Assembly: GCF_018383585.1 (NCBI RefSeq)
Contig: NZ_JAHAMK010000010.1
Coordinates: forward strand, 39,401-103,400
DNA: 64,000 bases
Reading direction: 5' to 3'
Source: Microvirga sp. 3-52
GTDB taxonomy: Bacteria; Pseudomonadota; Alphaproteobacteria; Rhizobiales; Beijerinckiaceae
The notes below the pieces were generated by a model. That model ran no database searches. It had not been told where the DNA came from and was given only the letters and a program-made list of their open reading frames with translations. Below, piece after piece: positions 1 through 64,000 of this stretch (the first letter of the stretch is position 1; each line of letters starts with the position of its first letter). Both the position numbers and the translations under genes were made by a program.

Positions 1-11
1 TGTCGGCGTAA
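1..11 (+). CDS. rpmH: 50S ribosomal protein L34, C-terminal end only (partial)
   Basis: The first bases read as the last codons ...L-S-A followed by TAA at 9-11. This matches the usual KRLSA ending of alphaproteobacterial L34 and lies directly upstream of rnpA, where rpmH is expected. Only about three codons are in the window, so the call rests on context plus this ending. The gene starts outside the window. Confidence 0.55.
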
Positions 12-29
12 GCGGCCTAGGATAGCCCG

Positions 30-464
30 ATGCGCGAGCCTCGCGCAGAGCTAAGCCTCGGGCGTCTGACGAAAAGACCTGACTTCGTCGCGGCGGCCTC
101 TGGCCGCCGCTTTCATACCGAGCGGATGTCGGTCCAGGGTCGACTGCGCGAGGGCTCGGGCCTCGGCCTGCGCTTCGGCCTCACGGTCACGAAGCGAGTC
201 GGCCACGCCACGGAACGCAACCGGATCAAGCGCCGGCTGCGGGCCGCCATTCCCACGGCGGGCCAGGATTACGCGAATATCGATGCGGACATCGTCGTCA
301 TCGGACGGCGCGATATCCTGACGGCCGATTTCGATCTGCTCATCGATGATCTTCGGCGCGCGCTGCGGGCTGTCACCAGGCCGAAAAGCGCGTCTCCCGC
401 AGAGCGTCACCCTCCCTCCTCACCTCCCCCCAACGGCGAGCGTCGCGGACATTCCCATGCGTGA
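30..464 (+). CDS. rnpA: Ribonuclease P protein component
   Basis: Protein subunit of RNase P, which helps the catalytic RNA remove 5' leaders from pre-tRNA. The 144-residue product shows the family core: an N-terminal segment [15 protein letters not shown], then [20 protein letters not shown], the RNR-type RNA-binding helix, at about residues 50-70. An AGGA motif at 19-22 is spaced for the ATG at 30. It follows the rpmH end by 18 bases, and its last 8 bases overlap the yidC start, so the genes are probably co-transcribed and translationally coupled. The C-terminal ~25 residues are proline/serine-rich and poorly conserved in type. Confidence 0.95.
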
Positions 465-2316
465 AGACAACAGAAACCTCATCGTCGCCATCGCGCTGTC
501 GCTGGCGATCTTGCTAGGCTGGCAGTATTTCTTTGCGGCTCCCCAGGCCGAAAGGCAGCGGCAGGCCGCCCAGCAGCAGCAATCCACGCAGGTCAATCCC
601 ACGGCGCCGAACCAGCCTCCGAGCCCAAGCCAGGCCGGCGGGGCCTCGCCCACCGTGCCGGGAACCGTTCCGAGCACGCCGGCGGCTCCGACCGTTCAGA
701 CCCGTGAGGCGGCCCTCGCCAGCTCGCCGCGCGTGGCCATCGACACGCCGGCCATCGCCGGCTCCATCAACCTGCGCGGCGGCCGCATCGACGACGTGTC
801 CCTGAAGAACTACCGCGAGACCGTCGATCCCAAGAGCCCGATCATCGTGCTCCTGTCGCCCACAGGCACCCAGAACCCGTATTATGCGGAATTCGGCTGG
901 GTCGGCGCCCAGGCCGGCAGCCTGCCGAACCAGAATACCGTCTGGACGGCCGACAAGACTTCGCTGACCCCCGGCAACCCCGTCACCCTGACTTGGCAGA
1001 ACGAGCAGGGTCTGGTCTTCCGCCGCACGATCGCTGTCGACGACAAGTTCATGTTCACGGTGAAGGATGCGGTCGAGAATCGCGGCTCGACGCCCGTGAC
1101 GCTGCAGTCCTACGGCCTCGTTTCCCGCCACGGCAAGCCGATCACCCTCGGCTATTACGTGCTGCACGAGGGCATGATCGGCGTTCTCGGCGACGAGGGC
1201 CTGCAGGAGATCACCTACGCGAATCTGGACAAGAAGGAGCCGATCTCGGGCGGCAGCACGGTCGGCCAGATCTGGAACTCGGTCACCGGAGGCTTCCTCG
1301 GCATTACCGACAAGTACTGGGCCGCGGCCGTCATTCCCGACCAGACGCAGCCCTTCCAGGGCTCCTTCACCTCGCTGCAGGGGCAGACGACGGATCGCAT
1401 CTATCAGGCTACCGTGGCCGGCACGGCGCAGACGCTCCAGCCCGGCGCCACCATCGAGGTGACCCAGCGCCTGTTTGCCGGCGCCAAGGAAGTCGCAACC
1501 ATCGATTCCTATCACGAGACTTACAACATCAAGAACTTCGATCTCCTGATCGACTGGGGCTGGTTCTACTTCATCACCAAGCCGCTCTTTAAGGTGCTCG
1601 ACTTCTTCTTCCGTCTCTTCGGCAATTTCGGCATCGCGATCCTGCTCGTCACGGTGCTGTTGAAGATCCTGTTCTTCCCGCTCGCCAACAAGTCCTACCG
1701 ATCCATGGCGAAGATGAAGGCGGTACAGCCGGAGATGGCCTCGATCCGCGAGCGCTACGGCGACGACAAGATGAAGCAGCAGCAGGCGCTGATGGAGCTC
1801 TACCGCAAGGAGAAGATCAATCCCGTCGCCGGCTGCTGGCCGGTGCTGATCCAGATCCCGGTGTTCTTCGCGCTCTACAAGGTGCTCTTCGTCACCATCG
1901 AAATGCGCCATGCGCCGTTCTTCGGCTGGATCCGCGACCTCGCCGCTCCCGATCCGACCTCGATCTTCAACCTGTTCGGTCTCCTGCCCTACAACCCGGG
2001 CGCCGTGCCGGTGATCGGCCACTTCCTGATGCTCGGCGTATGGCCGATCCTCATGGGCATCACCATGTGGCTGCAGATGAAGATGAATCCGGAGCCGCCG
2101 GACCCGGTGCAGAAGCAGGTCTTCGCCTGGATGCCGGTGATCTTCACCTTCATGCTCGGCTCGTTCCCGGCCGGTCTCGTGATCTACTGGGCCTGGAACA
2201 ACCTGCTCTCCGTGACGCAGCAGGCCTTCATCATGAAGCGCAACGGCGTGAAGATCGAACTCTTCGACAACCTGCGCAAGACCTTCAGCCGCAAGACCAG
2301 CCCCGCCAAGGGCTGA
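457..2316 (+). CDS. yidC: Membrane protein insertase YidC
   Basis: Oxa1/YidC/Alb3 insertase of the inner membrane; it inserts and folds membrane proteins alone or with SecYEG. The 619-residue product starts [15 protein letters not shown] with a first membrane helix at about residues 8-25. A Q/P/A-rich linker and a large periplasmic beta domain follow, then the C-terminal 60KD_IMP core with five hydrophobic segments. The conserved amphipathic loop [19 protein letters not shown] is present. I chose the ATG at 457 because the hydrophobic anchor begins there; the open frame extends upstream to 346 but that part only covers rnpA in another frame. A strong terminator follows 23 bases after the stop. 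Confidence 0.96.
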
Positions 2317-2339
2317 GCGGCACCTTTCGGAAGACAACG

Positions 2340-2372
2340 AAAACCCCGGGGTGAGCCCGGGGTTTTCTTTTC
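2340..2372. terminator. Bidirectional rho-independent terminator between yidC and nudK
   Basis: Perfect 11-bp stem: AAAACCCCGGG (2340-2350) pairs with CCCGGGGTTTT (2356-2366) around a 5-base loop, followed by CTTTTCT. The A-run on the left arm gives a U-run in the opposite direction, so it can end both yidC (+) and the convergent Nudix gene (-), which stops at 2378. Confidence 0.9.
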
Positions 2373-2377
2373 TCCGC

Positions 2378-2974
2378 TCAAGGATGGGCGGAGACTCTCA
2401 TCGTCCCTTTGAGCCTCAGGTGCTGGAGCAGCATGATCGTCTTTCCGTCGACGATCTGTCCTTCGTCGATCATGCGGAGAGCCCCTTCGAGCGACAGCTC
2501 GAGAACTTCGATGTCCTCGCCCTCATGCCTGTCGCCTCCGCCTTGGCCGATGCGGTCGCCCGGTGAATAGCGGGCGATGAAGAACATCAGCCTTTCGGTC
2601 ACGCTGCCGGGGCTCATGAAGACGTGGAAGACGGGCTCGGTATCGCGCAGCCTGTAGCCGAGTTCCTCCTGCGCCTCCCGGCGGATGCAGGTTTCCGGGT
2701 CGTCCTTGTCGAGAAGTCCCGCACAGGCCTCGATCAGCGGCCCGGGATGGCCGCTCACATAGGCCGGCAGCCGGAACTGCCGGACGAGCAGCACGGTGCC
2801 GCGTTCAGGATCGTAGGGCAGGATCACGACACCATGGCCGCGGTCATAGGTCTGCCGAACCTGCCGTTCCAGAGTTCCGTCGCGCCGCCGATAATCGAAG
2901 GTGACTTTCTTGAGGATCGCCCAGTCGTCCGAGAGGACTTCGACCGAGCGAATGAGAATAGGTGCTTCCGTCAT
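2378..2974 (-). CDS. nudK: NudK-like Nudix hydrolase (GDP-mannose/ADP-sugar pyrophosphatase type)
   Basis: Nudix pyrophosphatase of 198 residues. The Nudix box is visible as AGLLDKDDPETCIRREAQEE, continuing LGY, near residues 85-107. The catalytic REAQEE core is intact, and the upstream Glu of the general motif is Asp, as in E. coli NudK (AGLLDxDxPE). NudK cleaves GDP-mannose to GMP and mannose-1-phosphate; ADP-ribose pyrophosphatase is the main alternative and the substrate cannot be fixed from sequence. It is convergent with yidC and interrupts the yidC-engB neighbourhood. Symbol is by family resemblance. Confidence 0.8.
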   Translation of the reverse strand: MTEAPILIRSVEVLSDDWAILKKVTFDYRRRDGTLERQVRQTYDRGHGVVILPYDPERGTVLLVRQFRLPAYVSGHPGPLIEACAGLLDKDDPETCIRREAQEELGYRLRDTEPVFHVFMSPGSVTERLMFFIARYSPGDRIGQGGGDRHEGEDIEVLELSLEGALRMIDEGQIVDGKTIMLLQHLRLKGTMRVSAHP

Positions 2975-3177
2975 GTTCGAGCCTTGGAGGAGACGTCATT
3001 TTCACAGCGTCTCAGCATGCCGGCGCCCTGGCTGAATGCACTCCTTCTGTTTTGTAGAAGAGCGATACAATTCTGAAAGCTGCCTTCTGGAAGGACCTTC
3101 CTGGGATCTTCCTCATGGCTTTCACCCCGAAGCGCTCTACATGACCGCAGCAGGCGAAACCGGAGCGGCGGCTGGCC

Positions 3178-4734
3178 ATGAACGCCGGATGGCAGGACAA
3201 GCATAAGCCGGCAGGCGCGCGCGACACCGCAAGCGAGATCGAGCTGAAGCTGGAACTCGCCGCGGACGCGACAGGCCAACTTCTCCATCACCCGCTGATG
3301 GAACAGGCTCGGATGCCTCCAGACCAGGGCGGAGCCCTCTACGCCGTCTATTATGATCCGGCGGATGGCGCCCTGCACAAGGCGGGGCTGACCCTCCGCG
3401 TGCGGGAACAGAACGGACGCAGCACGCAGACCATCAAATCGGAGCGCAAGGCGCGAGGCCTGGCTCTCGACCGCGGCGAATGGGAGATTCCGGTCGATGG
3501 TGGTGGGCCCGACCTCGCGGCAGCCGCCGGAACGCCGCTCGCCGCGCGTGTCTCCGACGAGGCCCTGCGTGCCGACATCAGGCCGATTTTCAGGGTAAGG
3601 ACGGATCGCCAGGCCTTCGAGATCAAGCGCAATGGAGCAACCATCGAGCTCGCCCTGGACGAAGCCGAAGCATCGACCGACTCCGGCGCCGAGCAATTCT
3701 GCGAGGTCGAACTCGAACTGAAGGGCGGCGATCCGTCGGCCCTTTTCGCCCTCGCCGACGATCTCGTCGACAGCATCCCGTTTCACCTCTCTCCCATCAC
3801 GAAATCGGAACGCGGTTACAGACTGCTCGGCCAAGCCGACAACGCGCCTGTTAAAGCCGGAAGGATCGTCGTTCCAACCACGGCCTCGTGCGCGGAGGCT
3901 TTTCAGATGATTGCGCGCTCCTGCCTGTTTCAGATCATTCGCAACGAAGCGCTTCTGCGCCGAAGGGACGATTCTGAGCTGCTGCATCAGATGCGCGTGG
4001 GCTTCCGGCGGCTCGATGCGTCGATTTCGCTGTTCAAGCCGATGCTGCGGGATCGAGACAGCGATGCCATCAGGGCTGAACTCCGCTGGGCGGGGAAGAG
4101 GCTCGCCCCGGTTCGCGATCTCGACGTTCTGATCGCGAGGCTGCGGAAAGCGGACGAGAAGGACATGAGCCTCCCAGTGCTGGCGGAAGCCGAGCGGCTG
4201 CGCGGGGAAGCCTTCGCGAGCCTCCTGGAAACCCTGTCCAAACCCCGCTTCATGAGAACGATCCTGAAAGCCGCCACCTGGATCGAATCCGGCCGATGGC
4301 TCAAGCGCCCCAAGCCGGCGATCATGGCCGCGCGCGAGCTGCCCGCTCGGACCCGGGCCACCCGGGAATTCTCGCGTCGCTGGCAACGGATCCGAAAAGA
4401 TGCGCGCCGGATGGCCGATCTTGACGGAAAGGCCCGCCACAAGCTTCGCATTCGCATCAAGAAGCTGCGTTATGGGGTGGAGTTCCTCGCCACCCTGTTT
4501 CCGGGTGTTCCGGCGCGCAAAAACCGCAAGGCGATGTTGGATCTTCTTGAGGGCCTGCAGGACGTGCTGGGCAAGCTGAACGATATCGAGGTGGGCCGGA
4601 CCCTTCTCGATCCGCCGTTCCGGAAACCCGTTCGGAAGGCCGCCGGCTACACCAGGCGGCGCGTCCGCAAACTCCTGCCCCGGGCCGAAAAGGCCTCCAG
4701 GGCACTCGTGAGGGCGGAGCCGTTCTGGGCTTGA
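3178..4734 (+). CDS. CYTH-CHAD domain protein (inorganic triphosphatase type)
   Basis: Product of 518 residues with two recognisable domains. The N-terminal CYTH domain (about residues 18-215) carries the ExExK metal/phosphate motif as EIELKLEL, and the basic/acidic strands typical of the tunnel fold (LTLRVREQNGRSTQTIKSE). CYTH proteins of this kind (YgiF) hydrolyse inorganic triphosphate. The C-terminal CHAD domain (about 235-500) shows its two conserved histidine helices, LLHQMRVGFRRLDASISLF and RHKLRIRIKKLRYGVEFL. CHAD binds polyphosphate. A role in polyphosphate/triphosphate metabolism is inference. It lies between nudK and engB in the same direction as engB. Confidence 0.87.
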   Translation: MNAGWQDKHKPAGARDTASEIELKLELAADATGQLLHHPLMEQARMPPDQGGALYAVYYDPADGALHKAGLTLRVREQNGRSTQTIKSERKARGLALDRGEWEIPVDGGGPDLAAAAGTPLAARVSDEALRADIRPIFRVRTDRQAFEIKRNGATIELALDEAEASTDSGAEQFCEVELELKGGDPSALFALADDLVDSIPFHLSPITKSERGYRLLGQADNAPVKAGRIVVPTTASCAEAFQMIARSCLFQIIRNEALLRRRDDSELLHQMRVGFRRLDASISLFKPMLRDRDSDAIRAELRWAGKRLAPVRDLDVLIARLRKADEKDMSLPVLAEAERLRGEAFASLLETLSKPRFMRTILKAATWIESGRWLKRPKPAIMAARELPARTRATREFSRRWQRIRKDARRMADLDGKARHKLRIRIKKLRYGVEFLATLFPGVPARKNRKAMLDLLEGLQDVLGKLNDIEVGRTLLDPPFRKPVRKAAGYTRRRVRKLLPRAEKASRALVRAEPFWA

Positions 4735-4806
4735 TGCCTCGAGTGATGGGAAAAGCTTGAGCGAGATGCCTTGAACTCCGGGCACCAAGCGCCGATAAGG
4801 ACCCTC

Positions 4807-5463
4807 ATGACCGATATGCAACCCGATACCGACCCTTTCCTTGAGATCGGCCGCAAGCTCTTTGCCGGCGAGGCGGATTTCATCTGGGCCGCGAATTCCC
4901 TGAAGAACCTGCCGCCCATGAGCAAGGTGGAGATCGCCTTCGCCGGCCGCTCCAACGTCGGCAAGTCGAGCCTCGTGAACGCGCTGACGGGACGCAATAC
5001 GCTCGCGCGTACCTCGCACACGCCGGGGCGCACGCAGCAGCTCAACTTCTTCAACATCAACGACCGTTTCCACCTGGTCGACATGCCCGGCTACGGCTTT
5101 GCCGCCGTTGAAAAGCAAAAGGTGCAGGCCTGGACGCAGCTGATCCACGACTACCTGCGCGGGCGGGCGAGCCTTGCCCGCGTCTACGTGCTGATCGACG
5201 CCCGCCATGGCATCAAGGCGGTGGACGAGACGGTGCTGGAGACCCTCGGCACGGCGGCCGTCTCCTACCAGATCGTCCTGACCAAGGCGGACGAGCTGAA
5301 GGGGGACGAGCTCGATAAGCGCATCGCCGACACCGTGCAGAAGATCGAGAAGCGCGCCGCCGCCTTCCCTGAGATCCTCGCCACCTCCAGCCGCTCGGGC
5401 CTCGGCATCCCGGAGCTCAGGGCCGAAGTGGCGCGGCTCCTGAGCGAACGGGGCGCGGGATGA
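4807..5463 (+). CDS. engB: Ribosome biogenesis GTP-binding protein EngB (YsxC/YihA)
   Basis: Essential GTPase for late 50S assembly, 218 residues. G1 is [10 protein letters not shown]2 lies in [12 protein letters not shown]3 is DMPGYGFA and G4 is TKAD. I chose the ATG at 4807 because AAGGA (4797-4801) sits 5 bases upstream; an in-frame TTG at 4771 would add 12 residues without such a site. The stop overlaps the next ATG by 4 bases (ATGA), implying coupling to the DUF423 gene. The yidC-engB-argB neighbourhood is usual in this order. Confidence 0.95.
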
Positions 5464-5828
5464 ATCTCGCCGCCCGGATCCTCCTCGTCCTTGCTTCCCT
5501 CTCAGGACTTTTCGGTGTCGGCCTCTCGGCCGCCGCGGCCCACGTCACGGGAGGGAACCTCGCCACCGCGGCGCAGTTCCTGCTCTTCCATGCCCCTGCC
5601 CTGCTCGCGCTCGTGGCGCTGATGGCAGCCGGAGCGGTGAACCCCATGCTGGCCCAGATCGCCGGCTACGTGCTGGTTCTCGGGCTTATCCTGTTCTGCG
5701 GCGACCTCTCCCGCCGGGCCTTCTCGGGCGCGGCGCTTTTCCCCAGGGCCGCGCCCACGGGAGGCATCCTCCTCATGCTCGGCTGGCTGCTGGTCGGCAT
5801 CTCCGCCCTTCTTCGCCTTAGAGCCTGA
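5460..5828 (+). CDS. DUF423 family small integral membrane protein
   Basis: The 122-residue product has four hydrophobic segments (about residues 5-22, 38-60, 63-85, 96-118) and the family pattern GLSAAAAHV near the start and [19 protein letters not shown] at the end. The Gly-Ala-His motif of the first loop is kept as AAAH. Biochemical function of DUF423 (YwdK/YgdD-like) is unknown. It overlaps engB by 4 bases and precedes argB, so it likely rides on the same transcript. Confidence 0.8.
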
Positions 5829-5904
5829 AGTCTCTGTTTGCAGCAGCCCGTCCTTCGGCTAGAAGGCAGGCCGTTTGATCCTGATCCCCGCGCCGGAGCC
5901 GTCC

Positions 5905-6810
5905 ATGTCCGATCCGTCCACGCCCCTCCCCGACGTTCATGTGCAGGCCGAGGTGCTTGTGCAGGCCCTGCCGCACATGCAGCGCTACGACCAGCAGGTG
6001 GTGGTGATCAAGTATGGCGGCCATGCCATGGGTGACCGTGCGGCAGCCGAGGACTTCGCCGAAGACGTGGTCCTGCTCGAGCAATCGGGCATCAAGCCGA
6101 TCGTCGTCCATGGCGGCGGGCCGCAGATCGGCAGGATGCTCGAAAAGCTCGGCATCAAGTCCGAGTTCAAGGGCGGTCTTCGCGTCACCGATGCGGCCAC
6201 GGTCGAGGTCGTCGAGATGGTTCTTGCCGGCTCCATCAACAAGCAGATCGTCGGCTGGATCGGCGTCGAGGGCGGCAAGGCAGTCGGTCTTTCCGGCAAG
6301 GACGGCAACATGGTCACCGCCCGGAAGGTGACCCGTACGGCGATGGATCCCGATTCCAACATCGAGAAGGTGGTGGATCTGGGGTTCGTCGGCGAGCCCG
6401 AACACGTGAACCGGGCGGTTCTGGACCAAGTGCTCCAGGCTGAGCTGATCCCGGTCCTCGCTCCGGTCGCGACCGGCCAGGACGGCCAAACCTACAATGT
6501 GAACGCCGATACCTTCGCCGGGGCCATCGCGGGCGCGATGACGGCCAAGCGCCTCCTGCTGCTCACGGACGTCCCGGGCGTTCTCGACAAGAACAAGAAC
6601 CTCATCCCGGAAATGACCATCGAGGATTGCCGGCGCCTGATCGCCGACGGAACCATCACGGATGGCATGATCCCGAAGATCGAGACCTGCATCTATGCCC
6701 TGGAGAAAGGCGTGGAGGCCGTGGTCATCCTCGATGGCAAGGTACCGCATGCGGTGCTGCTGGAGCTGTTCACCGACCACGGCGCGGGCACGCTGATCCG
6801 GAGGGGCTAA
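5905..6810 (+). CDS. argB: Acetylglutamate kinase
   Basis: Second step of arginine synthesis: ATP-dependent phosphorylation of N-acetylglutamate in the cytoplasm. The 301-residue product carries [12 protein letters not shown] (phosphate-binding, about residues 27-38), [13 protein letters not shown], the acetylglutamate-binding region [21 protein letters not shown], and [17 protein letters not shown] chose the ATG at 5905 because GGAG (5893-5896) precedes it. The N-terminal helix before the kinase core suggests the hexameric, arginine-inhibited type; that is inference. argH is 55 kb away on the other strand. Confidence 0.95.
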
Positions 6811-6857
6811 AGCGTCGCCCTTCACGGATCGGCCGAGAACGCCTATATATTTCTCAG

Positions 6858-6875
6858 TGGGGCCGCACGGCCCCA
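6858..6875. other. GC-rich hairpin between argB and the HAD gene
   Basis: TGGGGCCG and CGGCCCCA are perfect complements separated by two bases. No T-run follows on either strand, so it is a poor intrinsic terminator. It lies 19 bases before the next ATG, in the probable leader of the HAD phosphatase gene, where it could affect translation or mRNA stability. Confidence 0.5.
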
Positions 6876-6893
6876 TTGTCGTCTTTGGGATCC

Positions 6894-7625
6894 ATGAACG
6901 CTAAGCCATCTGCCGAAAACCACCTGTCGTCCTCCGATTCCCGCCAATTCTCCCATGTGGAGACGTGGATCTTCGACCTGGACAATACCCTCTACCCGCA
7001 CACCTCGAGGGTCTGGCCGCAGATCGACCAGCGCATCACCCTCTACATCACCGACCTTTTCGGCCTCGATGGCCTGTCCGCCCAGGCGCTGCAGAAGTAT
7101 TTCTATCACAAATACGGCACGACCCTGCGGGCGCTCATCGACGAATACGACATCGATCCGCACGACTTTCTCGATTTCGCCCACGATATCGACCACACGG
7201 ATATCGAGCTGAACCACAGCCTAGGCGAGGCCATCGAGAAGCTGCCCGGCCGCAAGCTCATCCTCACCAACGGCTCCCGCAAGCACGCGGAGAATGTGGC
7301 GAAGAAGATCGGCATTCTCGACCATTTCGAGGACGTATTCGACATCGCCGCCTCCAACTTCGTGCCGAAGCCGGACCGGCGCGCCTATGAGATCTTCCTC
7401 GAGAAGCACGGGGTGGAGCCGGCCCGCTCTGCCATGTTCGAGGATATCGCCAAGAACCTGAGCGTGCCGCACGAACTCGGCATGACGACCACGCTCATCG
7501 TTCCCAAGACGTTCGACCCGTTCCGGGAAAGCTTCGAGCAGGAGGCGGTCCGGACGCCGGACATCGACTATATCACCAACGACTTGGCGGATTTTTTGCG
7601 CGCCTATGCTTTGCCCGCGAAATAA
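6894..7625 (+). CDS. Pyrimidine 5'-nucleotidase-like HAD-superfamily hydrolase
   Basis: HAD subfamily IA protein of 243 residues resembling the yeast Sdt1/Phm8 and plant pyrimidine 5'-nucleotidase group. Motif I is FDLDNTLYP with Asp28 as nucleophile and Asp30 as general acid. Motif II is LTNGSRKHAE, and motif III/IV follows in KPDRRAYEIF and MFEDIAKNL. The expected reaction is dephosphorylation of UMP/CMP-type nucleotides; substrate is family-based inference. I chose the ATG at 6894; the open frame extends upstream through argB in another frame. It is conserved next to argB in many rhizobia as far as I recall. Confidence 0.85.
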   Translation: MNAKPSAENHLSSSDSRQFSHVETWIFDLDNTLYPHTSRVWPQIDQRITLYITDLFGLDGLSAQALQKYFYHKYGTTLRALIDEYDIDPHDFLDFAHDIDHTDIELNHSLGEAIEKLPGRKLILTNGSRKHAENVAKKIGILDHFEDVFDIAASNFVPKPDRRAYEIFLEKHGVEPARSAMFEDIAKNLSVPHELGMTTTLIVPKTFDPFRESFEQEAVRTPDIDYITNDLADFLRAYALPAK

Positions 7626-7644
7626 GGCCGGAAACGATAATCTC

Positions 7645-7736
7645 CCGTCATCACCGGCCTTGTGCCGGTGATGACGGTTGGAAAGGCATGGCGCTTCACG
7701 GCATCGGGATGGCCGGGACGAGCCCGGCCATGACGG
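7645..7736. repeat. Palindromic intergenic repeat, family A, copy A1
   Basis: Double-hairpin unit. Stem 1 (7645-7677) is CCGTCATCACCGGC, a short loop, and its complement GCCGGTGATGACGG. A variable spacer contains ...GCGCTTC..., then stem 2 (about 7709-7731) is ATGGCCGGG...CCCGGCCAT, ending TGACG. Six further copies occur in this window. It lies in the 391-base gap between convergent genes (HAD + and DUF892 -). Confidence 0.9.
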
Positions 7737-7773
7737 GAGTGGGTGTCACCGGCCGTGATGCCGATCGTCTCGC

Positions 7774-7885
7774 TCGCCCTCATCCTGAGGAGGTCGCACA
7801 GCGACCGTCTCGAAGGAGAGTCCTGTGCCTGCTGAAATCCTCCTTCGAGACGCAGCCTCACGGCTGCTCCTCAGGATGAGGGCGA
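7774..7885. repeat. Nested inverted repeat, family D
   Basis: Outer arms of 19 perfect bases (7774-7792 and 7867-7885; core CCTCATCCTGAGGAG). Inner arms of 12 perfect bases (7807-7818 and 7840-7851; core GTCTCGAAGGAG). This CATCCTGAGGAG...CTCCTCAGGATG unit resembles a repeat widespread in rhizobial intergenic DNA. The rest of the gap to 8016 holds another GGCCGGGA/TCCCGG-type palindrome (about 7902-7947) and no credible gene. Confidence 0.85.
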
Positions 7886-8016
7886 TGGGGTCCGGAAGCG
7901 GGATGGCCGGGACTGATCCCGGATCACGTCCCGGGACGGCCGTGACGGGTTAGGGACGGGTCGATATAAAAATGGCCTCCTTGCGGAGGCCATTCCCATT
8001 CCAAGTGACGAAGAAC

Positions 8017-8520
8017 TTACGCAGCCTTCGTGTTGATCTTGCTCTCGGCAATCCGGTTGAGCTTCTGGTCCGTGGCCTTCTCCTGATCCAGGATCTGGTG
8101 CAGGACACCGGCGCAATCCTCGCGGCCCAATTGCTTGGCCCAGGCGACGAGCGTGCCGTAGCGGGTGATTTCATAGTGTTCCACGGCCTGAGCGGCAGCC
8201 AGGAGCGCCGCATCGAGAACCTGCGGATCGTCGATGTCGCCGGCAATTTCCTGGGCTTCGTCGATGATGCCGTCGATAGCCGGGCAGGTCACGCCCTTGG
8301 GGTCGTGTCCATGCATGCGGAACACCTGCTCGACCATCTGGATCTGCTGCTGGGTTTCGCCGAGATGGGTCTGGAAGGCCTGCTTCAGTTGCGGGTCGCT
8401 GGCCTTCTCGATCATCTCCGGCAGCGCCTTCGTGATCTGCTGTTCGGCGTAGTAAATGTCTTGCAGGGTATGGATGAAGAGATCATCCAACGACTTGATG
8501 TCCTTTGACAAAAGGCCCAT
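8017..8520 (-). CDS. DUF892 (YciE/YciF) ferritin-like stress protein
   Basis: Product of 167 residues, four-helix-bundle family DUF892. The pattern LDDLFIHTLQDIYYAEQQI at the N-terminus supplies the first carboxylate helix. QMVEQVFRMHG, HYEITRYGTLVAWAKQLG and ILDQEKATDQKL supply further Glu/His positions of a putative di-iron site. E. coli YciE/YciF are RpoS-linked stress proteins of unclear reaction. GGAAGGAT lies about 8 bases before the ATG at 8520; a longer in-frame start at 8568 adds 16 atypical residues. It stands alone on the minus strand. Confidence 0.88.
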   Translation of the reverse strand: MGLLSKDIKSLDDLFIHTLQDIYYAEQQITKALPEMIEKASDPQLKQAFQTHLGETQQQIQMVEQVFRMHGHDPKGVTCPAIDGIIDEAQEIAGDIDDPQVLDAALLAAAQAVEHYEITRYGTLVAWAKQLGREDCAGVLHQILDQEKATDQKLNRIAESKINTKAA

Positions 8521-8629
8521 AGCGCGATCCTTCCCGTGTTCTGAGATATGCCAACATGCGAGCGCCATCGTCTGCTTGGCGCATCGTTCAGCCTGAGGAG
8601 AACGTTACGGGCGAAAGGCGGTTCCCGGT

Positions 8630-9817
8630 CTATTCGACTGCCCGGAGGTTCCGGCCCTGAAGGCGCAGCCACTCGGCCCGGACTTCCGCTTCGCCCTCGT
8701 CGAATTCCAGGGTTTCGATCTTCTGTCCGCGCTTGACGATCTTGTCGGCCGAGACCCGGATTTGCGAGACATCGTCCTGTGCCTGCCGGAAATGGGTATC
8801 GAGCTTCGCCACCCGAGCGTCGAGGCGTTCCACATCCTCCAGGAGTTTCTGCACCTCGACCTGGATCACCCTCGCCTCCTCGCGGATTCGGGCATCGCGG
8901 ACCAGTGTCTGCATCACCTGGATGGCGAGCGTCAGAAGCGAGGGCGACACGATGACGATACGGGCGCGATGCGCCTTCTGGACCACATCGTCGAAATGCT
9001 CGGCCAGGTCGGCATAGATGGACTCCGCGGGGACGAACAGCATCGCGATGTCCTGGGTCTCGCCCGGGATCAGATACTTTTCCGCGATGTCCTTCACATG
9101 AACGAGCATGTCGCTGCGGACCTTGGTCGCCGCCCGGTTGCGGGCTTCATCGCCCTTGGCCTCCCGGAAAAGGGTAAAGCCCTCCAGCGGAAACTTGGCA
9201 TCGATCACGAGCCCACGCTCGTCGCCGGGCAGACGCACCAGGCAGTCGGGCCTCGTGCGGTTCGACAAGGTCGCCTGGAACTCGAAGGCATTGGCCGGCA
9301 ACCCATCGCGGACGATCGCCTCCATTCGGCCCTGCCCATAGGCGCCCCGGGTCTGCTTGTTGGAGAGGATGTCCTTCAGCCCTACGATCTCGCCGGTGAG
9401 GTTCGTCAGATTCTGCTGCGCCGCGTCGATCACGGCGAGACGCTCGTTCAGCCTGGACAGATTCTCCGTCTGATGGCGAGTGGACGCCTCCAGCCCTTGC
9501 CCGACCCGGTGCTGCAATCCATCGATTCGCTCCGAGATCATCCGCACGAAATCGCTCTGGCGGGTACCGAAGACCTCCGCGATGGTCCGCATCCGCCCGG
9601 TCATCTCTGACTGCACGCGGGTGAGTTCCGCCACCTTGTCGTCCATCTCCCGCGCCCGCTCGGCCGCGACGGCCGCCTCCAGGGCTCTCTCCCGGCGCGT
9701 GCGCAGGAGAAGAACGGTCACGAGCAGCAGCAGAACGAGGCTCAACCCCGCCATCCCCGTGACGACCTGCCCCCAGGTCAGGGATGTCTTGCCGAGGATC
9801 AGGACGACGTCGTTCAT
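8630..9817 (-). CDS. rmuC: DNA recombination protein RmuC homologue
   Basis: Membrane-anchored RmuC, linked to limiting DNA rearrangements at inverted repeats. The 395-residue product has one membrane helix (about residues 18-40, GMAGLSLVLLLLVTVLLL), a coiled-coil stretch rich in Arg/Glu (about 45-130), then the RmuC nuclease-like core with LPGDERGLVIDAKFPLEGF and DIAEKYLIPGETQDIAMLFVP. I used the internal ATG at 9817; an ATG at 9847 would add 10 residues. It is divergent from def, with an 87-base gap that must hold both promoters. Confidence 0.92.
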   Translation of the reverse strand: MNDVVLILGKTSLTWGQVVTGMAGLSLVLLLLVTVLLLRTRRERALEAAVAAERAREMDDKVAELTRVQSEMTGRMRTIAEVFGTRQSDFVRMISERIDGLQHRVGQGLEASTRHQTENLSRLNERLAVIDAAQQNLTNLTGEIVGLKDILSNKQTRGAYGQGRMEAIVRDGLPANAFEFQATLSNRTRPDCLVRLPGDERGLVIDAKFPLEGFTLFREAKGDEARNRAATKVRSDMLVHVKDIAEKYLIPGETQDIAMLFVPAESIYADLAEHFDDVVQKAHRARIVIVSPSLLTLAIQVMQTLVRDARIREEARVIQVEVQKLLEDVERLDARVAKLDTHFRQAQDDVSQIRVSADKIVKRGQKIETLEFDEGEAEVRAEWLRLQGRNLRAVE

Positions 9818-9904
9818 GGAGCCTATAGTTCCGGTTGACGGCAGCATCCGAACATAAGACGAACGATTTGACCATCCTCGTCCAACCGCTTATCTCCCGC
9901 GATC

Positions 9905-10423
9905 ATGAGCATCAGACCCCTCATCATCATCCCCGATACGAAACTCCGCCTGATTTCCGAGCCCGTTAAGGAAATCACGAGCGAGGTCCGCCGGCTGGCG
10001 GACGACATGCTGGAAACCATGTACGACGCCCCGGGCGTCGGCTTGGCGGCCATCCAGATCGGCGTGCCAATCCGCATGGTGACCATGGACGTGTCGAAAT
10101 CGGAGGACGAGCATCAGCCGATGGTGCTCATCAACCCCGAGATCGTCTGGGCCTCGGAGGAGAAGCGTGTTTACGAGGAAGGCTGTCTGTCGATCCCCGA
10201 ATATTACGAGGAGGTCGAGCGGCCTGACCGGGTGCGCTTCCGCTACATGAACCTGCAAGGCGAGACGATCGAGCAGGATGCGGATGGGCTCCTGGCGACC
10301 TGCGTGCAGCACGAGATAGACCACCTCAACGGCGTTCTGTTCATCGACTACCTGTCGAAGCTCAAACGCGACCGGGTGATGACCAAGTTCAAGAAGGCCG
10401 CCAAGCGCGAGGCAGGAGCATGA
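9905..10423 (+). CDS. def: Peptide deformylase
   Basis: Removes the formyl group from nascent N-terminal methionine. All three motifs of the 172-residue metalloenzyme are present: motif 1 [10 protein letters not shown] (44-53), motif 2 EEGCLSIP with metal ligand Cys94, and motif 3 QHEIDHLNG with ligands His136 and His140 around Glu137. It is the first gene of def-fmt-GNAT-truA; its TGA overlaps the fmt ATG (ATGA). Confidence 0.97.
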
Positions 10424-11352
10424 GCCTGCGCGTCGTCTTCATGGGCACGCCCGATTTCGCCGTGCCCACCCTCTCCGAGATCGTTGGCCAGGGCCATGAC
10501 GTAGTCGCCGTCTATACCCGCCCACCCGCAGCCGCCGGCCGTGGCATGGAGTTGAAGCCGTCCCCTGTCCATACAATGGCGGATCGGTTCGGACTTCCCG
10601 TGCTGACGCCGAAGACCCTGCGCACGGAAGAGGCCTCCGAGATCTTTCGCAGCCACAATGCCGATGTGGCGGTAGTGGTCGCCTACGGCATGCTGCTGCC
10701 GAAAGCCGTTCTGGAAGCCCCGGAACTGGGCTGCCTCAACCTTCACGCGTCCCTCCTCCCCCGCTGGCGCGGGGCGGCGCCGATCCAGCGCGCGATCATG
10801 GCGGGCGACGGGGAGACTGGGGTCGCCGTCATGAAGATGGAAGAGGGCCTTGATACCGGCCCTGTCGCCATGGTCGAGCGGGTGGCGATCACGCCGGACA
10901 TGAATGCGGGCGAATTGCACGACAGGCTCATGGTTCTCGGAGCCGACCTCATGGTGCGGGCGCTCGCCGCCGTTTCCCGCGGAGGCCTGGGCTTCACGCC
11001 TCAGCCCGAGGAAGGCGTGACCTACGCGCACAAGCTCAAGAACGAGGAGGCGCTGATCGGCTGGTCGAAGCCTGCTCAGGCCGTTCACGATCACATTCGT
11101 GGGCTCTCACCTTTCCCGGGTGCCTTCTTCATCGCCGATTTCGGCAAGGGCCGGGAACGCGTGAAGGTGTTGCGGTCAACCCTGGGACAGGGTTCAGGTT
11201 CACCCGCGACACTGATCGACAATGATGGTACGATATCCTGTGGCGAAGGGGCTATCCGCCTGATTCAGGTGCAGCGTGCCGGCAAGGGACCCGTGTCTTT
11301 CGAAGAGTTCCTGCGGGGTGTGAGACTTGGTCCGGGCGCCAAATTTGCGTGA
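10420..11352 (+). CDS. fmt: Methionyl-tRNA formyltransferase
   Basis: Transfers formyl from 10-formyl-THF to initiator Met-tRNA, the counterpart of Def. The 310-residue product has an N-terminal formyltransferase Rossmann domain ([28 protein letters not shown] with the catalytic Asn-His-Asp set around residues 106-150) and a C-terminal OB-type tRNA-binding domain from about residue 205. It overlaps def by 4 bases and is followed without a gap by the GNAT gene. Confidence 0.97.
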
Positions 11353-11360
11353 GGTCCAGC

Positions 11361-11855
11361 ATGGGGATCCGCCTGGAGGAATCCGCCAATTTTCCTACGC
11401 TCTACGCCATCTATTCCGCTGTGTTCGGGCAATTGGCGGAGGCCGATCTCGTGCAGCACATGCACAAGGATGGCGATCTGATCCTGTCCGTGATCGCCTT
11501 TGCGGATGAGCCGGCCGGCCATATCGCCTATTCTCGCCTGACCCTGCACGAGACACCTTCCATCAAAGCGGCGGTTCTGGCTCCACTGGCAGTCGCTCCC
11601 TCCTTCCAGAAGCAGGGTATCGGCGCAACTCTCGTCCGGAACAGCCTGAGGCGCTTAGCAGAGAAGAACTACGATCTCGTCCTGGTGCTGGGAGAGCCGG
11701 ATTACTACGGTCGTTTTGGCTTCACGCCGCGTCTGGCGGAACGACTGAAAACGCCCTATGACGGGCCCTATCTCCAGGCCGTCGCTCTTTCCGACAAGGG
11801 GAAAGAGGCCCATGGCTCGGTCTCCTATGCCCAGGCCTTCGTAGAACTGGAATAA
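11361..11855 (+). CDS. GNAT family N-acetyltransferase (YhbS-like)
   Basis: Acetyl-CoA-dependent transferase of 164 residues. Motif A is seen in [20 protein letters not shown], followed by [17 protein letters not shown], the pattern of YhbS-type proteins. The acceptor is unknown. I prefer the ATG at 11361, with GAGG at 11351-11354; a GTG at 11349 would overlap the fmt stop and add four residues. It separates fmt from truA, which are often close neighbours in alphaproteobacteria. Confidence 0.85.
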
Positions 11856-11856
11856 C

Positions 11857-12606
11857 ATGCCTCGCTACAAGCTTGTCGTCGAGTATGACGGCACGCCCTT
11901 CACCGGTTGGCAGCATCAGACGAACGGTCTCTCCGTTCAGCAGGCGGTGGAGGATGCCATCGCGCGCTTCACCGGTTCAGCCGTACGGATCCACTGCGCC
12001 GGACGGACGGATTCGGGCGTTCATGCCACCCATCAGGTCGTCCATGTGGATCTGGAGAAGGAGTGGCGGCCAGACACGGTACGCGATGCCACCAACGCTC
12101 ATCTGAAACCTGCCCCCGTCGCCATTCTCGCGGCGCAAATCGTCCCCGAGACGTTCAACGCCCGTCTCTCCGCTGTGAAGCGCCACTACGTCTACCGGAT
12201 CCTGAACCGTCGTGCGCGCCCGACACTTGATGCGGCCCGCGTCTGGCACGTGGCCTGGATGCTCGATGCGGACGTGATGCACGAAGCCGCGCAACTGCTG
12301 ATCGGGCGGCACGATTTCACCACGTTCCGTGCCGCCGAATGCCAGGCCAACAGCCCGATACGGACCCTCGACCGGCTCGACGTGGAACGGATCGGCGACG
12401 AAATCCGCATCTATGCCTCCGCCCGCTCGTTCCTGCATCATCAGGTGCGCTCGATAACGGGAACCTTGGAGCGCGCCGGCGCGGGGCGCTGGTCGGTGGA
12501 AGATGTGGGCGCAGCACTCGATGCACGGGATCGCAAGCGCTGCGGACCGATGGCACCGCCCACCGGTCTTTACTTGATTGGCGTCGATTATCCAGACTTA
12601 GCCTAA
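11857..12606 (+). CDS. truA: tRNA pseudouridine(38-40) synthase
   Basis: Isomerises uridines 38-40 in the anticodon arm. The 249-residue product has the TruA fold markers [12 protein letters not shown] near the start and the catalytic motif [10 protein letters not shown] (Asp about residue 52), plus [14 protein letters not shown] in the second half. It begins two bases after the GNAT stop and is the last gene of the def operon. Its 3' end overlaps the convergent membrane-protein gene by 9 bases. Confidence 0.96.
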
Positions 12607-13188
12607 CAGGCTCCGCATCGCCGTTCCGACGAAGGAATTGAGCACGATGCCGAGTACGACGATCCCAAGGGCCGGCACGCTCGCGAGCCCCAGGGTCGCC
12701 TTGGTGGCGAACCACTGCATCCTGACGATGATGACTGCAAAAGCGAGGCTGAAGAGGCTGGCGAGCCCTGGAGGCGCCCAGCCGAGAAGCATCAGCATGG
12801 CCGGCACCGACAGCACCAGCATGCCGATGACCGAGACCCAGTTCGTCACGATCACGAAAGGCACATAGGCCTTCTCGAGCCGAAACCATCGGGCGATCCA
12901 GATCATGGCGACCGGCAGGGCCAGGAATCCCGCCACATGGCCCAGCGCCACCACGAGATCAATCCAGACATTGTCGAGAAGGGATCTGTCAGGCTGAAGG
13001 AGACCGAGACGGAGGCGCTCGAACGCCAGGGACACCACATAGGCCGGGAGCGTCAGCCAGATCGCCGTGAAGGAGCGCCAGAAGCCGCGCTCGCTCATAT
13101 CGAAGGATTTCAGACCCTCGGACCTGCTGTGGAGCAGGTCCAGCGTTCCCCTGAACGAGCGATTGACCTCATCAGCCGTGACGATCAT
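12598..13188 (-). CDS. Hypothetical integral membrane protein
   Basis: A 196-residue protein I do not recognise. After a charged N-terminus containing [10 protein letters not shown] it shows about five hydrophobic segments ([89 protein letters not shown]). The start at 13188 follows an AAGAGA stretch; an upstream ATG at 13239 adds 17 residues. It converges on truA with a 9-base overlap and stands alone. Probably an inner-membrane protein; function unknown. Confidence 0.75.
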
Positions 13189-13295
13189 GACCGGTCTCTT
13201 TCCGAAGATGATTGCCTCGGAAATGGACGGAGCTGGCAAAACGTTCCGGCCGATCTTCGACTTTAGTCTAAATAGTCAAGGCTCTCGATCCGTAC

Positions 13296-14453
13296 TCACG
13301 CGACGAAATAGGCATCCAGCACTTTCCGGTAAATCACTGCCAGCCGGTCTAGATCACCTACAGCCACCCGCTCGTCGATCTGGTGCATGGTCTGCCCGAC
13401 CAACCCGAACTCGACGACCGGGCAGTACTTCACAATGAAGCGAGCATCCGACGTCCCGCCGGTGGTGGAGAGCTTCGGCTGCGAGCCGGTCTCGGCCTTG
13501 ATGGCATCGGCGATGAAGCCCACGAATTCATTCGGCGTCGTGAGGAAGGCCACCGCGTTGGTCGGCTCCACCGTCAGGGCGAAGCGCACCGTGTTGCCGG
13601 CGGCCTCGCGCAGGCGACGTTCGATCTCCGCCTCCAGGCTGTGCGGCGTCCAGAGATCGTTGAAGCGGATATTGAAGGTCGCCTTCGCCGCCGCCGGGAT
13701 CACATTGGACGCCGGATTGCCCACATCGACGGTGGTCACCTCGAGGTTCGAAGCGTCGAAATGATCCGTTCCCCGGTCGAGCGGCTCCTTCAGGAGGCCC
13801 TCGAGCAGGCGCATCATGCCCGGGATGGGATTGTCCGCGAGATGCGGGTAGGCCACGTGCCCCTGCTTGCCCTCGACGACGATCCTGCCCGTGAGCGACC
13901 CGCGCCGCCCGATCTTGATCATGTCGCCGAGCTGGTTCGGATTGGTCGGCTCGCCCAGGATGCAATGGTCGAACCGTTCGCCGCGCCCCTTTGCCCATTC
14001 GAGGAGCTTCACCGTGCCGTTGATGGCCGGCCCCTCCTCGTCTCCCGTGATCAGGAAGCCGATGGACCCCTTGAAGCCGGGATTGTCGCGGATGAAGTCG
14101 AGCGCCGCCGCCATCATGCAGGCGATGCCGCCCTTCATGTCCACCGCACCGCGCCCGTAGAGCTCGCCTCCATGGATCTCGCCGCCGAACGGATCATGCG
14201 TCCACCGGCCCGCATCGCCCGGCGGCACCACATCCGTATGTCCGGCGAAGAGCAGGTAGGGCTCGCCCGTGCCATAGCGGGCATAGAGGTTCTCCACATC
14301 CGGCGTTCCGGGCTCGGAAAAAACCGGCCGATGGACCTCGAATCCCGCCGCCTTCAGGACACTCTCGACGAAGCCGAGCGCCCCGCCCTCCTCCGGCGTC
14401 ACGGAGGGACAGCGCAGGAGCGATTGGGCGAGGGAAAGCGGTGAGCGTTCCAT
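13296..14453 (-). CDS. dapE: Succinyl-diaminopimelate desuccinylase
   Basis: M20 metallopeptidase-family enzyme of lysine and meso-diaminopimelate synthesis; hydrolyses N-succinyl-LL-DAP. The 385-residue product has the di-zinc motifs [14 protein letters not shown] (His ligand and Asp), [29 protein letters not shown] (catalytic Glu-Glu) and a late His in QTMHQIDE. I chose the ATG at 14453, 4 bases after the dapD stop; the frame extends 18 residues upstream into dapD. It is the second gene of a dapD-dapE operon. Confidence 0.95.
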
Positions 14454-14457
14454 CGGA

Positions 14458-15300
14458 TCAGTCCCGCAACAGCTCGTTGATGCCCGTCTTGGCGCGGGTC
14501 TGCGCATCGACGCGCTTCACGATGACGGCGCAGTAGAGCGACGGGCCGGGCGTGCCGTCCGGAAGCGGCTTGCCGGGGAGCGAGCCAGGGACGACGACCG
14601 AATACGGAGGCACGCGGCCGACGAAGACCTCGCCGGTGTTGCGGTCGATGATCTTGGTCGAGGCCGAGATGAACACGCCCATGGAGAGCACCGAGCCCTC
14701 GCCCACGACCACGCCTTCCACCACCTCCGAGCGGGCGCCGATGAAGCAGTTGTCCTCGATGATCGTGGGATTGGCCTGGAGCGGCTCCAGCACGCCGCCG
14801 ATGCCGACTCCGCCCGACAAATGCACGTTCTTCCCGATCTGGGCGCACGAACCGACAGTCGCCCAGGTGTCGACCATGGTGCCCTCGTCCACATAGGCCC
14901 CGAGATTGACGAAGGACGGCATCAGGATAACGCCGGGCGCGATATAGGCGCCACGCCGCACGGTGCAGTTCGGGACCGCGCGGAATCCTGCGGCCTTGAA
15001 CTCGGTCTCCGACCAGTTGTCGAACTTGGAGGGCACCTTGTCCCACCAGACGGCGTTGCCCGGTCCGCCCTTGATGATGCCCATATCGTTGAGGCGGAAG
15101 GACAGCAGCACTGCCTTCTTCAGCCATTGATGCACCTGCCACGCGTCGCCGGTCTTCTCGGCGACGCGGGCCTTGCCGGAATCCAGAAGGTGCATGGCCT
15201 CATTGACGGCCTCGCGCACGGCGCCCGTCGTGGAGGGGCTTACATTGGCCCGGTCTTCCCAGGCGGCATCGATGGTACGGGCGAGATCGGTGGCGGACAT
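14458..15300 (-). CDS. dapD: 2,3,4,5-tetrahydropyridine-2,6-dicarboxylate N-succinyltransferase
   Basis: Succinyl-CoA-dependent step of the DAP/lysine pathway, directly upstream of dapE. The 280-residue product has an alpha-helical N-terminus and a left-handed beta-helix of hexapeptide repeats ([38 protein letters not shown]). The start [17 protein letters not shown] at 15300 fits family starts; an upstream ATG at 15342 adds 14 unlikely residues. Operon order dapD-dapE gives consecutive use of succinylated intermediates. Confidence 0.96.
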
Positions 15301-15399
15301 GGGCAACTCGGGGCAAGGGGTTTCGTTGCCGCCTGATAGCAACGACGGTCGGGCCTGTCACGTGATCATCTGCCTGCTGCTCGACTTGAGTCTCGCATT

Positions 15400-15496
15400 G
15401 TCATTCCCGGCCGAAGCGCAGCGGAGGGGAAGGGAATCCATAGCTCAGAGCTTGATCGTGGATCCCCTTCCCGGCCTTATGGCCGCCGGGGATGAC
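15400..15496. repeat. Palindromic intergenic repeat, family B, copy B1
   Basis: Begins GTCATTCCCGG and ends CCGGGGATGAC. The interior has GGGAAGGGAATCCATAG on the left and a complementary GGATCCCCTTCCC further right. With copy A2 it fills most of the 313 bases between dapD and recR, where I see no gene. Confidence 0.75.
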
Positions 15497-15503
15497 ACCA
15501 TCG

Positions 15504-15593
15504 CGTCATGGCCGCGCCTGTCCCGGCCATCCCGATTGGGAAAGGCGCCGCGCTTTTCCAATCGGGATCACCGGCACAAGGCCGGTGATGACG
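15504..15593. repeat. Palindromic intergenic repeat, family A, copy A2 (inverted)
   Basis: Same double-hairpin unit as A1 in opposite orientation: CGTCATGGCCG...CCGGCCAT, the central complementary words CCCGATTGGGAAAG...CTTTTCCAATCGGG, then TCACCGGCACAAGGCCGGTGA and TGACG. It follows B1 by 7 bases and lies just past the 3' end of recR, where it could act as a transcript-stabilising or terminating structure. Confidence 0.88.
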
Positions 15594-15613
15594 AAGGAAG
15601 AGGCGCTGTTGAA

Positions 15614-16219
15614 TTAGAACGACGTGCGCTGCCGGATCGCCGCGGAGAGCGTGCCTTCATCGAGATAATCGAGTTCGCCACCGACCGGGACACCATGGGC
15701 GAGTTTCGTCACCTTCACGGGCAGATGCCCGAGAAGCTCGGTGATGTAATGGGCCGTGGTCTGCCCGTCGACCGTGGCGTTCAGCGCCAGGATCACCTCG
15801 TTCACGCCCGGCACCGAGGCGCGGGCGACGAGGCGCTCCAGGTTCAGGTGCTCGGGACGCACGCCGTCGAGCGGCGAGAGCACGCCGCCGAGCACGTGGT
15901 ACTTGGCGCTGACCGCGCCCGAGCGCTCCAGGGCCCAGAGATCCGACACGTCCTCCACCACCACGAGGATGGAAGGATCGCGCTTGGGATCACGGCAGAT
16001 GGTGCAGGGCTCGGACGTATCGACATTGCCGCAGGACGAGCACACGACGATGCGCTCGTTGGCGACGCGCATGGCATCGCTCAACGGGTTGAGCAGCGTG
16101 TCCCGCTTCTTGATGAGGTGAAGCGCCGCGCGCCTGGCCGAGCGTGGCCCCAGACCCGGCAGGCGGGCGAGGAGCTGGATCAGGCGCTCGATCTCAGGGC
16201 CGGCAACGTGCTGGGCCAT
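15614..16219 (-). CDS. recR: Recombination mediator protein RecR
   Basis: RecFOR pathway protein for gap repair, 201 residues. The helix-hairpin-helix [19 protein letters not shown] is near the N-terminus. A four-cysteine zinc finger follows (Cys60, Cys63, Cys72, Cys75), then the Toprim domain ([15 protein letters not shown] onward) and the C-terminal Walker-B-like segment with [20 protein letters not shown]. It is the last gene of ffs-dnaX-ybaB-recR, the usual bacterial order. Confidence 0.97.
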
Positions 16220-16288
16220 TCAGGTTCTCTTTTGCTTTTGTCGCACCGTTCGACGCGAAGAACCGGGAACCACTTCTTCGCACGATGC

Positions 16289-16609
16289 TCAGAACAGCTT
16301 CAGGCCGGGCGGCAGCGGAAGGCCCTTGGTGAGGCTTTCCATGCGCTCCTGCGTGATCCGCTCGGCCTTGCCGCGGGCGTCGTTCATGGCGGCCACGATG
16401 AGATCCTCGAGGATCTCCTTCTCGTCCGGATTCATGAGCGAGGGATCGATATTGATGGATTTGAGGCTGCCCTTGCCGGTCACCTTCACGGCCACGACAC
16501 CGCCGCCGGCGGTGCCGTCGACCTCGAGAGTGTCGAGCTCGGCCTGGGCGTCCTGCAGCTTCTGCTGCATGGCCTGAGCCTGCTTCATCAGTCCCATGAT
16601 GTCCTTCAT
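16289..16609 (-). CDS. ybaB: YbaB/EbfC family nucleoid-associated protein
   Basis: Small DNA-binding protein of 106 residues that forms tweezer-like dimers. The start MKDIMGLMKQAQAMQQKLQD and the strand GGGVVAVKVTGKGSLKSINI are typical, followed by EILEDLIVAAMNDA. It begins 15 bases after the dnaX stop and precedes recR, the conserved dnaX-ybaB-recR arrangement. The 69-base gap to recR contains a decayed family-C repeat fragment. Confidence 0.95.
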   Translation of the reverse strand: MKDIMGLMKQAQAMQQKLQDAQAELDTLEVDGTAGGGVVAVKVTGKGSLKSINIDPSLMNPDEKEILEDLIVAAMNDARGKAERITQERMESLTKGLPLPPGLKLF

Positions 16610-16624
16610 GACCGTATCCTTGTC

Positions 16625-18445
16625 TTAAAACAGATCGTCGTCTTCCTCGGCCTCGTGCGCGGCCAGCGCGTCGGCCTCGCCGAGGATTTCCGTTTCCGCA
16701 TCCTCGCCCGGCTTCTCCGCTCGCTCGATCACGTTCACGATCTGCGCACCGGGAAACTTCGACAGCACCGCCTGCACCAGGGGATGATTGGCAGCGCCTT
16801 CCTTGCGCTCGCGCTCGGCCGCGACCGCCTTCTCGTGGAGGGTCGCGCCCCCCTCTTCCGACGACAGAGCCACCATCCAGCGTTCTCCCGTCCATTGCTG
16901 GAGAGCGCGGGTCAGATCGTTGGCGATGGTGCGGCTGCCGGTCTCGGTGAGACTGAGCTCGATGCGGCCCTCCTCGAAGCGGACGAGGCGCACATCCCGT
17001 TCGAGCTGCGCCTTCAGCACGATTTCGCGCTTCTCGCCGGCGAGCGCCACCACGTCCTCGAAGCGGCGCAGGCGCATGGTCGGCTCTGGTTGAGCGGATT
17101 GGGGGCGCGGCTGCGGATGGGCTTGAGAGGTCGCCAGCGCCATGTTGCCGGAGGTGGCGGGACCGGAGGGCCGGGGTGTGGGCGCCGACGGGCCGCCCGC
17201 GGGAACCGGTGCGCCGTCCTTCAGGGCGCGCAGCGCCTCGTCCGGCGTCGGCAGGTCGGCCGCATAGGCGAGGCGCACGATGACCATTTCCGCGGCCGCG
17301 ATCGGGCGGTTCGAGGCCTGGACCTCGGGAATGCCCTTCAGGAGAATCTGCCAGGCGCGCGACAGGGTCCGTACGGAGAGTTTCTGAGCGTAATCCGTGC
17401 CGCGGGTCCGCTCGATCTCGGAGAGAGCGGGATCCCTCGCGGCTTCGGGGATCAGCTTGAGACGGGTGACGATATGCGAGAAGGCCGCGAGATCGGAGAG
17501 GATCACGGCCGGGTCCGCGCCGGCATCGTATTGCGAGCGCAACCCGGCGAAAGCGGCCGGCACGTCGCCGCGCATCACCGCCTCGAAGAGATCGATGACC
17601 TGGGTGCGGTCGGCGAGCCCCAGCATGTCGCGCACGGTGTCGGGCGTCACCACGCCGGCCCCGTGGGCAATGGCCTGGTCCATCAGCGACAGGGAATCGC
17701 GCGCCGAGCCTTCCGCCGCGCGGGCGATGGCGGCGAGCGCCTCAGCATCGGCCTGCACACCCTCGGCATTACAGATGCGGCCGAGATGGGCCACGAGCTT
17801 GTCCGCCTCGATGCGGCGCAGGTCGAAGCGCTGGCAGCGGGACAGGATCGTGACGGGCACTTTCCGGATTTCGGTGGTGGCGAAGATGAACTTCGCATGC
17901 GGCGGCGGCTCCTCCAGCGTCTTCAGAAAGGCGTTGAACGCCTTCTCCGAGAGCATGTGAACCTCGTCGATGATGTAGACCTTGTACCGGGCCGAGACCG
18001 GCGAATAGCGGATGCCGTCGATGATCTGGCGGACGTCGTCGATCCCCGTATGGGACGCGGCGTCCATCTCCAGCACGTCCACATGCCGCGATTCCATGAT
18101 CGCTTCGCAATGGACGCCGAGTTCGGGCATGTGGATCGTCGGGCTGCCGGAACCGTCCTGCTTCTGATAATTGAGACCGCGGGCCAGGATGCGGGCCGTG
18201 GTGGTCTTGCCGACGCCGCGGACACCCGTGAGCATCCAGGCCTGCGGGATGCGACCGGTCTCGAAGGCATTCGAGAGGGTGCGCACCATCGCCTCCTGAC
18301 CGATCAGGTCGTCGAAGGTTTTGGGGCGGTATTTGCGGGCAAGAACGCGATACGGCGAGGCCGGCGCGGCGGGAGCGGGCGCGGCGGGGAAGCCCGGCAG
18401 GGCCGGCTCGTCGTTCAGGGGCGTGCCGGCTGTGGTATCGTCCAT
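16625..18445 (-). CDS. dnaX: DNA polymerase III subunits gamma and tau
   Basis: Clamp-loader ATPase of the replicative polymerase, 606 residues. After a Pro/Ala-rich N-terminal stretch come YRVLARKYRPKTFDDLIGQE, Walker A GVRGVGKTT (about residues 74-82), Walker B in KVYIIDEVHMLS, and sensor 1 FIFATTE. The zinc module has lost most cysteines (only the Cys in GVHCEAIME remains), as I recall for other alphaproteobacteria. Domains IV-V (tau) end in an acidic tail EAEEDDDLF. I chose the ATG at 18445; the frame stays open across the upstream SRP RNA gene, which is not coding. No obvious slippery A-run frameshift site was seen. Confidence 0.95.
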   Translation of the reverse strand: MDDTTAGTPLNDEPALPGFPAAPAPAAPASPYRVLARKYRPKTFDDLIGQEAMVRTLSNAFETGRIPQAWMLTGVRGVGKTTTARILARGLNYQKQDGSGSPTIHMPELGVHCEAIMESRHVDVLEMDAASHTGIDDVRQIIDGIRYSPVSARYKVYIIDEVHMLSEKAFNAFLKTLEEPPPHAKFIFATTEIRKVPVTILSRCQRFDLRRIEADKLVAHLGRICNAEGVQADAEALAAIARAAEGSARDSLSLMDQAIAHGAGVVTPDTVRDMLGLADRTQVIDLFEAVMRGDVPAAFAGLRSQYDAGADPAVILSDLAAFSHIVTRLKLIPEAARDPALSEIERTRGTDYAQKLSVRTLSRAWQILLKGIPEVQASNRPIAAAEMVIVRLAYAADLPTPDEALRALKDGAPVPAGGPSAPTPRPSGPATSGNMALATSQAHPQPRPQSAQPEPTMRLRRFEDVVALAGEKREIVLKAQLERDVRLVRFEEGRIELSLTETGSRTIANDLTRALQQWTGERWMVALSSEEGGATLHEKAVAAERERKEGAANHPLVQAVLSKFPGAQIVNVIERAEKPGEDAETEILGEADALAAHEAEEDDDLF

Positions 18446-18472
18446 CGACTGCAAGGCTTTGGGGAATCTTAA

Positions 18473-18572
18473 GGTGGGAGGCTGGACGAAGACCCGTTCG
18501 GTCTCGTTAGGGCTGCTTCCTTCCGGACCTGACCCGGTTGGCGAGTGAGACGTCCCTCGCCAACCTCCCACC
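18473..18572 (-). ncRNA. ffs: Signal recognition particle RNA (4.5S, small bacterial type)
   Basis: On the minus strand the segment contains the conserved domain IV core GGTCAGGTCCGGAAGGAAGC followed by AGCC. This is the GGAA tetraloop with the asymmetric loop that binds Ffh. The ends, GGTGGGAGG and CCTCCCACC, are perfectly complementary and close a ~100-nt hairpin. Internal arms (GGTTGGCGAG with CTCGCCAACC on the 5' side) give further pairing. It lies 27 bases upstream of dnaX on the same strand and has its own promoter at 18576-18604. Confidence 0.96.
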
Positions 18573-18575
18573 GGC

Positions 18576-18604
18576 TATATGGGCGTATCGCTGAAGAAAC
18601 GCAA
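18576..18604 (-). promoter_or_regulatory. Predicted promoter of ffs
   Basis: On the minus strand, TTGCGT (-35, at 18599-18604) and CATATA (-10, at 18576-18581) are 17 bases apart, and the 5' end of the mature SRP RNA follows 3 bases later. The short distance suggests that transcription starts at or just inside the annotated 5' end. Confidence 0.6.
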
Positions 18605-18722
18605 GTTGGAAAGGAGGCCCTTCCCCGATGATCACAGGCGGACGATTGCTTCTCTCCCCCTCGCGGCAAGGAGTAGAGGGTCGGATCGGAGAGTCGGGAT
18701 CCGTGCTTCGCAACACTCTCGA

Positions 18723-18812
18723 CGTCATCACCGGCCTTGTGCCGGTGATCCCGATCCGAAAGGCGTAGCGCTCCACACAATCGGGATGGCCGGGACAAGC
18801 CCGGCCATGACG
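18723..18812. repeat. Palindromic intergenic repeat, family A, copy A3
   Basis: CGTCATCACCGGCCTTGTGC...GGTGATCCCGAT, spacer, ATCGGGATGGCCGGGACAAG...CCCGGCCATGACG. It is in the 370-base divergent gap between ffs (-) and the HIT gene (+). Apart from the ffs promoter at one end and this repeat, I see nothing identifiable in that gap. Confidence 0.9.
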
Positions 18813-18942
18813 CCGGCGGGTATGACTGGGCGGGCTCACCTCGAGGATCACCTTGCCTGAGAGCTGGGGTGCGTCCGCGCTCTGTCTGATATGACGAACG
18901 ACGACGGCTGACACGAAGCCGCAGGCTCGGTTACATAGCGCC

Positions 18943-19353
18943 ATGACATTCAAGCTCGATTCCCGGCTCGAAGCCGATACGCTCCCCGTCGGCGACCTCG
19001 CCCTTTCATCGGTCCTGGTTCTGAACGACGCACGCTTTCCCTGGTTCGTGCTGGTGCCCCGCATCGTGGGGGCGAGCGAATTGACGGATCTCTCGGAGGA
19101 GCAATCCGTTCAGCTGATGCAGGAGATCCGCATCGCCACCAAGGTCATGCTGGAGCTCTCGAAACCCGACAAGGTGAATGTGGGTGCGCTGGGCAATATC
19201 GTGACGCAGCTTCATGTGCACGTGATCGGACGCTTCCGCTCCGATCCGGCTTGGCCCGGCCCCGTCTGGGGCCATGGCGCCCGCACCCCCTATCCCGACC
19301 ATGCGGCGACCGCTCTGATCGAGCGCGCCGCCACTCTTTTCGCGGCAGCCTGA
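18943..19353 (+). CDS. HIT-family nucleotide hydrolase/transferase
   Basis: Histidine-triad protein of 136 residues. The active-site strand reads NIVTQLHVHVIGRF. It keeps two histidines of the usual HxHxH, the first being Gln, which occurs in Ap4A-hydrolase-like and GalT-like branches; the central nucleophilic His is retained. Upstream segments LSSVLVLNDARFPWFVLVPR fit the HIT fold. Substrate is unknown, probably a dinucleoside polyphosphate or nucleotide conjugate. It stops 4 bases before nudC, so the two nucleotide-cleaving enzymes are likely one operon. Confidence 0.87.
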   Translation: MTFKLDSRLEADTLPVGDLALSSVLVLNDARFPWFVLVPRIVGASELTDLSEEQSVQLMQEIRIATKVMLELSKPDKVNVGALGNIVTQLHVHVIGRFRSDPAWPGPVWGHGARTPYPDHAATALIERAATLFAAA

Positions 19354-19357
19354 TCCC

Positions 19358-20260
19358 ATGACCCGACCCATCGCCTACATCACGAACCCGCTCGTCCGCC
19401 ACAGCACCGAGCGGGACCCGGAGGCGCTCGCCAAGGCGGCGAGCGACCCGCATGCCGCCATGGTGATCCTGGCCGGCGACCTGCCGGTCCTTCGCGCCGG
19501 GGAGCCGGGAACGAGCCTCCTGACGACCTCGGTCTTGAGCCGCCTCCCGGCCCATCAGGAGCTGGTCTTTCTCGGCACCCTGCAGGATCGCCCCGTTGTA
19601 GCGACCCTGGCGGCACCCGAGGCCGCGGAGCTGTTTCAGGACGATCCGGCCTTCGCAGTCGTGGATTTGCGCTCCATTGCGGTGCGAGGGCTCGTTCCTG
19701 CGGAAGAACTCGGCCTGCTCGCCATGGCGAAATCCCTGCTCGACTGGCACCGGCGGCACCGCTTCTGCGCCAATTGCGGCGCGCCGACGCAACCCGCCCA
19801 GGCCGGCTTCCGGCGCGACTGCGCGGCGTGCAACGCCCAGCACTTCCCCCGCACCGATCCGGTGGTGATCATGTTGATCACGCGGGGCGACAAGTGCCTC
19901 ATGGGCCGCCAGCCGCGCTTCGCGGAGAAGATGTATTCCTGCCTCGCGGGCTTCCTCGAACCCGGCGAGACCATCGAGGACGCCGTCCGGCGGGAGACCT
20001 TCGAGGAGGCCGGCATCCGGGTGGGCGCGGTGCGCTACATGACCTCCCAGCCCTGGCCGTTTCCGTCCAACGTCATGATCGGCTGCATCGGCGAGGCACT
20101 GACCGACGAGATCACGTTCGACGGGGAGGAACTGGAGGATGCCCGCTGGTTCACGAAGGATGACGTGCGGCGCATGCTGGAGGGCACCCACGAGAACTAC
20201 CTGGCGCCTTCGCCCATCGCGATCGCGAACCACCTCGTCCGGGAATGGGTGAAGGAATGA
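19358..20260 (+). CDS. nudC: NAD(+)/NADH pyrophosphatase (RNA decapping type) NudC
   Basis: Nudix enzyme that splits NAD(H) into NMN and AMP and, in E. coli, removes NAD caps from RNA. The 300-residue product has the NudC layout: an N-terminal domain, a zinc ribbon (CANCGAPTQ...CAACN, about residues 137-160), then the Nudix box GFLEPGETIEDAVRRETFEE followed by AGI, and the NudC-specific SQPWPFPSNVMIG, the family SQPWPFPxS motif with Asn at the last position. It is 4 bases downstream of the HIT gene. Confidence 0.95.
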   Translation: MTRPIAYITNPLVRHSTERDPEALAKAASDPHAAMVILAGDLPVLRAGEPGTSLLTTSVLSRLPAHQELVFLGTLQDRPVVATLAAPEAAELFQDDPAFAVVDLRSIAVRGLVPAEELGLLAMAKSLLDWHRRHRFCANCGAPTQPAQAGFRRDCAACNAQHFPRTDPVVIMLITRGDKCLMGRQPRFAEKMYSCLAGFLEPGETIEDAVRRETFEEAGIRVGAVRYMTSQPWPFPSNVMIGCIGEALTDEITFDGEELEDARWFTKDDVRRMLEGTHENYLAPSPIAIANHLVREWVKE

Positions 20261-20338
20261 GCGCAATCGACACGCGTCATCCGGGATCGCGCAAGGAGGG
20301 CGGCGCCTGAACCTCGCCGTCATCGCCGCGCCCACACT

Positions 20339-20452
20339 GTCATCCCCGCGCCGGCGGGGATCCAGAACCGCGACGGCTCAGGAACGGGCGAGCAGCGTTG
20401 CGCTTCTGTCTGCACCGTCAGCGGTGATGGTCCCGACCTTCGCCGGGATGAC
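20339..20452. repeat. Palindromic intergenic repeat, family B-like, copy B4
   Basis: Starts GTCATCCCCGCGCCGGCGGGG and ends CGCCGGGATGAC, so it has the same GTCAT...ATGAC termini as the other B copies but a divergent interior. It opens the 1,035-base gene-free stretch between nudC and the GNAT gene. That stretch also holds A4, a promoter with a candidate RNA, A5 and B2. Confidence 0.6.
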
Positions 20453-20532
20453 GGTGCCGGGCCGGTTTTCACGATCCCGATCGGCTTGCGCCGTCCGGCT
20501 CTCGTACCCTCAGCCCTGGCACTCCCCTCCAA

Positions 20533-20622
20533 CGTCATCACCGGGCTTGTCCCGGTGATCCCGATGCCTGAAGCGCGGCGCTCGTCCGACTGGGATAGCC
20601 GGGTTCAGGCCCGGCCATGACG
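20533..20622. repeat. Palindromic intergenic repeat, family A, copy A4
   Basis: CGTCATCACCGGGCTTGTCC...GGTGATCCCGATGCCTGAAG...CCCGGCCATGACG. The right half is slightly degenerate (GGGATAGCCGGGTTCAGGCC). Same orientation as A1, A3, A5 and A7. Confidence 0.85.
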
Positions 20623-20678
20623 TGGTGGGTGTGATGTCGGGCGCGGGATTGATGTGTTTCACAGAGCCAGCACCCGTA

Positions 20679-20931
20679 GGCCCAGGGCTTGGGAGCCCTG
20701 AGCCGTGAGGTTGATCGAGGGTGGCGCGATGGGCAGCCCGGCTCGATGTGGATGTGTGAGATGGAAGAGCCGGACGGCACCTCGCGCACGGTTCTTTTCA
20801 GGCGGACCAGCTGGGACGAGACCCAAGGTCGGCCTCCTGCGCTCCCAGGCTTGCGAGGCCTGCCGCAGGACCGTGCCGGTTCCCTTCGCTGCGAACGCCT
20901 CGAGCGCGCCCCTCGTCAGGAACCGATCTAA
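20679..20931 (-). ncRNA. Candidate structured non-coding RNA of unknown family
   Basis: The segment lies directly downstream of a consensus promoter (20938-20966). On the minus strand there is no ATG and no start with a ribosome-binding site. The longest frame begins upstream inside the promoter. Pairing is extensive. A closing stem joins 20905-20924 (GGTT...GAGGGGCGCG) to 20709-20728 (CGCGCC-AC-CCTC...AACC). Inside it lie a hairpin CTGCG-CAGGC/GCCTG-CGCAG and a hairpin GACC-TTGGG/CCCAG-GGTC. A strong 3' hairpin spans 20679-20704 (GGCTCAGGGCT/AGCCCTGGGCC). I could not match it to tmRNA, RNase P RNA or 6S RNA, though the closed-stem layout is loosely 6S-like. The structure was found by eye. 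Confidence 0.5.
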
Positions 20932-20937
20932 GGCAAC

Positions 20938-20981
20938 TCTATAGCTCAAGTGCAACACAGTGTCAAGAACAAAGTGAGAAC
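20938..20981 (-). promoter_or_regulatory. Consensus promoter with adjacent GTTC-N7-GTTC (LexA-like) box
   Basis: On the minus strand, TTGACA (20961-20966) and TATAGA (20938-20943) are exactly 17 bases apart. This is the best sigma70-type match I found in the window. Immediately upstream, GTTC (20978-20981) and GTTC (20967-20970) are separated by 7 bases, the direct-repeat pattern known for LexA in Alphaproteobacteria. The second GTTC abuts the -35 hexamer, a position where a repressor would block polymerase. The region is locally AT-rich (about 45% GC). LexA control is inference from the pattern alone. Confidence 0.6.
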
Positions 20982-21027
20982 ATTGTTCACAGGCCTGACC
21001 ACTCCCTCGACGTCATCACCTCCTCCA

Positions 21028-21118
21028 CGTCATCACCGGCCTTGTGCCGGGGATCCCGATGCCTGAAGCGCCGCGCCTCTCAGCATCGGGATGGCCGGGT
21101 CAAGCCCGGCCATGACGG
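21028..21118. repeat. Palindromic intergenic repeat, family A, copy A5
   Basis: CGTCATCACCGGCCTTGTGC...GGGGATCCCGATGCC, spacer, ATCGGGATGGCCGGGTCAAG...CCCGGCCATGACGG. A truncated 10-base start of another copy (CGTCATCACC) precedes it at 21011-21020, suggesting an imperfect tandem insertion or slippage. Confidence 0.88.
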
Positions 21119-21173
21119 CAGAGGGTGTGACGAAGGCCGGTGTAGGACGAAAGCGGGTGCGACCCAGGACAGT

Positions 21174-21277
21174 GTCATGCCCGGCCGGAGAGCGCGAAAG
21201 CCCTGGCAGGGGAAGAGGATCCATAGCCCGAGGCTCCGGAGGGATTCCCATCCGGGCCTGCTGACCACCGGGATGAC
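21174..21277. repeat. Palindromic intergenic repeat, family B, copy B2
   Basis: Starts GTCATGCCCGGCCGGAG, contains GGGAAGAGGATCCATAG and the complementary GGGATTCCCATCC, and ends CCGGGATGAC. The internal word (G)GGAA-GGATCCATAG is shared with B1. It lies just beyond the 3' end of the minus-strand GNAT gene. Confidence 0.7.
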
Positions 21278-21295
21278 TTGGCGGCGACGGCGTCC

Positions 21296-21823
21296 CTAAA
21301 GGGTCAGCTCGAAACGGTAGGCGACCTCGACAACCATCTGGCCGCGCAGGTCGAAGGATTGCTCGGCTCCCGGTGTCCCGCCAAGGGCCTCGTAGAAGCG
21401 ACGGGCCGGGAGGTTCTGCTTCAACACCCAGAGGCCTACAGAGCGGAAGCCGTGGGCGGCGAGGTGATCGAGAACACCGCCCATCAGCCTGCGGCCGACG
21501 CCCTGGCGCTTGACCTTGTCGAGCAGGTAGATCGCGAAGATCTCGGCCTCGGTGCCGAGAACATCGGCGTTCTCGCGGCCGATCGGCCCGCCGCGCGCGA
21601 AGCCGACGATCGCGCCCCCGTCCGTTTCAGCGACAAGTAGCCTGGCCCGCGGATTCGGCTGCCTGAAGGCGCCCTGCCACATCCGCGTCCGCTCCTCGAC
21701 GGACAGGCCAGCGAGCGCCTCGGGCGACAGGAAATCCTTGTAGGATTCGCGCCAACCCTGGACGTGGACTCCGGCGATGCCTTCGACGTCCGCCTCAACC
21801 GCCTCGCGGATGAGGATGCTCAC
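21296..21823 (-). CDS. GNAT family N-acetyltransferase
   Basis: Product of 175 residues, MSILIREAVEADVEGIAGVH at the start (RimI/PhnO-like). The acetyl-CoA loop is YLLDKVKRQGVGRRLMGGVL and the C-terminal strand pair includes GLWVLKQNLPARRFYEALGG. The GTG start at 21823 overlaps the TGA of the upstream prephenate dehydratase gene (GTGA), so the two are coupled; the long upstream extension of this frame is only the pheA gene out of frame. Acceptor unknown. Confidence 0.85.
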   Translation of the reverse strand: MSILIREAVEADVEGIAGVHVQGWRESYKDFLSPEALAGLSVEERTRMWQGAFRQPNPRARLLVAETDGGAIVGFARGGPIGRENADVLGTEAEIFAIYLLDKVKRQGVGRRLMGGVLDHLAAHGFRSVGLWVLKQNLPARRFYEALGGTPGAEQSFDLRGQMVVEVAYRFELTL

Positions 21824-22674
21824 TCGGCCGCTTCCCTGATCTTCTCGCGGAACGGGTCGGCCGGGTAGACGCCGAGAACGCGCAGCTCGCGGGAGAAGAA
21901 TTCCAGCTCCTCCAGCGCCCGCTTGAGATTCGTGTCCTCCGGATGTCCGTCCACCTCGGCATAGAACTGGGTGGCCAGGAACTCGCCTTCGAGCATGTAG
22001 CTCTCGAGCTTCGTCATGTTGATGCCGTTCGTCGCGAAGCCGCCCAGCGCCTTGTAGAGCGCGGCGGGCAGGTTGCGGACACGGAAGACGAACGACGTGA
22101 CGGTCGGCCCCTGTCCGGCGGGGGCCCAGTACGGTGTCTTGGAGAGAATGACGAAGCGGGTGGTGTTGTGGGCCTCGTCCTCCACGTTCTCCGCCAGGAT
22201 CCTCAGGCCGTAGATGTCCGCCGCCATGCGGGGCGAGAGTGACGCCCGGCTCGGATCCTTCCACTCCGCCACCTCACGCGCGGAGCCCGCCGTGTCGCCG
22301 GCCACATGGGCCTTGAGTCCGAGCTTGCGGATGATCTTGCGGCACTGACCCAGCGCATGGACATGGCTGTAGACGTCCTTGACGGTGCCGAGATCGGCAT
22401 CAGGGATGGCCATGAGATGAAAGTGGATCGGCAGGAAATACTCACCGACGATATGCAGCCCGGAGGTCGGCAGCAGATGGTGGATGTCGGCTACCCGCCC
22501 GGCGATGGAGTTCTCAATGGGGATCATCGCCAGATCCGCCGGCCCTTCGTTCACGGCAGCAAACGCATCCTCGAAAGTCGGACAGGGCAGAGCCTCCCAG
22601 TCGGGACGGGCTTCCGAGCAGGCCGTGTGGGAATTGGCCCCCAATTCGCCTTGGAACGAAATGAGCTTGTTCAT
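21820..22674 (-). CDS. pheA: Prephenate dehydratase
   Basis: Converts prephenate to phenylpyruvate in phenylalanine synthesis. The 284-residue monofunctional enzyme has the PDT domain (about 5-180) with IPIENSIAGRV and the catalytic Thr-Arg-Phe in NTTRFVIL. A C-terminal ACT regulatory domain (about 195-275) carries GGFATNGINMTKLESYML, which binds phenylalanine in relatives. No chorismate mutase domain is fused. It is followed by an overlapping GNAT gene and preceded by kdsB on the same strand. Confidence 0.95.
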   Translation of the reverse strand: MNKLISFQGELGANSHTACSEARPDWEALPCPTFEDAFAAVNEGPADLAMIPIENSIAGRVADIHHLLPTSGLHIVGEYFLPIHFHLMAIPDADLGTVKDVYSHVHALGQCRKIIRKLGLKAHVAGDTAGSAREVAEWKDPSRASLSPRMAADIYGLRILAENVEDEAHNTTRFVILSKTPYWAPAGQGPTVTSFVFRVRNLPAALYKALGGFATNGINMTKLESYMLEGEFLATQFYAEVDGHPEDTNLKRALEELEFFSRELRVLGVYPADPFREKIREAAE

Positions 22675-22698
22675 GATGGCCTCCTAGCGCATTGCGCG

Positions 22699-22795
22699 GA
22701 AAAGTGGTGCCGGTTTACGCCCTGAACGATGCGCCGCGTTAAAGAAGAGGCATCGGATCGCTCCCAAAAGTGGAAGCCACTTTTGGGTCCGAGGC
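22699..22795. repeat. Intergenic repeat, family C, copy C1, running into the kdsB 3' end
   Basis: Shares words with copy C2 at 36361-36457: GAAAAGTGG, CGATGCGC, GGCATCGGA and CCACTTTTGGGTCCGA. Its core hairpin (22763-22787) is a perfect 11-bp stem, CCCAAAAGTGG and CCACTTTTGGG, around AAG. Fifty-seven bases of the repeat (22739-22795) are inside the kdsB reading frame. Partial relatives occur near 16246-16290 and 23565-23615. Confidence 0.8.
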
Positions 22796-23527
22796 CCTGG
22801 CCGCGAGGATCTCGCGCGCCCTGTCGAGATCGTGAGGAATATCGACGCCGAGCGGCACGTCGTCGACCACGACGGCATCGATGCGCATGCCGGCCTCGAG
22901 CGCCCGCAATTGCTCCAGCTTCTCGCGCATCTCCAGCGGAGACGGCGTGAGGCCGACGAAACGCTGCAGCGCTTTGCGGCGATATGCATAGAGACCGATG
23001 TGATGATAGAGCGGACCATCCCCATAGGGCGCGGTCGCGCGGGTGAAGTAGAGGGCGCGAAACCGGCTGGGGGACACCGGGCTTCCCACCATCTTCACCA
23101 CGTTGGGGTTGGTCCTCTCCTCCTCCCTGACGATGACGGCGACGAGGGTCGCGATGTCGACCGCCGGATCCGAGAGCGGGATGATGGAAGCCGCGATGGC
23201 GGCCGGGTCGATCGTCGGAAGGTCGCCCTGGACGTTCACGACCACATCGTGCCGCCCATTCGGGTCGAGCTTTTCCACAGCCTCGAAGATGCGGTCGGAG
23301 CCGGAGGCGTGATCCGTCCGGGTCATGACCGCCTGCCCTCCTGCCCTGGTCACCGCCTCGACGATCTCGGGAGCGTCCGTCGCGACGGCCACAGGCCCGA
23401 TTCCCGCCTCCACGGCCCGGCGCCACACATGGACGATCATGGGCTCGCCGGCGATCTCGGCCAGGGGCTTGTTCGGCAGCCGGGTTGCGGCAAGGCGGGC
23501 GGGAATGAGGACGAGAGGATCGGACAT
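22739..23527 (-). CDS. kdsB: 3-deoxy-manno-octulosonate cytidylyltransferase (CMP-KDO synthetase)
   Basis: Activates KDO with CTP for lipopolysaccharide inner-core assembly. The 262-residue product has the nucleotidyltransferase motif [20 protein letters not shown] at the start, then [12 protein letters not shown] and [13 protein letters not shown] (Mg-binding Asp). The normal family ending should be near ...[13 protein letters not shown]. The last ~17 residues ([17 protein letters not shown]) are encoded by the family-C repeat, so the natural stop was probably replaced by repeat-derived sequence. The enzyme core is complete. Confidence 0.95.
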
Positions 23528-23803
23528 GACGCGGTTTTTTCGAATGAGATCCGGGTCCTTAGAACATCGGACGGAAAAGTGGAAGGCAGGGACCGTTTGT
23601 CCTGGGCCGGAAACGGACCTTGAGCCATCCTCGGGCGTTTGAGACCCGTGCTGCGACCACGAGAACGGCGAAAACTCCTGGAAACCCCATTGTCAAAACC
23701 CCATGACTACGGCTAAGCAACGGCCCTGTCGCGGGCGCTCGCCCGTGGATCCGTTCTGCTGCGCTGATTTCGCCGGTGTACGAAGGCGAGGAGAGCCTAA
23801 CTG

Positions 23804-24346
23804 ATGAATATCGAGACCAATAAGATCGCGGGCGCCGTTTTCGGGTCGCTTCTCTTCGTGGTCGGCGTCAACGTTATCGCCGGCGGCCTGTTTGCACCCC
23901 ATAAGCCCGCTGTCCCTGGTTATGACCTTCCGGCTCCCGAAGAGGCCGCTGCCGGCGGAGCCGCCGCTCCCGCAGAGCCGGAGCAGCCGCTCCCGGTCCT
24001 TCTGGCCAGCGCCGATCCGGCCAAGGGCCAGAACTCCGCCAAGAAATGCGCGGCCTGCCACACCTTCGAGAAGGGCGGCGCGAACAAGGTCGGCCCGAAC
24101 CTTTACGGGGTCGTCGGGCGTCCGGTCGCCTCGCATGAAGGCTTCAACTACTCCGCGGCCATGAAGGGCCATGGCGGAAACTGGACCTACGAGGATCTGT
24201 ACGCCTTCATTCACAACCCGAAGCAGGACATCCCCGGCACCATCATGGCCTTCGCGGGCGTCGCCCAGGCCAAGGAGCGCGCCGACATCCTGGCCTATCT
24301 GCGGACCCTCTCCGACAGCCCGGTTCCGCTGCCGGCCGCCCAGTAG
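23804..24346 (+). CDS. cycM: Membrane-anchored class I cytochrome c (CycM type)
   Basis: Electron carrier held at the periplasmic face of the inner membrane. The 180-residue product has an uncleaved N-terminal anchor (about residues 10-30), an Ala/Pro/Glu-rich linker, then a cytochrome c domain with haem motif CAACH (Cys82, Cys85, His86) and the axial Met148 in GTIMAFAG. In Bradyrhizobium CycM feeds the aa3-type oxidase; the same role here is inference. It is a single gene with GAGGAG upstream and a strong terminator downstream. Confidence 0.92.
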   Translation: MNIETNKIAGAVFGSLLFVVGVNVIAGGLFAPHKPAVPGYDLPAPEEAAAGGAAAPAEPEQPLPVLLASADPAKGQNSAKKCAACHTFEKGGANKVGPNLYGVVGRPVASHEGFNYSAAMKGHGGNWTYEDLYAFIHNPKQDIPGTIMAFAGVAQAKERADILAYLRTLSDSPVPLPAAQ

Positions 24347-24371
24347 GCGCTTGAACGACATCACATTTCGG

Positions 24372-24402
24372 AAAGCCGGGCTCCAAGCCCGGCTTTTCTT
24401 TT
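24372..24402 (+). terminator. Rho-independent terminator of cycM
   Basis: AAAGCCGGGCT (24372-24382) pairs perfectly with AGCCCGGCTTT (24386-24396) around a 3-base loop; TCTTTT follows. It separates cycM from the peptide transporter operon starting at 24500. Confidence 0.9.
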
Positions 24403-24499
24403 AGGCACTCGCGGGTTTGGGCGTTATCCCTTGCACTCGCCTCGTTCCGCACAAAATCTAACGGGACGACAGACGCCTCGTCCGTTCAGGAGACGCCTT

Positions 24500-26344
24500 G
24501 TGATCCGCACCCTTCTGCCGAGCCTCCTCGCTGCCTGCCTCGCCTTCACTCCCGTCGCAGCCCAGGAAGCGCCATGGCGGCATGGTTCGGCCCTGCTCGA
24601 CGAGCCCAAATACCCCCAAGGCTTCCCGCACTTCGACTATGTCAACCCGAACGCCCCGAAGGGCGGGCTCGTGCGCTTAGGGGCGCTCGGCACCTTCGAC
24701 AGCTTCAACATCGTCGTGGCCGGCGTGAAGGGCTCCCCCGAGCAGGGGCTGGGCCTCATCTACGAAACCCTGACCACGTCCGCTCTCGATGAGGCGAATG
24801 CCTCCTACGGCCTGCTCGCCGAGTCGTTCTCCTATCCTGGCGATTACTCCTTCGTCAGCTTCCGCCTGCGCCCGGAGGCGCGCTGGCACGACGGACGACC
24901 GGTGACGGCGGACGACGTCATCTTCTCGTTCGAGAGCCTGAAGGCGAACAGCCCGACCTATGCTTTCTACTATGCCAATGTCAGCAAGGCGGAGAAGGTC
25001 GGCGAGCGTGAGGTCAGGTTCACCTTCGACGAGAAAGGCAACCGCGAGTTGCCGCAGATCATGGGACAGCTGATGGTCCTGCCGAAGCATTGGTGGGAAG
25101 GCACGGCCCCCGACGGACGCAAGCGCGACGTGACGCAGACCACCCTCGAACCGCCGCTCGGCTCCGGCCCTTACCGCCTGAAGAGTTTCGATACCGGCCG
25201 CAACGCATCCTACGAGCGCATGAAGGAGTACTGGGGCGAGAAGATCAACGTGAATGTCGGGCAGAACAACTTCGACGAGATCCGCTACGAGTATTATCGC
25301 GATGCGACGGTGCTGCTCGAAGCCTTCAAGAGCGACCGCCTCGACTTCCGGACGGAGAACAGTGCCCGCAACTGGGCCGTGGGCTACGACTTTCCGGCAC
25401 GCCAGGAAGGCCGCGTGATCCTCGAAGAATTCCCGTTCCGCGCCACGGGCGTGATGCAGGCTTTCGTGCTCAACATGCGTCGCGACAAATTCAAGGATCA
25501 GCGTGTCCGCAGAGCCTTCAACCTCGCGTTCCCCTTCGAGGAACTGAACAAGACGATCTTCTACGGGCTCTACGAGCGGCCCTCGAGCTATTTCTACGGG
25601 CTCGATCTCGCGTCGTCGGGCCTGCCCGAGGGAAAGGAACTGGAAATTCTCGAAAGCGTGCGCGACAAGATCCCGGCCTCCGTCTTCACGACGCCGTACA
25701 AGAATCCCGTCAACGACTCGCCCGAGACGATCCGCAACAATCTGCGCGAGGCGGATCGGCTGCTCAAGGAAGCGGGCTGGGAGGTGAAGAACGGCCGCCG
25801 CGTGAACGCCAAGGGCGAGGTCTTGAGCGCGGAACTGCTCAGCAGCAGCCCCAACGAGGAGCGCGTCTTCCTGCCCTACAAGGCCTCGTTGGACCGCCTC
25901 GGCATCGCCACTACGGTGCGCACCGTGGACGACGTGCAGTACACCAACCGTACCCGCGCCTTCGATTTCGACGTCGCCACCGGCCTCTGGCCCCAGAGTC
26001 TGTCCCCGGGCAACGAGCAGCGTGAGTTCTGGGGCTCCCAGGCTGCGACGCGCGAGGGGTCGCGCAACCTTCCCGGCATTGCCGATCCCGGCGTCGACGC
26101 GCTGATCGACAAGGTCATCTTCGCCAAGGACCGCGACGAGCTGGTGGCGGCGACGAAGGCGCTCGACCGCATTCTGCTCGCTCACGATTACGTGGTTCCG
26201 CAATGGACCTCGCTGAAGCAGCGGACCGCGCGCTGGAACCGCTACGGTCATCCCGAGACGATGCCGCGCTACGGCGGAGCCGCCTTCCCGACCATCTGGT
26301 GGTATGACGAAGCCAAGGCGGCCAAGACGGGAGCACCGCGATGA
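24500..26344 (+). CDS. yejA: Peptide ABC transporter substrate-binding protein, YejA type (first copy)
   Basis: Periplasmic receptor of the oligopeptide/microcin C-type uptake system, 614 residues, SBP family 5. A Sec signal peptide (LLPSLLAACLAFTPVAAQ) is followed by the mature domain with HFDYVNPNAPKGG, LGLIYETLTTSALDE, FRLRPEARWHDGRPVTADDV and VNVGQNNFDEIRYEYYRD, all YejA-like. I chose the GTG at 24500 with AGGAG 7 bases upstream; an upstream start would bury the signal peptide behind about 23 odd residues. Its TGA overlaps the ATG of a paralogue. First gene of the six-gene operon. Confidence 0.92.
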   Translation: MIRTLLPSLLAACLAFTPVAAQEAPWRHGSALLDEPKYPQGFPHFDYVNPNAPKGGLVRLGALGTFDSFNIVVAGVKGSPEQGLGLIYETLTTSALDEANASYGLLAESFSYPGDYSFVSFRLRPEARWHDGRPVTADDVIFSFESLKANSPTYAFYYANVSKAEKVGEREVRFTFDEKGNRELPQIMGQLMVLPKHWWEGTAPDGRKRDVTQTTLEPPLGSGPYRLKSFDTGRNASYERMKEYWGEKINVNVGQNNFDEIRYEYYRDATVLLEAFKSDRLDFRTENSARNWAVGYDFPARQEGRVILEEFPFRATGVMQAFVLNMRRDKFKDQRVRRAFNLAFPFEELNKTIFYGLYERPSSYFYGLDLASSGLPEGKELEILESVRDKIPASVFTTPYKNPVNDSPETIRNNLREADRLLKEAGWEVKNGRRVNAKGEVLSAELLSSSPNEERVFLPYKASLDRLGIATTVRTVDDVQYTNRTRAFDFDVATGLWPQSLSPGNEQREFWGSQAATREGSRNLPGIADPGVDALIDKVIFAKDRDELVAATKALDRILLAHDYVVPQWTSLKQRTARWNRYGHPETMPRYGGAAFPTIWWYDEAKAAKTGAPR

Positions 26345-28203
26345 GATCCATCAGCCGCCGCACCATCCTCAAGACGGGAGCGGCAGGTGCCGCTCTTTCC
26401 GTACTGCCGCGCATCGGCCGCGCACAGGAAGGCGAGACGGAAGCGCACGGCCTGTCGAGCTTCGGCGAGCTGAAGCTGGCACCGGACTTCAAGCATTTCG
26501 CTTACGTCAATCCCGAGGCGCCGAAGGGCGGAACGCTGGCGATCCAGATCAAGCAGACCACCGGCAACCAGAATTTCGACACCTTCAACACGCTCAACGT
26601 CTTCGTGTTGCGCGGCGACGGCGCCGCCGGCATGACCGGCACCTTCGACACCCTCATGGCGGGCTCGGCGGATGAGCCCGATGCGCTGTATGGCCTTGTT
26701 GCGAAAAGCGCGCGCATTTCCGACGACAAGCTCACCTATCGTTTCACCCTACGTCCGGAAGCGCGCTTTCACGACGGCTCACGGCTGACCGCGAAGGATG
26801 TGGCGTTCTCGCTGAACATCCTGAAGACCAAGGGTCATCCGGTCTTCTCCCAGCTCCTGACGCAGATGGCTTCGGCCGAGGCGGAGGCCGAGGACATCCT
26901 GCGCGTCCAGTTCACCCCGCACCGCAGCCGCGACCTGCATCTCATCGTTGCCGGCATGCCGATCTTCTCGGAGAAGTATTGGCAAGGAAAAGATTTCGAG
27001 GCCTCGACGCTGGAAGCGCCGCTGGCGTCAGGTCCCTACAAGGTCGGCCGTTTCGAGGTGGGTCGCTTCATCGAATTCGACCGCGTGCCGGATTACTGGG
27101 CCAAGGATCTTCCGGTGAATGTGGGCCAGAACAATTTCGACCGCATCCGCTACGAATATTTCCGCGACCGCACGGTGGCCTTCGAGGCGTTCAAGAACGG
27201 CACGCTCAACTATCACGAGGAGTTCACCTCCCGCACCTGGACGACCGGATACGATTTCCCGGCCGTGCGCGAAGGCAAGGTGAAGAAGGAGGAGATTTCG
27301 AACGACTCGCCCTCCTCCATCCAGGGCTGGTACTTCAACACGCGCCGCGAGACCTTCAAGGACCCGCGCATTCGCGAAGCCATCGGCCTCGCCTTCGATT
27401 TCGAGTGGACGAACACCAACATCATGTTCGGCCTCTACAAGCGCACGGCTTCGTTCTTCGAGAACAGCGACATGAAGGCGGTGAGCAAGCCATCAGTGGA
27501 GGAGCTGGCGCTGCTCGAGCCGTTCCGCGACAAGCTTCCCGCCTCGGTGTTCGCAGACCCCGTTCTTCCGCCCGTCTCCGACGGCTCGGGACAGGACAGG
27601 CAGCTGCTGCGCCGAGCGGACGAACTCCTGCGACAGGCCGGCTGCAAGCGTGACGGGGGTGTGCTGAAGCTGCCGAACGGGCAGCCGTTCACCATCGAGT
27701 TCCTCGATTTCCAGCCTTCGCTCCAGCCTCACACCCAGCCCTTCCAGAACAACCTGAAGCGACTCGGCATCGATGCGCGGTCGCGCATCGTGGATGCGGC
27801 CCAGTATCAGCAGCGCCTGAACGAATACGATTTCGACATGACGAGCCGCGCTCTGGTCGGCTCTTCGACGCCGGGCGACAGCCTGCGAACGGTTTACGGC
27901 TCGCAGGCCGCGCGGACGCCGGGCGCACAGAACCTGGCCGGCATCGCCCATCCAGCCGTCGATGCCCTGATCGAGCGGATCGGAAACGCCAAGTCGCGCC
28001 AGGAGTTGAACATCGCCTGCCGTGCCCTGGACCGGGTTCTCCGTTCAGGCCATTATTGGGTGCCCATGTGGTACCGGGCCAGCGAATGGCTGGCCTATTG
28101 GGATCAGTTTTCGCGCCCGGAGACCAAGCCCCGCTTTGCCTCGGGCGCGCCGGGAACCTGGTGGTACGATGCCGAAAAGGCGAAGCGGATCGGGAGAGGA
28201 TAA
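26341..28203 (+). CDS. Peptide ABC transporter substrate-binding protein, YejA type (second copy, Tat signal)
   Basis: Paralogue of the preceding protein, 620 residues, SBP family 5, with the parallel motifs HFAYVNPEAPKGG, FTLRPEARFHDGSRLTAKDV and VNVGQNNFDRIRYEYFRD. It differs by a twin-arginine signal, SRRTILKTGAAGAALSVLP (RR at residues 6-7), so this copy is probably exported folded by Tat while its neighbour uses Sec. It overlaps the first copy by 4 bases (ATGA). Tandem receptors on one permease suggest two peptide ranges; that is inference. Confidence 0.92.
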   Translation: MRSISRRTILKTGAAGAALSVLPRIGRAQEGETEAHGLSSFGELKLAPDFKHFAYVNPEAPKGGTLAIQIKQTTGNQNFDTFNTLNVFVLRGDGAAGMTGTFDTLMAGSADEPDALYGLVAKSARISDDKLTYRFTLRPEARFHDGSRLTAKDVAFSLNILKTKGHPVFSQLLTQMASAEAEAEDILRVQFTPHRSRDLHLIVAGMPIFSEKYWQGKDFEASTLEAPLASGPYKVGRFEVGRFIEFDRVPDYWAKDLPVNVGQNNFDRIRYEYFRDRTVAFEAFKNGTLNYHEEFTSRTWTTGYDFPAVREGKVKKEEISNDSPSSIQGWYFNTRRETFKDPRIREAIGLAFDFEWTNTNIMFGLYKRTASFFENSDMKAVSKPSVEELALLEPFRDKLPASVFADPVLPPVSDGSGQDRQLLRRADELLRQAGCKRDGGVLKLPNGQPFTIEFLDFQPSLQPHTQPFQNNLKRLGIDARSRIVDAAQYQQRLNEYDFDMTSRALVGSSTPGDSLRTVYGSQAARTPGAQNLAGIAHPAVDALIERIGNAKSRQELNIACRALDRVLRSGHYWVPMWYRASEWLAYWDQFSRPETKPRFASGAPGTWWYDAEKAKRIGRG

Positions 28204-28242
28204 GGCTTGGACACCACGCTGACGGCACGCAGGGAGGCGGAC

Positions 28243-28611
28243 ATGCCCCGCCTGCTTCTGCGCCTTGAGGGCCTGACCCTCTTCGTCCTGGCCACGGCTG
28301 CTTTCGCCCATACGGGCTTCTCCTGGTGGCTCTATGCCATTCTCTTCCTTGCTCCGGACCTGAGCTTTGCAGCCTATGCGGCGGGTCCCAGGCCCGGAGC
28401 CGTGATCTACAACGCTCTCCATTCCACGCTTGGTCTTGCCGTCCTGGCCGGTGGGGGGCTGATGCTGAACGCTCCTCTTTGCCTCGGTCTCGCTGCCGTC
28501 TGGGCCGCGCATGTCGGGCTCGACCGCATGTTGGGATACGGCTTGAAACACGCATCCGGCTTCAACGACACTCACCTTGGCCGCATCGGCCATAAATCCG
28601 CAGGCGCTTGA
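28243..28611 (+). CDS. DUF4260 family membrane protein
   Basis: Product of 122 residues with four hydrophobic segments and the DUF4260 signature LLLRLEGLTLFVLATAAFAH at the start. SWWLYAILFLAPDLSFAAY, AAHVGLDRMLGYGLKHASGF and NDTHLGRIG follow. Function unknown. I chose the ATG at 28243 because GGGAGG lies 5 bases upstream; a TTG at 28207 would add 12 residues. It sits between the binding proteins and the permeases of the Yej operon, its stop overlapping the yejB start by one base (TGATG), so it is translated with the transporter. Confidence 0.85.
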   Translation: MPRLLLRLEGLTLFVLATAAFAHTGFSWWLYAILFLAPDLSFAAYAAGPRPGAVIYNALHSTLGLAVLAGGGLMLNAPLCLGLAAVWAAHVGLDRMLGYGLKHASGFNDTHLGRIGHKSAGA

Positions 28612-29720
28612 TGCTGGCTTATATCGCACGCCGCATTCTTCTCATGATCCCTACGATCCTTGGGATCATGCTCATCTCCTTCGTTCTGGTGCAGTTCGCT
28701 CCCGGCGGTCCTGTCGAGCGCATCATCGCGCAGCTGCAGGGGCAGGATTCCGGTGCCTCCTCGCGGATCTCCGGCGGTGGAGGCGACTTCGGAGCGCAGA
28801 GCCCCGGCGGCGCAGGCGCGGCCGATGCCTCCTCGTCCCGCTACCGCGGCGCCCAAGGCCTCGATCCGCAATTCATCAAGCAACTGGAAGCGCAGTTCGG
28901 CTTCGACAAGCCGGCGCATGAGCGCTTTCTCAAGATGATCTGGGATTACTCCCGCTTCGATTTCGGCAAGAGCTATTTCCGCGACATCTCGGTGCTGGTG
29001 CTTATCAAGGAGAAGCTGCCCGTCTCGATTAGTCTGGGCTTGTGGATGACGCTCCTGTCCTATGCGATTTCGATTCCCCTCGGCATTAAAAAAGCCATGC
29101 GCGACGGCTCCTCCTTCGACATCTGGACCTCGGCCATCGTCATCATCGGCTATGCGATCCCCGGCTTCCTGTTCGCGATCCTCCTGATCGTGCTGTTTGC
29201 CGGCGGCTCGTTCTGGCAGATTTTCCCTCTGCGCGGTCTCACCTCCGAGAACTGGGCCCTTATGCCCTGGTACATACAGATCGCCGATTACTTCTGGCAT
29301 CTGGTGCTGCCCATCACCGCCATGGCGCTCGGAGCCTTTGCCACCTCGACCCTGCTGACGAAGAACTCGTTCCTCGACGAGATCCGCAAGCAATACGTGC
29401 TCACCGCGCGCATGAAGGGCCTGTCCGAGCGGCAGGTTCTCTACGGCCACGTCTTCCGCAATGCCATGCTGATCGTGATCGCCGGCTTCCCCGGAGCTTT
29501 CATCGGCGCCTTCTTTGCCGGCGCGCTCCTCATCGAGACGATCTTCTCCCTCGATGGCCTGGGCCTGCTCTCCTTCGAGTCCATCGTCAACCGCGACTAT
29601 CCGGTCGTCTTCGCCAATCTCTACATCTTCTCTCTGGTAGGCCTGGCGGTGAACCTGCTCTCGGACCTCACCTATACGTGGATCGATCCGCGCATCGATT
29701 TCGAGACCAGGGAGGCGTGA
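28611..29720 (+). CDS. yejB: Peptide ABC transporter permease YejB
   Basis: Inner-membrane permease, 369 residues. The N-terminus MLAYIARRILLMIPTILGIM is the DppB/OppB-type first helix. The YejB-specific insert of Gly/Ser-rich low-complexity sequence is at about residues 45-80, and the binding-protein-dependent transport domain follows with the EAA loop around LTARMKGLSERQVLYGHVFR. It starts one base inside the DUF4260 stop and is followed after one base by yejE. Confidence 0.95.
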   Translation: MLAYIARRILLMIPTILGIMLISFVLVQFAPGGPVERIIAQLQGQDSGASSRISGGGGDFGAQSPGGAGAADASSSRYRGAQGLDPQFIKQLEAQFGFDKPAHERFLKMIWDYSRFDFGKSYFRDISVLVLIKEKLPVSISLGLWMTLLSYAISIPLGIKKAMRDGSSFDIWTSAIVIIGYAIPGFLFAILLIVLFAGGSFWQIFPLRGLTSENWALMPWYIQIADYFWHLVLPITAMALGAFATSTLLTKNSFLDEIRKQYVLTARMKGLSERQVLYGHVFRNAMLIVIAGFPGAFIGAFFAGALLIETIFSLDGLGLLSFESIVNRDYPVVFANLYIFSLVGLAVNLLSDLTYTWIDPRIDFETREA

Positions 29721-29721
29721 G

Positions 29722-30881
29722 ATGAACGAGACCATTCCTGTCGCCTCCCCGGCCTCCTCGCCCGTCGCGCCTCCACTGCCCAGGCAAGGCTTCATCACGC
29801 TCTCACCGCTCAACCGGCGACGGCTCGAAAACTTCAAGGCCAACCGCCGCGGTTACTGGTCGTTCTGGATCTTCATGGTCCTGTTCGTGCTCAGCCTGTT
29901 CGCGGAGCTGATCGCCAACGACAAGCCGATCCTCGCCTCCTACAAGGGCGAGCTGCTCTATCCCGCCTTCGTGAATTATCCGGAGGAGAAGTTCGGCGGG
30001 TTCCTGGCTCAGACCGATTACCGCGACCCGGTCATCGCCAAGGAGATCCGGGAGAACGGCTGGCTGCTCTGGGCACCGGTTCGCTTCTCCTACACGACGC
30101 ACAATCTGGACCTTCCCGTCCCGGCGCCTGCGCCGCCCACATGGATGCTCACCGACGAGCAGTGCCGCCCCATTGCGGAGCGCACCGGCGGTACGGGCTG
30201 CAAGGACATCGAGTGGAACTGGCTCGGCACGGACGACCAGGGCCGCGACGTCGTCGCGCGCCTCATCTACGGTTTCCGCATCTCGGTTCTGTTCGGCCTC
30301 ACGCTTGCAGGCATCTCGTCCATCATCGGCGTTCTCGCCGGAGCCGTGCAGGGCTATTACGGCGGCTGGACCGATCTTTTGTTCCAGCGCTTCATCGAGA
30401 TCTGGACCGCGATTCCGTCGCTCTACCTGCTCATCATCATCTCGGCAGTGATCACGCCGAGCTTCTTCGTGCTGCTCGGCATCCTGCTGCTCTTTTCGTG
30501 GGTCTCCCTGGTGGGCGTCGTGCGTGCCGAGTTCCTGCGCGCCAGAAATTTCGAGTATGTGCGCGCGGCACGGGCTTTGGGGCTCTCCAACAGCACCATC
30601 ATGTTCAAGCACCTCCTTCCGAACGCCATGGTGGCGACGCTGACCTTCATGCCGTTCATCATCAACGGATCGATCACGACGCTCACCTCCCTCGACTTCC
30701 TCGGCTTTGGCCTGCCGCCCGGCTCACCGTCGCTCGGCGAGCTGCTCGCGCAGGGCAAGGCCAACCTTCAGGCGCCTTGGCTCGGCCTCGCCGGCTTCTT
30801 CGTGATCGCCATCATGCTCAGCCTCCTCATCTTCATCGGCGAAGCGGTCCGCGACGCCTTCGACCCGCGGAAGACGTTTCG

Positions 30882-30885
<4 letters not shown>
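29722..30885 (+). CDS. yejE: Peptide ABC transporter permease YejE
   Basis: Second permease, 387 residues. A long cytoplasmic N-terminus ends in LSPLNRRRLENFKANRRGYW, followed by the first helix (about 50-68). A periplasmic segment with HNLDLPVPAPAPPTWMLTDE leads to the transport domain containing WLGTDDQGRDVVARLIYGFR and the EAA loop YVRAARALGLSNSTIMFKHL. The order A-A'-B-E-F matches the enterobacterial yejABEF with an extra receptor. Its TGA overlaps the yejF ATG. Confidence 0.95.
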
Positions 30886-32510
<1,625 letters not shown>

Positions 32511-32527
32511 GCTTGAACGCTCCGATC

Positions 32528-33565
32528 ATGCATTCGCATCACCACTCGGCAGATCATCACCATCACGGGCACTCCCATGCCCCGCAGACCACTCACGGGC
32601 GCGCCTTTGCCATCGGCATCGCGCTCAACCTCGCCTTCGTGGGCATCGAGGCCGGATACGGCTTCTGGGCCGATTCCATGGCCCTGCTCTCCGATGCCGG
32701 GCATAACTTGAGCGATGTCCTTGGCCTCGCAATCGCCTGGGGCGCGGCCCTGCTCGCGCGGCGTGGTCCGACGGAACGCTTCACCTATGGTCTGCGCTCG
32801 AGCTCGATTCTGGCGGCGCTCTTCAATGCCCTCCTCCTGCTGGTGGCTGTGGGCGGCATCGTCTGGGAATCCGTCGAGCGGCTGATCGAACCGCCGCCGG
32901 TTGCCGCCATCACCATGATGATCGTGGCGGGCATCGGCATCGTCGTGAACGGGTTCACCGCTTTCCTCTTCATGGGTGGCCAGCACGATCTCAACATCCG
33001 CGGCGCCTTCCTGCACATGGTGGCGGATGCCGCCGTGTCCCTCGGCGTGGTTCTCGGCGGCCTCGCCATTCTCTGGACGGGCGCGAACTGGATCGATCCG
33101 GTCCTCAGCCTCGTCATCGGGGCCGTCATCGTCTGGGGCACCTGGGGATTGCTGAAGCAATCCCTGACGCTCTCATTGCAGGGCGTGCCGCGCGGCATCG
33201 CCGTGCCGGAGGTCAGGAAAGCCCTTGAGGCGATGCCGGGCGTCGCCCGCGTCCATCACCTCCATGTCTGGGCGGTGAGCACCACCGAGACGGCGCTGAC
33301 GGCGCATCTCGTCCTGCCGGGCGGACATCCGGGCGACCGGTTTCTGGCGCAGGCGCAGCAGGAACTGAAGGCCCGTTTCGGCATCGGGCATTCGACCCTT
33401 CAAATCGAGATCCACCGACCCGGCTCTCATGAGCACGGCGCGGAATGCCCGCTCGATCACCAAGAACGTGCCCATGAGACACACGCTCATGGGGACACCC
33501 CCATAAGCGCGGGCCATCGCATCTTTCGCCGCGATGACGTATCAGTCATGATTCAAGCGGCTTGA
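32528..33565 (+). CDS. Cation diffusion facilitator (CzcD/ZitB-type Zn/Co/Cd exporter)
   Basis: Proton-coupled heavy-metal exporter of the inner membrane, 345 residues from the ATG at 32528. The N-terminus is histidine-rich ([14 protein letters not shown]), then six membrane segments. The metal-site motifs are [13 protein letters not shown] in helix 2 (His-x3-Asp) and [12 protein letters not shown] in helix 5 (His-x3-Asp). A cytoplasmic domain follows with [20 protein letters not shown] and a His-rich tail. A TTG at 32513 is an alternative start 3 bases after yejF. Zn(II) is the likeliest substrate. Confidence 0.9.
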
Positions 33566-33578
33566 AGGACTTTTGCTG

Positions 33579-34799
33579 ATGCCTCGCGCTCTTCTCATCG
33601 TGCTCGATTCCGTCGGTATCGGCGGCGCGGAGGATGCGGCTGCCTATGGCGATGCCGGCGCCGATACGGTGGGGCATATTGCCGAGGCCTGCGCCGCGGG
33701 CCGGGGCGATCAGGCCGGTCTACGCCAGGGTCCGATTCACCTGCCCAACATGACGGCGCTCGGCCTCGGTCTTACCGTTGAGGCCTCGACGGGACGCCTC
33801 CCTCCCGACCTGGCGCCGCAAGGAGCTTTGAAAGGCGCCTGGGGCTATGGCGTCGAGACCTCCAAGGGCAAGGACACGCCCTCGGGCCATTGGGAAATCG
33901 CCGGCGTCCCGGTGACCTTCGACTGGGGCTATTTCCCCAACACCATCCCGACTTTCCCGGAGGAGCTGACGGCGGCGCTCATCGAACGCGGCGATCTTGC
34001 CGGCCTGCTCGGCAACAAGCATGCCTCCGGCACTGTCGTCATCGACGAGTTCGGGGCGGAGCATGTGCGCAGCGGCAAGCCCATCGTTTACACCTCCGTG
34101 GACAGCGTTCTGCAGATCGCGGCTCACGAGGAGACTTTCGGATTGCAGCGGCTGTACGATCTCTGCCAGATCGGACGCGAGCTCTGCGACGCATACAAGA
34201 TCGGCCGCGTGATCGCCCGTCCCTTCGTCGGCTCACCGGAGAGTGGCTTCAAGCGCACCGGCAACCGCAAGGATTTCGCCACGCCGCCCCCGGCCGACAC
34301 CATCCTCGACACGCTCGACATGGCGGGGCGCTCGGTCGTGACCGTCGGCAAGATCGGAGACATCTTCGCCCATCGCAGCACGGGCCGGGAGGTGAAGCCG
34401 AACGGCAACGAGGCCTGCCTCTCAGCCGCCATCGAGGCCTTGAAGGATCTGCCGGATGGCGGCTTCGTCTTCGCCAATCTGGTCGATTTCGACAGCGAGT
34501 TCGGCCATCGCCGTGACATCCCGGGCTACGCCGCCGCGCTCGAGGCCTTCGACCGGCGCGTTCCAGAGATCGAAGCTGCCCTTAGGGACGGCGACCTCGT
34601 CATCATCACCGCCGACCATGGCAATGACCCGTCATGGCAGGGCTCCGACCACACCCGCGAGCACGTGCCGATCCTGAGTTTCGGGCAGGGTGTGACGCAG
34701 CGCCCCATCGGCCGGCGCAAGAGCTTTGCCGATATCGGGGCGAGCGTGCTCACTCATCTGAGGGTTCCCAATAAAGGCAAGGGAACGTCTTGGCTCTAA
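33579..34799 (+). CDS. deoB: Phosphopentomutase
   Basis: Interconverts (deoxy)ribose-1-phosphate and -5-phosphate, linking nucleoside phosphorolysis to DeoC and the pentose phosphate pathway. The 406-residue alkaline-phosphatase-fold enzyme shows [20 protein letters not shown] at the start (metal Asp), the cap-domain segment [15 protein letters not shown] (phospho-acceptor Thr), and [20 protein letters not shown] (metal ligands) near the end. AAGGA precedes the ATG at 33579. It is on the opposite strand from deoA, deoC and punA, 9 kb away. Confidence 0.95.
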
Positions 34800-34807
34800 G
34801 CCTGCAA

Positions 34808-34896
34808 GTCATGGCCGGGCTTGTCCCGGCCATCCCGATTAGGTGATGCGCCGAGCTCGTCCAATCGGGATCACCGGCACAAGGCCGGTGATGACG
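34808..34896. repeat. Palindromic intergenic repeat, family A, copy A6 (inverted)
   Basis: GTCATGGCCGGGCTTGTCCC...GGCCATCCCGATTAG, spacer, CCAATCGGGATCACCGGCAC...AAGGCCGGTGATGACG. Same orientation as A2. It lies between the deoB stop and the URC1 gene; the remaining 160 bases up to URC1 hold no identifiable element. Confidence 0.88.
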
Positions 34897-35058
34897 TAAG
34901 AACCGTTGCAGAAAGTCCCGGGAAAAGGCCAAGCTGCCGCACCCTTCCCCAGTGCCATTGACGGCACCGAAACTTTGGATCAGTCTTCCAAAGATCGTGT
35001 GGAGGCTCTCCGACGATCAGTTGAGGGAGTCTTCCCGTTTTCGCGTGGAAGATTGTTC

Positions 35059-36321
<1,263 letters not shown>

Positions 36322-36360
36322 CGCCGAGCGCATCGTGCGGACCCGAAGGGCCACGCCAGT

Positions 36361-36457
36361 GAAAAGTGGCCAGGTTATCCGTCCTGAGCGATGCGCTGCT
36401 CAACGGATCGGGCATCGGACAATTCCCAGAAATGGAAACCACTTTTGGGTCCGATGC
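36361..36457. repeat. Intergenic repeat, family C, copy C2
   Basis: Same element as C1 in the kdsB region: GAAAAGTGG, a variable stretch, CGATGCGC, GGGCATCGGA, then a hairpin with AAATGG and CCACTTTTGGGTCCGATGC. The hairpin is imperfect here. It fills much of the 234-base gap between URC1 and URC4; no promoter stands out. Confidence 0.75.
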
Positions 36458-36555
36458 TTCGGCCTTAACCTTCTCGTCAAACGGCTGAGCGCCGGAATGC
36501 TGCGCTCGGCCGAGACTGTGCTATCGCTCTCGGCATGAGAGCAGCGGAGCCCTGC

Positions 36556-37809
36556 GTGACGGATCAGCCCAACCTTTCTCCGGAAACCCAAGCCGCCCAA
36601 AGCCTGTTATCCGCCGCAGCGGTGCGGGAGCGGTCGCATCAGCTTCTGCAAGCAGGCCTTGAGGGTCGCCTCAAGCATTTCACCGTGGATCTCGAGCGGC
36701 TCGAACCCTGTGCCGGCGAGGTCGTGACCACGATCCGCCAGGCTTATCCCTCCCTCGACATTCCCTTCCACGCCCGCTGGCGCCATTTCTCCGCCGGAGG
36801 CCACGACCGCTGGGATGCGGTGATGCACGGGGCCCCCTGGGAGGGCGCCGCCGACATGGCCCGTTCCGCCTTCGATCTCGCCATCGTGTCCGTCCTGCTC
36901 GATGCCGGCGCGGGCGCGCAGTGGCGCTACGAGGAGGGCCGCACCGGAGAATCCTACATCCGTTCCGAGGGACTAGCGGTCGCAAGCTTCGACATGTTCG
37001 TGAGCGGAGCCTTCTCGAGCAGGCCGGAAGATCCTTTCCGCGTCGATGCGGATGTGCTGATGACGCTGACCGCCGACGATCTCGCCTCCGGTTTCCAGGT
37101 CTCCGCCGACAACCCGCTCGTCGGGCTCGAAGGCCGCGCCGCTCTCCTCAATCGTCTGGGGCGCGTAGTCCCGACGAACCCTGACATCTTCGGGCAGGTC
37201 GACGATCCGAGGCCAGGCGGTCTGTTCGACGTCATCGCTGCGACCGCCGAGAATGACGAGATCAAGGCGACCTCGATCCTGGAGGCGCTACTCACCCATC
37301 TCGGTCCCATCTGGCCTGGCCGCATCACACTGGGCGGCGTGGATCTCGGCGATACCTGGCGCCATCCTCTGATCGAGGCGCCGGATGCCACGAGGGGGCT
37401 CATCCCCTTCCACAAACTGTCCCAGTGGCTCTCCTACTCGCTGATCGAGCCGCTCGAATTGGCCGGTTTCACCGTCATCGATATCGACGGTCTCACCGGC
37501 CTGCCCGAATATCGCAATGGCGGACTTTTTCTCGATATGGGGGTGATCACCCTGAAGGATCCGGCGGATGCCGCGCGTGCCCATGCGGTGGATTCGCAGC
37601 TCGTCGTCGAGTGGCGGGCCTTGACGGTCGCCCTTCTCGACCGCATTGCCGAGCCGATCCGCACGAAGCTGGGATTCGCAGCAGGGGACTTTCCCCTGGC
37701 CAAGGTGCTGGAAGGTGGCACCTGGGCGACGGGGCGGAGGCTTGCAAAGGAGAAGCGCGGCGACGGCTCGCCCCCTCTCAGCGTGATCAGTGACGGGACG
37801 GTGTTTTAG
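36556..37809 (+). CDS. URC4/DUF1688 family protein (uracil catabolism)
   Basis: Product of 417 residues of the DUF1688 family, the bacterial relatives of fungal URC4. Recognisable blocks are FHARWRHFSAGGHDRWD, GAGAQWRYEEG, SEGLAVASFDMFVSGAFSS and LIPFHKLSQWLSYSLIEPLE, followed by GLPEYRNGGLFLDMGVI. The exact reaction is not fixed; genetic work in yeast places URC4 in uracil breakdown via ribosylurea. I prefer the GTG at 36556 with GGAG 6 bases upstream; an ATG at 36535 adds 7 residues. It lies between URC1 and upp in the same direction. Confidence 0.85.
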   Translation: MTDQPNLSPETQAAQSLLSAAAVRERSHQLLQAGLEGRLKHFTVDLERLEPCAGEVVTTIRQAYPSLDIPFHARWRHFSAGGHDRWDAVMHGAPWEGAADMARSAFDLAIVSVLLDAGAGAQWRYEEGRTGESYIRSEGLAVASFDMFVSGAFSSRPEDPFRVDADVLMTLTADDLASGFQVSADNPLVGLEGRAALLNRLGRVVPTNPDIFGQVDDPRPGGLFDVIAATAENDEIKATSILEALLTHLGPIWPGRITLGGVDLGDTWRHPLIEAPDATRGLIPFHKLSQWLSYSLIEPLELAGFTVIDIDGLTGLPEYRNGGLFLDMGVITLKDPADAARAHAVDSQLVVEWRALTVALLDRIAEPIRTKLGFAAGDFPLAKVLEGGTWATGRRLAKEKRGDGSPPLSVISDGTVF

Positions 37810-37845
37810 ATGAATCAGCATACGACGATTGAAGAGGGAAAAAAC

Positions 37846-38475
37846 ATGCAGGGCGTCACGGTGGTCGATCATCCGCTGGTTCAGCACAAGCTGACCCTGA
37901 TGCGGGACAAGGAACGCTCGACGAAGGGCTTCCGCCAGCTCCTCAACGAGATCGGCATGCTGCTCTGCTACGAGGTCACCCGCGACCTGCCCATAGAGCG
38001 CATTCAGATCGAGACTCCGATGACGAAGATGGAAGGCGCGCAGATCGCCGGCAAGAAGCTCGTTTTCGCCCCTATCCTGCGCGCCGGCGTCGGCTTCCTC
38101 GACGGCATGCTCACGCTGGTTCCCGCCGCCCGCGTCGCCCATATCGGCCTCTATCGCGATCCGGAATCGCTCCAGGCCGTCGAATATTACTTCAAAGCCC
38201 CGTCCGATCTCGCCGATCGCATGGTGCTGGTGCTCGATCCCATGCTGGCGACCGCGAACTCGGCCGTGGCCGCCATCGACCGGCTGAAGGAGCGCGGCGC
38301 CAAGGATCTGCGCTTCGTCTGCCTGCTCGCAGCGCCCGAGGGAATCGAGAAGCTGCGCGGCTCGCATCCGGACGTGCATATCTGGACCGCCTCCATCGAC
38401 GAGCGCCTCAACGATCACGGCTATATCGTACCGGGTCTCGGCGATGCCGGTGACCGGATGTATGGAACGCGCTGA
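37846..38475 (+). CDS. upp: Uracil phosphoribosyltransferase
   Basis: Makes UMP from uracil and PRPP. From the ATG at 37846 the protein has 209 residues, the usual length. GAGGG lies 7 bases upstream; an in-frame ATG at 37810 directly after the URC4 stop would add 12 residues. Motifs: [17 protein letters not shown], the PRPP loop as [16 protein letters not shown] (GG of many homologues is AN here), and [16 protein letters not shown] for uracil binding. In the URC pathway UPRTase (URC6 in yeast) supplies UMP, so it may serve both salvage and catabolism. Confidence 0.95.
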
Positions 38476-38522
38476 CGCTTCAGGCGATTTCCTTTCGCAG
38501 TTCCAATGAGGGATCATCCGCC

Positions 38523-39425
38523 TTGCGCTTCATCGTCGCCGATTGGGGAACGACCCGCTTTCGTGGCTATCTGATCGAGAACGAGACCATTCTCGATCAG
38601 GTCTCGTCGAATGAAGGTGTCTCAGCTCTGCAGAAGGGTCAGCACCGCGACGTCTTCCTGCGTCAATGCGGGCACTGGCTTAAAGCCGAGCCAGAAGCAC
38701 CGGTCCTTCTCGTCGGCATGGTGGGAAGCCGCGAAGGCTGGGTCGAGGCGCCGTACGCCACCTGCCCCGCAGGCCCGGCCGAAATCGCCCAGGCGCTCGC
38801 GCCGGTGGATCTGGAGAGCGGCCGCAAGGGCTACATCATCCCCGGCCTGTTCTGCGAGCCCTCTCCCGGCGCAGCCGACGTGATGCGTGGCGAGGAAACG
38901 CTGGTCCTGGGTGCAGGCATCGAGAACGGATTGATCTGTTCGGCCGGCACCCATCCGAAATGGATCGAGATGAAGAACGGCCGCATCGAGCGCTTCGCCA
39001 CCTACATGACCGGTGAGATGTACGGGCTGCTGCGCGAGCACTCCATGATCGGCCGCCCGGCCACCGAGCCGGAAGACCCGAAAGGCTTCGATCTCGGGAT
39101 GGATGCGGCCGAATGCAACAGCGGGGAGAAAAGGGTCGGCCTGCTGCATCTTCTGTTCAGCGCGCGCGCATCCGTGGTCTCCGGCCGGATGAACAGCAAC
39201 CTGCTTGCGCCGTATCTGTCAGGCCTGCTTACGGGCGACGAAATCAACGGGGCCCTGGCGCAATTCGGCCGTCCCGCCTCCGTCACCATCCTGGCCGCAC
39301 CGGAGCGCGCGGAACTCTATGTCCACGCCCTCAAGCGTCACGGCATCAAGGCTGAGACGAAGGATACGTTACAGGCTCTGATCGCCGGCCTCGCGCGGAT
39401 CATACGGCAGCACGCGTTGGGGTAG
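38523..39425 (+). CDS. dgoK: 2-dehydro-3-deoxygalactonokinase family sugar kinase
   Basis: ASKHA-fold kinase of 300 residues matching DgoK. VADWGTTRFRGYLIEN at the N-terminus gives the phosphate-1 motif, VGMVGSREGWVEAPYATCPA the substrate region, then EETLVLGAG and SAGTHPKWIEMKNGRIERFA (phosphate-2). DgoK phosphorylates 2-keto-3-deoxygalactonate in the De Ley-Doudoroff pathway. The TTG start at 38523 is preceded by GAGGGAT. No aldolase (dgoA) or dehydratase lies nearby, so the actual substrate is uncertain. It follows upp by 47 bases and could share its transcript. Confidence 0.85.
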   Translation: MRFIVADWGTTRFRGYLIENETILDQVSSNEGVSALQKGQHRDVFLRQCGHWLKAEPEAPVLLVGMVGSREGWVEAPYATCPAGPAEIAQALAPVDLESGRKGYIIPGLFCEPSPGAADVMRGEETLVLGAGIENGLICSAGTHPKWIEMKNGRIERFATYMTGEMYGLLREHSMIGRPATEPEDPKGFDLGMDAAECNSGEKRVGLLHLLFSARASVVSGRMNSNLLAPYLSGLLTGDEINGALAQFGRPASVTILAAPERAELYVHALKRHGIKAETKDTLQALIAGLARIIRQHALG

Positions 39426-39433
39426 CTCTCAGT

Positions 39434-39588
39434 GTCATCCCAGGTCGGCGCAGCAAAACCCGAGATCGCGTGCGGAACAAGGCACTGTCGTTCCGGGGCC
39501 GCGTAAGCGGAATCCGGAATCCATAACCACTGGCGGTTCCACATTCTGCCGAAACGGTGGTTATGGATTCCCGCCACACGGGGGTGAC
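39434..39588. repeat. Palindromic intergenic repeat, family B, copy B3
   Basis: Starts GTCATCCCAGG and ends CGGGGGTGAC. It holds a perfect 15-bp inverted repeat, GGAATCCATAACCAC (39516-39530) and GTGGTTATGGATTCC (39557-39571). The GGAATCCATA word links it to B1 and B2. It occupies the 296-base gap between dgoK and the M17 peptidase gene. Confidence 0.75.
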
Positions 39589-39721
39589 GGTGATGGTTCA
39601 AACGCCTCGTCCCGCAATCGATCCCGGATCTTCGCTTACGCCCCGTCCAGGGTGACACACGCTGCTTCACCCCTTAAAACCTCACCTCAAGCGATCACTC
39701 TTAACCGTTCAGGTCAAACCC

Positions 39722-41104
39722 ATGCCCCATCCTCTCCTCGCACCGGCAACCGATACCTCAAAGCCCATCTGGCTGGTGACCGAACAGACATGGGCGGATA
39801 TCGCCGGGCAGCTTCCGCCGATCGCACAGGGCTTTGCGAAGGCTCAAGGATTTGAGGGCAAGGCCGGGAGCCACTGCCTGCTCCCGGATGCCGACGGCGA
39901 GCTCCTGGGCGTCGCCTTCGGCCTCAACGGTGCGGATGCCAGGCACAACGATCCGTTTCTCGTCGGCAAGCTCCCGACCCTATTGCCGGATGGCGTCTAT
40001 CGCTTCGCAACGGAAGCACAGAACCCGACGCTGGCGACTCTTGCTTGGCTGCTGGGCGCCTACAGCTTCGACCGCTACCGCAAGCGCAGTGAGAAGGCCG
40101 TTCGCCTCGTGAGCCCGACGGGCGTCGACGCCGAAGAGGTCTCGCACATCGCGAATGCGGTCGTGGCAAGCCGCGATCTCGTCAACACGCCGACCAGCGA
40201 TCTCGGCCCCGACGGCATCGAAGCTGCCGCACGTCAATTGGCGGAGCGGCATGGCGCCCTCTTCACCAGCATCATCGGCGAAGATCTGCTGAAACAGAAT
40301 TTTCCCATGATCCACGCGGTCGGCCGCGCCTCCGTGACGCCGCCGCGCCTCATCGATTTCATCTGGGGCCAAGTGGATGCGCCGCGCATCACGCTCGTCG
40401 GCAAGGGCGTCGCCTTCGATACCGGCGGCCTCGACATCAAGCCCGCCTCCTCGATGCTGCTCATGCGCAAGGACATGGGCGGCGCGGCGGCGGCCCTCGC
40501 GCTTGCATCCATGATCATGGATGCCAAGCTTCCCGTGCGCCTGCGCGTGCTCATTCCGGCTGTTGAAAATTCCATCTCCAGCAACGCCTTCCGCCCCGGC
40601 GACATCCTGCCGAGCCGCAAGGGCATATCCGTTGAAATCGGCAACACGGATGCGGAAGGTCGGCTCATCCTGGCGGATGCCCTGGCGCTGGCGGACGAGG
40701 AGAGCCCCGATCTCCTCGTCGACTTCGCGACGCTCACGGGAGCTGCCCGCGTGGCGCTCGGCCCCGAGCTGCCGCCCTTCTACACCGATGACGATGCGCT
40801 CGCCGCCGACATCGCCCGCCATGGCACCGCAGTGAACGATCCGGTGTGGCGCATGCCGCTCTGGGCACCCTATCAGAGCCAGCTCGATTCCAAGTTCGCC
40901 GACATGAACAACACCGGCGGCCCCATGGGTGGCTCGATCACCGCCGCCCTGTTCCTGCGCCGCTTCGTGTCGGCCGCGAAGGCACATGTGCATTTCGATA
41001 TCTTCGCCTGGAACAGCTCCACCAGGCCTGCGCGACCCGAGGGCGGCGAGGTCCAGGCGGCGCGTGCGATGTATGCTCTCCTGAAGGAACGCTATGGTGA
41101 CTGA
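39722..41104 (+). CDS. Leucyl aminopeptidase family protein (M17)
   Basis: Dinuclear zinc/manganese aminopeptidase, 460 residues. The catalytic C-terminal half carries VGKGVAFDTGGLDIKPASSM (metal ligands and catalytic Lys228 region), KDMGGAAAALA, and the family signature NTDAEGRL (308-315). The N-terminal domain is shorter and less conserved than in PepA. Cytoplasmic peptide turnover is expected. It precedes an NlpC/P60 hydrolase by 62 bases on the same strand, suggesting a shared role in degrading peptides, perhaps from cell wall; that is inference. Confidence 0.93.
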   Translation: MPHPLLAPATDTSKPIWLVTEQTWADIAGQLPPIAQGFAKAQGFEGKAGSHCLLPDADGELLGVAFGLNGADARHNDPFLVGKLPTLLPDGVYRFATEAQNPTLATLAWLLGAYSFDRYRKRSEKAVRLVSPTGVDAEEVSHIANAVVASRDLVNTPTSDLGPDGIEAAARQLAERHGALFTSIIGEDLLKQNFPMIHAVGRASVTPPRLIDFIWGQVDAPRITLVGKGVAFDTGGLDIKPASSMLLMRKDMGGAAAALALASMIMDAKLPVRLRVLIPAVENSISSNAFRPGDILPSRKGISVEIGNTDAEGRLILADALALADEESPDLLVDFATLTGAARVALGPELPPFYTDDDALAADIARHGTAVNDPVWRMPLWAPYQSQLDSKFADMNNTGGPMGGSITAALFLRRFVSAAKAHVHFDIFAWNSSTRPARPEGGEVQAARAMYALLKERYGD

Positions 41105-41166
41105 ACCGATGGCGGAAATCCCTCCGACAGGGTAGAAGACAACATGTTCGTTCAGGAAATGCCCCG

Positions 41167-42015
41167 ATGAGTTTCGACCGCCGCATCACGCCCGTTCGTG
41201 CCGATCTGGCCGATGAGCGCCTGCGCGGACTGGTCGAGGCCGAACGCTTCACGACAGGCACTGTCAAGCGGGTGGTCTCGACCTTCTCGCCCCTGCATCG
41301 CCATCCCTCCCGCGAGGCGCCCGTCGACACGCAGGCGATCTTCGGGGAAAGCGTGACCGTCTATGACGAACACGAGGGCTGGGCCTGGGTTCAGCTCCAC
41401 GAAGATCGCTACGTGGGTTACCTGCCGAGTGTTGCCCTGGGCGAGCCCGGACCGCAGCCGACCCACAAGGTCCGCGCAATCCGCACCTTCATCTATCCGG
41501 GGCCGAACCTGAAGCTGCCGTTTCAGGATTACCTGACCCTGAATTCCAAGGTCGCCGTCACGGAGACACAGGGCGATTACGCTCGACTTGCCACTGGCGG
41601 GTGGGTCTATGCCGCGCACCTGAGCGGGCTCGATGTCTTCGAGGCGGATTACGTGAGCGTGGCCGAGCGCCTCCTGCACACGCCCTATCTCTGGGGCGGC
41701 AAGACGAGCCTCGGCATCGATTGCTCCGGGCTGGCCCAGACCGTGCTGACGGCTGCCGGTATCGGGGCCCCGCGCGACAGCGACATGCAGGAGCGTGAGC
41801 TCGGCACGCCCATCGAGGTGAAGGCGGATCTGAGCAGCCTTGAGCGCGGCGATCTCGTCTTCTGGAAAGGCCATGTGGGCCTGATGATGGACGCGACGAA
41901 CTTCATCCACGCTACCGGCCACAGCATGACCGTGATGATCGAACCCTTGGCGGTCGCCGAGGAACGAATCCGCCGGACGAGCTACGGGCCGATCAGTTCG
42001 ATCAAGCGGCTTTGA
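41167..42015 (+). CDS. NlpC/P60 family cysteine peptidase with SH3-like domains
   Basis: Product of 282 residues. Two SH3-like regions (about 45-95 and 100-155, e.g. YDEHEGWAWVQLHEDRYVGY and GDYARLATGGWVYAAHL) are followed by an NlpC/P60 catalytic domain. That domain has Cys186 in GIDCSGLAQ, His236 in KGHVGLMMD and a third polar residue, His248, in FIHATG. The family cuts gamma-D-Glu-DAP bonds of peptidoglycan peptides. No signal peptide is visible, so it likely acts in the cytoplasm on recycled muropeptides. Its TGA overlaps the TauE/SafE ATG. Confidence 0.92.
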   Translation: MSFDRRITPVRADLADERLRGLVEAERFTTGTVKRVVSTFSPLHRHPSREAPVDTQAIFGESVTVYDEHEGWAWVQLHEDRYVGYLPSVALGEPGPQPTHKVRAIRTFIYPGPNLKLPFQDYLTLNSKVAVTETQGDYARLATGGWVYAAHLSGLDVFEADYVSVAERLLHTPYLWGGKTSLGIDCSGLAQTVLTAAGIGAPRDSDMQERELGTPIEVKADLSSLERGDLVFWKGHVGLMMDATNFIHATGHSMTVMIEPLAVAEERIRRTSYGPISSIKRL

Positions 42016-42779
42016 TGATCCTTCCTGATCCATTCATCTTTCTGATTGCTGCTTTTGGCGTCTTCGTTATTGCCTTCATGAAAGGGGCATTCGGCGGCGG
42101 CTTGGCCATTATAGGCATCCCAGTTTTGTCGCTCGTGATGGATCCTATCATCGCAGGCGCATTGCTGGCTCCTCTCTTCGTGCTGATGGATGTGGTTGCG
42201 CTCTACTACTGGCGTCCCAAGACTTGGTCGAGAATTGACCTTTTGTTGCTTCTGCCGAGCCTCGCCTGCGGTACGGCTCTGGGCTTCCTCGTGATGAAAG
42301 TAGCGGACCGAAGCGCCGTTGCCATTCTCATTGCGTTGATCACTCTGGCTTTCACAATCCTGTGGTTTCGCCGCGGCGGCCAAGTCGTCGAACAGTCTCG
42401 CTCCAAAGTGAAAGCCGTACTCGCCGGAACAACCTCAGGCATCACCTCGATGATGGCCCATTCAGGTGGTCCGCCAGTCGCCATGTATCTTCTCCCGCTT
42501 GGACTTCCAAAAGCTGTTTATGCCGGCACAACCAGCAGCTTCTTCGCGGCCGGAAACCTGATGAAGGCCCTGCCATGGTTGGTGCTTGCTCGCCCAGGCG
42601 CTGAGCTCTGGAGCCTGATGCTGCTATGTCTGCCGTTCATTCCAGTTGGTGTATGGGCCGGATTTCAGCTGCATGAGCACATCAATCAGAAGCAGCTTTA
42701 TCGTCTCTGCTACGGCCTTCTTACCCTGACAGCGCTCAAGCTTTTATGGGACGGATTGAAAGGCTATGGGTTAATTTAA
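42015..42779 (+). CDS. TauE/SafE family sulfite/sulfonate exporter-like permease
   Basis: Integral membrane protein of 254 residues with about eight hydrophobic segments. The family signature is GAFGGGLAIIGIPVLSLVMD near the N-terminus, repeated in the second half as GITSMMAHSGGPPVAMYLLP. TauE/SafE proteins move sulfonates, sulfite or sulfoacetate; the substrate here is unknown. The gene is visibly poorer in G+C (sampled lines 53-58%) than its neighbours (about 68%) and uses AT-ending codons, which suggests recent acquisition. It overlaps the NlpC/P60 stop by one base. Confidence 0.87.
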   Translation: MILPDPFIFLIAAFGVFVIAFMKGAFGGGLAIIGIPVLSLVMDPIIAGALLAPLFVLMDVVALYYWRPKTWSRIDLLLLLPSLACGTALGFLVMKVADRSAVAILIALITLAFTILWFRRGGQVVEQSRSKVKAVLAGTTSGITSMMAHSGGPPVAMYLLPLGLPKAVYAGTTSSFFAAGNLMKALPWLVLARPGAELWSLMLLCLPFIPVGVWAGFQLHEHINQKQLYRLCYGLLTLTALKLLWDGLKGYGLI

Positions 42780-42790
42780 CACTCCACCCC

Positions 42791-43732
42791 TCAATACCCT
42801 CGCGCCCGATCCACCGTATTCTCGAACGCCTCCCCCGCCTCATGACGACTGATCTGCTGCGCGATGTAGCGCGCCGTCGCTTCCGGCTCGCTCGTCGCCG
42901 AGTTATGCGGCGTGATCGTCACGCGTGGGTGAGTCCAGAGCGGCGAGCCCTCCGGCAGCGGTTCGGTCTCGAACACGTCGAGTGTCGCGGCCTTCAGGGT
43001 CCCGTCGTCGAGGCAGGAGAGAATGTCGGCCTCGACCTGCAGCTTGCCGCGCCCAGCATTGATCAGGATCGGCCCACCGAGCTTGCCATCACGCGCCAGC
43101 TTCTCGAACAGGGAGCGGCTGAGGATGCCTTGCGTGTCCGGCGTCAATGGCATGAGGGCGATGAGAATGTCGGTGCGGTTCAGGAACGGCGTGAGCCTCT
43201 CTTCGCCCGCATACACCTGGAAACCTTCGACGGATTTCGGCGTACGGCTCCAGCCGGCCACATCGAAGCCCATCGTCTTCAGCTTGCGCGCCGCATCCTG
43301 CCCCAGCACGCCGAAGCCCATGATGCCGATGCGCACGTCGCCAGCAATCGGTGGAGCCCCATCGGGCTTCCAGCGCTTCGCCTTCTGATCCTCGTCGAAG
43401 CGGCGCTGGTCACGCAGATACATGAGGCAATGCAGCACCATGTATTCGCTCATGCGATGGGTGAGATCGTCCTGCGCCACGCGCACGATCGGCACATCGG
43501 GCAGGTCGGGGTAGCTCATCAGGTGATCGACGCCTGCGCCGAGCGAGAAAATCGCTTCGAGGTTGGGCAGGTTGGACAAGCTTCCCGGCTTCGGTCCCCA
43601 GGTCGCTACATAGCGTATAGCACTCCTGTCGAAATCCTCGTCCAGCACCACGATGTCCCAGTCCGGCAGGTGGCGCGTGAAGCGCTCGACCCAGGGCTGC
43701 GTCTCCCAGGTGACGGCAACGAGAAGGCTCAT
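42791..43732 (-). CDS. D-2-hydroxyacid dehydrogenase (glyoxylate/hydroxypyruvate reductase A-like)
   Basis: NAD(P)-dependent dehydrogenase of 313 residues. The nucleotide-binding motif is IGIMGFGVLGQDAARKL. The catalytic triad is Arg in INAGRGKLQ, Glu in DVFETEPLP and His in ITPHNSA. The pattern fits the GhrA branch reducing glyoxylate or hydroxypyruvate. It is the last gene of the nucleoside operon; its ATG overlaps the deoA stop (ATGA), so it is coupled to deoxyribonucleoside breakdown, for which its reaction is not obvious. Confidence 0.9.
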   Translation of the reverse strand: MSLLVAVTWETQPWVERFTRHLPDWDIVVLDEDFDRSAIRYVATWGPKPGSLSNLPNLEAIFSLGAGVDHLMSYPDLPDVPIVRVAQDDLTHRMSEYMVLHCLMYLRDQRRFDEDQKAKRWKPDGAPPIAGDVRIGIMGFGVLGQDAARKLKTMGFDVAGWSRTPKSVEGFQVYAGEERLTPFLNRTDILIALMPLTPDTQGILSRSLFEKLARDGKLGGPILINAGRGKLQVEADILSCLDDGTLKAATLDVFETEPLPEGSPLWTHPRVTITPHNSATSEPEATARYIAQQISRHEAGEAFENTVDRARGY

Positions 43733-45051
43733 GCGGTTGCTCCGATCCGTTCGAGAATGCTTGGCCCCGGAGCAGCCTTGCCGTCACCGATCGTGTAGGC
43801 GGCGCGTACCGCGCGAGCGGCCTCCTCCGCCGCTTCTTCGCTGCGCGCATGCACGACGGCGAGGGGACGTGAGGCGTCGACGGCCTCGCCGATGGCGGCA
43901 AGCTCGGTAAGTCCCACCGCATGATCGATCGGATCCTGCGGCCGCGTGCGGCCGCCGCCGAGCGCAACAACGGCCACGCCTATATCGCGCGCGGCAACCG
44001 CCTGCACGGTGCCGGGACGCTCGGCGTGGACAGCCTTGATGATCGGTGCTGCCTGCAGGTGGCTTTTGTGATTCTCCAGAAAATCGCTCGGGCCACCCAA
44101 GGCCGCGACCATGCGCTGGAAGACCTCGGCGGCCTTGCCGGACGAAATCGCGTGCTCGATCTTGGCACGGGCCTCCTCGATGGTGGCAGCGAGCTTGCCG
44201 AGCAGCAGCATCTCGGCGGAGAGCTCCACCGTCACCTCGTGGAAGCGCGTCTCACGGCGGCGTCCCGTCAGGTAATCGACCGCATAAGCCATCTCGACCG
44301 CATTGCCGGCGCTCGAAGCCAGCGACTCGTTCATATCGGTGAGAAGCGCGCTCGTGGGCAGGCCCGCGCCATTGGCGACGAGGACGAGGCTCTCGGCGAG
44401 CTTTCGCGCATCCTCGGCATTGTCCATGAAGGCGCCGGAGCCGAACTTCACATCCATCACGAGGCCGTGCAGCCCGGCCGCCAATTTCTTCGATAAAATC
44501 GATGCGGTGATGAGATCAATGGATTCAACCGTCGCGGTCACGTCGCGGATCGCATAGAGGCGCTTGTCGGCAGGCGCGAGATCGGCGGTCTGGCCGATGA
44601 TGGCGCAGCCGACCTCACGCGTGACACGGCGGAACGTGTCGATATCGGGTTGCGTGACATAGCCCGGAATGGAATCGAACTTGTCGAGGGTGCCGCCCGT
44701 GTGGCCGAGCCCGCGCCCGGAAATCATCGGCACATAGCCGCCGCAGGCCGCAACCGCAGGACCGAGCGCGAGGCTCACCGTATCGCCGACGCCCCCGGTC
44801 GAATGCTTGTCGAGCACGGGACCCGGCAGATCCCAGGTTAGCACCGTGCCGGAATTCATCATCGCGCGCGTCAACGCCACGCGCTCCGGCACGGAGAGGC
44901 CCTGGAAGAATATCGCCATGGCGAAGGATGCCGCCTGGCCTTCGGTGACGCGACCTGCGGTGAGTCCCTCGATGAAGTGCTCGATATGCGCCGGATCGAG
45001 CGTGCCGCCGTCGCGCTTTTGGCGGATGATTTCCTGCGGAAGAAGCGTCAT
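43729..45051 (-). CDS. deoA: Thymidine phosphorylase
   Basis: Cleaves thymidine and deoxyuridine with phosphate to base and deoxyribose-1-phosphate. The 440-residue enzyme has an all-alpha N-terminal domain with MAIFFQGLS, the signature LDKHSTGGVGDTVSLALGP (phosphate-binding), and GRGLGHTGGTLDKFDSIPGY. LVMDVKFGSGAFM in the middle is also typical. I chose the ATG at 45051, one base after the deoC stop; the frame extends upstream only as deoC out of frame. Confidence 0.96.
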   Translation of the reverse strand: MTLLPQEIIRQKRDGGTLDPAHIEHFIEGLTAGRVTEGQAASFAMAIFFQGLSVPERVALTRAMMNSGTVLTWDLPGPVLDKHSTGGVGDTVSLALGPAVAACGGYVPMISGRGLGHTGGTLDKFDSIPGYVTQPDIDTFRRVTREVGCAIIGQTADLAPADKRLYAIRDVTATVESIDLITASILSKKLAAGLHGLVMDVKFGSGAFMDNAEDARKLAESLVLVANGAGLPTSALLTDMNESLASSAGNAVEMAYAVDYLTGRRRETRFHEVTVELSAEMLLLGKLAATIEEARAKIEHAISSGKAAEVFQRMVAALGGPSDFLENHKSHLQAAPIIKAVHAERPGTVQAVAARDIGVAVVALGGGRTRPQDPIDHAVGLTELAAIGEAVDASRPLAVVHARSEEAAEEAARAVRAAYTIGDGKAAPGPSILERIGATA

Positions 45052-45052
45052 G

Positions 45053-45814
45053 TCAGTACGTTCCGGTGGCCGTCGTGCCGGCCCGTTCTTCGATGGCAGC
45101 GATGAGCGCCTCGTAGACGCTGCTCGCGCCGATGCGGAATGTTCGCGGCGTCGCCCAGCCCGAACCCATGATGCGGTCGGCGAGATCGAGATAGATCTTC
45201 GCGTCCGCAACGGTGCGGATCCCGCCGGAGGGCTTGATGCCGACGGGCCGGCCCGAAGCCTTGATGGCGTTAAGCATGATCTCGGCGGCCTCGGGTGTTG
45301 CCGAAACCGGTGTCTTGCCGGTCGAGGTCTTGATGAAATCCGCTCCCGCATCGATGGCGATGCGGCTCGCCGTTTCGATCAGCTGCGGATCCGTCAGTTC
45401 GCCGGTTTCCAGGATCACCTTCAGCAGGCGCCCCTGATCGACGAGATCGCGCACGGCTTCCACCATCTCGGTTGCCACCGCGAGATCGCCTCGGCGCAGG
45501 GCTTCGTATGGCAGCACGAGATCGATCTCGTTGGCGCCATCCGAGAGCGCTTCCTGCGTATCGTCCGTCACGCGGCTCACATCCTCGCCGCCGGCAGGGA
45601 AGTTCACCACCGTGGCGATGCGAACGGGTGAGCCCCTGAGGTTCTCCTGCGAACGCTTCACGAATTGCGGCCACACGCAGACCGCAGCCACAGGCCCATG
45701 TGGGTCGAGCGCCTTCTTGCACAAGGCGTCGATGGCCTGATCGTTGCAGGTCTCGTTAAGTTCGGTGAGATCGAGACTGCGCAGGGCGCGAGTCGCTATA
45801 TGCGAATCAGACAT
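45053..45814 (-). CDS. deoC: Deoxyribose-phosphate aldolase
   Basis: Class I aldolase splitting deoxyribose-5-phosphate to acetaldehyde and glyceraldehyde-3-phosphate. The 253-residue TIM-barrel protein shows EIDLVLPYEALRRGD (catalytic Asp), the Schiff-base Lys in ADFIKTSTGK, and the second Lys in VGIKPSGGIRT. I chose MSDSHIATRALRS at 45814; it overlaps punA by 8 bases, and deoA follows after one base, so punA-deoC-deoA are tightly coupled. Confidence 0.96.
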   Translation of the reverse strand: MSDSHIATRALRSLDLTELNETCNDQAIDALCKKALDPHGPVAAVCVWPQFVKRSQENLRGSPVRIATVVNFPAGGEDVSRVTDDTQEALSDGANEIDLVLPYEALRRGDLAVATEMVEAVRDLVDQGRLLKVILETGELTDPQLIETASRIAIDAGADFIKTSTGKTPVSATPEAAEIMLNAIKASGRPVGIKPSGGIRTVADAKIYLDLADRIMGSGWATPRTFRIGASSVYEALIAAIEERAGTTATGTY

Positions 45815-46628
45815 GGGGCAGCTCCGCAACGAAGGAACGGATGAGACGCTTGAACTTCTCTGACGCTTCCGCCGCCGTATCCTTGGTTTCCTGGTGCGAA
45901 GGCGAAGCGCCTTCGATCCCGGCAGCAAGGTTCGTGACGACGGAGATGGCGACCACCTTCAGGCCGTAGTAGCGCGCGAGGATGACCTCCGGCACTGTGG
46001 ACATGCCGACCAGATCGCCGCCGAGGATCTGCACCATCCTGATTTCGGCCGGCGTCTCGAAGCTCGGGCCGGATAACCAGGCATAAACGCCTTCCGGCAG
46101 ATCGATGCCGCTCTTCTCTGCGGCCCGTTGAAGAACCTGGCGAAGATCCGTGTCGTAGGCGTTGGTGAGCGAGACGAAGCGCCCCTCGGTGTGATCGCGC
46201 AGCAGCGGATTACCGCCCGAGAGATTGAGGTGATCGTTGATGGCGACCAGGCTTCCCGGACGGATATCGGCGCGCACCGAACCGGCGGCGTTGGTGGCGA
46301 CCAGCACCGGAACGCCGAGTTCCTTCACGAAAGCTATCGGAAGACGCATGGCGCCAGCATCGCCCGTCTCGTAATAATGCGCACGACCCTGGAACAGTAG
46401 CACCCGCTTGCCTTCGAGCGTGCCGGCCACAAGCTTGCCGGCGTGGCCGGAGACACCGCTTTTCGGGAAATGCGGAATATCGGCATAAGGCAGGCTCACG
46501 GCATCGCCGACCTCGTCGACGAGGGTGCCGAGCCCCGTGCCGAGCACGAAGGCTGCATCGAAATGGCCGTCGAAGCCGCGGGCGCGTACGAACTCGGCCG
46601 CTTCTTGAATCAACTGGTGCATCGTCAT
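45807..46628 (-). CDS. punA: Purine nucleoside phosphorylase
   Basis: Trimeric PNP family enzyme of 273 residues; phosphorolysis of inosine and guanosine and their deoxy forms. Motifs: FVLGTGLGTLVDEV, the phosphate-binding GRAHYYE and NAAGSV, and the purine-site region SGPSFETPAEIRM with VGMSTVPEVILA. The Glu in FETPAE contacts the base in relatives. ATGs at 46628 and 46622 are both possible. It is between cdd and deoC in the nucleoside operon. Confidence 0.93.
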   Translation of the reverse strand: MTMHQLIQEAAEFVRARGFDGHFDAAFVLGTGLGTLVDEVGDAVSLPYADIPHFPKSGVSGHAGKLVAGTLEGKRVLLFQGRAHYYETGDAGAMRLPIAFVKELGVPVLVATNAAGSVRADIRPGSLVAINDHLNLSGGNPLLRDHTEGRFVSLTNAYDTDLRQVLQRAAEKSGIDLPEGVYAWLSGPSFETPAEIRMVQILGGDLVGMSTVPEVILARYYGLKVVAISVVTNLAAGIEGASPSHQETKDTAAEASEKFKRLIRSFVAELPHV

Positions 46629-46684
46629 CGTTTCAGGCCTGAAACGCAGGCCTTCCTTTCATTGTCGCAATGGTTCGGATCGAT

Positions 46685-47089
46685 CTATCGATCCGTCAGA
46701 TTGTCCGGCCCGAAGGAGAAGGGCAACAGTTCGGCGAGCGTAAAGCGTTTTCGAATTCCCTCAGGGCCCGCAATGTGAATGGGCGTGTCGGGACCCGCAA
46801 ACTCGCGGATGCGCTGGCGGCAGCCGCCGCAGGGGGTGACGAGATGCTCACCGTCACCCATCACGACGATCTCAGCGATGCGGCTTTCGCCGCCCACGAT
46901 CATGGCCGAGATGGCGCCGGCTTCCGCACAGGAGCCGACCGGGTAAGCCGCATTCTCCACGTTGCATCCAGTAAAAATCCGACCGTCCGGCGTGGCGATC
47001 GCCGCGCCCACCTTGAAGCGCGAGTATGGTGCATAGGCCTTGGCCTGGATGGCCTTGGCGGCCTCGAACAGGGTGTCCAACGATGCCAT
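46685..47089 (-). CDS. cdd: Cytidine deaminase
   Basis: Small tetrameric zinc enzyme (134 residues) deaminating cytidine and deoxycytidine. FKVGAAIATPDGRIFTGCNVENAAY precedes the zinc motif: Cys and catalytic Glu in SCAEAGAISAM, then the Cys pair in TPCGGCRQ. I chose the ATG at 47089, 2 bases after the upstream permease stop. In the operon it converts cytidines to uridines before phosphorolysis. Confidence 0.95.
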   Translation of the reverse strand: MASLDTLFEAAKAIQAKAYAPYSRFKVGAAIATPDGRIFTGCNVENAAYPVGSCAEAGAISAMIVGGESRIAEIVVMGDGEHLVTPCGGCRQRIREFAGPDTPIHIAGPEGIRKRFTLAELLPFSFGPDNLTDR

Positions 47090-47091
47090 GC

Positions 47092-47997
47092 TCAGCGCTC
47101 CTTCACATAGGGCACGCCCGCAGCCCGGGGAGGGATCGCCTTTCCGATGACGCCTGCGAGCAGGATGACGGTCATGAGGTAGGGCAGTGCCTGGATCGCC
47201 TGTACCGGCACCTCGCCGATGCCCGGCAGGGAAATACCCTGCAGGCGGATGGCGATGGCATCGAGCAAGCCGAAGAGAAAGCAGGCACCGAGCGCCGGCC
47301 AAGCGCGCCACTTGGCGAAAATGAGCGCAGCGAGCGCGATGAAGCCCTTGCCGGCCGTCATGTTCGGGAGAAAGCCCGCCGATTGCCCAACCGAGAGATA
47401 GGTCCCACCGATGCCGCACAGAACTCCACCGATGATGACCGCGGTGTAGCGCAGGCCTGTCACCGAAATGCCTGCCGTATCGACGGCGGCTGGATTTTCA
47501 CCGACGGCGCGCAGGCGAAGGCCGAAGCGGGTCCGTCCCAGAACGAACCAGGTGAGCGGCACCGCCAGAAGAACGATGTAGACGAGGGCTGAATGGCCGA
47601 AGAGCGCGTCGCCGAAACGCTGCACGCCCTCCAGCGGCGGCGTCCGCCCGCCTTGGGCATACCAGGCATTGCCGACGATGGCGGTCAACCCCGCTGCCAG
47701 CATGTTGATGGCGACGCCTGAGACGATCTGATTGCCGCGCTGGCTGATCGAGGCGAAACCGTGGATCAGACCGAAGACCACCGATGCGCCGATCCCGGCG
47801 ATCAGACCGATCCAGGCCGAACCGAAAGCGTAAGCCGCAGCCGCAGCCGCGAAGGCTGCCACCAGCATCTTGCCCTCGAGGCCGATATCCACGACACCGG
47901 AACGCTCTGACCAGAGACCAGCCAGACAGGCGGCGAGAAGCGGGATCGAGAGCCGCAGAGCCGAGTCGAAAACCGTGACGAGAGAGCTGAGATCCAT
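47092..47997 (-). CDS. Nucleoside ABC transporter permease (NupQ/YufQ type)
   Basis: Membrane permease of 301 residues with about eight to nine hydrophobic segments. Family markers are GVVDIGLEGKMLVAAF near the N-terminus and FGLRLRAVGENPAAVDTAGI, the cytoplasmic coupling loop. It pairs with the longer permease directly upstream (3 bases between stop and start) and with the BMP-type receptor and ATPase, giving a complete BmpA-NupOPQ-like uptake system. Nucleoside specificity is supported by the cdd, punA, deoC and deoA genes that follow. Confidence 0.93.
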   Translation of the reverse strand: MDLSSLVTVFDSALRLSIPLLAACLAGLWSERSGVVDIGLEGKMLVAAFAAAAAAYAFGSAWIGLIAGIGASVVFGLIHGFASISQRGNQIVSGVAINMLAAGLTAIVGNAWYAQGGRTPPLEGVQRFGDALFGHSALVYIVLLAVPLTWFVLGRTRFGLRLRAVGENPAAVDTAGISVTGLRYTAVIIGGVLCGIGGTYLSVGQSAGFLPNMTAGKGFIALAALIFAKWRAWPALGACFLFGLLDAIAIRLQGISLPGIGEVPVQAIQALPYLMTVILLAGVIGKAIPPRAAGVPYVKER

Positions 47998-48000
47998 GGC

Positions 48001-49104
48001 TCAGGCCCTCGCCAGCTTCTGGCGCGTCAGCACATGCGCCACGGCACGCCGGAACAGCCCGTCGAGGGCGCCGGCGAACAGGATGATAATGCCGCCGATC
48101 ACCACCACCATGTCGCGGGTGATGGCCGGCTGCTCGAAGGCGAGCTCCGCGCCGCCCTGGTAGAGAATGCCGAACAGGAGCGAGGCCAGGATGATGCCGA
48201 CGGGGTGCGCGCGCCCCATGAGCGCCACCGCGATGCCGACGAAGCCGTAGCCGGAGGTGAATTCGAGCAGAAGGCGGTGCTGATAGCCCATGAGTTCGTT
48301 GACCGCGAGACCACCCGCCAATGCACCGGACAGCACCATCGCGATGATGGTGATGCGCGCCGGAGAGATGCCGGCATAGACCGCCGCCGCGGGATTGGAT
48401 CCGACGACGCGGATCGCATAGCCGAGGCGCGAGCGGTAGATGAGGAGCCAGACGAAATAGGATGCCGCCAGCGCCAGCACCAGCGTGAGGTTGAGCTGCG
48501 ACGCTGGAATCTCGATGCCGAAGACTGCGAAGACTTCGTGCATGAACGGGATATACGACTGCTCCGGGAAGGCGTGCGTTTCCGGGTTCATGGATTGCGG
48601 CTCGCGCAGCACGTTCACCAGCAGGTAGACGATCAGCACGCTGGCAAGCCAGTTGAACATGATCGTCGTGATGACGATGTGGCTACCGCGCTTCGCTTGA
48701 AGATAGCCCGGAACGGCCGCCCAGGCCGCGCCGAAGGCGGCGGCTCCCAAGATGCCGAGCGGAATGAGCAGGAAGCCCGGCAGAAAGGTCAGGTTGTTGA
48801 GCACGAGCGCGATGCCGAGGCCCGCGAGCGTCGCCTGGCCCTCACCGCCGATGTTGAACAGGCCGGCATGATAGGCGACGGCAACCGCCAATCCGACGAA
48901 GATGAAGTCGGTCATGTAGAACAGGGTGAAGCCGAGCCCCTCCCCGGTGCCGAGGCTGCCTTGAATGAGGTAGCGCGTGGCCGAGAACGGATTCTCGCCG
49001 ATCCCGAGTACGACGAGGCCGGCGACGAGAAAGGCCGCCACCACGGAGATGGCGGGCACGAGGATCGTATCGGCCCATTTGGGCAGGTCGAGAGGAGCGC
49101 TCAC
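48001..49104 (-). CDS. Nucleoside ABC transporter permease (NupP/YufP type)
   Basis: Permease of 367 residues with about nine to ten membrane segments. The markers are YHAGLFNIGGEGQATLAGLG, KRGSHIVITTIMFNWLAS and the coupling loop LGYAIRVVGSNPAAAVYAGI. It forms a heterodimer with the NupQ-like permease encoded next. It starts 3 bases after the VOC-family stop. Confidence 0.93.
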   Translation of the reverse strand: MSAPLDLPKWADTILVPAISVVAAFLVAGLVVLGIGENPFSATRYLIQGSLGTGEGLGFTLFYMTDFIFVGLAVAVAYHAGLFNIGGEGQATLAGLGIALVLNNLTFLPGFLLIPLGILGAAAFGAAWAAVPGYLQAKRGSHIVITTIMFNWLASVLIVYLLVNVLREPQSMNPETHAFPEQSYIPFMHEVFAVFGIEIPASQLNLTLVLALAASYFVWLLIYRSRLGYAIRVVGSNPAAAVYAGISPARITIIAMVLSGALAGGLAVNELMGYQHRLLLEFTSGYGFVGIAVALMGRAHPVGIILASLLFGILYQGGAELAFEQPAITRDMVVVIGGIIILFAGALDGLFRRAVAHVLTRQKLARA

Positions 49105-49107
49105 GTC

Positions 49108-49535
49108 TTAAACATCCGGCAGGAACATGTGGCCCTGCTCATCGAGGGGAAAGAACGGGTTCCAGGCGACTTCCCAGAGATGCCCGTCCGGATCGGCGAA
49201 ATAACCCGAGTACCCGCCCCAGAAGACATCCTGAAGCGGCTTGAGAGGACGCGCGCCAGCCTTCATGGCAAGAGCATAAACCTCGTCTGCCTCCTCTTTC
49301 GAATGGGCATTGTAGGCGAGCGAAATGGCGGCAAAGCCGGTGGGCGTATCCTCGACGCCGGCATCCTTGGCGAGATCGGCCCGGCCGAACAGGGCAAGCG
49401 CCAAGCCGTTCGCCTGGAAAAAGGCGACGCTGGGCTGGCTGGCGGAAGAGGCCTTCCAGCCCCAGGCCTCATAGAACGCGCGGGATTTCGAGAGATCGGC
49501 AACACCCAGGGTGACAAGTGTCAATCGTGGTTGCA

Positions 49536-49536
<1 letters not shown>
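49108..49536 (-). CDS. VOC superfamily (glyoxalase-like) protein
   Basis: A 142-residue protein with two beta-alpha-beta modules of the glyoxalase/bleomycin-resistance fold: LTLVTLGVADLSKSRAFYEA, and later SGYFADPDGHLWEVAWNP (metal Glu in the last strand). The N-terminal metal ligand position is not clearly His/Gln, so catalysis is uncertain. I chose the ATG at 49536, which shares one base with the ATPase stop (TGATG). Its place inside the transporter operon, between ATPase and permeases, is unusual. Confidence 0.85.
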
Positions 49537-51059
<1,523 letters not shown>

Positions 51060-51140
51060 CGGCCTCGAATAATCTGCCGGCAATGATGAAAACGAGAGCC
51101 GGATCTTATCGGAAAAACAAAACTCGGTTGGAAAGGATCT

Positions 51141-51168
51141 GGCCGCAGGCCTATGCATGCCTGCGGCC
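51141..51168 (-). other. Intercistronic hairpin between the receptor and ATPase genes
   Basis: GGCCGCAGGC (51141-51150) and GCCTGCGGCC (51159-51168) form a perfect 10-bp stem with an 8-base loop, 15 bases after the binding-protein stop. No clear T-run follows on the minus strand. Such structures after binding-protein genes commonly protect the upstream mRNA and reduce downstream expression, giving excess receptor; that role is inferred. Confidence 0.75.
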
Positions 51169-51183
51169 GAACCATGTCTTATC

Positions 51184-52188
51184 TTACATCGGGCACTTCG
51201 AATCCGACATGTAGTCGTGAACCTTGATGGTGCCGGACTTGATGTCGGCGGCGGCCTTGTCGGCGGCAGTCTTCATGTCGGCGGTGATGAGCGACTTGTT
51301 GTTGTCGTCGAGCGCCCAGGCCACGCCGTCCTCGGCCAGGCCGAGGTTCGAGACGCCGGCCTTGAAGGTGCCCTTCTTGGCCTGATCGAAGGCGTTGTAG
51401 GTGGCCACGTCCACGCGCTTGACCATGGAGGTCAGGATCTTGCCGGGATGCATGCCGTTCTGGTTCGAGTCGACGCCGATGCCGAGCTTGCCCGCATCCG
51501 CAGCGGCGCGCATGACGCCCACGCCCGTGCCGCCGGCCGCATGGTAGATCACGTCGGCGCCGCGATCGATCTGACTTTTGGCGAGCTCGCCGCCCTTCAC
51601 CGGATCGTTCCAGGCCGCACCCGTCGTGCCGGTCATGTTCTGGAACACCTCGGCATCCTTCTTGGCGTATTTCACGCCCTGGACGTAGCCGCAGGCGAAC
51701 TTGCGGATGAGCGGGATGTCCATGCCGCCCACGAAGCCGACCTTGCCCGATTTGGAAGCCTGGGCTGCCAGAAGACCGACCAGGAACGAGCCCTCATGCT
51801 CCTTGAACACGATGGACTGCACGTTCGGCTTCTCGACGACGGCGTCGATGATCGCGAACTGCGTCTTCGGGAACTCCTCGGCGACCTTCTTCAGCGCAGT
51901 CTCCTGACTGAAGCCGACGGCCACGATGGGCGAGAAGCCGTCGCGGGCGAAGCGGCGCAGGGCCTGCTCGCGCTGGGCATCGTTCTGAGGCTCGAAATCG
52001 CGGTAATCGGTGCCCGTATCCTTCTTGAACTTCTCGGCGCCCGTGTGCACGCCCTCATTGAAGGATTTGTCGAACTTGCCGCCCAGATCGTACACGACGG
52101 CGGGCTTGAAGGCGGCCTGCTGCGCAAAGGCAGCCGAGGCGGAAAATGCGAGGCCCGCGAGTGCGAGACCGAACTTGGTAACTGTCAT
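51184..52188 (-). CDS. BMP family nucleoside-binding protein of an ABC transporter
   Basis: Periplasmic receptor of 334 residues, BMP/PnrA family. A Sec signal peptide (FGLALAGLAFSASAAFAQ, cleavage after AFA) precedes VYDLGGKFDKSFNEGVHTGA, the family N-terminal motif. GFVGGMDIPLIRKFACGYVQG and ADVIYHAAGGTGVGVMRAA follow. PnrA-type members bind purine and pyrimidine nucleosides. First gene of the ten-gene minus-strand operon ending at 42791; a 152-base divergent gap separates it from the ThiF-like gene. Confidence 0.93.
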   Translation of the reverse strand: MTVTKFGLALAGLAFSASAAFAQQAAFKPAVVYDLGGKFDKSFNEGVHTGAEKFKKDTGTDYRDFEPQNDAQREQALRRFARDGFSPIVAVGFSQETALKKVAEEFPKTQFAIIDAVVEKPNVQSIVFKEHEGSFLVGLLAAQASKSGKVGFVGGMDIPLIRKFACGYVQGVKYAKKDAEVFQNMTGTTGAAWNDPVKGGELAKSQIDRGADVIYHAAGGTGVGVMRAAADAGKLGIGVDSNQNGMHPGKILTSMVKRVDVATYNAFDQAKKGTFKAGVSNLGLAEDGVAWALDDNNKSLITADMKTAADKAAADIKSGTIKVHDYMSDSKCPM

Positions 52189-52340
52189 CGGCTTAGTTCC
52201 CTGTTAGACGCCGGCTTGCTGCCGGTTGCCCCCTGACGATGGCACGGCAAGGGTCACGACGCCAAGGCCCCTGTCAAGACGGCATGTTATTTCCTTCAAG
52301 GAATGGTTGATAGCAGGAACCATTCCCGTAAGGTCATGAC

Positions 52341-53117
52341 ATGCCTCTCACATCCGACGAAATCGACCGCTATGCCCGCCACCTCGTTCTCCGGGATGTC
52401 GGCGGGCCGGGACAACTGAAACTGAAGGCCGCTCGCGTGCTCGTGATCGGCGCCGGCGGCCTGGGCGCGCCGCTGATTCAGTACCTTGCCGCGGCAGGTA
52501 TCGGCACCATCGGCATCGTGGACGACGATGCCGTCAGCCTCTCCAACCTGCAGCGGCAGGTGATCCACAGCACGCCGGATCTCGGCCGTTCAAAGGTCGA
52601 GAGCGCGGTGGATGCCGTCGGACGGCTCAATCCGCACGTGACGGTTGAGCCTTTCCCCGTTCGGCTGACGCCGGCGAACGCGCGGGACCTGATGGGCCGC
52701 TACGACCTCGTTGCCGACGGCTCGGATAACTTCGAAACCCGGTATGCCGTGTCCGACGCCTGTTTCTACGAGAGGAAGCCTCTGGTGACGGCAGCCCTGG
52801 GTCAGTTCGACGGCTCGCTCACCACGATCCGGGCTCATGAGATAGGCCAGGACGGCAAGCCCAACCCCACCTACCGCTGCCTCTTCCCCTCCCCGCCTCC
52901 ACCCGGCGCGATCCCGACCTGCGCGGAAGCCGGCGTGCTCGGTGCTCTCGTCGGCGTCATGGGCAGTCTGATGGCCATGGAGGTGATCCGGGAGATTGTC
53001 GGCTTCGGCGAAAGCCTCGTGGGCCGCCTGCTGATGGTCGACGCACGCGCGATGCGGTTCGATACGATCCGCTATGGGTGGGATGAAGCAAATCCGCTGA
53101 ATGGATCCGGTGCCTGA
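52341..53117 (+). CDS. moeB: ThiF/MoeB/HesA family E1-like adenylyltransferase
   Basis: ATP-dependent enzyme of 258 residues that adenylates the C-terminal Gly of a ubiquitin-like sulfur carrier (MoaD or ThiS). Motifs: VLVIGAGGLGAPLIQYLAAA (nucleotide binding), DDDAVSLSNLQRQVIH, and DGSDNFETRYAVSDAC with the Mg-binding Asp. A Cys lies in PTCAEAGVLG. The CxxC pairs that hold structural zinc in E. coli MoeB are missing (only YRCLF and PTC remain). No rhodanese domain is fused. Whether it serves molybdopterin or thiamine cannot be told; the symbol is provisional. Confidence 0.82.
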   Translation: MPLTSDEIDRYARHLVLRDVGGPGQLKLKAARVLVIGAGGLGAPLIQYLAAAGIGTIGIVDDDAVSLSNLQRQVIHSTPDLGRSKVESAVDAVGRLNPHVTVEPFPVRLTPANARDLMGRYDLVADGSDNFETRYAVSDACFYERKPLVTAALGQFDGSLTTIRAHEIGQDGKPNPTYRCLFPSPPPPGAIPTCAEAGVLGALVGVMGSLMAMEVIREIVGFGESLVGRLLMVDARAMRFDTIRYGWDEANPLNGSGA

Positions 53118-53150
53118 TTGTCAGGCGATAGGCCATCAAGGCGTCCTTCC

Positions 53151-53240
53151 TGTCATCACCGGCCTTGCGCCGGTGATCCCGATCGGTAAGGCACGGCGCT
53201 TTCCCTGCTCGGGATGGCCGGCACAAGGCCGGCCATGACG
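53151..53240. repeat. Palindromic intergenic repeat, family A, copy A7
   Basis: TGTCATCACCGGCCTTGCGC...CGGTGATCCCGATCGG, spacer with GGCGCTTTCC, then CTCGGGATGGCCGGCACAAG...GCCGGCCATGACG. It lies between the convergent 3' ends of the ThiF-like gene and pheT, where it may serve as a transcription barrier for both. Confidence 0.88.
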
Positions 53241-53295
53241 TAGATACTTGGTGTCCGATCCCGGGTTCCGCTGTGTGGCCCGGGATGATCATCCT

Positions 53296-55707
53296 TTACG
53301 ACCGCAACACCGCGCCTGTCTTCTTCGACACCTCGCCGACGATCTTGGCCGACACGGCCTCGATCTCCACATCGGTCAGGGTCTTCTCGGTCGGCTGCAG
53401 GGTGACGGCGATGGCGACGGATTTCTTGTCCGGATCGATGCCGGTGCCCTCGTAGATGTCGAACACGTCGACGCCCACGATCAGCTGGCGCTCGGCACCC
53501 TGCGCCGCCTTCACGATGTCGCCCGCCGCCACGTCGCGGCCGACCACGAAGGCGAAGTCGCGGGTGAGCGGCTGGAAGTCGGGCAGGTTGAGCTTCGGCT
53601 TCATCTTGGTCGGCTTCGCCTTGGGAGGCACAAGCGCACCGAGATTGAGTTCGAAGGCCACCAGCGGTCCCTTCAGGTCGAGGGCCTTCAAAACCTTGGG
53701 GTGAACCTCGCCGAAGGCGCCGACCACGTTCTTTGGTCCGAACTGCAGGGTGCCGGAGCGACCGGGATGGAACCAGGCCGGGCCGCCGGCCACAATCTGG
53801 AGGCCGCCGGAAGGGATGCCGAGCGCCGCCAGCAGCGCCAGCACGTCGGCCTTGGCATCAAAAGCGTCCACGCTCTGCGCGCCGCCGTCCCAGTGACGGC
53901 CGACGCCTTCAGCCCGCGCCGAGCCTCGACGCACAGCGGCAGCCTTGATCGATTGCCCCTCCGGCTCGTCGGAGGCGAAGGTCTGACCGACCTCGAAAAG
54001 CGCCACATCACTGAGCCCGCGATCCGCATTGCGCTGCGCCGCCTTCAGGAGCCCTGGCAGCAGGCTCGGACGCATGTCGGAGAGTTCGGCCGCAATCGGG
54101 TTGGCGAGCGCCAGCCGGCCATCGCCGCCGCCGAACAGCTCCGCCTCGCTCCTGGCGATGAAGGACCAGGTGACCGCCTCCACCAGCCCGCGCACGGCGA
54201 GCGCACGGCGCGCAAGGCGCGTGCGCTTCTGGATCAGGGTCAGAATGGGCTTTGCGACTGTGTCTTCCAGGCGCGGCAGGGGCTTAGGCTCGATGCGGTC
54301 CACGCCGGCGATGCGGATGACTTCCTCGACCAGATCCGCCTTGCCTTCGATGTCGGGACGCCAGGACGGAGCCGTGACGCTGACGCGCTCGCCCGAGCCC
54401 TGAATGGCGAAGCCGAGCCGCTTCAGGATCTGCTCCGACTCCGCGGGCTGAACGTCAAGACCCGACAGGCGCGGGACCTCGGACCAGGGGAACTCGATGA
54501 CGCGCTTGTCCTCAGGCACCTTTCCGGCCACCACAGGCTCGCTCGCCTCACCGCCGCACAGGTCGATAACCAATGTGGTGGCGAGGTCGAGACCGGGCAC
54601 GGTGAAAGCCGGATCGACGCCGCGCTCGAACCGGTAGCGCGCATCGGTGATGATCCCGAGCTTGCGGCCGGTCTGCGCGATGTTGAGAGGATCCCAGAGC
54701 GCCGATTCGATCAGCACGTCGGTCGTGTTCTCGTTGCAGCCCGAATGCTCGCCGCCCATGATGCCGCCGATGGACTCGACGCCGTTGTCGTCGGCGATCA
54801 CCACGACGCCGGGATTGAGCTTGTAAGTGCGGGTGTCGAGCGCAAGCACCTCCTCACCCTCCTTCGCGCGACGAACGGTAAGGTTGCCCTGCACCTTCCT
54901 GGCGTCGAAGACGTGGAGCGGCCGCCCCCGGTCGAAGGTCATGTAGTTGGTGATGTCGACGAGCGCATTGATCGGGCGAAGACCGATGGAGAGCAGGCGG
55001 CGCTGCATCCATTCCGGCGACGGACCGTTCTTCACGCCGCGCACGAGGCGGAGTGCAAAGGCCGGGCAAAGCTTCTCGTCCTCGATCGTCACTGAGACCG
55101 GGCATGAGCCCTTAGCCGCAACCGTCGGCACCGCGTCCCCCTTGAGCGTGCCCAACCCTGCAGCCGCGAGATCGCGGGCGATGCCGTGGATCGAGGTGCA
55201 GTCGGGGCGGTTCGGCGTGAGGTTGATCTCGATCACCGGATCGTCGAGTCCGGCATAGGCCGCGTAAGGAACGCCGACCGGCGCATCGGCGGCAAGGTCG
55301 ATGATGCCGTCGTGATCGTCGGAAATTTCGAGTTCCGCCGCCGAGCACAGCATGCCCGCACTCTCGACGCCGCGGATGGTGCCGACGCCGAGCGTGATGT
55401 TCTTGCCCGGGATGTAAGTGCCGGGCGGCGCGAACACGCTCTTCATGCCGGTGCGGGCATTCGGGGCGCCGCAGACCACCTGGATCGGAGCGCCCTCGCC
55501 CGTATCGACCATGCACACGCGCAGGCGATCCGCGTTGGGGTGCTGCTCGGCGGAAACCACATAGGCCACCTTGTAGGGTGCCAGCGTCTTCGCCTTGTCC
55601 TCAACCCCTTCGACCTCCAGGCCGATGCGGGTGAGCGTCTCGACGATGTCGTCGAGGGAGGCCGATGTCTCGAGATGATCCTTCAGCCAGGAGAGGGTGA
55701 ATTTCAT
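53296..55707 (-). CDS. pheT: Phenylalanyl-tRNA synthetase beta subunit
   Basis: Large subunit of the (alpha-beta)2 enzyme, 803 residues. Start [20 protein letters not shown] is typical. An N-terminal tRNA-binding (EMAP-like) domain (about 40-150, [12 protein letters not shown]) is followed by the B3/B4 editing domain, the B5 domain, a core catalytic-like domain and a C-terminal anticodon-binding FDX-ACB domain ([20 protein letters not shown]). It follows pheS by 13 bases and ends the infC-rpmI-rplT-pheS-pheT cluster. Confidence 0.97.
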
Positions 55708-55720
55708 TGTTGCTCTCCGC

Positions 55721-56803
55721 TTAGGAAGTGAGGCCGCTGACGAGGCTCGGAATGTCGAGCGGGCGGAAGCCGTAATGGTTCAGCCAGCGCACATCGGCCT
55801 CGAAGAAGGGTCGCAGGTCCGGCATGCCGTATTTCAGCATGGCGATGCGGTCGATCCCCATGCCCCAGGCAAAGCCCTGATACTCGTCCGGATCGAGCCC
55901 GCAATTGCGCAGGACGTTCGGATGGACCATGCCGCAACCCAAAATCTCGAGCCAGTCGGTGCCCTCGCCGAAGCGGATCTCGCCGCCTTTTCGCGAGCAC
56001 TGGATGTCGACCTCGGCGGAGGGCTCCGTGAACGGGAAGAAGGACGGGCGGAAGCGCATCTTCACCTGCTCGACCTCGAAGAAGGCCTTGCAGAACTCCT
56101 CCAGGATCCACTTCAGGTGCGCGATGTTGGCCTGCTTGTCGATGACGAGGCCTTCCACCTGGTGGAACATGGGCGTGTGGGTCTGGTCCGAGTCGTGGCG
56201 ATAGGTCCGGCCGGGGATGATCACGCGGATCGGCGGCGCCTTGGACATCATCGTGCGGATCTGGACCGGCGACGTATGGGTGCGCAGCACCTTGCGCTCG
56301 CCCTTTTCGTCGGGAGCGAGGAAGAAGGTGTCGTGCATCTCGCGGGCCGGATGGCCCTCGGGGAAGTTCAGCGCCGTGAAGTTGAGATAATCCGTCTCGA
56401 TATCCGGCCCCTCGGCCACGGAGAAGCCCATATCGGCGAAGATCGCCGTCAGCTCCTCGATCACCTGGCTGATCGGGTGGACACGGCCGCGGCTCTCGGG
56501 CGCCTCCGGAACGGGAAGCGTCACGTCGATGCGCTCAGCAGAGAGCCGGGCCTCGAGAGCAGCTTCTGCGAGCGTATCCTTCTTGGCCGTAATAGCGCCC
56601 TGCACCTTGTCGCGCAGGCCGTTGATGAGTGGTCCGCGCGCCTTCCGCTCCTCAGGGGTCATGGCGCCGAGGGTCTTCAGGAGTTCGGAGACGGAGCCCT
56701 TCTTGCCGAGCGCAGAGACGCGCACGGTTTCCAGGGCCGCTTCGTCGCCGGCGGCTTCGACCTGGGTCAGCAGGTCACGTTCGAGTTGATTGAGATCGGT
56801 CAT
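55721..56803 (-). CDS. pheS: Phenylalanyl-tRNA synthetase alpha subunit
   Basis: Catalytic subunit, 360 residues. An N-terminal coiled coil (about 1-85) is followed by class II synthetase motifs: motif 2 in [14 protein letters not shown] and [37 protein letters not shown], and motif 3 [26 protein letters not shown] precedes the ATG. A 178-base gap with a hairpin at 56939-56960 separates it from rplT and could hold a regulatory leader. Confidence 0.97.
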
Positions 56804-56938
56804 CGGTCCCTTGCCAGATGCAAGCGCTTTGAGTGAAGCGCGGCGCGGGAGCCGTCAAGTCTTCCGAGCCGCGTAATGGCGACCGACAGCCTTCGGGCCG
56901 TCAGCGCGGATGGTCTCGGAGAAGGGGGAGTAAGGCGG

Positions 56939-56960
56939 TGCGGCTGACGATTCAGCCGCA
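56939..56960 (-). other. Hairpin downstream of rplT, in the pheS leader
   Basis: TGCGGCTGA and TCAGCCGCA are perfect 9-bp complements with a 4-base loop, 21 bases past the rplT stop. No T-run follows, so it is not a canonical terminator. It may be a partial (factor-dependent) terminator or processing site separating ribosomal-protein from synthetase expression. I saw no phenylalanine-codon leader peptide. Confidence 0.6.
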
Positions 56961-56981
56961 CCGAAGCTTGTCTATCCGACC

Positions 56982-57350
56982 TTAGGCAGCCTGCTGCGGC
57001 AGGGCGGCCTTGGCGCTCTCCACGTAAGCGGCGAAGGCCGCCGGCTCGTGGATGGCCAGTTCGGACAGGACCTTGCGATCGACCTCGATCCCAGCCTTGC
57101 CGAGACCGTCGATAAATCGGGAATAGGTCAAGCCATGCATACGGACGGCAGCGTTGAGGCGCTGGATCCAGAGAGCGCGGAAGGTGCGCTTCTTGTTGCG
57201 ACGGTCACGAGTGGCATACTGCATGCTCTTCTCGACCGCCTGCTTGGCGATACGGATGGTGTTCTTGCGGCGGCCGTAGAAACCCTTGGCTGCCTTGAAA
57301 ACCTTCTTGTGCTTGGCGTGGGCGGTAACGCCCCGTTTGACGCGGGCCAT
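56982..57350 (-). CDS. rplT: 50S ribosomal protein L20
   Basis: Early 50S assembly protein binding 23S rRNA; in E. coli also the repressor of rpmI-rplT translation. The 122-residue product starts [20 protein letters not shown] and contains [19 protein letters not shown] and [20 protein letters not shown], with a short Ala/Gln-rich tail slightly longer than usual. AAGGAG precedes the ATG. It follows rpmI by 42 bases. Confidence 0.98.
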
Positions 57351-57392
57351 TTAAAAACTCCTTCAAAATCCGGGATGTGGGGAAGAGCCGCC

Positions 57393-57593
57393 TTAGCCGT
57401 TCGGCAGGAAGTACTTCTTCACGTTGTACGCGTCGCCCTCGAACATGGTCGTGGTGCCGCGCAGGTTGCGGATCTGCTTCTTGGTCCGCTTGATCATCCC
57501 GTGGCGCTTGCCGGCCTGGGCGTAAACGACCTTGCCGGTGCCAGTGATCTTGAAGCGCTTTTTCGCGCCAGACTTCGTCTTCAGCTTGGGCAT
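57393..57593 (-). CDS. rpmI: 50S ribosomal protein L35
   Basis: Basic 66-residue ribosomal protein. [20 protein letters not shown] at the start, [19 protein letters not shown] in the middle, and KYFLPNG at the end are diagnostic. It is between infC and rplT. The 201-base gap to infC contains a G/C hairpin-prone stretch (ATGGCCG...CGGCCAT, about 57742-57770) that could belong to the autoregulatory leader seen for this operon in other bacteria. Confidence 0.97.
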
Positions 57594-57794
57594 TTGGCTC
57601 TCCTTTGGACAGGCTTCCGGAGCGGCGTGAACCGCACCTTGGCCTTTTCATTGCTGCATTGAGCAAAACGAACCGCCACGGCAGCCCTAACAGCCGGGCG
57701 GTTCAATGAAGGGCGGCTTATGGCAGAAGCCGGCCCAAAAAGCAATGGCCGCCGGTTCCCCGACGGCCATGAATTTCACTGTACCGAGAGCCCC

Positions 57795-58337
57795 TTAGCG
57801 CGGCGCCAGGACCATGACGACCTGACGGCCTTCGAAGTTCGGCTCCATCTCGACCTTGGCGAGATCGCCCACGTCGGCCTTGACCCGGTCCAGAACCTTC
57901 AGACCCAGGGATTGATGCGCCATCTCGCGGCCGCGGAAGCGCAGGGTGATCTTCACCTTGTTGCCTTCCTCGAAGAAGCTCTTCATGGCCTTCATCTTGA
58001 CCTCGTAATCGTGGTCATCGATGCCGGGACGCAGCTTGATTTCCTTGACCTCGACCGTCTTCTGCTTCTTGCGGGCCTCGGCGGCCTTCTTCTGCTCGAG
58101 AAAGCGGAATTTGCCGTAATCGAGGATCTTGCAGACGGGAGGAGTAGCGTTCGGCGAGATCTCCACGAGATCAAGGCCCGCCTCTTCGGCAACCTTGAGG
58201 GCATCGAAGAAGGGCACAACGCCCCGGTTCTGCCCTGCATCGTCGATCAGCTGCACTTCGCGAACACCGCGAATGTCTCGGTTGGCGCGCGGTCCGTCCT
58301 TTTGCGGCACCGGCATGGCTCTCATTGGTCTGCGAAT
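57795..58337 (-). CDS. infC: Translation initiation factor IF-3 (AUU start)
   Basis: Prevents premature 50S joining and proofreads start codons. From ATT at 58337 the product is 180 residues, beginning (M)[25 protein letters not shown] (58347-58351) lies 9 bases upstream of this ATT; the first in-frame ATG (58325) is 21 bases from it and would lose the RRP segment that alphaproteobacterial IF-3 proteins carry. AUU is the known infC start in other bacteria and lets IF-3 repress its own synthesis. Domains: IF3-N (about 20-90, [20 protein letters not shown]) and IF3-C ([16 protein letters not shown]). Confidence 0.93.
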
Positions 58338-58451
58338 GGCTCGTATCTCCTGTTAAGGGCTAGGCCGAGGACCGGGGACCCCAAGGGATCCCTGCTGGAC
58401 TGCTCAGCCTTGCCACGAATGAATCGACATTTCGCGCAAATGCGCGGGAAG

Positions 58452-59666
58452 TCAACTTGTTCTATGGGTAAAACGGCCCTCCAAGAGGGACGAATACACA
58501 TCGAGGGTGCTCGACACCATGCGTTCGAGCGAGAAATGACGCTCGACGTGGGACCTCGCCCTGGCACCCAGGGCAATCCTGGCACTGGCACCCAGATTCA
58601 GCGCCGCCCCGATCGCTTCGGCCAATGCATCGGCGTCTCCGGCCGGGATCCGCCAGCCCGTCCGCTCGTGCGGCGGAACTGCCGGAGGGGACAGGACCGT
58701 CTCGGGCACGGCCCCGAGATCGGACACGACGACCGGCGTTCCCATGGCCTGCGCCTCCACGGCCGAGCGGCCGAAGGCCTCCGGCTCGGTCGAGGGCACG
58801 GTGACGACGGAAGCCGCCAAGAACGCCGCCGGCATGTCGGTGCAATGGCCGACCCGGCGCACGATGCCCTTCAGCTTGCGCGCCGCGATCAGGGCGTCGA
58901 GGTCCTTCACGTAGGAATCCCGCCCCTGGGGATCACCGGCGAGAATATAGGCCACATCGGTGAGGCCCGCATCGCGCAGCTTGGCCGCCGCCTCGATCAG
59001 CACCCTCTGGCCTTTCCAGCCGGTCAGCCGAGCCGCAAGCAGCACGACCCGCTCGTGGGGAGCCACCTCCCAGGCCTTCCTCAGAGCCTCGATCCGCTCC
59101 GGCGCGATGGCCTGGGGCGAGAAGACCGAAAAATCCGTTCCCCGGTGAATGACGCGGATCCGGTCCCCGGACTGGGGATAGACCGAGCGGATCAGTTCAC
59201 CCGTGTAATGGGAATTGGCGATGACCGCATCGCCCCGTGCCATCACGGAATTGTAGAGGACCTTCACCGAGGAACGGCCGGAATAGCTGCCGTGATAGGT
59301 GGTCACGAAGGGGATATTGAGGGAGCGCGCGGCCCCGAGGCCCACCCAGGCTGGCGCCCGCGAGCGGGCATGCACCAGGGAGACCCGCTCGTTGTGGCAG
59401 ATCCGGGCGAGCTTTCGCACGTTGACGAGCATGGAGAACGGGTTCTTCGTCGCCGCCGGGAACGGGATCCAGACGCCGCCCTTGGTCTGGAGCTCACCGA
59501 CGAGCCGCCCGCCCTCCGTCGCCACGAGGGCACGAGCGCCGGCATGAACCAGACCTTCGGCGATATCGACCGTGGTGCGCTCGGCTCCGCCGGCTTCGAG
59601 TTCCGGCACGATCTGCAGGACGGTCCGGGCCTCCAGCGGATGCACATGCGAGGACGGAAAAGCCAT
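58452..59666 (-). CDS. Glycosyltransferase family 4 protein
   Basis: GT-B fold glycosyltransferase of about 404 residues. The N-terminal domain has VLQIVPELEAGGAERTTVDI (donor-side glycine loop). The C-terminal domain has AARLTGWKGQRVLIEAAAKL and the EX7E motif region STEPEAFGRSAVEAQAMGTP. Such enzymes add sugars to lipopolysaccharide or exopolysaccharide; the acceptor is unknown. I chose the ATG at 59666; an in-frame ATG at 59768 would overlap the start of the divergent hydrolase and add 34 poorly conserved residues. Confidence 0.9.
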   Translation of the reverse strand: MAFPSSHVHPLEARTVLQIVPELEAGGAERTTVDIAEGLVHAGARALVATEGGRLVGELQTKGGVWIPFPAATKNPFSMLVNVRKLARICHNERVSLVHARSRAPAWVGLGAARSLNIPFVTTYHGSYSGRSSVKVLYNSVMARGDAVIANSHYTGELIRSVYPQSGDRIRVIHRGTDFSVFSPQAIAPERIEALRKAWEVAPHERVVLLAARLTGWKGQRVLIEAAAKLRDAGLTDVAYILAGDPQGRDSYVKDLDALIAARKLKGIVRRVGHCTDMPAAFLAASVVTVPSTEPEAFGRSAVEAQAMGTPVVVSDLGAVPETVLSPPAVPPHERTGWRIPAGDADALAEAIGAALNLGASARIALGARARSHVERHFSLERMVSSTLDVYSSLLEGRFTHRTS

Positions 59667-59766
59667 CCCTCCGCCGGGTCGTGTTGAAAAACTCACGGAT
59701 GTAAGAGCCTTCTCAAAAGAATCGTCTAGAAACGGTTGCTTGAAAGCAGTTGAGGATGAGTTAACC

Positions 59767-60522
59767 ATGCCGCAAAGCGTCACGGCTGGCCAGGATGCCC
59801 GCCCCATCGCCGTGTTGTCCCGCGAGGGCAAGGGCCCGCCCGTCGTGTGGCTCGGCGGCTTCAAGTCCGACATGCGCGCGACCAAGGCGACCGCCCTCGA
59901 TGACTGGGCTGCAGCGAACCGCCGCGCTTTCCTGCGCTTCGATTATAGCGGCCATGGCGAATCGGGGGGAGCCTTCGAGGACGGGACCATTTCCCGCTGG
60001 CTCGAGGATGGGCTGACCGTGATCGAGCGGTTCGTGACGGAACGCCCCATCTTCGTCGGCTCGTCCATGGGGGGCTGGATCAGCCTGCTGGCGGCCCGGT
60101 ATCTCATGGAAAAGCAGCCTCGGATCGCTCCCGCAGGGATCGTCCTCATCGCCCCGGCGGTCGACATGACCGAGCGGCTGATGTGGGACCGCTTTCCCGA
60201 AGATCTCAGGAAGAGCGTGCAGGAGACCGGCGTCTATCACCGGCCCTCCGCCTATTCGGAGGATCCCTATCCGATCACCTGGAAGCTGATCGAGGACGGG
60301 CGAAGGCACCTCCTCCTCGACCAGCCGATCCAGACCGGCTGCCCGGTTCATATCCTGCAGGGCATGGAGGATCCCGACGTGCCCTGGAGCCACACGCTGC
60401 AGCTCGTCGAGCACCTGCCGGGAGACAGCGTATCGCTGACCCTGATCAAGGACGGCGACCACCGGCTCTCCCGGCCCGAGGATATCGACCGCCTGATCGC
60501 GGCCGTCGAAGCGATTGCTTGA
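59767..60522 (+). CDS. Alpha/beta hydrolase
   Basis: Serine hydrolase of 251 residues. The nucleophile elbow is FVGSSMGGWISL. The oxyanion-hole strand is VVWLGGFKSDM, and the catalytic Asp and His lie in MEDPDVPWSH and IKDGDHRLSRPED. The sequence RFDYSGHGESGG is typical of the palmitoyl-protein-thioesterase-like (ABHD10) branch. GAGGAT lies about 9 bases before the ATG at 59767. The natural substrate, likely a thioester or ester, is unknown. It is divergent from the glycosyltransferase and convergent with DUF1150. Confidence 0.88.
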   Translation: MPQSVTAGQDARPIAVLSREGKGPPVVWLGGFKSDMRATKATALDDWAAANRRAFLRFDYSGHGESGGAFEDGTISRWLEDGLTVIERFVTERPIFVGSSMGGWISLLAARYLMEKQPRIAPAGIVLIAPAVDMTERLMWDRFPEDLRKSVQETGVYHRPSAYSEDPYPITWKLIEDGRRHLLLDQPIQTGCPVHILQGMEDPDVPWSHTLQLVEHLPGDSVSLTLIKDGDHRLSRPEDIDRLIAAVEAIA

Positions 60523-60545
60523 GGAGTTTCAGAGAGGAACGGGCC

Positions 60546-60812
60546 CTAGTGCAGGCTCACCATCGTCAGATCATGCGCCCAGGCATTGGCGATGGCCGCA
60601 TCGTGATTGTCGGTCAGCAGGATGGGCTCGCCACTGGCGGACAGAAGCGCGAACAGCCTCATGCCGGGCTGGAGCTTGGGTGCCTGCGGAAACAGCCGGG
60701 CAACCTCATCGGCTTCCACGGGCTTCACGTAGGCCATCTGCCCCAGACCGAGATTCGCCAGCTCGGCAACGTCCAGGGCCGGCTCGGCATAATGTTTGAT
60801 ATCGAAGTTCAT
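60546..60812 (-). CDS. DUF1150 family protein
   Basis: A small protein of 88 residues, DUF1150: AELANLGLGQMAYVKPVEAD and FALLSASGEPILLTDNHDAA are the conserved blocks, with AWAHDLTMVSLH at the end. Function unknown. The ATG at 60812 follows AGGAG by 6 bases; an ATG at 60818 would be too close to that site. It lies 25 bases after the Hsp20 gene on the same strand, a pairing that recurs in rhizobia, so a role in small-heat-shock physiology is plausible. Confidence 0.88.
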   Translation of the reverse strand: MNFDIKHYAEPALDVAELANLGLGQMAYVKPVEADEVARLFPQAPKLQPGMRLFALLSASGEPILLTDNHDAAIANAWAHDLTMVSLH

Positions 60813-60837
60813 GGACATCTCCTTTTTGCGGATGCCG

Positions 60838-61272
60838 TCACACCTTGTCCGACCCAATGATGTCGATCTTGCGGACGATCCGCTCCGGCTCCGGCCGGAC
60901 GAGATCGATCGACAAAAGGCCGTTGGACAGGTCCGCGCCCATGACCTCCATGCCGTCGACAAGGAGGAAGGTGCGCTGGAACTGACGGGCGGCGATGCCG
61001 CGATGAAGGAAGTGCCTTGTCTTGTCGTCGGACTGACGCCCCCGGATAACGAGCTGGTTCTCCTCTAGGGTCACCTCCAGCTGGTCCCGAGTAAATCCGG
61101 CGACCGCCAAGGTGATGCGGAGACGCTCGGGGGCGTGCTCGGTGCGAGCCAGACGCTCGATATTGTAGGGCGGATAACCGTCTCCTGCCGCCTTAGCGAC
61201 GCGGTCGAGCGCCTGCTCGATCTCATCGAAGCCTAACAGGAACGGATGCCCAAAGGGCGACTGACGCGACAT
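60838..61272 (-). CDS. Hsp20/alpha-crystallin small heat shock protein
   Basis: ATP-independent holdase chaperone of 144 residues. An N-terminal arm with FGHPFLLGFDEIEQALDRV is followed by the alpha-crystallin domain (about 35-130): YPPYNIER, RITLAVAGFTRDQLEVTLEE, LVIRGRQ and GIAARQFQRTFLLVDGMEV. The C-terminal extension is short. The leader contains a hairpin (61309-61333, TTGAG...CTCAA with CCGC/GCGG), but I could not recognise a ROSE-type thermometer. DUF1150 is co-transcribed downstream. Confidence 0.94.
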   Translation of the reverse strand: MSRQSPFGHPFLLGFDEIEQALDRVAKAAGDGYPPYNIERLARTEHAPERLRITLAVAGFTRDQLEVTLEENQLVIRGRQSDDKTRHFLHRGIAARQFQRTFLLVDGMEVMGADLSNGLLSIDLVRPEPERIVRKIDIIGSDKV

Positions 61273-61445
61273 GTTCGAAGCCCAAGGTTTAGAGGCACTT
61301 CGGTGGTTTTGAGCCCGCTCATGCGGCACTCAAGTGGCTCCGGAAGGAACCGCTGTCAGCAATATGGCGATGGCACCCTGCCCTATCAAGGCCCTGCCCC
61401 ATCGCTCCGGCAGAGGCTCAGGATCCAGGGTTAACGGAGAGAGGA

Positions 61446-62846
61446 TCAGACCCGCTCGCGCCACCAGACGACCTGCTCGGCCACACGGACGGGCGCCGTT
61501 CCGCCGAAGCTCGTGCGGGAGCGGACGGAGTTCTCGACGCTGAGCACGTCGTAGATGCCCATGTGGATCTTCGGCTCGACCGCCTGCATGACCTCCAGGG
61601 GCAGTTCTTCCAGGGCGCAGCCGCGCTTCTCGGCCTCCGAGACGATGCGTCCCGTGACGTGATGGGCGTCCCGAAAGGGGATGTTGAGGCTGCGCACGAG
61701 CCAGTCCGCGAGATCGGTCGCCGTGGAGAACCCGGCTCCGGCTACCGCTGCCATGCGCTCGGGCACCGGCTCCAGATCCTGGATCATGCCGGTCATGGCG
61801 GCGAGCACGATTTCGATGGTGTCGGCCGCGTCGAAGAGCGGTTCCTTGTCCTCCTGGGTATCCTTGGCATAGGCGAGCGGCAGGCCCTTCATGACCGTGA
61901 GCAGGGACACCAGCGAGCCGACGACACGACCGCTCTTGCCGCGCACCAGCTCGGCGGCATCCGGGTTGCGCTTCTGCGGCATCATGCTGGAGCCGGTGGT
62001 CCAGCGGTCCGGCAGGCGGATGAAGCCGAAGGGAGCCGACATCCAGATGATAACTTCTTCCGCCAGACGTGACAGATGCATGGCGCAAATGGAAGCCGCT
62101 GCCATGAACTCCAGCAGGCTGTCTCGGTCCGAGACGGTGTCGAGCGAGTTACGGGTCGGCCCATCGAAGCCGAGCGCCTTGGCGGTCATGTGCCGGTCGA
62201 TGGGGAAGGACGTTCCGGCGAGCGCACCGGCGCCGAGCGGGCACTCGTTCAGGCGTCTGCGGGAATCCCGGAAGCGGCTACGGTCGCGGCCGAACATCTC
62301 CACATAGGCCATGAGATGATGCCCGAAGGTCACTGGCTGGGCGCTCTGGAGATGGGTGAAGCCCGGCATTACGGTGGCCGCATGGGCCTCGGCCTTGTCC
62401 AGGAGCGCCTTGATCAGGATGGTCAGCTGATCGTCGGTCCGGTCATGGGCCTCGCGCACCCAGAGGCGGGTATCGGTGGCGACCTGATCGTTGCGGCTGC
62501 GGGCCGTATGGAGGCGGGCCGCCGGATCGCCGACGATCTCGCGCAGCCGGCTTTCCACGTTCATGTGGATGTCTTCGAGCGCCGTGGAGAAGGTGAACGA
62601 GCCGGACTCGATCTCGCCCAGGACCCGCTGGAGCCCCTGGTGGATGGCGTCCCGGTCGCTCTCGGCGATGATCCCCTGCTTGGCCAGCATGGTGCTGTGG
62701 GCGATGGAGCCCTGGATGTCCTGGGAGGCCAGTCGCCTGTCGAAGCCGATGGAGGCGTTGATGGCTTCCATGAGCGCGCTGGGAGAGGACGAGAACCGCC
62801 CGCCCCACATGGTGTTGGCACCCGGTTTTTTGGCTTCTTCAGACAC
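61446..62846 (-). CDS. argH: Argininosuccinate lyase
   Basis: Last step of arginine synthesis: argininosuccinate to arginine plus fumarate. The 466-residue fumarase/aspartase-superfamily enzyme has [20 protein letters not shown] at the start, [20 protein letters not shown], and the signature [12 protein letters not shown] with the mobile catalytic loop. [17 protein letters not shown] contains the catalytic Thr/His region. It is a single gene on the minus strand, divergent from the binding-protein gene at 63052. Confidence 0.97.
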
Positions 62847-63051
62847 TGTCGTTCATCCGGAAAGAGGGTCGGAGAGCCTTTGCCACAGATTACCCCTCGA
62901 GGCCAACCCGGATCGGTAGCCTGCCTGCCCTTTAAGCATGGTGGTCAATGTTTGCCAGTTTAAAACCAGTTGCTAGACTCGACAGCGCTTGTGTGATTTG
63001 CATTCATACTGGCGTAACAACAGGCGCTCCGAGCGCTGTAAGGGAATGGCC

Positions 63052-64000
63052 ATGAAGCGACTACCGAAATTCCTCCTATCCGCAGCTTTGGTTGCCACCA
63101 TGGCGACCTCCTTCTCCGCCGTGATGGCGGCGACCCCGCCGGACACCCTGGTCCAGGCTTGGCAGAGCGACGACATCATCTCGCTCGATCCGGCGGAGGT
63201 ATTCGAGTTCAGCGCGTCCGAAATCATCGGCAACACCTATGAGCGCCTGATCTCATACGACATCAAGGACGTGTCCAAGATCTCCGGACAGGTTGCCGAA
63301 TCCTGGACGATTTCCCCGGACGGCAAGACCTACACGTTCAAGATCAAGCCGAACAAGAAGTTCGCCTCGGGCAACCCGATCACGGCCGAGGACGTGGTCT
63401 ATTCGCTCCACCGTGCCGTGGCGCTCGACAAGTCCCCGGCCTTCATCCTGGGCCAGTTCGGCCTGACGAAGGACAACGTGAAGGACAAGGTCAAGCAGAC
63501 CGGTCCGCTCGAGATGACCTTCGAGGTCGACAAGGCCTACGCGCCCACCCTGGTTCTCTACTGCCTTGGCAACTCGGTCGCCTCGATCGTCGACAAGAAG
63601 CTGCTCGTCCAGAACGAGAAGGACGGCGACTACGGCTATAACTGGCTCAAGACCAAGTATGCCGGCTCCGGCCCGTACATCATGCGCGACTGGAAGGCTA
63701 ACGAGGTTCTCGTCCTTGAGCGCAACCCGCACTACGAGAAGAAGACCCCTCTCGCCCGCGTGATCTTCCGTCATATCAAGGAGACCGCGAGCCAGCGTCT
63801 CCTGCTCGAGAAGGGCGACATCGACGTGGCCCGCAACCTGAATCCGGAAGAAATCGCCGCGGTTTCCAAGAATGCGGACGTCAAGATCCAGAGCGGCCCC
63901 AAGGGAACAGTCTACTATCTCGGCCTGAACCAGAAGAACCCGAACCTGGCCAAGCCCGAGGTTCGTCAGGCCCTGAAGTACCTCGTGGACTACTCGGCCA
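63052..64000 (+). CDS. ABC transporter substrate-binding protein, family 5 (dipeptide type), 3' end outside window
   Basis: Translation from the ATG at 63052 stays open to the window end (316 residues). A Sec signal peptide, LLSAALVATMATSFSAVMA, is followed by a family-5 solute-binding domain. Blocks are IGNTYERLISYD, ESWTISPDGKTYTFKIKPNK, FASGNPITAEDVVYSLHRAV, GSGPYIMRDWKANEVLVLER and VYYLGLNQKNPNLAKPEVRQ. AAGGGA lies about 7 bases before the start. It differs clearly from the two YejA-type receptors at 24.5-28.2 kb and is probably the first gene of a Dpp-like operon continuing beyond the window. Confidence 0.92.
   Translation, partial: MKRLPKFLLSAALVATMATSFSAVMAATPPDTLVQAWQSDDIISLDPAEVFEFSASEIIGNTYERLISYDIKDVSKISGQVAESWTISPDGKTYTFKIKPNKKFASGNPITAEDVVYSLHRAVALDKSPAFILGQFGLTKDNVKDKVKQTGPLEMTFEVDKAYAPTLVLYCLGNSVASIVDKKLLVQNEKDGDYGYNWLKTKYAGSGPYIMRDWKANEVLVLERNPHYEKKTPLARVIFRHIKETASQRLLLEKGDIDVARNLNPEEIAAVSKNADVKIQSGPKGTVYYLGLNQKNPNLAKPEVRQALKYLVDYSA

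Follow-up and report, generated by a model that had tools for sequence, protein, structure and literature searches.

The DNA analysed here (hereafter, the window) is a stretch of 64,000 nucleotides from Microvirga sp. 3-52, and it carries at 20657–20983 of the minus strand one member of an RNA gene family that is represented by about 20 dispersed copies in the same genome. The element is likely to encode an SOS-induced, high-dosage structured RNA that probably works as a ribonucleoprotein (RNP) with a four-cysteine protein, with both expression and function being inferred. In the proposed mechanism, LexA would repress the gene for a structured non-coding RNA of about 270 nt, present in largely homogenised copies, and cleavage of LexA upon DNA damage would allow these copies to fire together, so that the RNA appears in a rapid burst at high dosage. 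A few master copies, which also carry a downstream gene for a protein of about 87 amino acids, would have this product made in the same response, and RNA and protein would most likely assemble into an RNP with a role in the SOS response. The copy in the window would serve as an RNA-only dosage copy.

The features of the window copy are summarized in Table 1. The gap that holds the element is flanked by convergent genes for what we take, from reading of the open reading frames (ORFs), to be a NudC-like hydrolase (19358–20260, plus strand) and a GNAT acetyltransferase (minus strand, stop at 21296). REP-like palindromic repeats (GTCATCACCGG..CCGGTGATCCC type) lie on both sides of the element, at 20470–20660 and 21014–21140, and similar repeats occupy the same gap in related species. 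The start of the transcript was inferred by distance from the -10 hexamer and its 3′ end was placed where conservation ends; no terminator-like site was found at the window copy. A promoter scan lists no site at the element, its rule requiring T at position 6 of the -10 hexamer, where the element has A.

Table 1. Coordinates of the features of the window copy
Feature	Position	Strand	Remarks
LexA-type operator GTTCTCACTTTGTTC	20967–20981	-	abuts the -35; GTTC-N7-GTTC exact in 67/67 full-length copies
-35 hexamer TTGACA	20961–20966	-	TTGACA in 50/67 copies, TTGACN in 64/67
17-nt promoter spacer	20944–20960	-	length 17 in 67/67 copies
-10 hexamer TATAGA	20938–20943	-	follows the 17-nt spacer
Inferred structured non-coding transcript	20657–20932	-	from alignment of 67 copies, covariation, slide controls and lack of a common reading frame
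P1 5′ arm	20918–20925	-	pairs with 20876–20883; two-sided changes in 5/8 pairs (helix 1)
Near-invariant core	20892–20915	-	in the P1 loop; family form GAGGGGCGCGCTCGCGAGGCGTCG; slightly altered in the window copy
P1 3′ arm	20876–20883	-	pairs with 20918–20925
3′ segment GCGCCACCCTCG	20716–20727	-	complementary to 20906–20915; possible pseudoknot
3′ hairpin P5	20679–20704	-	helices 9–10; two-sided changes in 5/10 pairs

An operator and promoter are present throughout the family. A profile search over fetched loci gave 111 matches, 70 of them full-length; 69 remained without duplicates, and 67 once sequences containing N were also set aside. These 67 copies, from 11 genomes, form the alignment used throughout, the rest being excluded from the box and pair counts. 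Mean column conservation is 0.92 for the box, 0.96 for the -35 and 0.89 for the -10, versus 0.65 for the spacer and 0.56 just upstream of the box. Operator and promoter thus appear to be under selection, the box and the spacing being exact while the spacer sequence drifts, as judged from sequence alone. Selecting near full-length copies might have enriched for intact 5′ ends, but presence of the first half-site was no condition of selection.

The box of the element resembles a LexA operator. The SOS box of Caulobacter is GTTCN7GTTC (PMC6237742), and in the genome studied here the sites in the recA promoter (GTACTCACTTTGTTC) and the lexA promoter (GTTCTCGCTTTGTTT) share 14 and 13 of 15 positions, respectively, with the element box, while none of 391 random 260-nt stretches of the window exceeded 11/15. 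Membership of an alphaproteobacterial LexA regulon would call for an operator at the promoter, which 67/67 copies have, and for repair genes with a like operator, recA and lexA among them, which this genome also has (closest sites with one difference at recA and two at lexA). A count of GTTCTNNNTTTGTTC in the genome gave 29 sites against 0.12 expected from window composition, and none for the reversed control. By reading of the sequences, 22 of the 29 sites were assigned to element copies, some of which may be assembly duplicates adjoining N. Of the seven remaining sites, four have a gene for a radical-SAM protein, SSB (the start of which is garbled by an N), RecD2 or DnaB no more than about 250 nt away, one is separated by about 500 nt from an AAA/SMC-type gene, and the surroundings of the other two are uninformative. 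If the element is indeed under LexA, most of the strongest LexA-type sites of this genome serve a single unknown RNA rather than repair proteins, and a major output of the DNA-damage response in a Microvirga genome has so far been overlooked.

The same count of boxes could conceivably mean that the copies matter as DNA, namely by buffering the SOS response as decoy sites for LexA. The concentration of 22 of the 29 strong boxes at the element is in keeping with this idea, which nevertheless leaves the conserved spacing of the -35 and -10 and the covariation of the RNA unexplained, and we consider it very unlikely.

The first-pass annotation of the window had described a TTGACA-N17-TATAGA promoter on the minus strand abutted by GTTC-N7-GTTC, which held on re-reading of the letters, and the presence of a LexA-type operator next to the promoter holds at the sequence level. 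It had also noted the absence of ATG for over 250 bases downstream (none occurs on the minus strand in 20932–20657, where ORFs of 40 or more residues begin with GTG) and a location between repeats. Its description of the small RNA as damage-inducible remains an inference without expression data behind it; control by LexA in vivo is likewise inferred. The roughly 20 dispersed copies, the genus-wide family and the small protein gene accompanying some copies were missing from that annotation.

The element is a structured non-coding RNA, a conclusion drawn from sequence and resting on compensatory changes and the lack of a conserved frame. The RNA of the window taken by itself folds only moderately better than shuffled sequences (z -2.41; 1 of 200 shuffles as good). 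Across the 67 aligned transcripts, 96.6% of cells pair, compared with 90.8% in shuffles and 37–46% when partners are slid by 1–3 columns. Two-sided compensatory changes were observed in 20 of the 55 predicted pairs (14.5 in shuffles), and the cells with such changes number 249, versus 96 in shuffles and 22–57 with slid partners. The slide control matters because relatedness can inflate the counts of compensatory changes. With pairs excluded in which G-U is the commonest type, G-U cells (166) outnumber A-C cells (31), which fits the strand of the promoter. An explanation by protein coding was rejected: no frame is open in common among the copies, and lengths vary.

The P1 helix occurs in many sequence versions. 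For 78 distinct pairs of P1 arms, 684 positions are paired, against a mean of 527 (sd 12, maximum 568) in 300 permutations; arms form a mean of 8.8 pairs with their own partners versus 6.6 with arms from other copies, and 16 of the 78 arm pairs formed seven pairs or fewer. The 3′ hairpin P5 is also well supported, both sides of one pair being changed in 17 of the 67 copies. The variable hairpin region contains an additional 80 nt or so in copy L145 (from genome G011) and in masters such as L299, L301 and L305, which lengthens the RNA to about 340 nt.

Complementarity between the core and the 3′ segment is seen by eye in other genera as well, and the RNA is possibly pseudoknotted through these two parts. 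The longer stem that would close the structure (20905–20924 with 20709–20728) represents genuine complementarity; it can hardly be tested by covariation because it is nearly invariant, and it would constitute a pseudoknot if formed because its 5′ arm lies within the P1 loop. One double change speaks for the pseudoknot: as judged by eye, CGGGGG/CCCCCG in G135, from another genus, takes the place of the CGAGGG/CCCTCG of others. Evidence against it comes from two other copies that were checked, where the 3′ segment has a second possible partner within P3 and a competing pairing exists.

On the structural side, the first-pass claims of a non-coding, highly structured transcript and of a strong 3′ hairpin both held at the sequence level, the former through covariation and the absence of a common frame. 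The closing stem held in part, as a possible pseudoknot with a competitor in two copies. That annotation had further proposed a search of Rfam, which gave no family at threshold for the element, and a test for compensatory changes in related loci, which were found; a conserved protein in one frame, which it named as a refutation, was not.

The family was delimited by several surveys. A DNA search of the genome itself returned many further copies, the longest with 75–80% identity and partial ones with up to 92%. Several draft contigs of this genome (C52, C65, C82, C85 and C87) end in or beside element copies, for which reason the copy counts are probably too low; the counts are in any case lower bounds, with at most 17, 41 or 8 candidates scored per genome depending on the survey. 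The named contigs with element copies belong to Microvirga. RNA model R1 (the survey with a limit of 41) found matches in 40 of 48 Microvirga genomes, with 1 to 34 scored matches each, and none in the other eight, which would provide a natural contrast. The core form GAGGGGCGCGCTCGCGAGGCGTCG, allowing up to two mismatches, occurs in 37 of the 45 genomes sampled from Microvirga, in 2/2 genomes of genus g52 and in 4/9 of genus g57, and its reversed control gave no matches. Single two-mismatch core matches in genera g25 and g27 are probably due to chance, and the window copy had no match in 16 genomes of other families.

The RNA promoters of g52 and g57 (loci L195–L200 and L212–L223) lack a GTTC box, which suggests that the RNA is distributed more widely than its SOS control, apparently a trait of Microvirga. 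The spacers of these promoters carry other recurring sequence, of TAGGAATATA or GTCCTAG types, a hint that a different regulator is possibly at work there. An origin from phage or plasmid was rejected, since phage and plasmid records contain no match to the window copy, and IMG/VR none to the exact core pattern. No report of such an RNA in Microvirga was encountered in the open-access literature searched (PubMed Central), and as far as that literature and Rfam go, the family has not been described previously.

In a tree of the copies, most fall with others from the same genome rather than with those at the same site, frequently as two clusters for one genome, and some sit at one common site in several species. 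The window copy has a long branch of its own outside the main cluster of its genome, and L008 and L051 also lie outside that cluster. The nudC-GNAT site carries the element in six genomes (G000, G006, G008, G011, G013 and G014); in G003 and G002, where the element is found at other sites, the corresponding gap measures no more than about 20 bp, and in G009 it contains other repeats without the element. Gene conversion is the simplest reading of the grouping by genome, the alternative being repeated insertion at the same sites. If the favoured reading holds, the family would be a case of apparent rRNA-like homogenisation among dispersed bacterial RNA genes. Master RNAs branch apart from the solo RNAs of their own genomes in several clades, not in all.

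It is possible, though not likely, that the family represents a pair of mobile elements, in which an autonomous master of RNA and protein spreads RNA-only satellites in trans, with mobilisation timed by the SOS response. The presence of few masters and many solos, with 1 to 34 scored RNA matches per genome, and the nudC-GNAT gap, filled in six genomes and nearly empty in two, would agree with this. Against it, no transposase or reverse transcriptase was seen as a conserved neighbour of the master loci, and no inverted repeat joins the element ends in the three copies tested for a DNA transposon or MITE. Since operator and -35 are part of the unit, its spread did not proceed by copying of the transcript. 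As to a target-site duplication, the flanks are too crowded with other repeats for one to be read. Finally, the mobile reading is not supported by the phage, plasmid and IMG/VR searches, and the operator is intact in all 67 aligned copies (partial copies fall outside that set), unlike that of decaying satellites.

The reading that we prefer, an SOS-induced RNP, draws on a small protein gene whose profile originated from divergent genomes in which the best RNA copy is followed by a short ORF. The protein has about 87 residues with four invariant cysteines and a GGxGPPC motif, and is zinc-finger-like. In a profile search (E 1e-8) its gene was found in 34 of the 48 Microvirga genomes, with 1–3 matches each; all are RNA-positive, and none of the eight RNA-negative genomes has it (Fisher p 8e-6, the genomes not being independent). 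Six of the 40 RNA-positive genomes gave no protein match at this threshold, one of which (G058) has a weak partial match in a separate search of 397 genomes of the family. In the latter search the protein was confined to Microvirga and two g52 genomes, both being RNA-bearing genera, and was not found in any g57 genome; in one of the g52 genomes (G098) the protein gene follows an RNA copy.

The RNA is directly upstream of the protein gene on the same strand in 30/30 fetched protein loci (one per genome, from 30 of the 34 protein-bearing genomes, further protein genes being mostly not included), and these loci occupy at least three different gene neighbourhoods. The linkage of RNA and protein is established at the level of sequence alone; co-transcription is inferred. 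An exact GTTC box is present in 23 of the 30 master loci, and the other seven comprise two cut by a contig start, one with a single mismatch and four without a boxed promoter within 480 nt. In the set of loci fetched before that survey, the protein was found in only 20, so that most of the fetched copies, including that of the window, are not upstream of it, and the window copy is an RNA-only solo.

The arrangement in the master loci, where the RNA model match ends some 30–45 nt before the start codon, would also suit a role of the RNA as a cis-acting leader (attenuator) for the mRNA of the small protein, with the solos as by-products. We find this unlikely, since most fetched copies do not precede a protein gene and yet retain promoter and structure.

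A toxin–antitoxin-like module, in which the RNA serves to neutralise or regulate the small protein and the solos are trans-acting RNAs, is improbable too. In its favour are the position of the RNA, immediately ahead of a small protein gene, and the many orphan RNA copies. By way of background, in type III systems (ToxIN) the RNA gene immediately precedes that of the protein, and the antitoxins are short tandem repeats. The element shares this order and differs in being one large non-repetitive fold; the type III criterion of a ToxN-like endoribonuclease downstream of tandem RNA repeats is not met, and many RNA copies are opposed to one to three protein genes. Moreover, the protein has no Pfam, NCBIfam or PADLOC family match at E 0.01 (PADLOC 0/16 members). 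The best Pfam result (YiiM_3-alpha, E 0.064) and a PHROGs result (E 0.075), each for 1/16 members, are not significant, and a sequence search of the PDB gave only E 0.86. The AlphaFold model of the protein is poor (mean pLDDT 64, pTM 0.34), leaving RNA binding without structural support; formation of the favoured RNP, and its purpose, are inferred.

A bolder reading, for and against which the case seems to us evenly balanced, is that of a new kind of SOS-triggered RNP system, its RNA supplied by 20–30 dispersed, concertedly evolving genes. Its partner would be an undescribed four-cysteine protein from one to three genes, typically RNA-linked masters, and the solos would be either dosage genes, as with rRNA, or satellites amplified by the master unit. 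If correct, this offers a testable RNA–protein pair.

Several known RNAs bear comparison with the element. In E. coli, IstR-2/TisB is a LexA-controlled RNA system with IstR as a single-copy antisense RNA. SymR/SymE and IstR-2/TisB have in common with the element an SOS-linked RNA beside a small protein gene; SymR and IstR are antisense RNAs, whereas the element is a multicopy covarying fold of about 270 nt that precedes the protein gene on the same strand. The mitomycin-induced sRNAs of Caulobacter (ChvR and others) are likewise alphaproteobacterial, with DNA-damage induction known for them and inferred for the element; that study found no GTTCN7GTTC box near its nine induced sRNAs (PMC6237742), in contrast to the box exact in 67/67 element copies. 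SmelA075 and SmelA099 are multicopy sRNA families of Rhizobiales built as chains of repeated short hairpins (PMC3927594), resembling the element in having several copies per genome; unlike for the element, no LexA box is mentioned in the relevant sections of that paper. OLE, GOLLD, ROOL and HEARO are large conserved RNA folds of unclear function, OLE having protein partners; the element differs from them in its lack of an Rfam match at threshold, its LexA box and its roughly 20 copies per genome. A known Rfam homologue was rejected, as the element region and 15 divergent loci gave only sub-threshold matches, at chance level for the element region. Within the window, the only Rfam 15 match above the gathering threshold was the bacterial small SRP RNA (RF00169, 56.8 bits; 18473–18569, minus strand), which lies upstream of what we take, from its ORF, to be a dnaX-like gene.
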